This document shows, one piece after another, positions 1 through 64,000 of a stretch of DNA of 64,000 nucleotides. The notes under the pieces are model-generated. The model was not told the origin of the DNA. It saw only the letters and a program-made list of their open reading frames with translations, and searched no databases. Location of the stretch: assembly GCA_036971615.1 (NCBI GenBank), contig JAYKKR010000032.1, positions 248,001 to 312,000 on the forward strand, written 5' to 3'. The stretch comes from Amyloporia xantha (taxonomy: Eukaryota > Basidiomycota > Agaricomycetes > Polyporales > Adustoporiaceae). The position numbers were made by a program, and so were the translations under genes. How positions within the stretch are numbered: the stretch's first letter is position 1; the number at the start of each line of letters is the position of its first letter.

Positions 1-711
1 CCATCGGATGTTGAACTTTGTAAAGATCGAGGCGCCTTTGAGTTTGTTGACAAGTTCCGAGATCAATGGCAACGGGTAGCGATTTTTGACCGTGATCTCG
101 TTGAGCCGTCGGTAGTCCTGTACGGGTCGAAGTGATCCATCCTTCTTTTTGATGAAGAAGAAGGGAGAGGATATGGGCGACTTCGATTCCCGTATGTAAC
201 CTTTGGCCAACTGTTCCTTAAGGAACTTGTTTAGCTCGCCTTGTTCATTGTGCGACAGAGGGTATACCCTTGAATGGAATGTTTTTGCGTCAGGAATCAG
301 CTCTATAGCATGATCATAAGGCTTATGCTCTGGAAGTCGTTCCGAGGCTTCTTTGGAGAAGACCTTCAAGAACTCGTGGAACTTTTCCGGCACCATTTCC
401 TCGACGCTTTTGACCTCTCGCTTCTTGTACTCCTCTTCAGCTAGGACCTGTGAATAGGTATGTCCTGCTGCCACATATAGTTGTGGAGCGCCAGGGAGGT
501 TGACACCACGCTCCCAGGCTTCAAGAAGGTCGTCTTCGTCCCATTCGACTTTTGGATCCAACTCCGATTCCTCCTCAGGTAATACCTTACTACATACCTT
601 ACCCTTGGTTGACCATTTGGCTTTCCGCAAACGTTTCTGCGCCGTGGGCCTGTCCCCCGTATCACGCGTAGACGCTGCCTGTTCCGTCTGGCCAACCTGT
701 CGGGCTTGCAT
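1..711 (-). CDS. Ty3/gypsy Pol, N-terminal part up to reverse transcriptase (partial)
   Basis: Reading leftwards from an ATG at 711-709, the frame stays open to the window edge. Its last third matches the start of a Ty3/gypsy reverse transcriptase: SPFFFIKKKDGSLRPVQDYR, then RRLNEITVKNRYPLPLI. Upstream is an acidic stretch (WDEDDLLEAWERG) and the FHEFLKVFSKEASERLPEH linker that usually lies between protease and RT in this lineage. In-frame stops occur just above 740, so no gag or protease is joined to it here. The YVDD, RNase H and integrase parts would lie outside the window. The flanking sequence from 740 on is repeat, so this is probably a truncated or nested copy. The RT assignment is sure; whether the element is alive cannot be judged. 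Confidence 0.85.
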   Translation of the reverse strand, partial: MQARQVGQTEQAASTRDTGDRPTAQKRLRKAKWSTKGKVCSKVLPEEESELDPKVEWDEDDLLEAWERGVNLPGAPQLYVAAGHTYSQVLAEEEYKKREVKSVEEMVPEKFHEFLKVFSKEASERLPEHKPYDHAIELIPDAKTFHSRVYPLSHNEQGELNKFLKEQLAKGYIRESKSPISSPFFFIKKKDGSLRPVQDYRRLNEITVKNRYPLPLISELVNKLKGASIFTKFNIRW

Positions 712-1218
712 CAGGAAAAACCCTATTAGTCCCAGGCTGCTCTAAGAGCATCCTAGAGTATCTGGGAGAACTCAGAGCATTCAGACTACTCAGAGTAGCC
801 AGAGTGCTCTCAGACTACGTCGACATGAGATTTATTTCTCAGGTTAACCCAGAGTGACCTCAGAGTTCTCTGAGAGCACTCTGACATGAGCCTGAGTGGT
901 CTTTTGTCGTCTCTCAAACTTCTTGTTTATTTGTATTCAAGCACTCTTAAAGTCATATTATTTGTAATGAGAAACAGCCATATATTCATAGATAATATAC
1001 ACAAAAAAGAATCTAGTACTAGCAGCCATAACAGCGACCTGCAGTGAGGCATACAAATAATAAATGTCAGAAAATCCTAATAGCATGTTCAGTATACACC
1101 AATAAGAAAAGTAGAGCTAAGACGTACACAAGATTGACAGAGATAATCTGCTCATTTTGGACAAAATGTAAGGGAATCTGATAAATGGATTCAGACAGAA
1201 GCGAACGACTTACATGAC
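712..1218. other. AT-rich repeat DNA with degenerate CAGAGT/CTCAGAGT clusters
   Basis: No gene seen. About 750-900 is a cluster of loosely spaced CAGAGT, CTCAGA and GAGAGCACTCTGA words on both strands. It resembles in style, not in sequence, the CTGACA and CATAAGT clusters next to the tRNA-like heads further right. The rest is unremarkable AT-rich DNA. Confidence 0.5.
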
Positions 1219-1424
1219 ACATCAGCACTTTTGCATATTCCTGACACCCTGACAGCCCTGACATAATTTCGTCAGGCTGTCAGAGCCGTCAGGCCACAGG
1301 GACATTAGTTTAAAACCAAATATAATAAGGAAAATAAAATGCACTCATACAGAATTGAACCCCAAGACTAAGAAAAACAAGAAGTAAACATTAAGTATGA
1401 CCACTACACCACAAGACCATAAAT
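1219..1424 (-). repeat. tRNA-headed SINE-like element, copy A
   Basis: On the minus strand a tRNA-like head starts near 1424. It has an A-box-like TGGTGTAGTGG (complement of 1401-1411) and a B-box-like GGTTCAATTC (complement of 1352-1361). The spacing and lost anticodon stem rule out a working tRNA. The head is followed by GCATTTTATTTTC and then a body of repeated CTGAC words. It ends in a segment (1220-1264) that matches copy B: TGTCAGGGCTGTCAGGG, then ATATGCAAAAGTGCTGATG. The shared order of head, tail word and CTGAC body in two copies supports a real family. Confidence 0.6.
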
Positions 1425-1732
1425 ATATCAAACTACTTAAACATTATGCTCTGAAGTTTCTCCAAGGGTTTCAATCTATTTGGACTTCAACAAATTTCGA
1501 CTTTTTGACTTCTTTTATATTGAGTCAAATGAAGCCAGATTAGGGAAATACCAATTCAGATACAGACCTATGCAATGCTGATTATCTTCAAAACAATGTC
1601 AAATAGTATTGCATAGACTCCACCATTATAATATATCAGGTTGCATGTAATTCCAAGCCTTGTTAGAGTGCACATATTTGAAGACCCTTGGGGATTAATT
1701 ATGATATATTGATTAAATAGTTAGCTTTAAAG

Positions 1733-2000
1733 AAGCTGTTATGGTGTAGTGGTTATGTTGTATTCATACTTATCATATATATTAATGCATGAGTTCAATT
1801 CCTGTGAATGGCATTTTATTTTCAGAGTTTTAGTTAGTTCTCTGACAAACACTGACAACCCTGAGCATCCTGACGGGTTTTCTCTGATGGAGTATCTAAC
1901 CCAAACTGACAGCTGGTGTCCTGACATCCCTGACAGGTCCTGAAAGGCCCTGACAAGCCATTTGTCAGGGCTGTCAGGGCATTTGCAGAAGTTCTGATGC
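1733..2000 (+). repeat. tRNA-headed SINE-like element, copy B
   Basis: Plus-strand relative of copy A. The A-box-like TGGTGTAGTGG is at 1742-1752 and a B-box-like GAGTTCAATTCC at 1791-1802, with an AT-rich, non-tRNA middle. The sequence GCATTTTATTTTC follows, then about 140 bp of CTGACA and CCTGACA words. The distal segment 1961-1999 (TGTCAGGGCTGTCAGGG, then ATTTGCAGAAGTTCTGATG) matches copy A. No clear poly(A) or target-site duplication was found by eye. Confidence 0.6.
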
Positions 2001-2880
2001 TAACTGTAATCAGAATCACAATTCACCATTGCCCATGTCTGTAGATACAGTCATGAATTTAGTCCAGCTAAGATATGGAGAAGCAAATGGACGACTTACA
2101 GGCCAGGAGTATTCTCACTGATATACATAACTCACCAATAATTGCAAGTCGTAAGGAAACATAGATTCACACTGAGTGCATGCTATATCTGAAATATATT
2201 GGGCATGTCAGCCTGCAAGAGCAAGACAAATAGAACTTACATTGTTTCACTGTCATACGACGACAGCCAACAGTCAACAGCCAACATTCATAGATGGTTA
2301 TTTCAATGCTGATATTACCAGTGGATAGAAAGAGTGTCAGTTATTCATAAATTCAAATGGAAGAAAGAAGATATGGACTTACCTGTGTCTGCAATAACCA
2401 ACTTACGACCCATGCGCTCTGCCAGCGCATCATCATATCCTGAGACAGAACCAGTCAGAGTCCAAGAAATACAGCAACAAGCTACATGTATACCAGAGAG
2501 CAGAAGAACAGTGGATATGAAAGCTGAAGCAAACAGAAATAGTGAAGTGGCAAGGAAGGAGACGAAGCAGAGTGGTCGTTGAGGAAGAAGAGAAGGAATG
2601 ACTGTGGCTGCTTAATTTGGTCAGAGTTTGACGCGGCAGACTGACACCTGTTTTGGGAACCCAGGTTTAGGGTTAGCAGGGACTTGGGCGCATTTGCCCT
2701 TCAAGTTCTCCTCAGCTGTTCCTCCTAGCTGCTACTGCTTGATATCTATTAACTGTACTATCTTGGATCTAAAATACTGTGACTAGGGACTCTATCTTAG
2801 TACCTGTGGCTTTGGCGTTTGTCTAGTTCACTGGGACTTGACTGAGCTTAGACGGTTGTCATCAGGGAAAATCTCCCTTA
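2001..2880. other. Repeat-like region with one possible minus-strand exon
   Basis: Several CTTAC words (GTAAG donors on the minus strand) occur at about 1210, 2097, 2240, 2380 and 2410. The best candidate exon lies on the minus strand at about 2383-2560. It ends in a frame reading ERMGRKLVIADTG directly before a GTAAGT donor. I do not recognise a protein family. About 2640-2860 looks like LTR- or UTR-type DNA and includes a telomere-like word (GGTTTAGGGTTAG). No complete gene can be supported. Confidence 0.25.
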
Positions 2881-3258
2881 CTTATTAGCTCTTATTAGCA
2901 CTTGTTGAGATAAAAAAGTCACATAAGTCACATAAGTGTCATAAGTACTTATTATTTTACCCACTTGCTAATTGCCTCTCAGATAAGCATCATAAGTGCA
3001 TAATGAGTACTCATGAGTACTTGATAAGAACTAAGTGAGAGGAAGGAAAAACAATGTTGCTTACCAAATGGTGAAAATCATCAATTAAAGAGTGTCTTTA
3101 TGCCATTAGCAATGACAGGTTGATAACAGAAGGTTGGAATAAAATTTTTAAAAATAAGTATCTTCTGCCACCACACAGGATTGAACCAGTGACCTCTCAG
3201 GATTGACTGCCTTATAAGGCATAACCTGTAGCACTTTACCACTACACCACAAGTCCAC
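2881..3258 (-). repeat. tRNA-headed SINE-like element, copy C, different tail
   Basis: The head on the minus strand has the A-box-like TGGTGTAGTGG (complement of 3239-3249) and an exact consensus-type B box GGTTCAATCC (complement of 3179-3188). An over-long anticodon loop marks it as tRNA-derived rather than a tRNA gene. About 150 bp further on (2920-3030) is a cluster of CTTATGA, ACTTATG and AGTACT words, analogous in position to the CTGACA cluster of copies A and B but different in sequence. The head is clear; the extent of the element is a guess. Confidence 0.5.
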
Positions 3259-3736
3259 ACCTTTTCTGACTCACTCTCATCAATATAAGCCTTCCTGAGT
3301 ATGAAGACTTGTGTCTTTTTGTTGCTTGGCTGCTGCTACACTCCTCCATAGACATTTGATGCAATTATATCTCCACTTCATTTTTCTGGCTAAACAGAAG
3401 GCTCTCTATCAAATGCAAGTACTTTTTGCAGTATTTTCTTTCTCAGATTGAGATAAAAAAAGAATAATCTCTTAAGGTGTATCTTTGTGACCTTGTTCAA
3501 GGAGTACAATGTAAGTCTATAAATACAAAGGCTTGTTTATAATGGTGCTCATTCTACATATCTAGTCCATACAAGGGCCCTCCGGGCAAACCTGGACACT
3601 TCTGGTAATGGCACCGAACCAGGGGTAAACAATTGAGCAGTCATCTGTGATATACTGGCATTGTTATTTGCCCTTTAATCTATTTACACTCATGGTAAAT
3701 ATATGCAGACCAGATAAAAGCTCTATAGTTATCTAT

Positions 3737-3877
3737 CACTGCAAAAAAGTCACCGTTTTGCAGGCAGCGAAAAGGGTAAGATAGGCATGTGAAAGGAACG
3801 GTTCCATATAAATAAACCCTTTCGCACGCCTATCTTACCCTTTTCCCTGCCAATGAAACGGTGATTTCTTTGCAGTG
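3737..3877. mobile_element. CACTA-like MITE, 141 bp
   Basis: A near-palindrome. The left end starts CACTGCAAAAAAGTCACCG and the right end, read in complement, starts CACTGCAAAGAAATCACCG. Similarity continues through GGGAAAAGGGTAAGATAGGC to about 60 bp of terminal inverted repeat around a short AT-rich centre. The element is flanked by TAT on both sides (3734-3736 and 3878-3880). CACTG ends plus a 3-bp duplication are the hallmarks of CACTA/EnSpm elements, so this is best read as a non-autonomous CACTA-type MITE. It has no coding capacity. Confidence 0.75.
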
Positions 3878-4736
3878 TATACACCTATTAACAACAGAAA
3901 GCACCATACTTTGTTATGAGTGATACATTTAAGGAAATATTAATATACCAAAAAGTAATTTATGAAGTTAAATTTCATCAGAAGCTTGAAGGACCAGCCA
4001 TATATTTCACTATATGAGAAGTATGCATAATTCTTTCTTGAGTCACAACACAAATGGAACTCAATCATCTCATATGAGTCTTCCCGAACACCATTAGTGC
4101 ATATAAAGGATTTGAGCATAGCATCTGACAGCATGTTATTTCAACCATTTATATACTATCTACATACCCTCTTCTGATCCTAGTGTAAATATATGCAAAT
4201 TTTAAATGGAAAAACCCATGTAAATAGATTCAACAGTTGGAGCCTTCCCACACAGTCCACATGAAAGCTTAAATCAGTCTGTCCCAATAAATCAAAATTA
4301 GTATACACAATTTCCAAATGGAACAGGGTCAGAGTCTGTTTCATCTTTATATTCAAATACTGATTGCACCAAAAGGCAGTACCTATATACCAATTTTATA
4401 ATGTGAGGAAACCTTTACAAAACATTAAAACCAAATATATAAGAAAATTGTGAATTGGGCATCGAGTTCAGGTGTATACTGGGAAGAAGTGATCTCTATA
4501 TTTTCTATCCCCGTTACTATAACCAGAAATTTGGCATGAAGGTTGGAGTTTGCTATAGACCAAAATCCTGTCAATGCAACAACATCAAGCCTCACAGACA
4601 GTGTGTCTACATTAAAGTGAAAATAGTATACGACATCATATTCTCTGTACTTCAAATTGCCAAGATGTAGTCTGTAGACAGTCATTAAAAAATAAGTAAA
4701 ACTGGAAGTAGAATTGGCACATCACCTATGGCTATT
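3878..4736. other. AT-rich intergenic DNA
   Basis: No supported gene. Overlapping short frames on both strands near 4425-4685 have no recognisable motif. The stretch may be the 3' flank of the dioxygenase gene that ends at 4737. Confidence 0.4.
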
Positions 4737-6099
4737 TTAGATATCATGAACATGATCACGAATCTCTGTTCGGCGTGTAGCACTGCAGCCTGCAGCTAAT
4801 AAGGAGCGCACATCAGTCCCAGCTGTCCCTCGAGTAGGACCATCGTCATTGGACACTCCAGAGCCCCTGGTGGGCAGGAAACGAGTGACCACAGTATAGT
4901 GCTCGTTTCTAAAGGCAAGTAGTGCCCTCACGGCAGTGTTGTATGGGTGGAGTAAGAAAGCTGAGTGCGAAGTGACGTAGCTGCGAATGGGCCTGATTTG
5001 TGAGATGTATTGACGATGGGATTCCGGCATGTAGAGACGCATGCGTGACATAAATGAGTGATCGGTGCCAAGGGTTCGTAGTGATGGTAGTGGAGTACGA
5101 TTGAGATCATGAAGTTCATGGTCAACGTCCAGAAAGGCATCCAACATGTGAATCACAGGACTTTGACCAGCTGTTACTCCACCCAGCAACAAACTGGTCG
5201 TCTCTGGAACTCCTTCAAAAACCCATGCAAGTGAATCAGTGTGAGCTGGTGACCCACACCACCATGGTCGAATTAGAATACAGAACTCCAAGGCATCCAC
5301 GTATGATGGAAATTGTTTCATGAGATGAATCATTTGCTCCACAGATTCAGTGAGATGGCCGAGCCGACATGCAACAGACTCGATAGCCTGTCTGGAATGA
5401 GTTCGCATAGAGAGTGTCGTGGCGTCAACAATGGACAATATTGAGTTGCCTTGAAGCTCGATGGCAAGACACAGACGATAAAATGCTTCTTCACTGGGTG
5501 TCTGTGAAAATGTATGGAGAATCTGCATGTTCTCGATGCACAGCGGTAGGAGGGAATCAACACGTCTCCAGTTCCATAACACCGTGTCAGCATATGTTAG
5601 GATTGGTGGCATTCCCAGAGTTTCTGAGACACGGAGAAGGGGAATGGCCAAGGACTTTGGAATGAGTGTGCGCTGCATTGGATTGGAGGAATGTACGTAG
5701 AAGTGCAAACAGAATGCCAGAGTCATGTGTGCGACCTGCAGAATATGGATGTCCTGGACTTGAATAGAAATGTCCAACATTGGCCACTAAGAATCACACA
5801 TTCAGTAAATGTGACATCCAATAAAATAATTGTACTCTATGTGACACTCACAGCACGGACAGACTGTCGCCACTGTTCACAAGTAACTTGCGCCTCCAGA
5901 CCTCGCAGGGACTGATCCATAGCTAGCAGAACTGAATTCTGTGCCTGCACCAAACTTGTCTCCCATACATCAAACGGTGCGGAAAGATGGAGCCCTGGCC
6001 GTGAGGTCACCAAGGTACGCAGTGTATTGTGACTAAGAGACAATGAATTGGAACGGAAACATTTAATGAAATTGTGTATAGTCCTCACCCAAAAGACAT
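4737..6099 (-). CDS. Indoleamine 2,3-dioxygenase-like haem enzyme
   Basis: IDO-family enzymes open the indole ring of tryptophan to give N-formylkynurenine, the first step of the kynurenine/NAD route. The main exon (5786 down to 4737) carries family hallmarks in order: LAFCLHFYVHS, PKSLAIPLLRVSETLG, PPILTYADTVLWNW, GGVTAGQSP, AFLDVDHE, MRLYMPESHRQ, and LLAFRNEHYTVVTRFLP with the expected proximal haem histidine. It closes with RGTAGTDV. An upstream exon (6032-5852) gives PFDVWETSL and EQWRQSVRA and joins in frame across a 65-nt GTGAGT intron (5787-5851). A tiny first exon with ATG at 6099-6097 is my best start. This gives about 30-40 residues less N-terminus than usual. The family is certain; the exact 5' end and which tryptophan-dioxygenase paralogue it is are not. 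Confidence 0.85.
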
Positions 6100-8500
6100 T
6101 GTTCTTAAGACCGAACTTAGGAGACGCTAACTGGTGCAGAGTGAACTGGGAATCTAGAGGACGGACGCACGCAGCAAGTTGGAAGTGCCAGAAAAAGCCA
6201 CGTTTTCACGGAGAACTCCAATCAGCGCATAAACAACATTTGTTGTGATGTCAACGTAATCAAAACTGCCCCTCCATAACATCACATATCACCGGCATGT
6301 TGATATAACCGGAGAGCATGCAATCATGGAGTTTGATGGGAATCAATGAAAGGTGAGGGCAGTTGGCATCAAAACATACCATAACGTCATACCTAGACCT
6401 AGATCACAGTAGATTACAGACCATTTATGGCAATGTTCCAGGATCGGCCAAACAACAAGACAAATTTTGATATAATCATATAAACCACGAGTAAAAACAT
6501 AACTACTATATAATCAAGCCCTAAGCATATAAATTCAACTACTGCTGAACGTCAACTAGGACCACACCCACCCTAAACTGCCATGTAACCACTGACTGAT
6601 ACACAAGCTGTGAAGTGATATAATAGAGGTTTTACACGTGTACTGATTAGAAAAAAAGAATAGATTACGAACATGCATAGAAAACCGGTTAAAAAGATCA
6701 GTGATGTATTCGCTAGCACAGATGCACTAGAACGCACTGATTGCAATATGAAGCACTGGTCGTTGATATTACAGAACATGAATTTGGAAAATGAAATATC
6801 ACTCTCAAAAAGTGTAATCAGATAGAGTTATCGCTGATGGCCTGGACCTCAATAAATTCACTAGAATCAGGTTTTCTAGATGTGATCACAGCACCGTGAG
6901 ATACGAAGAGATAAATCGTGAAAAGTACTTGACTGCATACCAAGTACTGCTTTGAGTGTTCTCTGTAACGAAGTGACTGGGTGGATGCGACAGTTCTGCT
7001 TGAAGAACCATATGCTAACAGCTAGCTACTCACCTTATATGTAATTTACGATAGGACATCACATGGACTCGACAGATGTACTTTGATTACTTATCAATCC
7101 CGGCGTTACACCGAAGTAAACACATTCTGCCAAGAAAGTTCCACAGATGACACCTCACGGTCAGCACCCAATATTCCGTGCCTGCTACACTCACAGGCAC
7201 GTCGTCGCAATGCACATCCCATGCCAACTCTTATCGATACTGTCTAGAACTCTTGTGCCCTAGCTAGCTACTCCATCGATGCACGCGCATCCCTCAGAGC
7301 TCCGTCAATGCCCGCAAATGGTTCTGGTGTGCCTGTCCAGTTCAGAGGGATATGGCTGGTCGACTCTGACTCACATATTGTACCGCCCAAAACGTCGCCG
7401 ATCGGAGGGCGGCGCTGGCGGTGAGAGTGGTTTGTGGTATGTGTCTTTTGCTGTGCTATAACCAGCAGCTGTAAATGTACTGCTACTGCGTCGCTGTAGC
7501 CAGCCATGCACACAGCGGCAGTCGCGCTGTTCCGTGTCGGCTTGCGAACACAAGTGCCAGCAACGCCGCAGGCACAACCCCGGTGCTGCCTTATTTTGTT
7601 GCGGTGCTAGCAGAAACAGACGTTAGGGCAGACGGAGATGAGCATGTGCAAATAGACCAAGCGCAGGGAGCACGCACCACGCGAATGAAACTTGGGATGG
7701 GAGGCAAACAGGGATCTTGATCAGATCGACCATATATCTTAAGCAGGTTCTCGGTTCAGAGGCATTTGCACTGCGGTCGGGAAACGTGCGGCAAACCCAG
7801 AACCGCAGACCGAACCAACGGCGGGAGCGACCCTGAACTGGACTCTGGTCAGGCAGTTTCGAATCCGGGCGCCAAATTTATCTGCTTACTATATAAGGCA
7901 GGACGTACATTAGACGCTAGTCGGGCGCGGCTCGACGTGCATGTTGATGCCTGCTACCCGAGGTGTTTATGTAGCTATCCATTGATGTGAGACTATTGAG
8001 ATAGATTCGCTGTATATGGCATATAACATCTTTTTGGTGTAGGACGATCTGTCAGCGAGTTGTCGAGTTTTCCGGGTCGATCTGCTGACCTCGGCTGAAC
8101 AAGTTCGAGGACTAAGCATCATTGTTGAGTTAAGTTTCGAGTTGGACTGGACGGGGGGGGGGGGCAACCGTAGCACTCGCGTTGTTTGCGCCTGGTTCCG
8201 TAGTGTTAACAGAAGTGTCGATGCTTGTGCGGCAGGCTGATTTACGTGATGTAGTACTTGTCAAGGAGGGGAATAAAAGCGGAGAAAAGGCGCTAAAATC
8301 GAGCGCCTCTTCCCACCCATGTAGACGTATGTAATGTTGGCTAGTCATATAAATCAGTGACATCAGAGTCCAGACGCGTAACTATATAGTCGATTTAGGA
8401 ACATCGAAGCATATAATTCAAATTCGGCATGCGACAGCATGATTTAAGAGGTAATCTTCAGTGTATTCGTACAATATTCATATATCCTGCTGTGCTATTC
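6100..8500. other. Intergenic DNA, no secure gene
   Basis: 2.4 kb between divergently arranged genes. Two minus-strand frames look mildly protein-like: 7268-7513, ending IDGALRDARASME, and 8130-8363, with WEEALDFSAFSPLLFPSL. They could be exons of an unrecognised gene, but no domain, start or splice chain could be established. A run of ten or more G occurs at about 8153-8164. Confidence 0.3.
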
Positions 8501-10493
8501 ATGGGGGTCGCCGGCCTATGGGATGTAGGTATTTTACTCTGCGGACATGAACATTGGCTAAACCAGTGATGCATAGATTCTCAACCCCGCAGCAGAGGTT
8601 CGCTCTCTGACCCATCTGGCTGTCGTGGACGGGTTTGAGGCAAATCCGAATGGATTGCGTGGGTTACGAGTTGGTATAGACGCCAGCATTTGGTTTTACC
8701 AGGCAGCCTGTGGGCGAGGTGGGCTGAACCCAGAACTAAGAACATTATTCTTCAAATGCGCGAGATTGACAACAGCACCATTCCTCCCGATTTTCGTTTT
8801 CGATGGACCCCACCGACCTGGTATGAAACGCGACAAGCGAGTTCAAACAGAGCCTCACCGGTTGACTCACGGAATGCGTATGATTATTGATGCGTTCGGA
8901 TTCGATTGTCGCACTGTACGCTCTTCCTTTTTTTGTCGTTGCGGTTTATTACAACAATAGCAGGCTCCGGGAGAAGCAGAAGCAGAACTCGCCTATTTGA
9001 ATCAGATCGGGTTCATAGACGCAGTGATTACAGATGACGTGGATGCTCTCTTATTCGGTGCTATAAAGATTATAAGGAAGTGAGTATCTTACTTGACTAA
9101 CATCGCACGACCTTTCGTAAGAATCTACCATCTTTTTGCGCATCGACGTCTCGATGCATCTGTTGAGCCGGCCACCGGCAATTACGGTGACTGATGGGCG
9201 TACGATGCATTTTAAGTATAATCTGATTCAGCACGCCATTTTTCTTTTCTGTGATATTATCATTTGCCTGTCACCGGTCTCATCACATGCTTTTTGTCTA
9301 GTCCGAAGGCATCTGCTGTCAGGAGAACCGACAATATGTATGAATTTGATGGAAGACGCGTCAGCAAGAATCACGTCGCTACATATACAGCGTACAATGT
9401 GTTACACCATCCATCTGTTCAGCTCACACGGGGAGGTCTCATTCTTATCGCCGTCCTACGGGGTGGGGATTATCATTCAACTGGGCTTGCTGGTTGTGGC
9501 GTGATCATTGCGCATGGATTGGCGCGGTGTGGCTTTGGTGACAGTCTTTTGGAGGCTGTACATACTCTTCCACGCACAGCTCTCCCTCAATTCTTAATGG
9601 CCTGGCGTGAAGAATTACGGACAGAACTGCGGACGAATGCACGCGGTTATATCGGTCGAAAATATCCATCTATTGCGAATTCGGTTAACGCCGACTTCCC
9701 TGACATCGACGTGCTATTTCAGTATGTACACCCGATCACGTCGGCGACGTCCGCATCATTCACTTCCTCCGACCAGTCAGAAATTCCTTGGGGGCGCGAG
9801 CCGCGATTGGACGAAATCGCACGACTGTGCCGTTTGCACTTCGGGTGGGGTCGCACACAGCCAATAGTAACCCGGCTGCGCAATACCGTGTGGCCAGTGG
9901 TAGCATTACGCGCGCTGAGGCATGCGGTACTCCACTGGGACAGGAAAACCGTAAATGGGAACAATGGCCAGCAGCATACACCTGGCGGGTCAGATACGCT
10001 TGCTATTCCACAAGAAGTGGTCGAGATACCATGGTCGACCATTGCGGAGCGCTTTTCATCAGTACATATCAATCTTCCCGATAAACACTTCATACCGGGC
10101 GCAACTGCAGTCGAGGGCTGTGGTTGTGGGACGTCACCTTTTATCAAAATACACTCTTCTAGAGAGCGTTCAGCTACAGATGGTGTACTCGAGTATAACA
10201 TCGAGGTAAACGCAATACCTCTCGCTTTGCTTTGTGGGGAAAACGTGATTGCGAACGGTCGTGATAATATTACAAGCGCACGGAACGGGGAGGGAGCGAA
10301 TCGTGCTAACATATTGGATAACAGCAAAGTACGACGAGAGGTGGGCAACGTATATGTTAACGCGCACATATGGCTCCCGGCGTGTATGGTCCAAAGAGCA
10401 GAACCACGTCTTGTGGAGAAATTCGAGCATGCCCGGATGGTGCATTCCGGTACTGTCAAGAAGCAAAAGTCACAGCGGAAACGAACAAAATGA
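8501..10493 (+). CDS. GEN1: GEN1/XPG-family Holliday-junction resolvase-like nuclease
   Basis: A Rad2/XPG structure-specific endonuclease of the GEN1 (Yen1) class, expected to cut branched DNA in the nucleus. The start is ATG at 8501 in a 24-nt first exon (MGVAGLWD). Exon 2 (8598-8915) has GLRVGIDASIWF, PELRTLFFKCARL and the FVFDGP acid. Exon 3 (8964-9079) has APGEAEAELAYL and DAVITDDVDALLFGA, so the paired metal-binding acids are present. Exon 4 (9302-10493) opens after NP and holds LTRGGLILIAVLRGGDY, the helix-hairpin-helix entry of the family, followed by a less conserved C-terminal half ending in a basic tail (KKQKSQRKRTK). The intron at 9080-9301 (222 nt) is long for this window. The total is about 550 residues. 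All frames are open and no damage was seen. Confidence 0.85.
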
Positions 10494-10955
10494 TATAGAC
10501 CACGGGCCTCGTGTATGGGTACGTGGCATGTTCGAATATTGAGATTGAGTCACTGTATATTGACATCTGCGCTGGAATGGCGATGTGCAGATATAACAAA
10601 GTCTAGGAACAGGGGGTACCGGCATTATGGTATAGCCAGTAGCGATAGATGGATCTACTTATGCTTATTTTCTTTTTTTTTTCGTCACGCGTCGACGCTT
10701 ACTATAATGCGATAAATGATGGGAATGATGTCGGTCGAGCTGTAGTGGCCCGTATGGTACGCGATTAGACGTTAGAACATCTTGGTCCATTCATATTATG
10801 GGCTCAATAATCTATCCAATAAGCTGCATCTGGTACCGCAGCACGTAGGTGCCTTGTCGTATCTACCGGGCGATTCAAAGTCGTGGATGGAACGTCAACC
10901 ATATGGTCACTGGCCATGGCGCCAATGGACTGCACACCGTGGTACGATCCCCCAG

Positions 10956-11575
10956 TCACGATCTGGACTTCGCCTTCGAAGAGTGCGGATTGCTTTCATG
11001 ATAGGCGGCCTTTGCCTCCATCCATCTTTGTTTCGCCGTTGTATATTGTGACTCATAGTGCTGTCGTGAACGGGATCAGTAATAGTACCACGCGCACGTC
11101 TTTTTACTGACGTCTCTGGTTTCCCTAGGTATCTCATTCCACAGCTTCGCGATCATACCGAGCAACTCGTCATGTGGCATGTTGGGATGCCTATTTCTGA
11201 GTTCTGGACGAACGTCGTTTTGAAACATGAGGTACGTTGACGGTGGCCGCTTTGGTTTACGAGGATCTCGCCACTTCTTTGCCTTATCCAGGCCTATGAT
11301 CGGGATGGACTGACGGTGACCGATTTTCCCAGATGTATACGGGCACTGTCCTGATGTGAATTCCAAACCGCTTGAATAGAGAAATGTAACATGCACCAAT
11401 AGAGTAAACTGTTCAATGTCGGCGGCGCAGCGTTTCGATAATTCAGAGACAGCGCCCAAATGACGAAACACCTGGTAAGGGAGGTGTCAAACATCGCTCG
11501 GATGCACGCAATAGAGCCACATACCTCTGCTTGTTGCTGCTGGAATAGGAAGGCAAAGTCGTCGAGCTCGTTCAT
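10956..11575 (-). CDS. HMG-box protein
   Basis: The clear part is an HMG box on the minus strand at about 11150-11260: KPKRPPSTYLMFQNDVR, then HPNMPHDELLGMIAKLWNEI. This is the NHP6/EXP1-like type that bends DNA in the nucleus. Upstream exons give MNELDDFAFLFQQQQAE (ATG at 11575) and VFRHLGAVSELSKRC, then EQFTLL, joined by short introns. The downstream exon reads MEAKAAYHESNPHSSKAKS before a stop at 10958-10956. Exon borders around 11100-11340 are approximate. The gene runs tail-to-tail with the GEN1-like gene, about 460 bp away. The box is certain; a specific transcription-factor identity is not supported. Confidence 0.7.
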
Positions 11576-13020
11576 GCTGAGTTGACGTAAGAAGCCCTTC
11601 AAAACGGGTGAGTTTTAAACTGGTCGCGAGAGACCTGTTTCAGTTGACGAGGGGAAAGTACGGTCGAACGCGTGTTACAGCAACAGAGCGTGTCATTACA
11701 TGCTGCGGGTGTGCGCTTCGTTGTTACCGGTGGGTAAGGAGACGAACGTACGTGAGTAGAATCGGTCATCGTCTTGTCGCGTGTGTTGCGGGAAAGTCCT
11801 CGCGACGAGCAGGAGGAAGCCAGAGCGTGGTTATGATTCATAGAGATCGAGCGGGCGAATGGTAGAAGGAAACATCAGGCTATGGAGTACTTGTCGTTCA
11901 AAGTAGGAGAGACTTTCGCCCATGGTCAACCTGCCACACTGTTTGTTCCGACTCCACTACATTGCGAAGGTAGGCACCCGCTCGTAATGACATCTTCAGG
12001 GTGTGCGAACAGTCATCGTCAGCAAGCGCGTTCACGAGGAGGTCAGAATTGACACAGCAAATTCCAACTATCGTCAACGTCGGTAGCTAAGGGCTGGCCT
12101 TAAGTGCCGAGCTCGGCGTCGCGCAGTCTGGAATTCCGCGACTCTGCGCCACGTCTGCTACACCATCACGTGCCTAGATTATTACCGGTAAGGCAATCTA
12201 TACCGATTTTTCGTTGGGATCTGCCCTCTCTCCTGGCGAGATTGTGAACATGTTCGGAGTAAGTATGCACGTCCACGCGAGCAACACAGCGCTCGTGTTG
12301 AGATGTGGACTATGTGCTATTGTCATACTGCATGACTCGCGTGCTCCGATCTTCGATTTGAATTCGTCCTTGTATCTATATGGCTGGCGAAGAGTCAGTT
12401 CGCACCGGTATTTCGCTCTCTCTCGAACTCTGAGGTGGGCGGGACAACTAGGCAACCACTAAAAACGCAACGGTCAGGATTATCGTAAAGCAGTTATATT
12501 TTTGTATTGACTAATCGAGTGTTCGTCAGAAACACATTGTTGAGTCGGAGAGGTACTCATCATGAATGATTCCTATGTATGTGACGGTATGTATGTAGTA
12601 ATGTTATCAAGTCGGTAAGGCGATTCTCGGAAAGGAATGAGATCTGTGACATGCATGCTTACCACCCTGCTCGTATGACGTAAACGGTTTTACCATCGCG
12701 TGAAGGTCAAGCACCGGTTTGTTGCTTATTTTCAAATTTCGTCACAAAGGTTGGGCAAAGAATGTGTCCGGTCTCGCTTCCGTCGTCATTCTCGGCGCGG
12801 TGAGGTTTCCATCGTATATATTGTAGCCGAACACCTCGCTGCTACAGAGGCTGAGTTTCGCGGTCGTCGTTATACTGCGATTGTCGCATTATTATCAACG
12901 GTTTGGGTGCGTCGTTACTGTTACTTTCACTACACACTGACTCGAATTTCCTTACTACACAAGCGTTGGTGTCAGTCACGCAGTATTATACAATCACGCT
13001 GCTCCGAACTTCGCGTGCAA
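11576..13020. other. Intergenic DNA
   Basis: No supported gene. The minus-strand frame 11599-11841 (MTDSTHVRSSPYPPV) could be an extra 5' exon of the HMG-box gene but has no splice support that I can defend. The rest shows only short shadow frames. Confidence 0.35.
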
Positions 13021-14216
13021 TGAGACACGCGCACGTGCCTCAAGAGTTGATCGACAAGATTATAGATGACGTTGGTACAAGTGGCGATCGGGCTTCAATA
13101 GCAGCGTGCTCGCTCACGTGTCATGCCTGGCTGCATCGTAGCCGGACACATATTCACGCCACATTGGCTATATCGCCCACTACTCGTGTGCGACGACTGA
13201 ATGAAATCTATATCTCCCCCCTTGCCGACTATATCCGCGAGCTTCATATCACGTGCCGCGGACCACGCCGCTTCGCGCACGACGCTTTAATAGCTGCATG
13301 CGCGCTCCTTCGATGCTTACAGCGCGTAAAGGTGTTGGTCATAGAAGGCTTAACATGGGGCGCGTTACCACGGTTTTCCAGAGACACGCTCCTTACCCAG
13401 TTTGCGGACTCGGCGACGGAACTAACAATGTCAGATTGTTCATTTTGGCACACGAGCGACTTTTTGCACTTTCTAGGAGTCTTCCGTGGCATCACGTCTA
13501 TCACAGTAACGCACTCGAGATGGCACCGTCTGAACGACATTGGCATGTCCTTGCATGGCGGGCGTGCGATTCAACTCGATCGTCTGGTGGTCGGGGATAA
13601 TTGTACATTCCCCAACGTTGTTGCTAGGTGGGCCAGCGTTGACCGGACGATATGTTCAATTCGACGCATCCATTTCACATGGCATCGAGAATCGGTGGAC
13701 GACCTATCTGCCTTGGTACGAGCGGCGGGATCATCTTTAAAACACTTATCGTTGATGCTCGACAACGGTCGATGGCTTCCATCCACGAGTAAGTTTGCGT
13801 ATATGACATTTATCGTCAACGAAACTTACTTGCTAGACCTTCATATACCGGCAATCGATATTAGTCAAAACGTACAATTGCGCACTCTGTGCTTAATGTT
13901 TCGACAAGGCAGTAGCCAATTCACATCCCTGACGTGGATATCAGAAACATTATTAACTCTGATGTCGACCGATATCGCATACGTTGATATTCGAATCGAG
14001 CTTATGTCTCGAAGGCAACTGGCGGACGTTAACTGGCGTATGGTCGATTCGATCCTTGGGGACAGTCGCCTATCCGGTATAATACGTGTGCAGGTGGAGT
14101 TGACTGTATGGGACGTTAGATCCAGTAATAGGTACGGCACGCTGGAAACGGACGAGATTTCGCAGGACATGCCAGCACTAACAGCTCGGGGTGTTCTAAA
14201 TGTGATCGTGATGTAA
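13021..14216 (+). CDS. F-box/LRR-like protein
   Basis: A single open frame of about 398 residues from the ATG at 13021; the frame is open further upstream but this start begins the domain. The N-terminus HVPQELIDKIIDDV, then ACSLTCHAWLHRSRTHI, is a typical Agaricomycete F-box, the module that docks on Skp1 in SCF ubiquitin ligases. The remainder alternates hydrophobic strands and helices (SATELTMSDCSFW, GITSITVTHSRW, SSLKHLSLML), as in degenerate leucine-rich repeats used for substrate recognition. It stops at 14214-14216. These proteins form very large, fast-evolving families in mushrooms, so the substrate cannot be inferred. Confidence 0.7.
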
Positions 14217-14641
14217 CACGTAGCCGATGAGTTGTTCTACATATGTATTTTACTCCACCGTCGGCCCCGCCGAAACGTGTGATAGCTAGCATACTCGTCA
14301 CTCACAGTCGTTGTTTGTTTATTCTGCATGCGTTGTTCGTGCTTCGCGTACTGTGTATACACAAGTCGAGTTTCATTAAGTAAGGTTCGCGTACAAAAGT
14401 CTTATGGACACGTTGAGACTGTGTTATTCTACTAGTAAATCGCACCAGGAGATGAACGCGCGTATGTATGTATAGATTATCTGCGAGTGATAGATTCATT
14501 ATACAGTTTAAACAGTATGTCGAATATTAAATTCTTTATCACTCGTTATTTCTAAGAAACGTTCGCATTCAAATGGATAAACGGGTTCCTGTATCAAACG
14601 ACAATGAATACGTAGGCAGATGTCGTAAATAAGAAGTTATG

Positions 14642-16591
14642 TCAAAGGGATGTATGATCGCGAAATGAACGCCTCTCCAATTCTGCGCCGACTAGCATGA
14701 CAAATGGGTCGGGCGAACCCGTCACAGCGCCAACATAGGTCAGTTTTCCGGTGACCATAATGACAGTGCCATCGACGTGCGAACGGGTTATTTTCCATGA
14801 CCACCGTACAGCGTCCGATACCACGAAAGGCGTGATCGGATACCATACAAATTCGTTCAGCGTAGGACAACATTCTGCTATATATCGTACAGACTGTGCA
14901 ACCATCGGGTTGTGACGCGTTTCCCAGGCTTGCATCAACAAGTGGGGATCGTCAGCTGCGTTGTCCAAATCGACGTCATCCCCTAATACTGTTTGTACTC
15001 CACTCACTGTACTTTCGACGTACTCGTCGGATAAGTGGTCTCGTATGTGGTCGAGCGTGATTGTACTAGCCACGAGGGGTGAACGTCGAAGAGGATGTCC
15101 ATCATCCTCGTCGTCGTCATCATACAGGTCTGTCGGATAGCGCCGCAGAGTGATTGGAGGCACGACGTCATCTATCAACCAACCGACAGAAAGATCGTTT
15201 TCTGACCATCGCCACTGACGATGATATTCCCAACTCAATGTTAATGATTGCAGCGAGGTCCAGGATCTCAGAAGTTCACCAAGGTCCTCCTTTAACCTCT
15301 CGATTAGATATATGATGTCAGATAGGGCTGACACAGCTCACCATAAAGTCCATGAACGTGTCTTGCTCTTGTGTCATTCCAATGGCGACTCGAAGGCATA
15401 TCACGTTAGATAGTCGATCGGCAAGGTGAAAGACGTCAAGAACGGTAGAGGGGGGGAGATGAGGCAACTGTAACTGGCGGCGTATTGCGATTGCAAGGGA
15501 TGTCGCGACAAACGGACGTTTTGTCGAAGATGGATTACACGTCTGCTCTTCAAGCGAAGACGGTGACAAGCATCGTGTAAACGCGAGCGCGTTCGCTAGG
15601 CAGAAAGAGTAGGCTAAATCGTGCCCCGTCCCTCGCCAATAAGTCGGGTCATCGTATTGTATGACACGTCCGCTCCGTCCACCAGGCATGTCTGGTAGAT
15701 TCTCCGCATACACGGCCTGGGCCGTGACAGGACTTTTCCAAGTGCCGGTACCCGTGATAAGTTTCATCAACGCCGGCAGACCCAGCCGATAGGAACGCGG
15801 AAAACATAGGTTAACTTCCATTAAGGAACGGTGCTCCTCTATGAACGCATAGGTCCAATCTGGTCGAGAACTGGCGCCGTAAAGCGAGAACTTTTGCAGG
15901 TTAGGAAAGAAAATTCGACCCATGCAAGCATCCCACCACTGACTCCAAAGCTTGTCCTGTATACACAGGGACGTAACCGTCTCATAGGAGCACGAACGGG
16001 AGATGGTTGGTAGAGGCAGAGTCATGATATGGGACGGTAGACACAACCGCAATCGAATCGTGTGTAGTGAATGCCACGGGGCAATATCGGGAAATGCGCA
16101 GGACATAGCCCAGCATATATCCAGCTGCTGTAAATAGACGGAGCCCTGGAGTGCGGATACACAGTTTTGATTATAAACCGCGCTGTGAGAAGTAAAGTTG
16201 GTGAGGTGCGGCAGGGTGATGGCCATACGCGCGTCTTCTAAGAATTCGAGGCTCGCATGGAAGCCATTGCCGCCGGTCTCCCGTCCAATACATAATGATC
16301 TATATTTAGAAGGGGTCATAAAACGGAAAAAAATCTGGAGTGGAGCGTCACACACCGTACATCCCTGAGGTTGTATACAGAGTGTCCGCGGATTCGCTCC
16401 ATAGTCGGAATAAGTTGATCACTATGCCGAATATGCACTGTTTCAACAAGTAAAGGAAGCGCAAACGCACGAAATCTACGATTGAGGCGAGACATTGCAA
16501 ATACTAATCGATACCGACGCGGGGTCGAGTATTGCGAGCCGAATATGCGTACAATCATGAACAAGATGTCGTCTGGGAGATCGTCAAACAT
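14642..16591 (-). CDS. F-box-like protein with LRR region, paralogue of the gene at 36134-38125
   Basis: Three exons on the minus strand. Exon 1 (16591-16356) holds the F-box-like start MFDDLPDDILFMIVRIFG and ends at DVR. A GTGTGT donor at 16355 and an acceptor ending at 16301 lead to exon 2 (16300-15342), with LRR-like blocks (FFPNLQKFSLYG, HRSLMEVNLCFP, LPALMKLITGTG). The intron 15341-15299 leads to exon 3 (15298-14642), with an acidic patch (DDDDEDDG) and HPLLMQAWE-like and CPTLNEFVWYPI motifs. Splice positions and motifs match those of the gene at 36134-38125 (LMKLIDGSGSW, DPQVLMKAWEA, CPSLEEIDWHPI). The two are therefore diverged copies in opposite orientation. Confidence 0.7.
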
Positions 16592-18999
16592 GACTGAAAA
16601 TCGTCTTTGCGAGTGGTACGAGGTTTGACCGACTGCGTTTCCTCCCCCGTGGTAGATAGTTTATAGACTACCTCTCGTCAGGGTTCGCTCATCGAACATG
16701 TCGAGTAAGAAAGAGTTATTAAATCGTTATGTCAGAACCGCGGAACAACCCACGCAGAAATGTGTCAGGCGTGAGTGAACATAACAAAACACGAGAAATA
16801 CGACAGTTACACACGCATCGGAACGTCATTCGGACCCGTCATGTGGCTGACTACAGCGCCCGCACGTTATACAGAAACACATCAGTGAACAGTTATAGCA
16901 ATAATGCGTGTGGGGTGGAAAGGAAGTGAGTTGTTCAAAGTACGTAAGTATGTTATGTGAGAAGTGGGAGGAGCTGATACTAAGGCGTACCTTCTATTCA
17001 ACGACTCGAAGTAGCGCGTCGACGATTGCGACATCGCATGCATGCAGACCGAAAGATGATACGCCACAGACAATAATACCATAATGTGATTGCACATGAC
17101 GTACGCCAACAATGTAAGCAGCTGTGATAACAGTCAGCAAGTTTGACAGGTTAACCGGGCATGACCAACTATCGTGACACATAAGATGTAGCAGAAATCA
17201 GCAGACAAATTATCATGACACTTCGTATATCGCAGACATAGACGGACAATTCGTTATTAGGTGTTGCTCACTATACAGATAATGGCTCATTCTCATTATT
17301 AATGAGATTCGGAAGCAGAAGGCGGAGCGAACGTGCGCCCGAATTATAAATTACTCTTAATCACTTGAGTATTCAGCCGGAGAACCAGCGATATGAAGGA
17401 GAATACTCGGTTCGATCAGGTCTCGTTGCTCAGCGTGATGATGCGAGGTCATTGAAAAGTGGCCTTAGCGTGGTTTACAATATATGCCTGCATCGTCTAG
17501 TAGTGTAGCTCTAATTAAGGCTTGACTTCTACCCCCCTCGTAGGGACGTTTATCATCTCATTCAAATTGACGTAACGTCACCAAAATGACGTGCACGGTG
17601 CTCGTCCCGCGAAGCTGTGCCTCTTTATGTACGTAACGAAGGAACGATATACGTCCCGGGAGTAAAGTACAACACACGGTTCCTACAGTGCTGCGACCGC
17701 CGAGATGGTTTAAGTTATACTGTAAGAAGAATTAGAGGTAGCTGACAGCTTAGATCGTATACACTCACTAGATGTTCGGTAAATTCGTCGACCCATTCGG
17801 TCCTCGCACTTCGCCGGAAAATCATACTGCTTTGCATCGAGGAAGCGATCGTATCCTGTGCAAGATACAATATTGTAGATACCAAAGGCGAATGCGATTG
17901 AGGTGCTCACGGCTACATCATTCCTGGCAGCCTCGCACGAGCACTCGTTTTGCGTGCTATAACTAGAAGGAAACGCGGATGATAGATTCGAATCCAAGTG
18001 TAAATAACACAAGTTCCCACCAGCGGCTATGCGCGATGAGACAATGGCTGATGAAGCATTCGCGCTCATTAGAGGCACGGTTTCACAAGGTAATGGTGAC
18101 GGCGGCATATATGTAAACCGTTAGTGAGGTAGTGTTGCCGGGTCGAACGAATTGAAACTTGATTTATACTGATATGGAGTAGCATTGCGAGAGGATGGAC
18201 GTTGTGGGTTATAGTATGCGTAAATAGGCTTATTCCTGAGATAGCAGCCTGCGCGTCGGCGCAGAAGCATTGATACAAGACGAACAGCCAATCTGTTTAC
18301 TTCGCTTCCGATCTCATCGGATCTGAGCGATTGCGGAGTTGGGCGTTCAGCGGCTGCTATCCACCGAACACCTCTAGCGGTATTCTATCTTTCAGCCCTT
18401 TCTGTATGCACCCTGTACTGGATTAGCTACAGGAAGGGACGGTGGGTAGCAATGCTATTCTCCTGCTAGTGGTGTATCGTCAGAACGAGAGAACGATGTT
18501 CTCATATCTCTTACACACACTCTCTGTGTTTCTGATTTTCTCTGCTTGGCCGAATTCGAAGGTGTTTACACGCTCACTGTTGAGTCTCACTGGCACGTCG
18601 TCGGCAGGCATTGCTGCTAAAAGAGGCAGACAGTTGTCGTCACTGTTGCCGCGTTGTTCACGTGTGGGATGATCGAACATTCACTCTACGGTCTGGCATT
18701 CACGGTAATCGGCATCGCATAATCAAAATTTTTGACCGACATGTTGCGCCGCAAGTCGTCTTAACGATTGCCCGCATTGACCTGTAAGCCAACAGGGTAG
18801 ATATCCACCCTTAACTACACGAAAACCGCCTTATATTAATACAGGCCTCTGTTGAACCTTGAACATCCCCCAACACAGCACGCCTCTTGAGGGCGTAATT
18901 GGTACACCTGTTATCCATGTACCTTGGCGTTTCATCGTTCGTCTGTCAGCAGCAAACATTTTCTGTCCCTCACCTGAACGCTTACACAGTAAGCATGAG
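16592..18999. other. Intergenic DNA, no secure gene
   Basis: No recognisable domain. The longest frame (minus, 17710-18108, 132 codons) has no family resemblance and no splice partners that I could confirm. A short frame at 18496-18672 (plus) begins with a hydrophobic, signal-peptide-like stretch (MFSYLLHTLSVFLIFSAW). It is too weak to call. Confidence 0.35.
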
Positions 19000-19360
19000 T
19001 CATTCTTTCCTTCCTTCACACTCCACGTAATACAGTATACGTAACAACAATTTGTCCGTTGCGGTTTGTCCCAACTCATGTGTCATGATGATTATCACAG
19101 TCTTATCTAACGATCCCGCTTGCACAACCATAAGGACTAAGGTCAGCATTGTTATATCGTCACACGAACCCGTTTCCACCCGTATGAGGGCACGGACACG
19201 GCATTGCTTCAGGTCGGGCATAGCACATGCTATTCTTCCAATGCGCGACGATGTAAGCTCTCCCACGTACTGCCGTCACATATGCGTCATCGTGGTTGTC
19301 AAACAATAAGAGTATCGTATCGAAGTGAATCGGCGTCGCATGCCAGCTTCTGACGTACAT
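19000..19360 (-). pseudogene. Possible decayed SF2/RecQ-like helicase fragment
   Basis: The minus frame reads RVRALIRVETGSCDD, then DKTVIIIMTHELGQTATDK. The layout resembles helicase motif I (normally GSGKT, here GSCDD) followed by motif Ia. If the resemblance is real, the Walker A lysine is lost and the piece is non-functional. The fragment lies just left of the retrotransposon insertion. This is a weak call from two short motifs; it could be chance. Confidence 0.2.
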
Positions 19361-20151
19361 TGCAAGTCGCTAGTTTATCTGGTGAAATTTCATGTAAAGT
19401 AGTAAGAAATACACCGTCCTAGAAACTGGTGTTGCCATATATCTACATAGTAAGTGAGGGGAGGCTCACTTATGTAGTACATACTACTTGTACAAGATGT
19501 TCTTTGATATTTTTATCATGCATTGCATACCCAACCGGCTATATCGCTTAATACGATACGCTCAAGGGATGAATGCTGTAGAGCTGCTGCCATGGACGCG
19601 CGCTGATACGACCTACGAAACCCTAACCCCTAACCTGGGTGCGACCTAAAGGGACTAGAGAGACGAATTATAGTCTTAGTGAGAGGGGAGTTAGCAGCAA
19701 GGTGTCCCGCGGTTCGAGTGAACACGAGAAACGCCTTCGAAGAGGCTACGAAGACTAGGGAACGATACGATGTAGCTCGACACGTCGTCGAAGCTACTCG
19801 AAGACTGTAGGTAGTTAGCGGGACTCGGTAGAGACGATCGAAGCTCGATAGAGCTCTTCGATGTATCGTAGAAGGAATAGAAATGATTCGAAAGGGAGGA
19901 CTTAGCTATAACGCGGTTCGAGGCGCAACGCAGTTCTTCGGCGGTAGTTGAAGGCGATCGTAAGATCAGAGGTTCGTTGAAACGGTATCGACGAACAGAC
20001 ACAGTAACGAGGTTTCGAAGTAACGCAGCGAAGAACGAAGTGACGCAGTAGAGGACTTTAGACGCAGGGCGAACTCGACTTATGAGCTCTGAACTCGAGG
20101 GGGAAAAGGAACTTGTATTTGGGAGAGAAATACGACATGTTTTATACTACG

Positions 20152-20340
20152 ACACCAACTTATGTATACCTGGTGCACCAACTGACGGATAGGCCTACGG
20201 ACGGTTATGCACCAGGCAGCGCTTCTGCCTGCCCGCTGGTGCATCAGTTCCTGGGCTATCTCCGGACCCTCCGGGGCCTCCTCCCTTTCGCCGTAGGGTC
20301 CCCTCGGCATCACGGCTTATTACCATATGTAGTAAGTATC
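20152..20340 (+). repeat. Left terminal inverted repeat of foldback element
   Basis: Begins ACACCAACTTATGTA and continues through GGTGCACCAACTGACGG to GGCATCACGGCTTATTAC. It pairs with 23505-23695 with only about ten mismatches over the conserved 165 bp. Confidence 0.85.
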
Positions 20341-20499
20341 TATTATAAAGGCCTTAATCTACAGCGAAATTTGTATTTTGATGCCACAGACTCATTTGGG
20401 CACTAAAAATTGTATTAAAATAGGGAAAAAATAGATTTTTAATTTTTCTTCAGTAGCTACAGGCTACAGCAATACAAATATGAAACATTGTAAATAACG

Positions 20500-21480
20500 G
20501 GGGGCGAGCCAGCGTGCGAGCGCAGCTCGAGCGAGCGCCGACGGGGAACCGAACGTAGCCGGGGACCGGGCGAGCGAGCGGGGGCAGGGAATCGAGCGAG
20601 CGAGCAGGGGCGGGGTTCGAGCGAGCGCGGACAGGGGATCGAGAGAGCAAGCAGGGGCGGGGGAGCGAGCGCGGGGGAAGCGAGCGCGGATCGAGCCAGC
20701 AGGGGCGGGGGAGCGAGCGCGGATTGAGTGAGCGAGCGCGGACGGGGAAGCGAGCGCGGACAGGGGATCGAGAGAGCAAGCAGGCGGGGGAGCGAGCGCG
20801 GACAGGGGATCAAGAGAGCAAGCAGGCGGGGGAGCGAGCGCGGACGGGGAAGCGAGCGCGGATCGAGCAAGCAGGGGCGGGGGAGCGAGCGCGGATCGAG
20901 CGAGCGAGCACGGACGGGGGAGCGAGTGCGGATCGAGCGAGCGAGCACGGACGGGGGAGCGAGCGCGGATCGAGTGAGCGCGGATCGAGTGAGCGCGGAT
21001 CGAGTGAGCGCGGATCGAGTGAGCGCGGATCGAGCGGGTCGACGGCGGGGCGAGCGAGCGGGGAGTGGGCGAGCGAGGGCACTGACGGGCAGCGCAGGAC
21101 CGATGGATGTGCTGGGGCGAGCACTAGCTGGAGCCCGCTGACGCCGTTGAAGGAGCGTCCTAGCAACAGCGCGGGGAGCGTCTGAGCAATGGGGGAGGGC
21201 AGCGTCACAGAAACGGGGAGAGTAGCGTCGGAGCGACGGGGAGGGCGGCGTCGGAGTGATGGGGAGGGCGGCGTCGGAGTGACGGGGAGGGGAGCATCCG
21301 AGCGATGGGGCGGGGAGCGTCCGAGCGATGGGGCGGGAGCGTCCTAGAGACGGGGTCGTGCAGCGTCGGAGCGACGGGGAGAGGAGAGTCCTAGCGAGGG
21401 GCGGGGAGAGAGTCGTGCAGCGTCGGAGCGACGGGGAGGGTAGCGTCGGAGCGACGAGGAGGGGAGTGTCCTAGCGACGG
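20500..21480. repeat. GC-rich minisatellite, left arm
   Basis: Purine-rich on the plus strand. Irregular tandem units are built from GAGCGAGCGCGGA and GGATCGAG words (20500-21050), then CGTCGGAGCGACGGGGAGG-type units of about 20-30 bp (21190-21480). The six-frame translations are low-complexity (RGSERG-type or PRSLPRP-type) and are not genes. Confidence 0.85.
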
Positions 21481-22439
21481 GGAGGGGGCATCAAGATAGG
21501 TCAGTGGTGTGAATACTACAGAAGGAAAAGAAAATGTTACTCACTTTTGAACACTGCTCACAGGCAGCAGCGGGACGACGACGACGCCGTCGTCGTGGTC
21601 GTCGTCGTCGAGCAGACACGAAAGCTGACGCGTCACCTGTGGCAGTCCGGGAAGTGCCGGCTTACCAAAACGGGAAGGCGTCTTAAACGTCTAACATTCG
21701 TCTTATGCATATTGCGAGTATCACTATGCTCTCAATAGTAGCTAAATCCTCCTAAAAATTCATATTAGAACAGTAAAGTAGTATTAAAATAAGCTCACCA
21801 AATTTGAGGGATGCAGGATGAAGAGTGCATGTACAGGGAGAGTCCCGAGTCGGCCGAGGCCTTGCGCAGCCAATCAGGTGGCGCGCTCAGCCAGGCGCGA
21901 CTCGATACTCGAAACGTTCACTAGCCTGCTTACACGGCCGTTTCGAACATCGCGGCCGCAAACGGTTACCTATCCATACCAAACCTAGACATAGTTTATT
22001 ATTATATACTCTACATTACAAATTCTATTTTATTCTACTATTGCATGGCTTAGTCCTACCAAAACATGCCAATCTTTCGGTTATTCTGAAGCCAAAATAG
22101 ATATGTTTTGTTTATAGCTCTCCAAGGAAGTGCAGGAACATCAAAAAAACTCACATATATACTTTTATATATATTCTGAGTACTCTACATGTCTTATGTA
22201 CGAAATATATTTGCTCAGGATGTTCGTACTCACTATTCAGCGCGAGTAGGACTTCAGCCACATGCCCAAATCGGGCATTTCGGCTGTTCCCGCACTGCGC
22301 GCCAACAGCGCCGCGTCACCGTGGGTCGTCTCCTCGACGTCGTCCACGGCGTCGACGACGTCCCGCTGCTGCCCAAGAGCAGCGTAATATAGTAAGTTTT
22401 CTATATTTCTTTCGTATTCTTTGGTTGCTGACCGGCCGT

Positions 22440-23340
22440 TTGCAACCGCAGCCCGACAGCGTACGTTCCGACTCCCCTGCCGACGCCCCTGCCTGCTCGA
22501 CGTCCGCCTCACGCCCACCCGCTGCACGCTCCACGACTCCGCTGCCCGCTGGCCATCCCTTCTGCGCGCTGCCCCCTGCGCGTACACGCTGCCCCTGCCG
22601 ACCGTCCACGCTGCGCCTGCCCGTGCAGGCTGACCCCGCCCGTACTCGCTGCGCGTACACGCTGCCCTTGCGCGTACACGCTGCTCCTGCGCGTACACGC
22701 TGCCCCTGCCCGTACTCGCTGTCCCCGCCCGCACACGCTGTGCCTGCCCGTCCCCGCTGCCCCTGCCCTTCCGCTGCACCCCCGCCGCTCGCCCGTCCGC
22801 TGCACCCCTGCCCCTCGCCCGTCCCGTCCACTGCTCGCCCGCCCGCTGCTCGCCCGCTGCACGTCAGCACGCCCACTGCATGTCAGCACGCCCGCCGCTC
22901 GCTCGTCCGCCGCTCGCTCGTCCGCCACTCGCTCGTCCGCTGCATGCTGCGCCCCCCATCCACGCTGCGCCCGCCCGCCCATGCTGCGTGCTGCGCCATG
23001 CACGCTGCCACGCCCGTACACGCTGCGCCGTGCCGCACATGCTGCTGTGCACGCTGCCCCTGCCCGTACACGCTTTCCCCGCCTGTCCACCGACTGTCCA
23101 TGCTGCCCCTACCCGTCCGCTGCTCGCTCGTCCGCCGCTCGCCGGTACACGCTGTGCAGCCCCGCCTGTACACGCTGCCCCTGTGCGTACATGCTGCCCC
23201 CGCCGTATATGCTACCCCTGCCCCCGCCCATGCACGCTGCCCCTGCCCCCGCCGTACGCGCGGTCCCCGCCGGTACGGGTTGCCCCCGCCGTACACGCTG
23301 TCCCCCCGTGCGCGCCACCCTTCCCTTCGCGCGCCCGCGC
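22440..23340. repeat. GC-rich minisatellite, right arm
   Basis: Pyrimidine-rich on the plus strand, mirroring the left arm. Units of CGTACACGCTGCCCCTGCC and CTCGTCCGCCGCTCG type run for about 900 bp. The long frames here (up to 313 codons) consist only of CPCRPSTL/ARTRC-type repeats and read open on both strands, as expected for a satellite without stop triplets. Confidence 0.85.
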
Positions 23341-23504
23341 ATTCGCTGGAGTATTACCGTATATAGATTCCCGTACCGCTGTACCCGTAGCTACTGAATC
23401 AAAAATAAAAATCTGTTTTTATTACCATTTTTGTACATTTTTCGGTGCCCAGGTAAGCCTGTGGCACCCGAAATATATATTGCACTATAAAAGTAATGAC
23501 CCAG

Positions 23505-23695
23505 AGCTGTAGCTACCAGATATAGTAATAAGCCGTGATGCCGGGGGGGCCCTACGGTGAAAGGGAGGAGGCCCCGGAGGGTCCGGAGGTAGCCCAGGAA
23601 TTGATGCACCAGCAGCCAGGCAGAAGCGCTGCCTGGTGCATAACCGTCCGTAGGCCCATCCGTCAGTTGGTGCACCATTAGTACATAAGCAGCTG
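23505..23695 (-). repeat. Right terminal inverted repeat of foldback element
   Basis: Complement of the left terminal repeat. It ends GTACATAAGCAGCTG next to the second ACTACG target copy at 23696-23701. Confidence 0.85.
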
Positions 23696-24235
23696 ACTAC
23701 GAAAGGAACGCTACGACTATCGAGAGTGGCACACTAGTACGAGTGGCTTTGTATTGTCCTACACGAGTCCGCCTCACTGAGTGGCACATATCGAGTCCAT
23801 CGGTCGAATGACATCATGCCGAACGCGGAGATGAAGAGAAACATACGAGACACTTCGGACCGATATCCGTCGTCGAAGGCACGCCGCGAGGCTCGATACC
23901 TAATCGGGAAAGACCGGATGCGTCGGTGTGGCACGAAGCGATGCACGCGATGGACGAGCGGCGTCGAGGGGCTCTATTGTTCGCCGAATGCGGAAGATGG
24001 TCCTGGATCTAAGAGCGAGGCCTCGGAACGACCGCACCGAGCTTCGAGCAAGCGTAGCAAACGGTCGAAGACGTCGAAGAGTGTCGAAGGGTACTGGGCG
24101 TCGGAAGTAACGTGCGTAGCATCGAAGGACGTCGAAGGCGAAATCGAAGACTTGGGTGACTGAGCCGAAGTGCCGGGCGGGATGCGAATGCCGAAAAGAG
24201 CTGTATCGGGGCCCAGAGGGGCTTGGCGCCTATCA

Positions 24236-24270
24236 TCTCCTCCTTATTGAAATTTGGACCGTCCTCGGTC
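24236..24270 (-). other. 3' polypurine tract of the retrotransposon
   Basis: On the minus strand AATAAGGAGGAGA abuts the 3' LTR (TGATAGGCGCC). This is the expected site for plus-strand DNA priming during reverse transcription. It is preceded by CCGAGGACGG and CAAATTTC. The same block recurs inside pol at 27729-27762. Confidence 0.8.
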
Positions 24271-24380
24271 CTCCACGTGATGCGAGAAGCGTGATGATCG
24301 TGAATGGATCGAAGCGGCATGGCAACCCGTGTCGGTTTCGAACGCCTCGTGGTCGGCGCTAAACGCTGGTCGAAAAGGGG

Positions 24381-24387
24381 ATATAAG
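24381..24387 (+). promoter_or_regulatory. TATA-like box for the antisense gene
   Basis: ATATAAG lies about 90 bp upstream of the ATG at 24475, outside the LTR. A pyrimidine-rich leader (24405-24470) follows it. The position suits a Pol II promoter driving the plus-strand gene independently of the LTR. Confidence 0.4.
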
Positions 24388-24474
24388 CAGGGTGGACTTA
24401 GCCTCATTTTCCCCAGTCCATCGTTCCTTCGTCGCCACCCTGCCGCACTTTCTCACATACTCGCTGCTTCCAAT

Positions 24475-25843
24475 ATGTCTGCTCCGTCGACAACTTCTCG
24501 TTCCGCTACTCCGGCGGTCGCCTCGCGCTCCCAGCGCGCTCTCGAACGACTGGTCAAGGCCCTCGATAACCCGCCGACCAACGTGGAGGCCGTAGAGGTC
24601 TTCGAGGCATGGGCGCAGGACGTCGTGCCGCTGTTGGTAAGTGATGCAGCCCTTCGAAGTCTTCGTCGACTCATCGCTTTCCAGGATACGTACCGCAAGG
24701 CCCTCGGGTCGATCACTGACGCCGAGCTCGAGGGTCGCGTGACGACGGTTGTCGGTGAACTCGCCGAACGTGCAGTGGAGTCGTGGTTGGGATGGGCTCG
24801 CCCCGACTGGCCGGCCCTTGCCAGCGCAATCGACGCGGTCCTCAAACGCCGCGCCGACGAAGCAAAGCGTCTCGCCGCCGAAGAGGAACGGCGTCTCGAA
24901 GAGGCTCGTAAACGTGAACAGGCCGCCGAAGCCCGTCGCCTGGACGACGAACGTCGAAGGAAGGCTGAGGAAGAACGTCGCGAGCAAGAGGCTGCTGACG
25001 AGGAGCTGGCGCGAATCGCCGCCGCCGAAGGACTCGTCGAAGAGCCCGCGCCCGTAGGTTCGAAGGGGAAGGAGCGAGCGATCGACGATGACGACGTCAT
25101 CGAGATTTTTGACGTGAGTCCACTTGTTTTTCGTCTGTTTCTTCGACTCGAAACTGACTGCGTTCCTTGCTCGTAGAAGACTCCCAAGGCCGCCGAGCGG
25201 GCGCTGCCAATGGTCGAGGCGGAGAGGGCTGCGATCGCCCTGGCGAAGCGACAAGGCGGCCAGAAGGTGCGTTCGAACGTCTTTGTCCACTGGTTCGTAT
25301 GCTGATACTTTGCCCGTAGTGCGACCGCTGCGTTGCTTACCGTAGCGCACCCGTCGAGTGTGTGTGGGTCGACGGCTCCGTTTCGTGCGAGAAGTGCACG
25401 CAGACGGTCCAGGGGTGCTACTACGACGGGGTGAACGTCCTCGGAAAGACTAAAAAGGCTCGCAACGGTGGGGGCTCGAAGAAACGCGGTAAGTCTTCGA
25501 TGGAGGAGGTAAAATTTCGACTAATCGTATTGCCTGTGTAGCTCGTCCGCCGTCGCCGGGTCCTTCAACTGCTGGTTCGACGAGTTCGAAACGTCGCCGA
25601 GTGCCGCTGCCGAAGCTGGCCTTGCCGCTTGACGGTGGTAGCCGACTCGGCGTCGAGACCGACGACCTCGACTCGATGGATCTGACTCCACACTCGCGCG
25701 CCATTGTCCGGTCGATTCGGGAAGAACGGGCCCTTCTCGAGACGCGTATGAAGGTCCTTCGCGACGTCGACACTCACCTGCAGCAGATGGAGGAAGCTGC
25801 GCTAAAGGGGGCGGACTTCGAGCCGGTCTCGGACGATGAGTAG
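24475..25843 (+). CDS. Spliced antisense gene carried by the retrotransposon; Zn2Cys6-like and coiled-coil protein
   Basis: Five exons on the strand opposite gag-pol, between pol and the 3' LTR, with GT-AG introns at 24637-24684, 25114-25176, 25267-25319 and 25499-25541. The first is a multiple of three without a stop, so it is optional. The protein is about 350 residues. It has a helical N-terminus (RALERLVKALDNPPTNVE), a charged E/R/A coiled coil, an acidic patch (DDDDVIEIFD) and a cysteine cluster C-x2-C-x9-C-x8-C-x2-C-x6-C (from CDRCVAY to KCTQTVQGC). Basic KKxKR-type signals and a C-terminal helix ending SDDE at 25843 follow. The cluster resembles a fungal Zn2Cys6 domain with a longer first loop. 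I do not know the family. A nuclear nucleic-acid-binding role is inference. Introns on this strand survive retrotransposition because the genomic RNA is the other strand. Confidence 0.75.
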
Positions 25844-26310
25844 GCGATTGCGCAACTCGTTTTTTGTAGATAGTCGTAGCGTCGTAGCGTGTCGTGTTGA
25901 GTATAGGTGGAATGAAAATGTGGCCTGCATGGCCTAGACGAAAAAACTGTGGGAACTAAAGAAAAGGAAATAAGCATGCTCGAAGCAACTAGTAACAAGA
26001 TAGAAGGGAATAGCATCTAAAATCGAAGCGTTCGTAGAGGAAGAATATAAGGACTTAAATGAAAATATAGGCTCAGTTTGTCATCACAGCCTAGGAGGAC
26101 TCGTCTAAGGTGAGCCTCCACGCAACGGTCGAATCGAAGCGTTCGTAGAACGTCGAAGGGATATCGCGACTTTCGAGTTGAATCGAAGTAATCGTACAAT
26201 GGAGAATCTAGATCGTAGGAGAAAATCAAGCATATAGCGTAACATGAGAGCAGAAACGGAGAGAAGAAAGTACGCATCGTGTTGTACAAGTAAGAAAAGT
26301 GGGAGAACCT
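25844..26310. other. Spacer between the convergent antisense gene and pol
   Basis: About 470 bp between two stop codons (25843 and 26311). AT-richer than the flanks, with no frame of interest. It presumably holds the 3' ends of both transcripts. Confidence 0.5.
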
Positions 26311-29300
26311 CTATTCGTCGTGTTCTTCGGCTTCTTCGACTTCATCGTCGTCGTCGTCGCCGAGAGAATTCGATAGTTCGAGTTCTCGAAGGCGCTCTGT
26401 CGAGACATCTTCGAGATCTTCGGGAATTGGGATGGATTTTCGAGCGAAGTATGGAATGACGCGGAAAGCTGCGATGGGTCGATCGAGCACTGTACCGTCG
26501 AGCTCGCACACGATGTACGCGCCGCCCTTGTTGCGCGAGACAACGATGAGGGGGCCTAGATATCGCGGGCGCATCTTGCGGTTGAGAGACTTCTCGATCT
26601 TCGTGTTACGTATGAGCACTAGAGCTCCGCGTTTGAAATCGAAATCCTGGATTGAGTGCTCGTGCTCCTTTTCGAAGCGAATTGCGGCAGTTCGACGTGC
26701 TTCGTAGACCTTCGAATGGAGTTCGGTGACTTGCTCGACGCGTTTCTGGAGCGCGATGGCTCGTCGGGCGATGAGGTCGGTCGTCGAAAGGATCGAAGTT
26801 GGCGGGGGTTGGAGATACGTGGCTTCGACGATGTCGAGGGGAATGAGGGGATGGGTGCCCGTAACAGCGAAGTATGGTGAGCAGCCCATGCGTCGTCGAG
26901 TAGTGATGCGCTCAGACCAAAATACGAAATACGCAGCTTGAGACCACTTCTTCTCATCTCCATCGGCTGTCTTGAAGAGAGCTTGCCGCGTGCTGAAGTG
27001 CGGACGTTCGACGAGACCGTTCGCCCTCGAATTGTACCCACTGATTCGAATATGATTGATGTGGTACTTTTTCGAAAGGTAATCGGCCGCCTTGATGAAC
27101 GCCGTACCGTTGTCGGTGACAATCTCGCTGAGCGCGCCCCATCGACAGAGGATATCTTCGAAGATCCAATCGGCGAGGGCCTTCGCAGTCTCTTTTCGAA
27201 GCATTCGAAACTCGGGGTAGGTCGTAAGCGAACATCTACCTTGGACCAAGTACTTGTATCCGCCCGAGGCAGGCATGTGCATTGTGTCGATGTGAATTTT
27301 TGCGAAGATGGGGGCTGGTACTGCGACGGTCGGAGGGATAAGGATTTGTCGAACTTGACGAGACTGGCAGATATGACACGATCGAACGAACCAGGCGATG
27401 TCGGCGTAGTGGAAAGGCCACCAGAATCGCTCGTTGACGAAGGCTCGGGTCGCGTAGATTCCTCGATGCGCGGTGCGGTCGTGACATTCTCGAAGAATTC
27501 GAAGTCGATCGCCAGGCTTGACGACTAGCTTGTGAGCGCCGTGACTGTCTTTGCGCCAGAGGGTGTCGTTGTCGAGGAAGAATTGCATACAATACTTGAT
27601 GAACCCTTCGTAGACGCTGTCGGAGATGTCGTCGGGTTTCGCTAACGTTCGATGAAATTCGAGGACGTCGTCGAGCTTCGCGTCGGCGAGTTGCGCTTGC
27701 TCCGATCGAGGCACTAGCTCGTAGCTATCCTCCTCCTTATTGAAATCTGAGCCGTCCTCGGCTCTGTCATTGGTTAAGATGGCAAGCGAAGGGACGGGTG
27801 GGAGGGGCTGAATCTGGTGAACGAACGAGTGCATTTGGTCGATCCAATCGTCGAACTCTTCGTTGATCTCGTCTTCGATGATATCGCCGGGCTGAACCGT
27901 TCGTCGAGAGAGGCCGTCGGGGCCATGCATCGTACCGGGGACGTGGACTAGCGTGAAGTGGAATGTGAGAATCGAAACGATCCAGCGGTTGATACTCGCG
28001 CTGGGTGCTATGTCGGGGTTCTTTAGCATACCCTTGATATACCGCGCATCGACTTCGACGATTAAATTTCGAACGCCGATGAGGTAGAGTCGAAGGGATC
28101 GAAGCGCACGAAAGAGGCCGTAGATCTCGAGTTTGGGCTGCGAGAATCGACGTTCGCGGTCGTTTAACGTAATCGAGCCGAAACGGTTGTAGTATCGAAT
28201 GCGGGTGTTGGCTTCGTCGCATTGGCAGAGGTGATATCCGACGGCGATGAACGAGGTGTCGACTGCTAGGATGACGGGGGAGGGGGAATCGTAATTAATG
28301 GCTCGAAGGGCGGGGGAAGAGAGTAGCGCGTCCTTGAGATCTTCCTGCGCCGCGATTTGCTCCGGACCGAACTCGAACTCGACGTCCTTCCTCGTGAGTC
28401 GTACGAGCGCGTCGGCGCGGTGAGCGAAGTTGCGGATGAAGATACGAACGACGCCGATGGTTCCGAGGAACGCTCGAACGTCGGAAAGTGTAGCGCAGGG
28501 ACCCCAATTGCGTATCGAGGCGACGCGAGAATCGTCGGGAAGGCGTCCTTGAGGAGTGCAGCGATGTCCTACCACCATGATTTCTCTGGCGATGAGGACA
28601 CTCTTGACTCCGGAGAAGGTTCCTCCTGCGTAGCGCATTCGAGTGACGACGCGGTTCATGTTCTCGAAGTGCTCCCACACGAATCGTCGAATGCCATGGT
28701 TCGAAGGGAGTCGTTCGTCGTCGTAGTCTGATTCGGGACCTTTGACGGGAACGTCATCGACGTAGGGCACCGTAACGTGCGGGATCTCGGGCTGGAGGAT
28801 GTACGTGACGTCGTCGTGGAATATTGGGACCGAGTTCGTCCAACCCATCGGGAGCGTGACTAGCCGCATGGCTCCGTAGGGTGTCTGGAACGTCGTAAGG
28901 TCCCTCGAAGACTCCGCGATGAGTCGTTCGTCGTAGCCGACGTAGAGGTCGAGCATGCCGCCGCATGGTCTTCCTCCGAATTGTTCTGCGAGATATTCGG
29001 GCGTCGGCGGAACACCGGAATGTTGAATTGTGACTGCGTTGAGGGGCTCGAGGGAGTGAACGAGTCGAAGCGATTTGCCGTCCTTCTTTACGACACAGAA
29101 CCAGCGCGATCGATACGACGAGTTCGAAGGTTCGTAGACTCCTGCGGCGATCTTTCGCTTGATCACCGCGCAGACCTCGTTGTAGATCCCGGGCGGAATG
29201 GGGATATTCTTCTGCACCCAGGGCGTGTGAGGAACGACGGGGAAATCGACGGGGGGGAAATACTCGGGCTTGAAGCATCCCCGCTCGTCGTCGGTCCATG

Positions 29301-29967
29301 CGAAAGCTTCGTTGTGCAGGCACATGAAATGGTGGAGGACTCGACGCTCGTCGGGCAGCAGGAAATCGCCGTCGTGAAGCTTCTCGGTGGTTTCGAAGCG
29401 TTCGAGGGTGTATCGACCGGTAGGTTTGAACGGCGGGGGGTCGGTCGAAAGCTTCGGCATGATAGATAGAGGGTCGCCCTTGATGTCCCGAAGTATTCGA
29501 AATTGTTCGGGGACGGCACCAAGGACGGGTCGGGTCTTGAGAGCGACGGGCTTGTACTTTTTCTTCGTTGCGGCGAGTATCTTGTGCGTCGAAGATGTCG
29601 AAGTCGAAGTCGTCGAAGGAAAAGGGAGAATCGAGTTGGAGAACTGGGAGAGGGACTTCGTTGGGACGGGAGCGGGCGGAGTCGAAGCGAACGGAGCTGA
29701 GAATAGAAGAGTCGAAGCCCACGTCGAAGCGTTCGACGGGGCGGCATTAGAAGCTGTAGAGTCCGCGGCGTAGCGAGACTGTAAATATGAAGAGACTGAG
29801 GTGCATGCGGAAAGATATAAGGACGAAACAGCGTTCGGAGTCGAGGAATCAATAGGAGAGACGAAGGAAATACTCGGTGTTACCCCATCGTAGTCGATGA
29901 CTAGCGCGGCTTCTCCTTGATCATGGGGAATCAATTCCTCGAAGCGAGAAAATGCGACTTGCGACAC
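26311..29967 (-). CDS. pol: Retrotransposon Pol: reverse transcriptase, RNase H, integrase
   Basis: An uninterrupted frame of 1218 codons. After an S/T-rich linker, the RT domain (about residues 260-480) has WFCVVKKDGKSLRLVHSLEP, GGMLDLYVGYDERLI, FQTPYGAMRLVTLPMGWTN and VPYVDDV with the YVDD box. RNase H begins near AVDTSFIAVGYHLCQ and passes LEIYGLFRALR and VEVDARYIKGML. Integrase has an H-H-C-C zinc module (CHDRTAHRG to CHICQSRQ) and the catalytic acids in HIDTMHM, VTDNGTAF and GLVERPH. The C-terminus is very acidic (DDDDDEVEEAEEHDE), and I see no chromodomain. The frame is shifted by -1 relative to gag and overlaps its end. Nothing is broken, so the copy could be active. Confidence 0.93.
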   Translation of the reverse strand: MSQVAFSRFEELIPHDQGEAALVIDYDGVTPSISFVSPIDSSTPNAVSSLYLSACTSVSSYLQSRYAADSTASNAAPSNASTWASTLLFSAPFASTPPAPVPTKSLSQFSNSILPFPSTTSTSTSSTHKILAATKKKYKPVALKTRPVLGAVPEQFRILRDIKGDPLSIMPKLSTDPPPFKPTGRYTLERFETTEKLHDGDFLLPDERRVLHHFMCLHNEAFAWTDDERGCFKPEYFPPVDFPVVPHTPWVQKNIPIPPGIYNEVCAVIKRKIAAGVYEPSNSSYRSRWFCVVKKDGKSLRLVHSLEPLNAVTIQHSGVPPTPEYLAEQFGGRPCGGMLDLYVGYDERLIAESSRDLTTFQTPYGAMRLVTLPMGWTNSVPIFHDDVTYILQPEIPHVTVPYVDDVPVKGPESDYDDERLPSNHGIRRFVWEHFENMNRVVTRMRYAGGTFSGVKSVLIAREIMVVGHRCTPQGRLPDDSRVASIRNWGPCATLSDVRAFLGTIGVVRIFIRNFAHRADALVRLTRKDVEFEFGPEQIAAQEDLKDALLSSPALRAINYDSPSPVILAVDTSFIAVGYHLCQCDEANTRIRYYNRFGSITLNDRERRFSQPKLEIYGLFRALRSLRLYLIGVRNLIVEVDARYIKGMLKNPDIAPSASINRWIVSILTFHFTLVHVPGTMHGPDGLSRRTVQPGDIIEDEINEEFDDWIDQMHSFVHQIQPLPPVPSLAILTNDRAEDGSDFNKEEDSYELVPRSEQAQLADAKLDDVLEFHRTLAKPDDISDSVYEGFIKYCMQFFLDNDTLWRKDSHGAHKLVVKPGDRLRILRECHDRTAHRGIYATRAFVNERFWWPFHYADIAWFVRSCHICQSRQVRQILIPPTVAVPAPIFAKIHIDTMHMPASGGYKYLVQGRCSLTTYPEFRMLRKETAKALADWIFEDILCRWGALSEIVTDNGTAFIKAADYLSKKYHINHIRISGYNSRANGLVERPHFSTRQALFKTADGDEKKWSQAAYFVFWSERITTRRRMGCSPYFAVTGTHPLIPLDIVEATYLQPPPTSILSTTDLIARRAIALQKRVEQVTELHSKVYEARRTAAIRFEKEHEHSIQDFDFKRGALVLIRNTKIEKSLNRKMRPRYLGPLIVVSRNKGGAYIVCELDGTVLDRPIAAFRVIPYFARKSIPIPEDLEDVSTERLRELELSNSLGDDDDDEVEEAEEHDE
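27729..27762 (-). other. Second (central) polypurine-tract-like copy inside pol
   Basis: On the minus strand this reads CCGAGGACGG, CTCAG, then ATTTCAATAAGGAGGAG. It differs from the 3' tract at 24236-24270 at about three positions over 34 nt. It lies in frame between RNase H and integrase (peptide AEDGSDFNKEEDSYE). Its position recalls the central polypurine tracts of Ty1 and lentiviruses. Function is inferred from similarity alone. Confidence 0.55.
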
Positions 29968-32231
29968 CCGAAAGGATGCTGCTGGCTTCGCGATCTTCCT
30001 CGCGCGTATGTCGGGATCGTAACCGTTTCGCCGGTGTTCGGACAGAGGATGGTGATCGTCTGGTTCTCGTCGGCGAAGTTCTTGACGACGCTCTGCGTGA
30101 GCACGTCGAAGGGTCGACCGAGGAGAATGTCGTAGGCTGCATTTCGAATAACATGAGCCTGGAGATATAGTATGATCTCACCGATGCGGAAGGGAACATT
30201 GCGAATGAGTCCCAACGATCGGTCCACTTCGCCGTTCGCGGACTGCATGTTTAGCTGGATCGTAGGATCGAAGAGAAGGTTGAGACCAAGGCAGATCTCT
30301 TCCGACATCGCGACGATTTGCGAGCCGGGATCGACGATGCATTCGATCTGCTCCTTGTTGTCGATCAGAGCAATGATCGAACGGATCGCGTTCGAATCCC
30401 GGGCGACAGTGAATTCTGCGGGATATTCGCCTTGGGGGACATGCTTCAAGTACGTTTCGTAGGGGTCGGGGACGATCGTAGCACCGGGTTCCAGCGTCGC
30501 GCCCGAACACGAGAGCTGGTTGATCGAGATCACCTCGTCGTCGGCGACTTCTACGATGTGGGCCGACGCAACGGGTTCCGTCGAGACTCGCTTCGGGGTG
30601 ACGGCGTCACGGTACTTGGTTCGAACGTCCGGCGCGATCGAAAGCAACTCTTCGGGGGTCAGCGTGACGAACTGCGATTTCATCGAACGTTGGAAGATTT
30701 CCTCGGCGAGCTTCGGCTGGATGATCGGGACGATGGTCTTGTACGCTGGTTCCTTGCCCTTGTCGTTCGAGGGCTTCGGCGGTGTGGCGAAGTTTCGCAC
30801 GTTCGGCGGGGCGTAGGTTGCGTCGCGAGCGTTTGCGAAGGGGTGTACTGGTGGTGCGGGGGGAGCGGACGTAGTAGGTTGCGACGTGGGTTGCGTGGGT
30901 GGCGAAGAAGACGACGAGGGTGCTGCTGCTGGTATTGTCGGAGGCGGGGCCATGCTTGTCGAAGTGCTCGAGGGTGCCGCCGCTTCCTTCGATGTACCAG
31001 AGCCTGATGCTTCCGCGTTCTTCGGGACTGCCGTCGTCGTAGGTTTCTTCCGCTGCAGAATCTCGACGCCGTCGAAGACCTCCCTTCGCTTCCGAAGCTG
31101 AAGGAGTTCTCGTTCGAGCGCCTCGATCCTTCCGCTGGTGTTGAGCGTGAACGTCTGCACGGTCGATCGATCGTCGATCTCGAAGAGCATCGTCGGAGCT
31201 GCGGGTGCTGCTGGGTTTCTTCGGTGCCATTCGTATATTCGATCGCGTATCGTAAGACCAGGGATCGTTCGGGGGCAGAAGCTACCGTTCGGAAGGACGA
31301 TCTTGCCTTCGGTGTTTCGCTTGCACTTGCCTTCCCGAATGTCGATCGCCGCGAACTCGCAGGTGCCTACCCTGCAGCCACGATTGCCGCAGTAGTGGCA
31401 TGTCTGCTCGGTTTCGCCGTTTTCGTGTACGTGGACGTGGGCGGCGGCTTGTTGTCTCGGTGCGGGGGCGTGGTTGTGCGTTGCATGCGTCGTCGGCTGA
31501 ATGAGCGTTGCGATCGTCTTCGACAGGCTCTCGATGATCATCGAGATGTCTTCGGTCTTGATCATCCCGGGGGGCACCGTGGTAGAAGCGTTCGATGTCG
31601 AGGCGATTGGCTGGTTAGCCGCTGTCGTAGGGGTGCTCGAAGTACCGTGTAAAATGAAGGTCGCCGCCGCGTGAATCTCTGCCATGGTGTACGGGTCGTC
31701 GGCGTAGTGATCGGGGTGCTTGAGATGGAGTCGAGTCTCAAGCCGCGTGAGCAACGCTGGCTGGAATCCTCGAAGAAACGCGCGACTTTGTTCGATCGTC
31801 GAGAGCCGATTCTGTGCAATGAGGTGCTTCGTGATGGCCATGAAATCGCGGTAGTAACAGCCTAGATCGGCCGCGTTGTGAATTCCGATACGAGCGCGCT
31901 CTCCGATGAGCTGATCCATGTCTGCCAGCGACCATTTTCTTGTATCGTTGGCGCCAGGATAGAGTGCTCGTACGTCTGCTTTCCATTCGTTGTAGCTCTT
32001 GTTTACGTCGACGAAGGACTCGATGGTTTCCCACAAGTCGGCGACGTCGATCGAAGGGTACCGAATGGCCCACTGTTTCTTGGCCGCGTTGTCGGTAATC
32101 TGACACCGGGCGAACAACGCCTCGAGATCCTGGAAGTAACGCCGAAGCGAACGGACTTCCGACGGGTCGAAGCTCGGTGCCGTCGAATGACCGCGCGGGG
32201 GCATCAACGGTGGGTTCGCGTTCTGACTCAT
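29931..32231 (-). CDS. gag: Retrotransposon Gag and aspartic protease
   Basis: An open frame of 766 codons from ATG 32231. The capsid-like region (residues about 20-170) includes LRRYFQDLEALFARCQI, WETIESFVDVNKSYNEWK and SRAFLRGFQPALL. A nucleocapsid-type knuckle near residue 290 reads CHYCGNRGCRVGTC, with cysteine where the usual CCHC histidine is expected. It is followed by the family's GKCKRNTEGKIVLPNGSF block. After a proline/serine-rich linker comes a retropepsin-like domain with active site IVDPGSQIV (DPGS rather than DTG/DSG) and YDILLGRPF. It ends at 29931 inside the start of pol, so Pol is probably made by -1 frameshifting or re-initiation. Confidence 0.88.
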   Translation of the reverse strand: MSQNANPPLMPPRGHSTAPSFDPSEVRSLRRYFQDLEALFARCQITDNAAKKQWAIRYPSIDVADLWETIESFVDVNKSYNEWKADVRALYPGANDTRKWSLADMDQLIGERARIGIHNAADLGCYYRDFMAITKHLIAQNRLSTIEQSRAFLRGFQPALLTRLETRLHLKHPDHYADDPYTMAEIHAAATFILHGTSSTPTTAANQPIASTSNASTTVPPGMIKTEDISMIIESLSKTIATLIQPTTHATHNHAPAPRQQAAAHVHVHENGETEQTCHYCGNRGCRVGTCEFAAIDIREGKCKRNTEGKIVLPNGSFCPRTIPGLTIRDRIYEWHRRNPAAPAAPTMLFEIDDRSTVQTFTLNTSGRIEALERELLQLRKRREVFDGVEILQRKKPTTTAVPKNAEASGSGTSKEAAAPSSTSTSMAPPPTIPAAAPSSSSSPPTQPTSQPTTSAPPAPPVHPFANARDATYAPPNVRNFATPPKPSNDKGKEPAYKTIVPIIQPKLAEEIFQRSMKSQFVTLTPEELLSIAPDVRTKYRDAVTPKRVSTEPVASAHIVEVADDEVISINQLSCSGATLEPGATIVPDPYETYLKHVPQGEYPAEFTVARDSNAIRSIIALIDNKEQIECIVDPGSQIVAMSEEICLGLNLLFDPTIQLNMQSANGEVDRSLGLIRNVPFRIGEIILYLQAHVIRNAAYDILLGRPFDVLTQSVVKNFADENQTITILCPNTGETVTIPTYARGRSRSQQHPFGCRKSHFLASRN

Positions 32232-32856
32232 GTTTGCAGTGTTCGAAGTAGGAGAGGGGGCGTTCGAAGATGATCCGGGAACTGGAGGTACTACTGGAGC
32301 GGGGTTCGAAGAGGACGCGTTAGTAGTCGAAGGATTCGTAGGTGCGGGCGGTGCGGAGTTGGAGTTCGAAGCTGTGTTCGAAGGTGCCGATGCTGGCGGA
32401 GGTGCCAGGCTGGATGTAGGTACGACTGGAAGTCGCGAAGAAGATGCGATGGATGGCTGAGCGTGGGCGCGAAAAGAAGACGGAGTCGGAAGTACGAGAT
32501 TCGAAGTCGATGAGATGGGATCCTCGGGTTCGGGCGAAGATCCGGATTGATCGAAGAGATCGGGAGACGAAGTGGCGTAGTCGGAAGTAGTGAGTCCTAG
32601 AAGCTCGGGGACGAAGTGCGTTCTTCGGAGGTCGAAGGGATCGGTTCTTCGTCGAAGTCGTCCTGGAGTTCTTGGTCGATCTCGTCTTCTTCGTCGCGGT
32701 CGAAGTTACCGGGAATTGTCGGAGAGGGAGTCGAGAGTGTTCGAGAGGAGCTGTCGAGGTTTTCGCTGGCGCTGCGACTAGCAGCCTCACGCGCTTGCGA
32801 GCGGGTGAGTACTGGAGACGCTGAAACCCGAAAGCGGCGAATTCTTGCCTGAAATC
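32232..32856 (-). other. Gag leader with protein-like reading but no ATG
   Basis: Upstream of the gag ATG the same frame stays open to about 32710 and reads like protein from about 32605 (PELLGLTTSDYATSSPDLFD, then PPASAPSNTASNSNSAPP). Just above that the protein-like reading moves to another frame (NFDRDEEDEIDQELQDD), open almost to the LTR. A single missing base at GTCCCCGAG (about 32605) would join them. Neither segment has an ATG. This may be an old gag N-terminus lost by a frameshift, or a non-AUG leader. Confidence 0.45.
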
Positions 32857-32874
32857 CCCTCGCGGTGGGCTCCA
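32857..32874 (-). other. Candidate primer-binding site
   Basis: Four bases after the 5' LTR the minus strand reads TGGAGCCCACCGCGAGGG. It starts with TGG, the complement of a tRNA CCA end. I could not match the remainder to a specific tRNA from memory. Confidence 0.5.
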
Positions 32875-32878
32875 GAAA

Positions 32879-33960
32879 TGATACGACCTACGAAACCCTA
32901 ACCCCTAACCTGGGTGCGACCTAAAGGGACTAGAGAGACGAATTATAGTCTTAGTGAGAGGGGAGTTAGCAGCAAGGTGTCCCGCGGTTCGAGTGAACAC
33001 GAGAAACGCCTTCGAAGAGGCTACGAAGACTAGGGAACGATACGATGTAGCTCGACACGTCGTCGAAGCTACTCGAAGACTGTAGGTAGTTAGCGGGACT
33101 CGGTAGAGACGATCGAAGCTCGATAGAGCTCTTCGATGTATCGTAGAAGGAATAGAAATGATTCGAAAGGGAGGACTTAGCTATAACGCGGTTCGAGGCG
33201 CAACGCAGTTCTTCGGCGGTAGTTGAAGGCGATCGTAAGATCAGAGGTTCGTTGAAACGGTATCGACGAACAGACGCAGTAACGAGGTTTCGAAGTAACG
33301 CAGCGAAGAACGAAGTGACGCAGTAGAGGACTTTAGACGCAGGGCGAACTCGACTTATGAGCTCTGAACTCGAGGGGGAAAAGGAACTTGTATTTGGGAG
33401 AGAAATACGACATGTTTTATACTACGAAAGGAACGCTACGACTATCGAGAGTGGCACACTAGTACGAGTGGCTTTGTATTGTCCTACACGAGTCCGCCTC
33501 ACTGAGTGGCACATATCGAGTCCATCGGTCGAATGACATCATGCCGAACGCGGAGATGAAGAGAAACATACGAGACACTTCGGACCGATATCCGTCGTCG
33601 AAGGCACGCCGCGAGGCTCGATACCTAATCGGGAAAGACCGGATGCGTCGGTGTGGCACGAAGCGATGCACGCGATGGACGAGCGGCGTCGAGGGGCTCT
33701 ATTGTTCGCCGAATGCGGAAGATGGTCCTGGATCTAAGAGCGAGGCCTCGGAACGACCGCACCGAGCTTCGAGCAAGCGTAGCAAACGGTCGAAGACGTC
33801 GAAGAGTGTCGAAGGGTACTGGGCGTCGGAAGTAACGTGCGTAGCATCGAAGGACGTCGAAGGCGAAATCGAAGACTTGGGTGACTGAGCCGAAGTGCCG
33901 GGCGGGATGCGAATGCCGAAAAGAGCTGTATCGGGGCCCAGAGGGGCTTGGCGCCTATCA
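32879..33960 (-). repeat. 5' LTR, intact, 1082 bp
   Basis: Runs TGATACGACC...CTATCA. It is the intact twin of the split LTR at 19604-24235, differing at one position noticed (33276). It contains the telomere-like CCCTAACCCCTAACC at 32896-32910. No host gene lies inside; the 115-codon frame at 33541-33888 is LTR. Confidence 0.93.
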
Positions 33961-34025
33961 GCGCTGCGACGGGTCCAAGGAAAGGAGGCTACGGCATAAA
34001 TCAACCAACTCGCGATCCTCGACGA

Positions 34026-35198
34026 TTACCTAATAGCATCGCTAAGTTCAATTGTCAGAATAGGATCTACGTAAACACGCACATGGAAGGGATATGACCG
34101 ACTTAAAGACGTTAATGCGCGATCATCGACAAAGAGTAACGGCTTCGACGACAGTGTCCTAACAGGAGCAATGAGCTCTGCGGTGCGACCCAACTTGAAG
34201 GTTCCCGGTATTAGGTGTTCGACCGTTTTAGCGTACTGTAACGGAAAGGGACCGAGGACACGTTCGAGAAGGATTAGCCTATCGCAGTCATATTCAGAGT
34301 AGGCGAATAATGGACGGCCGGCGTAAATCTCGGTTAAAATGCAACCCACTCCAAACGAGTCCACAGCAGCATTCCACGACAAGCCTATTGTCGCGGTTAA
34401 ATGATACTGAGCGGTTCACGACGCTATGATCACTCACCGAATGAAACCTCAGGTGCCCGATAGCCATCAGCGCTGACCCGCCCATTCCCATCGCAGTGTA
34501 AGATAGCAGCACTTCCCAAATCTATGATCCGTATATCAACGTGTTTTAGCTCGAGCCCATATCTACGTATTCCAGGTCAGAATTGAGGTTATTATCCATA
34601 AGTATGTCTGATACTGAGATACGACGTACGGCACAGCTACGGTCTCAACGGATACAAACATTATATTATCTGGTTTCACATCCGTGTGCACGATATGCAG
34701 CGAATGCAGAACTGCTCGTGGAATAAGAAAGAGTACGTAACAGACACAGAACCACTCGCATTTGAAACCCTCCAGAAGCTGCACCGCAATCTTGAGGAGT
34801 TGTAGACGAGTAATCCGAGGCGCGACACCACTGTATAATACGAATTCCAAATCGGCGGCCATGTGGTCAAAAACTAAACATCGATAACCAGCATGGACAC
34901 CGCTATTCAGAACGCGGAGAAAGAAGCTAAAACGTGGGAGCGATGAGGCAGTGCGGACTACAGAGGTTGTCTAACGATAATGAGACCCACACACCGTAGA
35001 GCTGAATTACCAGTGTCTGCGAGCATGCCAAGTATGTTGGCCTCGTGTCCATACCAACCCTCACAATCAGGATTCTTATGTAGGATCTTTACTGCAACAA
35101 CAGCTCCTGATTTATCATCCGCAGCAGCTAGCACTGTAGCCGACGAGCCAACTCCGAGTACAGCAAGACTGCAGTCTAAAAGTTCGTCAGCTACTCTA
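34026..35198 (-). CDS. SRPK/LAMMER-like protein kinase, multi-exon
   Basis: The exons cover a full kinase fold. A glycine loop GVGSSATVLAAADD with lysine in VAVKIL and the helix-C glutamate in HEANILGML lie at about 35198-35028. LQLLKIAVQLLEGF (34850-34760) and the catalytic loop LHIVHTDVKPDN (34735-34660) follow. The metal motif IIDLGSAAI and GYRAPEVSFG (34575-34437) come next, then NAAVDSFGVGCILTEIYAG (34387-34026). HTD in place of HRD and DLG in place of DFG are usual in SR-protein and LAMMER kinases; the aspartates and the asparagine are present, so activity is plausible. The N-terminus before 35198 was not resolved. The stop lies 65 bp from the retrotransposon. Confidence 0.75.
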
Positions 35199-36133
35199 CT
35201 AAAGCACAGTCTGACGGATCAGAGCACATCGATATACAATATTTTGAATGGGTGAGATGCCATTGATCGGCCATACGAAACGGGACCGGGCAGCCAAAAA
35301 AGTAAAGGGACAGGAGCGAGTATGAAGAGAAAACGGAAGCATGTTACTTACATCGCTGTAGTACAGACTCTCCTTCCAGGAAATGATAACGAGAAGTGCG
35401 TGCGCCGCTACGCGCAACGTGACCAGGTGCTGTCACGGTAGCAGACCGCTCTGAAACGGTCATCATCAGTAGATGCGCGTGTCTCGTGGTACCAGCGACG
35501 AGGTATGTGCCCGTCACAAGCAAAGAATCCGGTAAGCAGTAATTCAAGGGAAAAATAGTGATACCGAACATGCGGCGTATTGAGGTAGCGTTTCAATGAG
35601 CAGCTCTTGGACAGCGCGACTTTAAGCCGACCGAGTCGTTCAAGTAGCATAGGCATATATGCCTGTCTATATATTAGTGTGTAGTACATGGGAGATTATG
35701 CATTGAAGTGACGTGCACGTAGCACAGATCGACGTGTTACGTACCTCGGATTTAGTCATACACAATGCTAATGGTCGAGGATAGATCAAGCTTATTTAAA
35801 GTATATACGACGTCTGACAAGATTACGTAGTCGTCATCGTTGAATGAAACATCCAATTGCCCAAGAGGACGAGGAATGGTCAGAATCATAAGAAACCTTG
35901 TTAAGCGGTCATACGCGTGACGTGCGCCCACGCGGGCTTTGTAATCATCGGCTAACGCGCGGACTTAACTTGGTCAGAAGACTTACTGCTACGGCTGTTA
36001 TACTGTAATACACACAATCCTTGTCTTAGCTGTTTTCAAGAACTATCTATTTATACGTTGACATAATGAGAGTATATATTGGAGCGGGCTCGAATGAACC
36101 GAAGGCAGCACGAACGACACACTGTCAGAAAAG
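35199..36133. other. Region upstream of the kinase
   Basis: It may contain 5' exons of the kinase. The minus frame 35408-35660 (MPMLLERLGRLKVALSKSC) reads somewhat like protein but lacks kinase features. Nothing further is supported. Confidence 0.3.
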
Positions 36134-38125
36134 ATGAGTGTCGAACGATCGATTCTTGGTTCCATTCCCTATGACGTGTTTATAGAAATTATCGATCAAG
36201 AACAAGACACGGACAGCTCTGTTGCGAGGCATAGAATGGTCGTAACGTTATCACATGTGAACCGGTATCTTCGAACAATTGCCATGATTCATCTACAGCG
36301 TCATCTTGTAGTTCCGTCGGTAAAGGCGTTCGACGAAGTCGTCAGGACGTATAGAGGACCGCACAACGATACAAGCCACGATGTAAAGTGAGCACTCATT
36401 ACCACTGTCGCACATGGCGTTATTACCAAGCAACACCGCATTTATAGAACCATACGGATTGGACTGTACGGAGCAAGCATGGCGCGAGTGCGTAACCCGA
36501 GGTTCCCGATGCGCTGCCGTACGACGATTTACTCCTTCATTAATCTCACGTCCTTTACTTCCTACCACGGCGTATGCTCCCCTTTGGAGCTCTCCCCGCT
36601 GGAATTATGTGTCCATTTACGTCACATTTGTGTCGTATGGCGTTCTACGTCGCCCTTCCCTCAAATTCATGCGTGGCCCGTATTAAAAACATTACGGTTG
36701 TACCTGCACACGCGGGCGCGACGCTTTCCATACATCGAGCCGATGGCCATGAAAGCGGCAACACACGTCAGTTTGGCAACACTCGCCGTGTATGATCGAG
36801 GACGTACGAGGTGGTGGGACAACCACGTAGCGGCTCTGTACTTCCCCAGCCTCCGAACGCTAAATGTTCAGAAAGCAGCGCGAAACGTGGGGTCAATGTA
36901 TTCATTTATTTACAAACACACGTCCTTAAGGGAAGTCAACATCTGCTTCTCGTGCGACGTCCGCCTGAGCGTCGAAGGGCTTATGAAGCTAATTGACGGG
37001 AGCGGCTCTTGGGCGGATCCATGCCCGATTATAACACCGACTGGCTACCAATTGGGTAGTAATACATTAACGAACAGCCCTCACTACGACTACCCTTTCC
37101 ATATCAATCCGGTTGCCGCGACATTCCTGGGCTCCTTCGTGTCGAGGCGAGCGTTCGCATTCAGTCGAGCACGTCGTGACGAGGACACCCGCTCTACGTC
37201 GAACCAAACTTTTGTCGAGTTCGTAGCGACTGCGGTGGCTCTTCCAGTACTGGAAAGCGTGCCTTGGAACAATATTGCGACATGGCAACCGAACATGCAT
37301 GACATTGTCGCGTTAATAGAGTACTTTCCTATGGCTGAACAAATTCGAATTGCAACAGCGGTACAGCCTACTGGCGGAACTTTCGCGTCTTTGATGGTAA
37401 GCATATAGATGTGATGATTATCTGTATGGGAAGTGATAACGGATGTATAGATGGATCTGAGCAACAAGTTACGGAAACTGCGGAAATTACGCAAGCTTGC
37501 ACTTACCTGGGATATACCGGTTAGCTGGAAATGGGATGAAGGGCCCTCAACAACGGACAGAGTACCGCCCGAAGCATTCGATCTCTTGGATGACGCCTTA
37601 CCTCCCGCGGAGCCGATTTGGGACCAGGATGACGTGGAGGATGATGCTTACGATGGCTCTCTTCAACGGGGCGCATCAAGACTCGTGGAACCAATAACAA
37701 TCAGTCGAGCAGCCGAATACTTTGGTCCAGAATACACGGCTAGAGTAAAAGAAACCATACGCGCGATCTTACCCACAACATGTCACCTCGATAATGAAGA
37801 ACTACACGCAGATCCGCAAGTACTCATGAAGGCTTGGGAGGCGTACAATTATTCGCGCGTTGAGCGAATCATGATCCATCTCGCGGGAAGTTGCCCGTCG
37901 CTTGAGGAAATTGATTGGCATCCTATTGGTTTGTTCGAGGCGAAGATGGGAGTTCGGTGGACGTGGTTAGTAGAGAGATGTCATGGAAATCAGTCCGGCG
38001 AGACGACGGTGAAAGGTGTTCTGACTTGGAACGGTTGTGAAAGGGGCGACCCTGTGCCATTGGTGATGCTGGTGGGGGACGAGTTAGATTACTGGTTATC
38101 AGTGGAGCACGACGATAACAGGTAG
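36134..38125 (+). CDS. F-box-like protein with LRR region, paralogue of the gene at 14642-16591
   Basis: Exon 1 (36134-36387) starts MSVERSILGSIPYDVFIEII, a weak F-box, and ends at DVK. The intron 36388-36447 ends in TTTATAG. Exon 2 (36448-37396) opens TIRIGLYGASM and has LRR-like blocks (WPVLKTLRLYLHT, FPSLRTLNVQ, HTSLREVNICFS, LMKLIDGSGSW). The intron 37397-37450 leads to exon 3 (37451-38125), with KLRKLALTWDIPVSWKWD, an acidic patch, DPQVLMKAWEA and CPSLEEIDWHPIG. Both splice sites and the motif order match the minus-strand gene at 14.6-16.6 kb, which helped fix the junctions. Substrate unknown. Confidence 0.7.
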
Positions 38126-38552
38126 ATAGAACACGCCCGCCCTGTACCTACGATCCTACAATACATGTGATGCGAGTCGACTCGATCATGGAACGAGCTT
38201 ATTTCAATCATTCGTCTCGCTACCGAGCGAACAATTTTACGTCCGGTGTTTGATTGATTGGTGTAGGAGGTGAATTCAGGACGGGATCATGATGTGCTCG
38301 AAGCATGCACAGTGTTACCTGTATATCACAACTCAGCACCGGCATAACAGCGAAAATACTATCAGGAAGGAAATAGAATGCAACGCACGGTAGTAGGATA
38401 AACCCGAATATAATCTCCTCGATCATGCTTGAACAAATACGAGTATAGCCAACGGTGATAAAAATTCCGATAGTCACGTACTGTGTTGATCACCCGGGCC
38501 CCGAAAGAGACGTTGCCACTTATCAAAGTGTACATCAGGTAATACGAACAGT

Positions 38553-39614
38553 TCAAGCCATCAATCGCGAGCCGTGCTCCATAATCTGTTGCAAGGGGAC
38601 TTCCGTCCAGGGTGATTTATCGTCTACCCTCTCGAACCCACGCCCAAACGCCACCACCCTTATCATCCGCTCCCTTGACGCGCTAACCACGTTTATCGCC
38701 TCCAATGCATCCGAAGCGTTGTCGATGATACCAGCAGCGCCATCATGCAACAGAAAGAACGTCCGCAACAAGGGAAGCCGATAAGTGTCCTCGGCCATAT
38801 CATTGAACACGACCTAATGAGAACTATCATCAGTAAAATACAGCATGTTATGTGATACGCAATATACCGTGGTGTCAAGTACAACGCCCTCCCCAAAATA
38901 TACGATGGAAAGGTCGACGAGTCGCGGTGTACATAATGCGACCAAATTCACGGCGTCTGACATCAAGGCTCGTTCAGCGATGCGAATAGACAACGAAACG
39001 AGATGATGTGACAGCCGTCTTTGCCCCAAAAACTCCAATGTACTCCTTAACGCAACTGTTGTTGTGTGCTTAAAGAGGTATGCTATCGACCTTATTGGAC
39101 GAAATTCCACGATATGCTGCAGGAGCGTGAACTCAGATATGCGAATGTCTCTCAGGACGGGAAGCGTCACGAGACAGAGATCAGATGCGGAGCATGGCGA
39201 CACTTGGCGACGTCGCAACGATGTTCTAGAGAACGCACCGGCCAGCACACCGCCGGAATCCGGGTGAGTGACCAGCTGCAAGCTCTTCAAGGCTACCGCA
39301 TGCTGTAAAATCTTGATGATCAAACTTGCGAGTCGATAGTCTTCGGCGGGATCCACGGATATATATGAAAAGTGATGGATGAACGGAATGCAGGAACGTC
39401 GCCGTTCACCATGCAACTGAGACCGGAAGGGGGCCAAGAGGAGCATCACGCGCCGCGTAGCATTTGAATTCGTTAAATCGACCCGCTTGTACATCACGGG
39501 AGCGATGATAGCATAGGCATGTTGGCAGGTGCACATGAGAGCGCTCATATCGCGCACAGCCAAGAGAGACGTGACGACGTCCAACATTTCTATGGGAAGA
39601 TCTAGCACATTCAT
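38553..39614 (-). CDS. F-box-like protein with LRR region
   Basis: Exon 1 (39614-38868) begins MNVLDLPIEMLDVVTSLLAV, then DMSALMCTCQHAYAIIAPVM, a clear F-box-type N-terminus. LRR-like segments follow (ALKSLQLVTHPD, LPVLRDIRISEFTLL, TPRLVDLSIVYFG). A GTATAT donor at 38867 and an acceptor at 38814 lead to exon 2 (38813-38553), which reads YRLPLLRTFFLLHDGAAGI and ends HGSRLMA. It differs from the two paralogues at 14.6 and 36.1 kb. It would act as an SCF adaptor if expressed; the target cannot be inferred. Confidence 0.65.
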
Positions 39615-40590
39615 CTGAAGAACGAGAGTACGTCAGGGGATTATGGCTCAACAACAGCATACAACAACACGTACTGCACATGCGGTGCCGATCTGTATCA
39701 ACCTCCCCTTCCCGTTTCCTTTCAGGTTTAACAACGAAGAATGTGACCTGAAGAATATAGCTGAAAGTGGAACAGTGTGAGTTGGACTAGCGGCAGGCCC
39801 ATCAACGGCAATGTCTATCACGTCAAGACGCACCGCAATGTGTGATTGATACTATCAAACCTGAACAATCAGCCCTTATCTGACTTAGTTAGAAGGGGGA
39901 AGGGAGCCGGTGGAGACGCCTTTGTACTCCCTTTCAGATGTATGCGTCTATCCTCATAGGTCATAATGATAGGCACGACGACAGAACTGTATTTGATAAG
40001 CAGCGTGGAAATATCGGCGACATGATACAGCGTCGCGTACTCACTAAGGGCCGACTCTTGCATGCCGAACGCGATCATAGGACAGCTGACTCGACACGGC
40101 TCTGAAACGACTCGACTAATTGATATGACGTGGATTCCGCGTCATCATAACAACGCGAATATCCGAATACAAGACATATTACGCATCACCGTAAAACGCA
40201 CCAGCACGTCAAAGAAAAATAGTTATGTCAGGATCCAATGAAAGGTAGGTAGCACAACTCCAAGTAGAGGCGTGATTACACATCGCGAGCAGCAGACGCG
40301 GCGATCAAATATCCTAGCACAAACGGTAAGTACAGGGTCCAATCAGGTGCACACTTCATACGGAGAAAAGATCAGGAACATGCCACCAAGATCATTAAGG
40401 TCTCACCCAAACTTTTAGCGTCGTCGTACGCGGATACTGCATAGTAAGAAGCCACGTCGAGGTCACTTCGCACGAACATAACTAGTCCATAGAATGTGGT
40501 ACGCCGGTGTGTGAAAGCAATTGTCATGATAAAGCCCTATGATCACAGCGACACAGCGCAGCTTTTAGTACATGACAATCACACTGAAAG
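39615..40590. other. Intergenic DNA
   Basis: Only short, unrelated frames are present. Nothing recognised. Confidence 0.4.
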
Positions 40591-41040
40591 TTACGACAGC
40601 AGACGTGCTTCTAGTTCGTCGTTCTTCTCAATGTCGCCATCAGGTTCTTGAGAGCGATCAATGCGGAGAATACGTGGTCCCTTTCGGCAACAGTGAAAAG
40701 TAGCTGCCATATCGCTAATTGTTCCGAATGCAGGATAAAGGATCGAACTCACGATCGTTTCACGTGTCAAAATATCGATGGTGCCCCTAAGAGACGCGCG
40801 CTTTCGATACCACGAACTTGACAGCGAGTCGCCGCAGCCGAATGTTCACTCTGCTTCAGTACGAGAGCGTAAGGCGGAAGCTGTGCGGCGAGGCTTCTGA
40901 CATTATATGATGGCATCCAGCTTGAGGTCTATAATGAAAATACGCGCAACAGAACAAAATACCCAAACGGTATCGTACACAAATTTTCCTGGCTGATAAC
41001 AACGTCGTACAACCGCGCACCGTGTTGAGGAACGCGGCAT
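40591..41040 (-). CDS. Unrecognised small multi-exon gene
   Basis: Protein-like reading on the minus strand starts at ATG 41040 (MPRSSTRCAVVRRCYQPGKF, then VYDTVWVFCSVARIFIID). It continues through VRSLAAQLPPYALVLKQSE and LTRETIVSSILYPAFG, and ends DGDIEKNDELEARLLS at 40593-40591. The pieces are in different frames and need two or three short introns that I could only partly place. I recognise no domain; the middle piece resembles LRR-type segments of nearby F-box genes. It could also be a decayed gene. Confidence 0.35.
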
Positions 41041-41223
41041 CTTAAAATGAAAAGTCGGTTATTACAAGTGGCGTTCTGTATAAGTGGAGTAGAAGAAATA
41101 GCCACACAATCAATGAAAGGTGCTTTAGTGGAGCGTATGTCCTTTATCATCCAGTGCGATTGCAGACGTGCCTATACCGCCCAGGGTGTACACTTCCACG
41201 CACAGATTCCGACCGACCGTTTC

Positions 41224-42514
41224 CTACCGCTGTGCGTCTAGACGACGCCCGGTTGTTTCAGAAATAGCAGCATGTAGTTCTGATACAGCGTTGTGTTCTC
41301 TGCCGCCGAGACGCTGCCTGTGATGGTCAACACCATCAGGATCAGCTTGTAAGTGACGGAAGTGCGAGTACACGTACCTTTACCACAGATTGGTTGCTGG
41401 ACGTCCTGAAATGTGTAAAATAGAGGGTGCTAGGTCCGTGACCACAGCTACTGGTGGGAGGCCCTGTAGCTCCGAATAGCCAAACGCACATATAATGAAG
41501 CGGGTGGTGGAATATTTGTCGAAGTCTGAGTCGCATGGATCATCCGTATACCACGTATGCATGACTTTCGTGAGCTCGGCGGCGGTGGGAGGCGCCGAGA
41601 CGAAGTCGACCAACTTCTTTGTAAGTTGCTGAACTACAGCATCGTCGGTGTAGGAAAACACTGGTTCCCAGATTCCGGTCTTCTCGTTCAAGAGTCGACA
41701 CGGAGACGTTAAGTCCCTAAAGATGAAGAAACTTATTGTCTGTTCCGTGGGGGTAAGGCCAGCTACCGGAACATTAGGAGCCCAGGCATTTGCCCAGGGA
41801 CGGAAGATCATCGCATTGACTGTGTGGCTATTTTCGACAACGGTGGTGGAGGGGCTGCAGTCGATATAAATTGGGGGTACAGTGTCATGGCTGCCAGGAC
41901 GGTACGATAGGAAAGGTATGGGTTCCGGTGGTGTATCCGTGACAGTATTTTCGTACAAGAGCTGACGGTCGGCGTGTATTAACTGCATGGTGTGGACGCG
42001 ACACGGTCGCGCAACTGTTTTGACGGCATAAACGACCGCAGAATTCGAAGAAGTGATTTGGGTTCCGCGTAAGTCGTAAACTGGGAGGGACGCCGCGTAT
42101 TTACGAAAGGCGTCCGCATGCATCAGGAAGCCGCCGACGGCGTCTGCAGAAACACACGTAGAATTGCCGGTACGACAAAGAGCGCAGCGCACGATACTGA
42201 GGCTGTCACGGACATGTGAGCCAAATTTACACATCAGACACACCGCGTCATGTTTGAGCACGAAGCACATCATGTAGACGAGCCTCTCTGGACGCAGAAG
42301 AAGCACGGGATCGAAGGAAGCGGCGTCGCTGAGAAACGGACGCCAGTGCAGATTAATATGTCCCGCATAATGTATTGCGGTCGAAGAAGGAAAGGGAAGA
42401 CCTATCGCGGACACGCATTGAGGGACATCATTTGCGTCAGTCTACATTGAGCTCACCTAGATATCGGATGCCCATGTTGAGATCCAGTATCGTTAGACAT
42501 TTCTCAGACACCGT
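41224..42514 (-). CDS. Unrecognised gene with two CxxC motifs
   Basis: The main exon (about 42403-41383) is open for about 340 codons. It contains a possible zinc-binding pair (VCLMCKFG, then VRCALCRTG) near residue 70, then KVMHTWYTDDPCDSDFDKY and FIICAFGYSELQGLPPV. An upstream exon starting at about 42514 reads EKCLTILDLNMGIRYL and joins across a 50-60-nt GTGAGC intron. Downstream, a GTAAAG donor near 41380 and an acceptor ending CCATCACAG give WQRLGGREHNAVSELHAAIS and a stop at 41226-41224. The leucine-rich start suggests the tail of an F-box/LRR-type protein, but the rest is not recognised. Confidence 0.5.
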
Positions 42515-42960
42515 CTGCAACCGGGATAGCGGGAATTAGTGCGCACTTTCTACTAATGCCGTAACGAGACTTGAACAAATTCAGCTTCAGCAGTCTTAGT
42601 CGATTGAACCAAATTGGTTACTACCATCGGGCAAATGATCGGAATATTAGAGTTAGGTGTGTTGCCAGCCGTACAGCTATTGGTTCAGAGCTGACGATAA
42701 GTGAGCAATGCAGAGAAGAAGGGCTATCCACATCCCTTGCGAGCGAACGGCTTCTAGGATACGAAACTTTTATCTTCAGCTTAATATGTCCGGGCGGACT
42801 GCACGGCTCTCACCGCAGAACGTGCAAGGACGACGCGCTCATCGAGCGAGTTGTAGAGAATACTGAGCGAACAAACGGTTAAGACAGTAGATCTGATTTA
42901 TCACATTTTAAGGCATAAGAACGAAAATAAACATAGCGCGTTTATCAGAGTTTGCGTCAA

Positions 42961-43615
42961 TCATCTGCATGTCATGCGGATGAATGCCGGGTCGACGTGC
43001 ATGAACGCGGAAACGAGACCGTGTGGCAAGTCCAGAAACAGGTCCCATACCGAGTCACAGCAGCTCTGGTCGATATGTTGTCCGTCAGTCTGTTCTGAGC
43101 TCAACAGAACCGACACCAAAGCAGGAATAAATGCGCTGTACAACTGGATCTGTCATTGACAACGGGTCGAAGAAATACTCACATCTGTTACTGAAAGGTC
43201 GCCGATATGATCCCACCTCGCGTAAACGACGGCGCGTAAATAGCGCGACGTCAACCCCACGTGGTCATCGCTCACGAATACGTTCGTGATCATCCGTACA
43301 TTCTGGTTGTGAAGTACGTGAGCGAGGTTACTAATACCCGTACAAAAAACGCTACAGCTTTGTATGGCATAAAATTGGCGCAACCAACTTACCAGGTCTT
43401 GTACACCATCAATTACGATCAATCATAAACCATATACGGCCCCACGTACGGTTACTGATCAGAGGTATTAGCATCATGTTATGCGGCAAAATACGAGTGC
43501 CATACACACATTCAAAGACACTCTGTACACAAGAGGGGCGCACCCCAAACCGCTCTCCCAGTGCCGATGGTGCCCCGGCGCGAACCACCCAGTTACTCTG
43601 TTTAAAGGCAGTCAT
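42961..43615 (-). CDS. Unrecognised multi-exon gene
   Basis: Coherent reading on the minus strand: VVRAGAPSALGERFGVRPSC and LPHNMMLIPLISNRTWGRIW (about 43590-43415), then FYAIQSCSVFCTGISNLAHV to DHIGDLSVTD (43375-43190). A GTGAGT intron follows, then FIPALVSVLLSSEQTDG to FIRMTCR with a stop at 42963-42961. The pattern of short leucine/isoleucine blocks is like the LRR parts of neighbouring F-box-type proteins. No F-box was found, so the 5' end may be missing. Confidence 0.4.
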
Positions 43616-43740
43616 CCACCGCGAGCGACAATACGTTCAATCAGTCTATTTCCGAAACACGACCACCGCGTTTCTCTTTGTGCCATGTGATAATGAAGCG
43701 GAATACTTACTTTGGCCGAATCTTGTAATTACAAGTGCGT

Positions 43741-45128
43741 GATCAACGCCTCTAAACGTTTCGCGCGAACTGCGCCTGGTTGTCTCGTTGCATCTAAGCT
43801 GGATGGTAATGTAAGCTGCAAAACTCGCACGCAGAATCCTTTAGGAGAACGAAGGTGGTGTTAAGCCACGAGAAACGCACCGCACGTATCTCAACTGTTG
43901 CTAAGAATCGTGGTGGTATAAGATTGCCGGAAACATGAGGCACAGAGAGGAAGAGACTTACGTGCAGCGCGATTAGTGACGACGCGTCCCAGATAATAAG
44001 GTCAGGTTGAGATGGAGACGACCTGCGGGTAACAGCAAAGCTGTAAGACCGTATACAGATCAGCGAACAGGCGACCCAACGTCGCAGCTAACGAAAGAAA
44101 GACGATAAACCGTTCTCGCACCAAGAGAGATATCTTTCTTCCTAACGACAAAGTCTCACAGATGTGCCAGCAGCGACACAACCCATTCAGCTACCACACC
44201 GAGCGCCTGAGCTGACAGGTATCATGTGAAGGCAACCGGTGGTGAAAAATTTGCTCCGAGACTCTCGGGCTTACCGCCTGAGGTATGGTAGACGTCATAT
44301 TCTCATCTTTTGGGATACTGTACCCCTCCCCTAAACCGCCTAGCTGCTGTGTGTCGGAAACATATGGCTCGACGAACGGAAACCCATCTATCGGTCTTTC
44401 TCTCGCCGTCACGATCAAGTAATCTCGCCACTGTCTATATACAGCCCTTAATGGAAACCTGAATCCGCTGTGTGTACCGCATCAACCGCTCGTAGTATAT
44501 AATGTACAATCAAACCAAGACAGAGACCTTCGACATTCGTGTACTGCTTTCCTAATCCAATCTCGAAACGTTGATAAGAAATATACACGTTAATGCAATC
44601 CCCGGTAAAGAACAAGTCCGTATTCATTCTCACTTCACAACCAGACTAGTCACACTCAACCCGGAGTCCGTTATCACTGTTCTAGGGGGTGGTCAGATGT
44701 AATAGAATAGACCGATATACACCGAGGTTCATACAGCGTTTTAAAGGTGAATCCGGAATGATGTGATTTAGACGTTTAACGATATCATATCATACCATCG
44801 CATTATCATTGATAGGATGTGAGCGAGTAACCCAGACGAATTGCTATATATCATCCGATTTATTTGGTCGCATCGCAACATATAAGTCCATGCAGCCGGC
44901 AATAGTAATATAAAATCTCAACGTTAAATACCAGGTAATCGAGGTTAAGTATGCTTCTTTGACGATACTTTGTACAGAGTGAGACAATCATCAACCGCGA
45001 CAGAGAACGCACGTACACTACGAACACTCGCGACATATCTATAGTGCAATATAACATGCCGTGAACTGCTCTGTTATACTTCCACTATTGATCAGGACAA
45101 CAGTCGAGAAAATCCGTCTCTTCGTATT
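43741..45128. other. Intergenic DNA
   Basis: About 1.4 kb without a supported gene. Frames are short and unlike protein. Confidence 0.4.
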
Positions 45129-47720
45129 TCACCGCCCGCATTTGTAGCACGCTTTATCGATCCCGCGACCACGACAACATTCACCCAAACGCGAGCGGAC
45201 GGTGGGATCGTCATAATAGGGAGGAGGAAGGATGGGTCGAGTGACCGACAGCGAGTGAAGATGAAACATGCCCGTCTTCAGTCCCTTCTTCCATGCATAG
45301 AAATGCATTCTGACCTATCACGATAATTAGTATCAGCCGTCACACAACACGGAGGACCACTCACGATACGATCAACGGAAGGATTGAGCATATACACGGC
45401 AAGACTCTGACTTTGACAAACGTACGCGCCTCGATCGATGGCCATATCAATAAGCCTCCGAGGATTTATCTCCCATATAGTCTTGTATACACGTCGAATG
45501 GCTTCTGGTATATCTAATATCCCCTGCACTGATCCTGGTATATAACGATACGTGTGAAAGTATTGACATCTTCCTATAACGGTTTACTTACCGCCGGCGT
45601 CCAGAATAGATTGTCGGACAGCATCAGTCCATACCCCGAGTTGAATAAGTTCATTGATTAACCACCGACATGCAAACGAATGTTGGCTTTCAGTCCCATG
45701 ATGTATACGGAGGTTACTAGTCAGAGACACGACAGTCAGCGAACGAACAAGTCAAACTAAAATGCACGAACACGACGTGCGGATCGAACGAGTTGCTGAC
45801 ATCGGCGACCTGACTTGCGGGATAATCGGGTTTCAAGGCTACCAAAAGGGCGTTTCGTAGCCCATGTGCTGCCATACGAGTACGCAATGTGCTCCAATTC
45901 CAACGGGAGCTCGGACGAACATCACAGAAATCAAACTGTAAAGTCCCCTGCTCGGTCGGGGAGCCACGCCAGCTTTCGTACCACCCGTGTGCAGCAGCTA
46001 AGTCGACACTAGCACTCAGAGCTCCATGATAAATAGTCTCGAATATCTCCCTGTTCAAACGGAAGGCTTCAGTGGATTCGAATGGTAGGCGCATCAACAT
46101 AAATACGTCCGCCAACCCTAGTACGGTGATACTGATAACACGATGGCGAAGCGCCGACCTTCGAGCGGCAGCAGTGGGATAATTGGCCGTATCGATAACG
46201 CGGTTTAGGTTACGGACGACTAACTGGGTCAGGCGGTGAAGTCCTGTGAAGTCATACGTGGCTGCTGACGAGACAAAGGCCGACAGGACGATAGACGCCG
46301 ACGAACACGACGCGGTCTCCAGTGGCGAACTGACCTGCACACTCGCAGAACACGGGCTAGCTTCATGTATTACACCGACATTGCTTTGGTTGCTCCGCTC
46401 TAAGTACGGATCAGTGCGTGGCCAGCATCGGAATACACGGTAACGCACGGTTTATTGTATCCTTGTAGAGCATGAAAGGCTCCCCAGTTTCTATTTGTGT
46501 TTTCACGATCAGCGATAGAAGATCGGCTGCATTCACGACACGAGCCGGCGAGCAGGAACGTTCGAAATTCTCGTATGCTGTATCGAACGTGGGACCAAAA
46601 AGAGAGGATAATCCTGGCACACTAGCTGGATCGAATAAGGACCAAGACGAGTGTGCAGCCGCGCGTCGCATGCTGGAACAGAAATGTGGACTTTCGATTG
46701 TTACAATAATAGGCGTAAAATGCACTAACAATAAGTCTGGGATCCAACAGCCATAATGAAGATCGCGTGCAGTGACATCCGACAGAATTCTAGAACTCTT
46801 CGCATTTAGGAAAGTAACGATTTCCACATGCCAAAGTTCCAAATACACGGTAGTAGATCTTGCTACGTTGTCGTTGTTACGTCTCGCGAAATGAACGTTG
46901 GATTCGACCACGCGCAATAGCGGAAGCAGAGCCTCAGCAGACCTGTCAAAGTGGCTGCTGGAACTGGGAGTCATCAGTATCCACACAAATCCCATCAGAA
47001 TAGAACGCACGTTATTCTCGACAGCCGATGAAGAGAGAGACCCATAGTCCCACCGCGCCGGTAAATAACCGCAGAATCACGAAGACACTGGTACACAGCA
47101 GAAATAGTACCTGTATCCATACAAGAACGGAAACAAGAACTTAATTGTCCGACGCGGCTGCCGGCATGCTGAAGAGTAGAACGCGAGTGGATGTAGAGCC
47201 GTCGGGAGAGCGCATCATAAGTCTCGACAATGCGTGCAAGGCAACCTTCATGCAAAGCCACGGCAGTCCTCATCCATAGAAATTGAGGACGCTCGACCAA
47301 ATAACCATCCAGCGATGTGAGGTAGTCCTTTTCTAAAGCTTTGTACGATGCACTGACACGAACATGTGCGGCAATATCAATCAGAAGCAAACGAATTATA
47401 ATAACAAGCGACGCACTACGTGAGGGCATAATCGCGCGAATGATCGATAGTACTTTCCAGAGTAGCGCCAAACTTGGACACCCAATAAAGGAAGGATGGA
47501 GTAAAAAAATCAGGACATTCTAGATCACATACTAAGATTGCATCACTGACAGTCACCACGAAGATAACTTACGCGCATGTATCATTCCTACGAACATCGT
47601 GAATGAACAATCCACTCTTCGATGTAGGTTTGATACTTCAACTCGAGCAGCAAGAATGGAATAGTCTGGGTGATATGTAATCAGAGCACACCTTTCAGTC
47701 ACTGTACCCCTGACTCCTAG
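45129..47720 (-). CDS. Divergent ribonucleotide reductase large-subunit (R1) homologue, probable pseudoenzyme
   Basis: The exons match class I R1 in order: HPDYSILAARVEVSNLH (about 47660), STIDHSRDYALT, EKDYLTSLDGYLVERPQF, GQLSSCFRSCM, TVYLELWHVEIVTFLNAKSS, VKTQIETGEPFMLYKDTINR, ATYDFTGLHRLTQLVVRNLN, FESTEAFRLNREIFETIYHG, VYKTIWEINPRRLIDMAIDR, and a last exon (45314-45129) with MHFYAWKKGLKTGM. Compared with mouse/yeast R1, the redox cysteines in LSSCF, SPCSAS and ASCSSAS and a C-terminal CYKC (CxxC) are kept. The Asn and Glu flanking the radical cysteine are Ser and Ala, and the Tyr-Tyr pair after KTGM is Phe-His. The N-terminal ATP cone is absent; repeat DNA of the KDZ element begins just upstream. 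Frames are open, so this is not random decay. Confidence 0.8.
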
Positions 47721-47877
47721 GACATATATGCCTGACAATGTAGCCTGACCCTAGTGGCGCCGGACGCCGGCCGACGCCCCCGCTGTGACCTACGAGACAG
47801 CATCGCCCGACGCGCGCTGCATTCCCCACAGGTATAGCGCGGCCGAGGTGTACCACTATCACATAGAGCTAGGCCCG

Positions 47878-48300
47878 GCCGATAAGATATTTTATCGACT
47901 GTCCTTACTCTAAGCGCGGCCGCTCGTAATATGCTTCCCTACGGTGCAAGACCGCGCGAGACCACCGCGACCGACCCGTCTCGCGCCGTGGGCCATACTG
48001 CAGGCTCGCGCGATGCCATTTCCGCATCTTGGAAATAAGATCGGCCGATAAGATATTTTATCGACTGTCCTTACTCTAAGCGCGGCCGCTCGTAATATGC
48101 TTCCCTACGGTGCAAGACCGCGCGAGACCACCGCGACCGACCCGTCTCGCGCCGTGGGCCATACTGCAGGCTCGCGCGATGCCATTTCCGCATCTTGGAA
48201 ATAAGATCGGCCGATAAGATATTTTATCGACTATCCTTACTCTAAGCGCGGCCGCTCGTAATATGCTTCCCTAAGGTGCAAGACCGCGCGCAAACGCGAC
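47878..48300. repeat. 165-bp tandem repeat, about 2.5 copies
   Basis: Units start at 47878, 48043 and about 48209 with GGCCGATAAGATATTTTATCG. They run through GCGGCCGCTCGTAATATGCT, GAGACCACCGCGACCGACCC and CATTTCCGCATCTTGG. The copies differ at only a few positions; the third is cut at about 48295. CGATAA-gatatt-TTATCG inside each unit is a perfect short palindrome. Probably subterminal repeats of the large element. Confidence 0.85.
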
Positions 48301-48739
48301 CGGTCAATGTCGTGCCATGGTGCTTGGAGACCTTTTTAAAATATTAGGTATCATATTTACCGATCCTGTTGCAAAATGCGGAAATTGGCACCAAGCGGGT
48401 TTTCAGCATGTCGTGAGTGCACGCGCGCGTGAGGAAGCCCCTTAATTTACAACACAATAACCAGACCAATCCGCACTTAGGCACGGTCGGGATGTAGTCC
48501 TATATGGTGTGCATACTATAGGGCGCAATGTAGCTATTATACACTGCAAAATCAAGTACTGTTATGGTTTGCCTTAGCATACATGCACAGCGCGGTGGAG
48601 GCGAAGTTCACATTGAGATTACAGTGAAAATGAATAGGGCTAAATTGAGGTCTACTTTGGACCACCATCCTCGTCCTCATCCGGTGAGGGACACCCATCC
48701 ACCCACAGCCTTCTCTCTACTTCGGAAATCGTCCTTGCT
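48301..48739. other. Non-coding stretch near the element's left end
   Basis: No gene recognised. It lies between the tandem repeat and the 3' end of the mini-exon gene. Confidence 0.4.
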
Positions 48740-49876
48740 GTCCTCCTTGTTCTCAGTAGCTGCTGAATCCCCCGCACCAGAAAGAGGATGTCCTCGAGCG
48801 CTCAATGTCGCGGTTGACCGCGATCAACTGCTCGCGAGAGTGTCTGCGCACATCGCGAACGTAAGTGGCCTCCCTCACAGAAGGAAACCCTATGTGAAGA
48901 TAAATAGCCTGTTAGGATAAACTGCAAGATTACACACCTTGTCCAACAGTCTCCTTTATGTAGCTATATCGAGCGGGGTCAGAAACAGAAGGTGGCGGGC
49001 GCGCGACAGCGTCGTCACGCGGCAAGGGTCTCCGAGCCTCAGTCGCGGGTGCAACATTGGATTCCTCTTCGTTATGTGTGATTTCAATCGAGATTTGTTC
49101 TTTGAGAGTGTTCCAATCTTTCTTACCTTTGCGTTTTCCTTTCGCGTCTGCGTTGGCACGCGCAATATCATCCAGCGCGTCATTCGAATCGACATTAACG
49201 ACATCGTTCAGGTCGATCGGAGAACGCGCGCGAGCATGCTCCTCTGCATTATATGAGTGGTAGTACTTGTAGTACTTGTGCCATAGCTGTTATTTCAGAC
49301 ATACCTCCATTACTGAGGTCACCGCTATCCTGATTGAACATGTCTGCCAGGTCCACCGGTGATCGGTCACGAAGAACGGCTCCTACATGAAGCAAGTTAA
49401 AACAAGCTGGGCAAACAATTCCCTCACTCACTATTGTGAGCTACATAGTCGCCAGCGGGAGGAATGTCAGTATCCTGATCGAGGATGTCGAGCTCAATGG
49501 GGCTCCGAGAGCGTTCGGAGACTTCGCGCGGATGTTAGATGAGATCACAACATCGAGCGACCCGAAACATTACCTGGCTCGAGATCAAATATTTCCACAT
49601 CAATCGGGGACCGCGCGGGTGTTCATGTTGTTGTCTTGGAGCGCCGAATCGACGCCTTTGAGATTTAGGTGAAATGGACGAAAGAAGCTCCCGAAATGGG
49701 GCTGGAAATGGCTCTACTTACCAGTGTTCGATTCCAGGTCGCTAGATTCCGACATGAATGCGTCGAGGGTCACCGGAGATCGTTCTCGATCAAACACAGC
49801 TACAAAACATCAGTATCAGTCATGCGCGAGACGCGTACTCACAGTTATCTATGTCAGAGTCCATCGCCCGCGCCAT
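48740..49876 (-). CDS. Acidic protein built from tandemly duplicated mini-exons
   Basis: ATG at 49876 gives MARAMDSDIDN. Successive short exons then each encode a variant of one unit: FDRERSPVTLDAFMSESSDL (about 49804-49726), ARSPIDVEIFDLEP (49640-49575), SERSRSPIELDILDQDTDI (49535-49435), LRDRSPVDLADMFNQDSGDL (49385-49300) and ARARSPIDLNDVVNVDSNDA (49250-49145). Clean donors such as ACTG|GTAAGT and GGAG|GTATGT and TAG/CAG acceptors separate them, apparently all in the same phase. The last unit runs on into KDWNTLKEQISIEITHNEEE, then a proline-rich tail, and probably ends near 48740. The family is unknown; RSPI/V-D/E-L units look like short linear docking motifs. It is divergent from the gene starting at 50129. 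Confidence 0.55.
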
Positions 49877-50128
49877 TTGTCCGCGCGAGATGAGGTCGGT
49901 TGGGAAGACGAGACACTGAGTGGAATACGACAGTCGCGATCAATGCAGATTGCTCACGATCGCCGCGAAAACGTGACGAGTTGATCGAGCGCTGCTGACA
50001 TAACCCGTAACGCATTCAGTTCCTCGAAGGTCGCGCGCATCAAAGTCAGTTCTAACCTCCATCTCCTCCATAACCAGCTATTCACCTGATTCACTATCTC
50101 CGTTTCATCTTCAGTCCTCTCCCACAGC

Positions 50129-52967
50129 ATGTCTGACACCACCATCCGCCAATTGACCATTGATACCGCGACCGCGCGTCTGGGTGCCGCGCTTGCCTGC
50201 GCTCCCCTCCCTGAAGCACCGGAGTACATGCGTTATGAGCAAATGGTCTACACCGAGTTTGTGAGTACAACGATGAGCTCGCTGTCAAACAACTAATATG
50301 TTCATCCACATTAGAAAAAGGGCTGGCACGCCTTCTCGCGACGCGCCCAAAGATGTGAAAAGGTCGCTTCGCGTCCCAGCATTGTTGTTCAGTGCGGTGC
50401 TGGAGTACGTGGCGTCTAGGAACGGCGCCGACCTTCGCCGCATTCGGGTCGATGACCCGCGGATTTCTGCCGAGCGGAAGAAGGAATTTGTTGTGCCTGC
50501 CCCTACTCGGGAGGTCGAGCTGGGGAAGGACCAGTGGTGGACTGTAAGAGGTAAGCAACATTTTTGTCATTTGTCTAGGGAACTGACTGAGACTTTGTAT
50601 TTACCAGCGGAAGCTCCTGTTCCTGCCGCTGCATCTGGCGGACCAACATCGCCGAGCGCGCAACCTGAAGCGTCAAAGTCCCGCGCGAGTGGCCAAAAGC
50701 GGAAGTCGTCCGCTGATCAGGACACGGAGCCCGCCCCACCAAAACTGCGAAGCCATCCCGTCAGGCCGACGCCGCGACCGAATCCCGCCCGTCCCAGCAG
50801 CGCGCGGTATCCCAGTCTGCGGCGAGCACGTCCTCACAGCCACCCCCATTGGCAGGCAAGGGCACTGTTTGCGTCGCGCAGCCATCGCAAGCAAAGCCCA
50901 GCCATCAGTCACTCAAGAACATAGGCAAGCATAACTCCCGCGAAAATCGCACCCACATTCCCTACGTCAGCGTGCCCCGTATGGCTGCCCAATCGAGCAG
51001 AACCACTGTAGCTCCTGTCAACAAGTCCGGGGCCACGGGGGCAAGGAAGCGGTCACGGCAGGAAGCAGAGGATGCGGATGAGGAGGATACGGACGATACG
51101 GACGATGAGGGGGGTCATGACAAGGATGATGGTCCCGACGAGAATGACGAGGGAGGTGGATGACGACAGTGAGGAGGAAGCATCCCCGTCGCAAAGGAAA
51201 GGCAAGAAAATGGCAGGAAAGGGCATTCCTCGGAGGTCGACGCGGGGAAAGGAGGGAACCGACAAGGAGGAGACCGAGAAGGAGAAGGAGATCCGCGCCA
51301 AAGCCGCTGCCGAGGTCGCGAAGATTGAGGATGCAGCCAAGGACGCGACTGTATCAGTAAGTACTGTCATCGCGTCACCTTCACGCTACTCACCCATCTT
51401 TTTGCTAGCTGGTACCGTGCACGCTGTGCATCGCGAATAAGCAGCCTTGCAAGGTCGCGCCATCATCTTTCGCGCTGCATCCGCTGCGCGCGGAGCAAAG
51501 GCAAATGCTCTTTGGCCCCTCGGACACCCACCGGCAAGGCAATCAGCGGCCGCAAGAATGTCACGGAAACCACGACAGCATTCCAGGAGTACGCCCGGCA
51601 ATGCATCAAGGATGGCATCAAGCCACCGACCAACACGGTCTACTCGCGCGATGCAGGCTTTTTGCATCAAGATGAAAAGGGCCACAATGTCCTTCCCGAT
51701 GGGCAGTTGTACGAGGTGTACAAGGTGAACTTGACGAAGGCGCCCGGACCTAAGACGTCCGCGACTACGACCACACCCAAAGTCGTGCAAGCGCTGCCGA
51801 AGAGCAAGAGGGCAAAGCGCGACCCGAGGTTGAAACCCACCCCACCCCCATTGACGTGGAGCGAGAAGGGTTGACAGCCCCGGCGAATCCAGGACCCAGT
51901 CGGGCGCCCGTCGCGAAGACACCGGGCGTTGGGCAACCCCTTCGCGCAACGCGAGCTCGTCGCGGAAATCTCAGATCACCTTCAGCAAACTGAACGCTAA
52001 TGAGCCTGACGAAGAGCAGGAAGAGGAAGTCGACGAGCTCGAGAACGACACTCACGGCAGTGTTCACCCCAGCGATCGCGACATGGAGTGGGATGCCGAG
52101 CCGCGAGAACTAGCCGCGAAGGAACGAAAGTTAGCAGCGAAGGAGCGAGAGTTGGCCGCGAAGGAGCGCCTCCAGGCACGGCAGCTCCAGAAAGCGGTTC
52201 GTGCTCTCGAGGACAAGTTTGCTTCACTGGACGATGAGCTCGACCACGAGCTGCCGTCATTGGCTTCGAGGGTGGAGATCCGCAGCGTGTTGGAAGACGC
52301 ATCCGTGAAGCTGCAGGGATATTCCAAAGACCGCATCAAGGATGCAGTGGCTCCCGTGAACTCGAAGATCTCGTCTCTTTCCAAGCGGCTTTCCGAGGTC
52401 GAGATTGCGACAGGAGGTAATCTGCAGGCACGGATCAAGCAGCTCGAGGAGCGCCATAATGGCATGGACAAGTACGTGAGGACGCTGGGCAGCAACTACA
52501 ACACGCTGGGAACGATTGTGGAGTCCTCGAGCCAGCGCATTAAAGTGCTCGCGGACACCCTCAACGCCGTCGAGCCTGCAGAGCTTCGCGACTCTGTTGT
52601 CAACCTTCGCGAGGAGGTGAAGAAGATGCAGCAGAGCCTGGACGCGTTTTCAGTCGAAGCATCCCTGAGCGCCATTTCCGCGCAGATCAACGGATATGCA
52701 GGTGAGATGGAGGAGATGCGCAGGCAGCTCAATGATGTGGCTAGGACGCACGCCTTCAGGCCCGGGCCCCTGTTCCCCGTACATACCCCCACCGCGGCCC
52801 CCCTTTCACGCCTACTCAAAGTAGTGCATCTGGGAGCTCGCAAGACAGCAGCGCGGGCGCACGCGCTTGCGGAAATGCCTTCGGCTCGACCCTCAACAAG
52901 GGCGCAGGAGGACCACAGTGAGGAGCGAAGCCGCGGAGGGTATCAGGGTGTCGCGGACTGTCCGTAG
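50129..52967 (+). pseudogene. Coiled-coil/acidic cargo gene of the KDZ element, frameshifted as read
   Basis: Starts at ATG 50129 (MSDTTIRQLTIDTATARLGA, then YTEFKKGWHAFSRRAQRCEK). Good coding texture continues to 52967 but changes frame several times without introns: near 50365, 50740, 51155, 51520 and 51975, mostly at short homopolymers. Segments in order are VPALLFSAVLEYVASRNG; a serine/proline/glutamine region; an acidic block (EDTDDTDDEGGHDKDD); a K/E-rich helix; CTLCIANKQPC (C-x2-C-x6-C, half of a Zn2Cys6 pattern); EYARQCIKDGIKPPTNTVY; and a long coiled coil (ELAAKERKLAAKERELAAKE to MEEMRRQLNDVA). GT-AG introns occur at about 50261, 50552 and 51358. It is either a decayed gene or an intact one with uncorrected indels in the assembly. 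Function unknown. Confidence 0.5.
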
Positions 52968-53055
52968 AGTAGCCGCTGTAGTTTTAGCATATACGTATCG
53001 CCCAGCCGCAACAGAATGGGACTTCAACAGTCCCACATGAAATATATTAGCTAAC

Positions 53056-53385
53056 TCAATCTTTACAAGTTGTGTGATTGTAAACGACGCAACTGCATAG
53101 GTGAGGAATCCACCGCGACACGTCCGAAATCCACCGCGACACTTCAGAAATCCACCGCGAACTTGCATCCGCGACCGAATCCTCCAAGGCACTAGAAAGC
53201 TGCTCTCTGAAGGTCATGACAGCAGCACAGAACCTACTTGCTTCTGCCCGCGACAATGTTTGCCGTTCACTCGCGACAATTGCTCGCGGGGTGCCTGCCT
53301 CAGCCACTGGGCTCCTATCCACTTTCAAGTCGACCCGTGCAATTTCGCTGTTGACACCCTCCGGCTTCCCGCGTCGCCGCGACAC
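53056..53385 (-). CDS. Small unrecognised ORF with in-frame 24-bp repeat
   Basis: The minus frame reads MSRRRGKPEGVNSEIARVDL, then AAVMTFREQLSSALEDSVAD, then SRWISEVSRWISDVSRWIPH. The last part comes from a three-copy 24-bp repeat at about 53105-53170. It could be the 3' exon of a longer gene to the right. No family is recognised. Confidence 0.35.
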   Translation of the reverse strand: MSRRRGKPEGVNSEIARVDLKVDRSPVAEAGTPRAIVASERQTLSRAEASRFCAAVMTFREQLSSALEDSVADASSRWISEVSRWISDVSRWIPHLCSCVVYNHTTCKD

Positions 53386-53760
53386 TTGCTTTCAGAATTG
53401 GCTGATATCCTTACATTCCCTGTGCGGGAGATTCGCATTATATGCCCCTAGCTATTGACTGGGAGAAACACTCAAAATACCTCAGTTAATAAAGGCTCAC
53501 AAAGGCTATTTTTGCAAACACATCCCGCCCGACACCTTTGTCGCGACGATTGGACACAAACTCGGACAGCCTTCGCGCGTTACAGTAGTGCACCTCTTGA
53601 GGGAAAATGCGCCCACGACAGGCTTACGCTTGACGCTCCCGTACGTCAATGTTGTAACTATCTCGCGACCATCACAATACGTATATATTTGCATTTCTAC
53701 ACATGAGGGAGACTACGCGACCAATGGCGGAATATCCGCGGGAGTGAACGAAGCAGCAAA

Positions 53761-54506
53761 TCAGGGAACCTCCTCCCGAATTGCATACAGCACGCGCGTG
53801 CCCCTCGCATTGCCTCCCTCCTGCAGCGAGCATTCTGGCCGCAATGTATTGGCCGCCTTCGGAGTGGTCAATCGTGATTTTGACTTGATCCGCCTCTGCG
53901 GTCTCCCTGTCGATGAGCTCCTGAAAATTGCAATGTCAGAACAACGAGGACAATGTGATATTTGAAACACATGAACCTACCAATGTAGGTGAATCCCACC
54001 ACTCCGGATTGTCGTCGTCGCGGTCGGGCCACTCCCACCAGATTGTGTCGAGGTGGTGCTCCGAGGATAGGATTTCCTCAGGAGGCGGCGCCACTTTATA
54101 CGCGATTGGTACCGCGGCCAGCTTGTGAATGTCGAGGTCCCACTCGACATCGAACCGTGTGTGCGCGACCGCGGCATGGATAATCTGCGGCAACCTCACC
54201 TCCTTCCCCCGCTGGCGAGCACAATCTCGCCAAGGTTCGCAAGACTGTCGCGCTGTGTGTGGTTAATCAGCGCGATGAGCTCAACTTGTCAATGATAGTG
54301 ACTAACGAGTTCTTTGATAAGGGCGACCTTCCAGCGATCATACTGGAGGTCCGTCCGGGGAGATCACCGGATGCAATCCGTTCATTGAGCCTCCGTATGG
54401 CCTGCTCCATCCGCCACGCGCGGTAGCGGAACATGCGGGTCGCGGTCTTCTCGAGTTGATGGGCGGATGCTTGGGCAGACATTTGAGCCGGGAGGACAGA
54501 AGACAT
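53761..54506 (-). CDS. Unrecognised cargo gene, first of a tandem pair
   Basis: ATG at 54506 gives MSSVLPAQMSAQASAHQLEK, then TRMFRYRAWRMEQAIRRLNE. After introns the reading is EVRLPQIIHAAVAHTRFDVE, then SEHHLDTIWWEWPDRDDDNP and EWWDSP. A last exon ends RVLYAIREEVP at 53763-53761. It aligns block by block with the gene at 55246-56010, so the two are a tandem duplication, and about 100 bp upstream of the start is duplicated too. I do not recognise the family. The WWEW-DRDD-PEWW block is the most distinctive motif. Confidence 0.5.
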
Positions 54507-54620
54507 TGCGAAATGGGAAGAGGGTGAAATGAAGATGGAGCCCTGCCCCCGCACACCTCGCCGAATATTTAGCATCTCCCACCTGGTCACCTCGTGGCCA
54601 AAGTGGTTCCCATACACGTG
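54507..54620 (-). promoter_or_regulatory. Duplicated promoter region, copy 1
   Basis: On the minus strand a block with CACGTGTATGG, ACTTTGGCCACGAGGTGAC and TATA-like CTAAATATTCG lies 60-115 bp before the ATG. It matches 56011-56125 in sequence and spacing. Conservation outside the coding part suggests the promoter was duplicated with the gene. Confidence 0.5.
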
Positions 54621-55245
54621 TCAACCGCGCGTTCGCGAAGCAGGGGAGGAAGAGCGGTGATGCGCATGAGAAGCAGCGACATGTCACAAAAGGCCTTGGG
54701 CTTGGGCAGATGACCTGCCTGCAGGCTTCGCTGCAACTGTCCCAACTCGGTAATAAGATTACTTTGGCGCGGATGGTTCGCGGCAATCCAAAAGGGTAAA
54801 AGCCGCGCCGCGAGGTCTTGAGGATATATTCGATAAGAGTTGCCATGATGCGCGCACTCCCCGCCGATCATCGCAGAAGCGACCGCGCCAAATGCGCGTT
54901 GAGTCGTGAGTGCGACTTATGGATCTGATAATCATTGCGAAGCTCGGCGTATGAATGTGCGTCATGTCAGGCACTTCATGAACATTCTCTGATGTCCATG
55001 AACATGCTCGGCAAATGCTGTGCATGCTATTGTCCCCGATGTGTACGGAATTCGCTATAGGCTCGGCGAAACGCGGTCGTCCATCGCTCTGACCGCGACC
55101 AATGGCCGCGAGCTCACCGCTGATGTGAGAGTTGGGACGTACGGCCCGCCTTCGTGCTATGCATTCCAACGATCCTCAATCTCATGGACACCGGGTGATC
55201 TTGCAACAACATTGTATTGAGACGCGAGAAAATACAACAGACGTG
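54621..55245. other. Spacer between the tandem pair
   Basis: The minus frame 54587-54871 (IYPQDLAARLLPFWIAANHP) reads a little like protein and may be a remnant or a 5' exon. Otherwise nothing is supported. Confidence 0.3.
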
Positions 55246-56010
55246 CTACAATAAAGTCGACCCTCCAGCCGCGGTGGCAGGCGCGTCCTCCTTGACAGCA
55301 CCGAGCACGCGGAGAATTCCCTGCTTATCGCGCGTCCTCATCGCGAGCATCCTCTCCGTGATGGTTGAAAGGTGCCTCGCAAGCTCCTCCGCCTGACGCA
55401 GGCAGTCGACGTCGAAGTTCTCCGTGACGACGTAGTCCTACAGTGTGAAGAATGAGACTGAATAACTTACGGAGGAATATTGAAAGAACTCACCCCAGTT
55501 GGTGAGCGCCACCATTCAGGTTTCGAGTCATCTCGGTCGGCCCACTCCCACCAGATGCTGGACAGATGATCCTCCGAAGTCACCATGTCCTCCGGGGGAG
55601 GCGCGATAGGGAGCGCAATAGGGATCGCGGCGAGCGCGCGGATGTCGATCGTCCACTTGACGCCGAACATTGTCTGATCGATCATGGCCTGAATGACTTG
55701 GGGCAAATCGATTGCCTTTCCGCGCCGCGCGAGGACCAACTCTCCCAGGCACTGTCGAAGTTTCTCGCTGTGCACGAGGTGGTCAGCAGCGTCATCATGT
55801 AACCAGATGGTGGTGACTCACAAATTCAAATGTGAGTGCCTCTCGCCACCGAATGTACTGTAAGTCATTGCGCGGGAGATCCCCAGAGTCGAGACGCTCA
55901 TTCAACCTGAGCAGTGCTTCCTGGATGCGCCAAGTGCGATAGCGGAACATCCGCATCGCGATGCGTTCCATGTGCTGGGCAGACGCCGCGGAAGATGTTG
56001 CGGCCGGCAT
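55246..56010 (-). CDS. Unrecognised cargo gene, second of a tandem pair
   Basis: ATG at 56010 gives MPAATSSAASAQHMERIAMR, then MFRYRTWRIQEALLRLNERL and a frame to LTFEF. The next exon (about 55760-55500) has QVIQAMIDQTMFGVKWTIDI, SEDHLSSIWWEWADRDDSKP and EWWRSP. The last exon reads DYVVTENFDVDCLRQAEELA, then RTRDKQGILRVLGAVKEDAP, with a stop at 55248-55246. It parallels the gene at 53761-54506 in every block except the C-terminus. No domain recognised; it appears intact. Confidence 0.55.
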
Positions 56011-56125
56011 GGCAGGGAACAAAGATGAGAGCGATTGAACTGGGGCGCTGCCTCCACACACTTCGTCGAATATTTAGCATATCGCACCTAGTCACCTCGT
56101 GGCCAAAGTTATTCCCACCCACGTG
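56011..56125 (-). promoter_or_regulatory. Duplicated promoter region, copy 2
   Basis: Counterpart of 54507-54620: CACGTGGGTGG, ACTTTGGCCACGAGGTGAC and CTAAATATTCGACGA at the same distance from the ATG. It sits about 145 bp from the divergent transposase start at 56269. Confidence 0.5.
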
Positions 56126-56268
56126 TGTACCGCGAGGTCGCGAAGCACGGTGGATAGAGCGGTGATAAACATGATAAGCCGCGCGTCTCGGTAACGATTG
56201 CTTTATCTTGAGCAGAATGACTATGGACCGGGGCTTGAGCCATCCGTCCTGCCTCGTTCATTGCAGCT

Positions 56269-59200
56269 ATGAAACCGCGACCTCGCGGGACAATCATCAC
56301 GGTAGGGCGCGGTGTTCGCTACGGTACAAGACTCGAGAAGCATACGACGCGGGGAGTTGAGTATGTATTCAGGGACAATCGCGAAGGGGAGCGAACTCCT
56401 AGCCGATCACCCTCGAAATCTCCAAGAAAAACGCCAACTCGAGCGAACACCGCAATGCCGTCACCGGATGATATCCGCGAAGATCCGCCCATTGAAATGC
56501 CCCCTGCGGCATAAGGTAAAACTGCTTTGAATGGTTGTCGAGCGGGATTGCTGATGGCGAGATGTGTCACAGGGCCAGAATGACTTTATGCGAGACTGGC
56601 TTCCCCACCGCGAGGCTTATCTCGCCTGCCTGTTGGAGCGAGAAGCACCGCCACTGAACAGACAATGTACTAGATGCCATTCCGCGGAAGGTGATTGGCG
56701 CTGCCTTGAGTGCTACGGATGCCCCGTGACATGTCAAGAGTGCTGTCAGATCTCGCACAGTACGATGCCACTCCACCGTGTCGAAAAGTGGAGCGGCGAT
56801 TTCTTCTCGCCCGCATGGCTGAATGACGCGGGCGTGCGTATCTGGTTGGGCCATCAGGGCAAGCAATGCGCGCAGGCTGCGGAAACAGAGTCGCGCGAGC
56901 ACGCGAGTCCTGAGCTTGAAGTCCGCGACCGGCCTGAGTCCCCTGTAGCGCCGCGACCCGTATTTACACCTGCATTCGCGCGCGCGACGGAAATCGTGGT
57001 TGTTGTGGATGTCACCGGCGTGCACGAGATCGGAGTCGGGTGGTGCTCTTGTCCGAATGCAACTAGCCCGGACAAACAACTGCTCGCAATGGGCCTTTAC
57101 CCGGGGAGTACATTGCGCCCAAGAACCGCGTTCACGTTCAGAGTCCTGGACGACTTCCTGCTAACCAACAAAGAGTGCAAGACCTCCGCGATGAGCTACT
57201 ATAGTAAACTCACGCGCGTAACGAACAATGCATTTCCGGATAGGGTACCGGTCGGTCCTTTGTCCTCTCGCACATCCATTCGCACTGATGTTCTTGAATA
57301 GGACCGCTACCGCGAGCTACTGCGACTTTCGCGACAATGGCGGAACCTCAAGTATCGTAAATGGCACGGATATGGCCATTCAGTGACAGCGCCCATACCA
57401 CCAGGCGGGCTGGCCATCTTCTGCCCAACCTGTCCCCAACCGCGTGTCAACATACCAGATAACTATCGCGAGGACCCAGAGCAGTGAGTTTTCTGTTCCT
57501 CAACCGGATTCGGGACATAAACACCTCTTTGTCCAGGTGGAAGTACATGCGCTCTGTCGTCATGGATGGCAACTTCAGCGCGGAGCATTTGCGCATGAGA
57601 AACCCGAACGACGATGTGGCACTCAGCGATGGCCAAGGGTTCATGGTAGGCGAAAGGCTATACAAGGAGCACCTAAAGGTGGCCTTGGAGTTCAAAGAGG
57701 TCCGTCACAGACCTTGTCGCGGTGGAGATACGCTCACATTACGCGCGCGGCTGATGGCTATAGAAGTCCGATTGTCACGACCATCGCGCGGTCAATCAGG
57801 CCAACGCAGATCGGCATAATCTGGAGGCTACAGGGATTGGCGCGGCGGCCTGCGCTCGCCATGGGTGCTTTGTTCCACATGCCGTGGTAGATTTTCAGAA
57901 AGGCGAACGGTAAGCACCGTCGCGACGGCTGCGCGACCGCGACTGATCATATTCAACTCACAGTCAAATGAATATGGACTATGCGCTGAACAGCGTCCTC
58001 GCGAGCCTCGGGGGGATCAAAACACTCCTGGTAATGTACGACATTATGTGCCAGTACAGCAAGAGACTGCACATCCGATTCAGTGGAAATCCATACCTAA
58101 AAATGCCCCCGGGGCTGACAATACGGAGCGGCATTGGACTGTTCCACGTTCATGGCCATCAAGATAGTTGCTTCCCTCGATACTCTCCCAACTTCATTGA
58201 GGGCGCGGGGCAAATAGATGGCGAGGTAATTGAAACCTTATGGGCACCCCTCAACAACATATCAGGAAGCACCCGCGGGATGTCCACGGCGCATAGGAAG
58301 GAGGTCATTGACGACCATATGAACGACTCCAACTGGAAGAAGTTGACGGGCATGGGTGCGTATTTTGTCGAGAAGGGTGTCGCGGCGGTGACATTATAGT
58401 GCACTCCTAGGGAACTCACTTGTCCGAAAGTGGAAGAAGGCCGCGGCCGGACGACAGGAGAGCGCCGAGGTGCTGGCACAGATGGAGGCAACCGCGAGCG
58501 ATGAGCAGCTTGAATCCTGGACCGCGCAGGAGACCCGCGCCATGGGGAACCGCGACCGCGACGTGAAAGAGATGGATGTGTATGACGTCCAGTTGAAGAA
58601 GGGCAAGTGCCATCACGTTTTGCTGCTTCCTCGACCACTAGTAATATTCCTCACAGCGCCAGGGAAAGTCGCGATCCAATTAGATCTCACCCGCGAGGAG
58701 ACCAATGCCGGCCGCCGTCAAGGAGTGGCCCAATGGCTCGCGAATGGAATGAAGATCCAGGAGACACAGTAGGTCATATGCATTGAACGCCGGACAACAC
58801 GTTGATGCTTCACAAAACAGACTCAACATACGTGCGTTGAAGAAGAAGTTGGGCGTCATCCATTACTCGCAGATCAGCTGCAACTTGAAGAGAAGAGACA
58901 AAGGCTACAAAAGCGAATCGACACCTTTCAGGCATTGACATCGACATTTCTGCCTGGCCTGGACGATGAAGACGCCGATTGTCTTCGTGCACCGTATGAT
59001 GGTGCAGAGTGGGTGGACCTTGAAGAGGAGATAAATCCCCTGGACGAGATGGGTGAAGTCGAGAACGAGGCGCGATTTGAACCTGAGGAGGCCGCGCTGT
59101 GGCTGCCGTCTGAGTTAGGTAACGATGTGATGCATCGCCATGATCTCGGTGAGGTCGCGGAGGAGGAGCTGCGTCTCCGCGAAGGCCAAGCAAATGATGC

Positions 59201-59840
59201 GCTCCACCTGATTCGTCTCGCGATTGGCTTCCGCTCTGTACTCTACCGTACTGGAGTGAGAGCCGCGACGAGCCAACGTCTGAAGTTGCGCTCTTGGGAT
59301 GATGTCGCGGTGGTGAACAAAACAGTGAATGAGAACGCGCGGATATACACCCAGGCGCGGCGCGCGATGGAAGGTCTTGGAGCAAGTCCCGCGACACTGC
59401 AGAAGTATCAGCGCTTGGTCCGCGAAAATCTCAGATCCATCACAGCACTCATGGATAATTCCCTTCGCGGAACCCGCAACACTGGTCTCTCCTGGATTTG
59501 GACAGTAGACTTGCATGGAGACGGTGCACACTCAAATTGGATGGCAGAGTGTAAGTCTGACATTTAATTCCGATGACTCTTGCTAACCTCACAATCAGTG
59601 CACCGAGTGAATTGGCTGAGAGCACGCGCGCGCCGCGACAGATGGCAAGAGGACTACACCATTCTGGTCGCGGAGATGGGGTGGACAGAAGTCAGCTTCC
59701 GTAAACGCGCGCATGCATGGTGGTCGCGCGGAAACGTCCCGTACATTGGCCCGGGCCACAAGTGCTATGCCCTGCGACAAGCCGCGATGTACAATTCCTT
59801 GGGAGACGCGCTCAGTGCGCTTTGTGCGACATGTAAATAG
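56269..59840 (+). CDS. CxC2-like KDZ transposase, apparently inactivated
   Basis: At least nine exons. Exon 1 (ATG 56269) gives MKPRPRGTIITVGRGVRYGT and ends with an in-frame TAA (56512-56514) just before its GTAAAA donor. Exon 2 holds the CxC2 cysteine region (QCTRCHSAEGDWRCLECYGC, CQECCQISH) and the EIGVGWCSCPNA and QLLAMGLYPG blocks. Then come VVMDGNFSAEHLRMRNPNDD (57537 on), HRAVNQANADRHNLEATGIG, HGCFVPHAVVDFQKGER, LLVMYDIMCQYSKRLHIRFS and DGEVIETLWAPLN, giving the D, D and E expected of the KDZ core. A probable one-base deletion near 58851 shifts the frame between ALKKKLGV and HPLLADQLQLEEKRQRLQKR. The rest is open to a stop at 59838-59840. Family certain; this copy looks disabled unless the two lesions are assembly errors or bypassed. 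Confidence 0.88.
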
Positions 59841-59920
59841 TAATGTATCACGCTGGTTTTATTCCCGAAGTAAGAGTTTACATTGGCACTGTGACATCCC
59901 CTAACGGCCCAATTTATACT

Positions 59921-61353
59921 CTATTTGTAGTACGATGTTTCCATCCAATGAGGTGCAGCCACTCCCATTGCGGTGTGGATAGCGTCTCGCATGAAATATG
60001 CATAACATACGCGATCCCCTTGACACGGCGGAACAGCATGCCGCAGCACCTTGCCACATAGCGCAATCACAGATCCCGGTGGGTAATGGACTGTCAGTCC
60101 AGGTCCGTCCATCTCGAAATGGAGGTCGCGGTAGGAGCCGAATGTCGCGAGGAGGTCATACCACGGCTTCCTCGAGTTGCTGTCGCGGTGGCGCGGTGTC
60201 TCGCGGTTGGATATTATCTGGACCGCGTTGAACGGTGTCGCCCATCCCTGCATGCTGTCCCTCAACGATGGGTCCTGCATCAATCTACGCATGGTTTCGC
60301 GACCCGCCGCGTATAATGCGGGATGAACTACTGCTAGGACCGCAGATAGGATAGCGGAAGTCTCCGCGATCGCAGCCATCCATTGCCGCCCGCTCACCAA
60401 GTTGGCGCCTTGCAGACTCGCGGATGCATTGAGCGCATGTGGAGGCCCCTGCAAATAATGTTTATTCCATTATTTCCTCCTGGCAGACATCATCAACTCA
60501 CTACATGACCCTGCTGATACCATGCCGGGGATATATTCACACATCCTGGTGGTATTGAACATGTGGCTGGGTCGCGGAAAAGACTTCCCATCTGACGCCA
60601 ACCCTTGGCATTTGCTCGCGGCCCACTATGCCTGAGCTGCTGAGTTAGAACTCCTGTCGCGATGTCCATTTCACTCTGACCTCGATGTGTCAGTTTAGTG
60701 TATCCACACAAGAGGTCTACCAAGTGAATACCTGACGTTGCGGTGATAATAAAGCGGGAAGGAACCAACCGATGATGCGGTCATGCGCGTCGGTCAGAAT
60801 CGACGGCTGGTTAATACACATAACCTTGTCTGGAAGTATGCGCGCCCACTTTGCTTTCAACGCGTCTTCCAGCTTGGCGTTCTGGCCGTTCGCTTGCAAC
60901 CCTAAAGCATCCGAGTATCTGTCAACATCCCAAGGGATGCGAACTGGCCAGACATGAGCAAAGATTTACACTCCGAAGCAGAATTGTTACGAAACCACGA
61001 TGAAGGAATGCGCGCGCCAGTTGGTCGGCAATCGCGCTGCATTCGCCGACAAGATACGTGCTAATATTCAACGCCACAGGAGGTGGCGGTGCCACACCGA
61101 CATCGTGTCTCAGCAGGTGCAGTCTTCTACGGAACATGACTTGCATGAAAGCCGCAAGCTCGTCCGTCAAATCCATGTTTGCTAACTGTAAACTGCTCGC
61201 GGACCTTCAGGACACCGGTCGCGGTTGTGTCTCGATGCTCACCCAAATTCCTTCCGTGCGTGATATCGCGCGCAAGCTTTGTAGCGTCCCCGCCCAAGTT
61301 CGCAGAACAACTAGGACATCGGGACCACGCGGTTCCAGCATGTATGTCCTCAT
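59921..61353 (-). CDS. TET/JBP-family 2-oxoglutarate/Fe(II) dioxygenase
   Basis: Enzymes of this family oxidise the methyl group of 5-methylcytosine or thymine in DNA. The last exon (about 60450-59921) has iron ligands H and D in TPRHRDSNS and the distal histidine in KVLRHAV. The 2-oxoglutarate arginine is in GDRVCYAYFMRD, with WYDLLATFGSYRDLHFEM between, as in fungal TET/JBP proteins. Upstream exons give RILPDKVMCINQPSILTDAH and RIIGWFLPALLSPQRQ (60899-60745), then MDLTDELAAFMQVMFRRRLH (61176 on). A first exon from ATG 61353 reads MRTYMLEPRGPDVLVVLRTW. The splice near 60735 is unclear. It is convergent with the KDZ transposase, 80 bp apart, the known KDZ-TET/JBP partnership. All catalytic residues are present. 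Confidence 0.82.
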
Positions 61354-61626
61354 GACGACCACATCCCTGTTTAGATCTCATATTGGACCCGGCGCGGATG
61401 TCCGGAACTCAGCGATTCGGTGACCAATCATAGCGCAATGATATTAGGCCCCGCAGTTGGATGTGACTGTCGCGGTCAGTCGACATGAAACTGCAATCCG
61501 CTTTGGGACTGGTCGCGGTTCGTGAGTTGAGGAGCGCCTGGCAAAGCGCTTCCAATTCCACAACAGGAACTTGTCACTAAATTTCAACACTCATCTGCTC
61601 ACGCGACAAAGCATAAAACGAACAGT

Positions 61627-64000
61627 ATGAGTCTTAAAGGCATCCACACCAGCTCTTTAGGTGATGAGCTCGAGCTTTTCAAGCCTGCGGACAGGAACGC
61701 GCGCAAAAACATCATCGACACGACCTTGATAAAATTACAGGGAGAGCATGCGACTCTTGCAAAGCAGGACAAAGGTGGCTTACGACGTGTATGTTGGCTG
61801 CAATTCTCTGCGCAACGAAGGCTGACAATAGGGTAGCAACTCTCGGCATGGTTTCGCAACGGTGCTCGAGGCAGCGGGCGAAAGAAGCCAATGAGATGGG
61901 GCGGAAAAGATCAGGCCCTGAGCAATTCGGGCTTGAGAACAGAGAACTCGTTAAGGCGGCTTCGAAGGAGATCACGAATGGAGACGGTATAGGCAACAAG
62001 AATATCGGCGCGTGGCCAGCCGCGCAAGCTCGGCTTTGGAAGGCACTCAGCGCAGATGAGCAAGCTGGATATATCGCGAGGGCGAATGCCCCGTCTGAGG
62101 CCAAGCGGCCTGCAAGCTTGCCGTCGCGGAAGTATGTGCCTCTCCGTTTCGGTCGCGCGCGTCGAGCTAAAAGTTGTATAGAGTCATTCAAAGGAAACTG
62201 GTGCAGCGCCTCAAAGCATTTACGACTCAAATCTATTGTGACTACGGTGTACGAATGGTCGCGTTTTCCGCGGTTCAAGTGGGACCTGAGGAAATCTTGG
62301 TGGATACGTGAGGTTGTACTTTGGCGCGACAATTTAATACTCACATGCATAACAGGCACGATTACAATAAAGATTTAGAAGGGGCACCCCATTCACAGAC
62401 ATGCCTAACTGGGATGAAGACACACAAACCCAATTCGGATTATACAGTCGCAATGTGTTCCTGGATGGAGTGGTAGCAGATCAGTCACAAAGTGCAGCCA
62501 TGAGGAAGGTGCGAATAAGGGAAGCCATGGACGTGGATGCGGAAGGCCTTCCGCTGATTCCAGTGCCAAAGGCAGATGAAGGCCGCGAGAAGCTGGACGA
62601 CTTGAAAGCCATGCTCCGCGAGTTCCTGAACATTCATTTTCGTGAGCTCGTATTTCCGCTTGCACACGTGGTCTCTAACGTTTTGGCAGAGGCCGCGACC
62701 GGCAACGCAAAAGCCCGCGCGCCGTGGACCCATATCACGCAGAATCCGTCGCTTTATTTCGAAGACGAAATGACGCCGGACGGGATGGGTCTGCGCGATC
62801 CTTCGCACATGACGGATGGACCCCTCAGGAGCTTGCTACAATACTGGCGCGACCGACAAGTAACCAACAGCGGCCACTCTCCCTTCCGGTTCAAGGCGTA
62901 TATGGTCAAGCGCGATGATGCCGGCGATGCGATAATGGCGCGGGCCGAATACAGCGAGGCCTATATCGAGGAGCGGAAGAAGCCCGCGCGAAAGCATAAA
63001 AAGAACAAAGGGAAGGCGAGCAAGAAGGCGCGAGGAAAGCGCCCTGCCCGCGCAGTCCCCGGACGCGGTCGTGATGATGACTCTGAAGATGATGAGGTTG
63101 ATCGCGACTTTGGAGACGAGAGCGACGATGCCTCCGGTGATGAGAATGACCCCCTACTCATTTGCGAGAAGCCAACAAACTGGGCTTTGAAATCGCGGAC
63201 ACGTCGAGACAAGTTCCTCATGGCAATTGGAACGGGCGAGGTCTATTTTGAAGTGGTTCACAATTTGCAGAACTTTATGGTGAGTGGCGCGCGGTCTCAT
63301 ATCATACCGCGACTAACCCTGAATCTGCAGCGCGGCACTAAACCTGTTCCCCAGCCACTGTGCCAACAGGGCTGGACGTCTTGGGAGTATACGGAAAGAT
63401 ACCTCCCGCCGCATGTGCACAGTGATCCGAATGGGCTCGACGAGATCCTCCAATGGATGGATGATGCACCTTATCTGGATGAAGAAGGTAACCTCCCGCG
63501 CGATAGCGCCGGGTACAGCGCGATCATTGAGCAGTTCATTCTCATCGCGGGACTAATCACGCGCGAGTTTGACGTTGTTCAATTTGGGTGGGAGGAAGAG
63601 GAGGACGCCGCACAGTCAGGCATTCCTGCACATGTCGTCGGCACACAGATCGACTTTATGGACGTGGTCAATCGAATCGACCCAATGCTGAGGCTCCTCT
63701 GTGACGTAATGAGGGAGTCGGAGGCGCAGGCAGCTGCCCTGCCCGCGGCACACACGCTCACCACTGGTGGAGAATCATCGCGGTCCAATACGGTGCAACC
63801 GCCATCACCTAACATTTCGAGCGGTGACAAAGGTGGCAAATCTCAGGATGCAAGGTTCACAGATTCAGGAGCTACTGAAGAGCCTACCGCGGGATCCTCC
63901 ACACAGCGCGAGCACCTTCACCATGAAGGAAAGTTGGGTCGCGAGGACGCGCGACAGTCCTTCTCCACGCGCGACAGTCCTGGAGACCGCGATCAAGGGG
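61627..64000 (+). CDS. Large unrecognised cargo gene (partial at window edge)
   Basis: Begins at ATG 61627 (MSLKGIHTSSLGDELELFKP, then KNIIDTTLIKLQGEHATLAK). After an intron it has WPAAQARLWKALSADEQAGY, a helix pattern common in basidiomycete transposon-linked proteins. VIQRKLVQRLKAFTTQIYCD and VRMVAFSAVQVGPEEILVDT follow. From about 62380 the frame GTPFTDMPNWDEDTQTQFG stays open through a lysine-rich stretch (KKPARKHKKNKGKASKKARG) and an acidic block (DDDSEDDEVDRDFGDESDD). A GTGAGT...CTGCAG intron lies at about 63280-63330. It runs off the right edge without a stop. I do not recognise a catalytic domain. The strong charge segregation and its position suggest a nuclear, element-associated protein. 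Confidence 0.6.

Follow-up and report, generated by a model that had tools for sequence, protein, structure and literature searches.

Introduction

A stretch of 64,000 nucleotides from Amyloporia xantha (hereafter the window) contains an LTR retrotransposon which carries, on the strand opposite to its own genes, a further gene interrupted by introns. Such an arrangement raises the question of whether the gene was captured from the host or belongs to the element, and of what its evolution says about its role. An earlier note on this DNA had regarded it as a host-type gene, carried antisense, and knew of no fungal case with such a protein. Here we describe the element and its antisense gene, follow both through the genome, and weigh the explanations for the unusual diversity of the gene, a cassette-like feature that is absent from the earlier note.

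Results

Anatomy of the element

The element occupies positions 19604 to 33960 of the window on the - strand and is of the Ty3/gypsy kind, with TG...CA LTRs, a polypurine tract (PPT), a PBS-like stretch adjoining the 5' LTR, and the order protease-RNase H-integrase. Its parts are as follows.

32879..33960, - strand: 5' LTR, 1082 bp, TG...CA (blastn of the two LTRs)
29931..32231, - strand: ORF of 766 aa, gag (by position) and aspartyl protease (ORF list; Pfam Asp_protease_2 over cut-off)
26311..29967, - strand: pol ORF of 1218 aa, RNase H then integrase (ORF list; Pfam)
27730..27769, - strand: second PPT block within pol with a 6+6 dyad, possible central PPT (pattern search)
24237..24276, - strand: PPT next to the 3' LTR, with the dyad GGACCG-N4-CGGTCC (block search over copies)
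23696..24235, - strand: part of the 3' LTR adjoining the antisense gene, identical to the 5' LTR (blastn)
19604..20152, - strand: other part of the 3' LTR, one mismatch (blastn)

The two LTRs differ at one base by blastn, in keeping with the earlier view that the element moved recently together with its antisense gene. GCGC stands at both flanks and may represent a 4-bp target duplication. An insert of 3.5 kb (20153-23695), which the earlier note does not mention, interrupts the 3' LTR; with inverted arms of 176 bp (91%), a duplication of about 7 bp at its ends and GC-rich tandem repeats, it resembles a non-autonomous transposon.

No gag domain was found by Pfam in the 766-aa ORF, whose gag label is taken from position, and the RT model itself was absent among the Pfam hits. 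The pol has own-family matches elsewhere in the genome at 93-99% amino-acid identity. The end of the gag ORF and the start of pol share 37 bp (29931-29967) in different frames, so that pol probably needs a frameshift.

The PPT block beside the 3' LTR is present in all 22 copies of the element described below, its dyad being altered by one base in L009, L017 and L020. The block inside pol, which together with its dyad is not expected at all by shuffles in the pattern search, was seen in 16 of the 22 copies, the others being partly read here, and in three further pol loci. Both blocks are followed by a perfect 6+6 dyad whose arms differ while both surround TCCT, and these two, whose CCG-N4-CGG cores start at 24256 and 27749, are the sole CCG-N4-CGG dyads of such kind in the 64 kb. 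The doubled block with its dyad could possibly serve as a central PPT, an RNA hairpin or a Leu3-like site.

The antisense gene and its predicted product

As the earlier note had it, the gene lies between pol and the 3' LTR, on the + strand where gag-pol is on the - strand, and consists of five exons with clean GT-AG introns.

24236..24437, + strand: conserved putative promoter region of the antisense gene, TATAAGC near 24382 (copy comparison)
24475..24636, + strand: exon 1 (gene model)
24685..25113, + strand: exon 2, helical N-terminal portion with the long coiled coil (gene model; model of a Postia homologue)
25177..25266, + strand: exon 3 (gene model)
25320..25488, + strand: exon 4, six-cysteine cluster and basic stretch (gene model; copy alignment)
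25542..25843, + strand: exon 5, basic (NLS-like) stretch, C-terminal helix and stop (gene model; helix in predicted model)

The frame runs from an ATG at 24475 to a stop at 25843 and, when spliced as predicted, comprises 383 codons without an internal stop; the four introns measure 48, 63, 53 and 53 bp, and all four are GT-AG. The TATA-like box noted before, TATAAGC, lies within the element about 90 bp upstream of the ATG and recurs in 22 of 22 copies, and the region around it is 91-98% identical to the window in all 21 other copies over 187-239 bp. Transcription of the gene would start from a promoter of its own inside the element and yield RNA antisense to the genomic transcript. The argument that antisense placement would let the introns survive retrotransposition also stands, since the genomic-RNA strand would not be spliced as the gene during passage through reverse transcription.

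The only cysteines of the predicted protein are six that form a cluster with the spacing CX2CX9CX8CX2CX6C, and these are invariant in 20 of 20 aligned copies, type C (see below) starting with CX2CX8. Fungal Zn2Cys6 clusters follow CX2CX6CX5-12CX2CX6-8C. The earlier description of the cluster as Zn2Cys6-like holds for the six invariant cysteines and fails in the first loop, which has 8-9 residues instead of 6, and in the domain match: Pfam gave no Zn_clus hit for the window protein (E up to 1) or for the cluster piece alone (E up to 10), and Zn_clus is not among the 25 Pfam families listed for 37 relatives from Postia placenta, although UniProt labels 3 of 69 Postia relatives Zn(2)-C6. With its spacing off and no PF00172 match, we do not place the protein in the fungal Zn2Cys6 family. 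No relative of the cluster piece was found in the PDB. The cluster is probably metal-binding.

The coiled coil of the earlier note was borne out by the predicted model of a Postia homologue, which has a long helix at 92-172 with pLDDT above 90 at about 111-170; outside the coiled coil, the sole confident part, the model is weak (mean pLDDT 56). Together, the coiled coil, the conserved cysteines and the basic stretches suggest a nuclear regulator, which would most likely act on the expression or silencing of its own element.

Copies of the gene and selection on them

By DNA and protein search, the genome holds at least 22 copies of the antisense gene, including that of the window. In a tblastn-type search all 93 matches (70 of 70 candidates scored) fell within these 22 element loci. 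The LTR and promoter region adjoin the gene in 22 of 22 loci, and the end of pol, or part of that end, lies on the other side in 20 of 22; no gene copy outside an element was present among the 22 loci found. The description as a host-type gene is not supported, every locus adjoining the element's LTR. In its position, its orientation, its many copies and its coding conservation, the gene agrees with the antisense accessory ORFs (aORF-3R) of LTR retrotransposons.

By our judgement 14 of the 22 copies are intact (the window, L009-L014, L018, L020, L022 and L025-L028), where the call for L018 rests on an AAG acceptor and that for L014 on an open exon 2. The remaining eight (L015, L016, L017, L019, L021, L023, L024 and L029) are broken or truncated. 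Spliced alignment guided by the window protein placed introns at matching positions in most other loci; it misread intron 1 in L018 and L023, gave false introns in L014 and L016, and was meaningless for the interrupted L015. By eye, the accessory protein of L017 shows several arginine-to-cysteine or histidine changes together with a stop, as C-to-T decay would give. Three of the elements, L027, L028 and L029, form a tandem array at C6:290243-318851 of the same genome, seemingly sharing LTRs.

Compared with the window, dN/dS was 0.06-0.29 for the 19 other aligned copies, L015 and L024 being outside the protein alignment and the dN/dS analysis. In windows of 30 columns, where computable, the ratio did not exceed 0.20 within type A, 0.35 within type B and 0.41 over all types, and none of these windows revealed a segment with excess amino-acid change or positive selection. 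Substitution patterns thus show the antisense gene to be under purifying selection. The earlier note had named beforehand two outcomes at the sequence level that would refute it, the lack of a second gene-bearing element and a dN/dS near 1; with 22 loci and values far below 1, neither came about.

A hypervariable cassette within a conserved backbone

Comparison of the copies revealed that divergence is concentrated in one block, which brackets the gene.

24416..25950, + strand: hypervariable cassette (identity profiles over copies)
25844..26075, + strand: region past the antisense stop where variability fades (pairwise identity profile, 19 copies)

Per 150-bp bin, the LTR, the promoter, the end of pol, the leader and gag match the window at about 83-100% (nine to ten copies contribute to the gag side), whereas bins of the gene match it at 50-98%, mostly below 90%; L015 drops off past the gene, where it has other sequence, and L017, L023 and L024 are without pol bins. 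The left edge is abrupt: from at least 92%, the mean identity between pairs drops to 50-81%, with 79% and then 50% at 24416-24455, which lies 35-55 bp past the TATA box and close to where transcription is predicted to begin. At the right edge it stands at 80-85% over 25925-26074 and at 90% or more from 26075 on, except for one bin at 80% (19 copies).

Median dS over 136 pairs was 1.56 in the gene vs. 0.23 in pol, a ratio that is rough, many gene values being near saturation, and with which the raw identities agree. The gene had the higher dS in 134 of the 136 pairs, and its dS was correlated neither with that of pol (Spearman -0.03) nor with LTR distance (-0.10). These pairs derive from 17 of the 22 copies, L017, L023 and L026 being left out for too short a pol stretch in addition to L015 and L024; the frame-break copies L018 (its first intron misread as a break), L019, L021 and L029 were kept. 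All windows of the gene show high synonymous divergence, at a fairly even level throughout, while the protein is conserved.

Gene types and their exchange between backbones

From the protein alignment we named four gene types by eye: A (the window and nine others), B (six copies), C (four copies) and D, the N-terminal part of L018 and L023. The backbones do not follow these types. A single clade of type A was rejected by the AU test on the pol tree (17 rows, p 6e-8) and on the LTR tree (22 rows, 2e-54), as was a single clade of type B (pol 8e-8, LTR 3e-5). Type C is together on pol, but its three pol rows belong to one tandem array; two changes are required to account for its four rows on the LTR tree.

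Individual pairs make the same point. L009 (type A) and L025 (type B) are 98-100% identical per 50-bp bin of pol from 26346 to at least 28150 (about 1.8 kb), against 38-78% per bin in the gene; L012 (A) and L024 (B) match at 98-100% throughout the LTR piece read, while their genes differ. Breakpoints also occur inside the gene: L021 and L022 start with about 200 bp of identical gene sequence and then diverge, L018 combines D with A and L023 combines D with B in a tree that includes Postia proteins, and L024 has, by eye, a B start and a C end.

The LTR pairs of nine further elements, with gaps uncounted, show 0-4 mismatches in eight and 21 in one; two of the nine belong to a tandem array whose neighbors share LTRs. 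Elements with low-mismatch pairs carry A, B, C and D genes, and hence elements of several gene types inserted recently.

We also considered a type-specific operator, in which the LTR or promoter would follow the gene type; the trees and the pairs sharing an LTR while differing in the gene contradict it. Co-variation of gag with gene type had a p of 3/210 on 10 copies and was weaker on more copies. By unverified position matching, gags at least 97% like that of the window occur in type A elements only (five including the window), but, by the same matching, different gags accompany L009, L012, L013 and L015, which are also of type A.

Homologues in Postia placenta and a related gypsy family

Among the matches listed, Postia placenta has 77 annotated homologues of the antisense protein (69 and eight more), and a protein search with an alignment of types A, B and C returned no species but Postia among the matches listed; each of these searches scored about 8,000 candidates, so that rarer relatives may escape. 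While several gene types occur in the A. xantha genome, the Postia proteins point to B: the best-scoring copy is the type B L019 or L021 for 76 of the 77, and the D-B mosaic L023 for the remaining one, P0066. All 15 Postia proteins sampled for a tree are nested inside type B. The cluster end motif is found in 67 of the 77, and the six-cysteine pattern is matched in 52. For pol, the Postia protein P0120 matches that of the window at 94% identity over 824 residues and at 90-95% in two further stretches. The comparison of the antisense proteins has a ceiling of 90%, which would fit two species better than a distant strain of Postia.

Interleaved backbones, near-identical pol in an A/B pair and the position of Postia inside type B, taken together, show that old and very different gene lineages have been swapped as a cassette between similar backbones by recombination, which may be template switching or gene conversion. 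We infer that the antisense gene is an old gene of the element.

Eleven loci of other gypsy families were picked from more distant pol matches. Four of them (L033, L034, L035 and L043; pol about 48-57% identical) have a canonical Zn2Cys6 spacing in an antisense frame past pol, and the other seven have no such cysteine pattern. The four loci are described from pol and the antisense frame, and some of the frames are broken. PF00172 gives E 0.03 for the cluster of this family, which falls short of the cut-off. Searched with a profile of the accessory protein, the frames of the other families showed no homology, the cysteine pattern alone being common. In pairs with L035, bins around the antisense gene are 78-93% identical vs. 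92-100% elsewhere; the other three loci differ little. No copy of the PPT dyad was seen near the one gene start inspected in this sister family.

Discussion

What maintains the diversity of the gene

Our preferred explanation is that the accessory gene is encoded by the element, as an antisense ORF between pol and the 3' LTR, that it is exchanged as a cassette, and that its diversity is held by type-specific regulation. The product would be a nuclear regulator of its own element, and selection would keep the types apart in that a rarer version escapes control by resident copies. To this explanation as a whole we give about an even chance, and in type-specific regulation as such we have moderate confidence. 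Several observations count against it. An arms race over specificity at the protein level would predict a segment with excess amino-acid change, and none was seen. LTR and promoter are independent of gene type, so that a repressor with an LTR operator for each type is not supported, and the listed Postia proteins, with their best scores to type B and one D-B mosaic, do not show several types. The protein evidence is also thin, in that Pfam and PDB gave no match for the cluster and the structural model is weak outside the coiled coil. Further, L016, L019 and L021, in which the gene is broken, were recently inserted by their LTR pairs; thus, a working gene in cis is either unneeded for movement or was lost at once. 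In a stronger form of the hypothesis, which we put forward tentatively and as less likely than not, the gene, in several old versions within an otherwise homogeneous family, would be a compatibility locus, polymorphic across species and freely exchanged, under negative frequency-dependent selection by which an element's own type is repressed and rare types escape. If this is true, the transposon would possess immunity groups, much as phages have immunity regions and fungi have incompatibility loci.

The divergence could instead be selected at the RNA level, with the antisense transcript annealing to the genomic RNA in its 3' part and feeding RNA interference, so that a diverged block escapes silencing in trans; nucleotide divergence itself would then be the target and the protein a separate trait. 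The start of the variable block some 35-55 bp past the TATA box, the high synonymous divergence in every gene window beside a conserved protein, and matches to Piwi and RdRP domains in the genome all fit this idea. However, gag and pol are without such divergence, and identical 21-mers are not depleted within types, their observed/expected ratio being 2.8 in A and 3.3 in B (1.06 in pol), with 12 seen and 6 expected between A and B, and 0 seen and 1 expected between these two and C. The excess is what intragenic recombination would give, and recombination could also hide avoidance; we regard selection at the RNA level as unlikely. Equally doubtful to us is backbone replacement free of special selection, in which a successful gag-pol-LTR lineage recently replaced others and took up the antisense gene from older resident elements by recombination. 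Recombination is evident and the backbones that were read are similar, with pol dS at most 0.32, in line with such a history, but no donor fossils were seen among the matches scored: pol matches step from 93% to 57% amino-acid identity and below (best 38 of 398), the LTR matches listed are all at 88% or more (best 40 of 120), and one gag relic stands at 86-88%. Moreover, the effect is limited to one gene.

A mutational hot spot in the gene block would account for synonymous divergence that is fairly even across the gene, and yet L009 and L025, near-identical over their 1.8 kb of pol, are at 38-78% per bin there, L021 and L022 stay identical over some 200 bp of the same block before diverging, and the mosaic pattern, the joint presence of Postia and A. 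xantha copies in type B and purifying selection all contradict it, leaving a hot spot hardly credible. Transduction of a host gene, for which the introns and the gene's own TATA-like box speak by their host-like look, is very improbable as well, given that no copy lies outside elements among the 22 loci, that a related gypsy family has a comparable antisense frame, and that the listed homologues come in many copies from one other species.

The gene's evolution offers a lead on the role of antisense genes in LTR retrotransposons, its versions being old, under purifying selection and interchanged on a common backbone, in a genome that has Piwi and RdRP matches. Module exchange among lineages older than the split from Postia would provide a natural way to test for mutual, type-specific regulation of transposon copies, and public polypore genomes and RNA data allow such a check.

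Comparison with known systems

Among the titles and abstract openings listed from the literature, with subscription journals thinly covered, none concerned a Zn-cluster-like antisense gene or its exchange between backbones. Antisense genes of such placement are nevertheless a known kind, including Grande and Retand in plants and, where the earlier note knew of no fungal case, brtn of the Boty element of Botrytis cinerea (Zhao et al. 2011, as cited in PMC7264820 and PMC8365987). According to the pertinent part of PMC7264820, the function of antisense genes in LTR retrotransposons is not known. Boty resembles the window element as a fungal LTR element with an antisense gene between pol and the 3' LTR; its host is an ascomycete, a Boty-like copy has a chromodomain, and the likeness that these accounts bring out is one of position.

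Gene23 of maize Grande (Gomez-Orte et al. 2013, as described in PMC7264820) is likewise antisense and located between pol and the 3' LTR, with its own promoter and a nuclear protein. It differs in its plant host, such proteins having no clear similarity to others known to that review, and the relevant passages of PMC7264820 make no mention of backbone exchange. The antisense ORF of Retand is a near-constant part of a gypsy lineage with possible DNA binding, as in our element; in contrast, it has a TRP28 domain and tandem repeats, and the corresponding passages of PMC11963269 mention neither a six-cysteine cluster nor gene types on a shared backbone. For HTLV, an antisense promoter in the 3' LTR is noted in PMC7264820, and HBZ is mentioned in PMC11963269.

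With fungal Zn2Cys6 transcription factors (PF00172) the window protein shares six cysteines, a basic stretch and a coiled coil; it is unlike them in the first loop (8-9 residues against 6), in the N-terminal side on which the coiled coil lies and in lacking a Pfam match. For plant elements, Macas is said to have described a hypervariable 3' UTR in 2009. HBZ of HTLV-1 is a spliced antisense gene for a bZIP nuclear regulator, with its promoter in the 3' LTR. The gene described here would be like HBZ in that a retroelement carries an antisense gene for a nuclear regulator, and unlike it in that the promoter would be internal to the element, beside the PPT.
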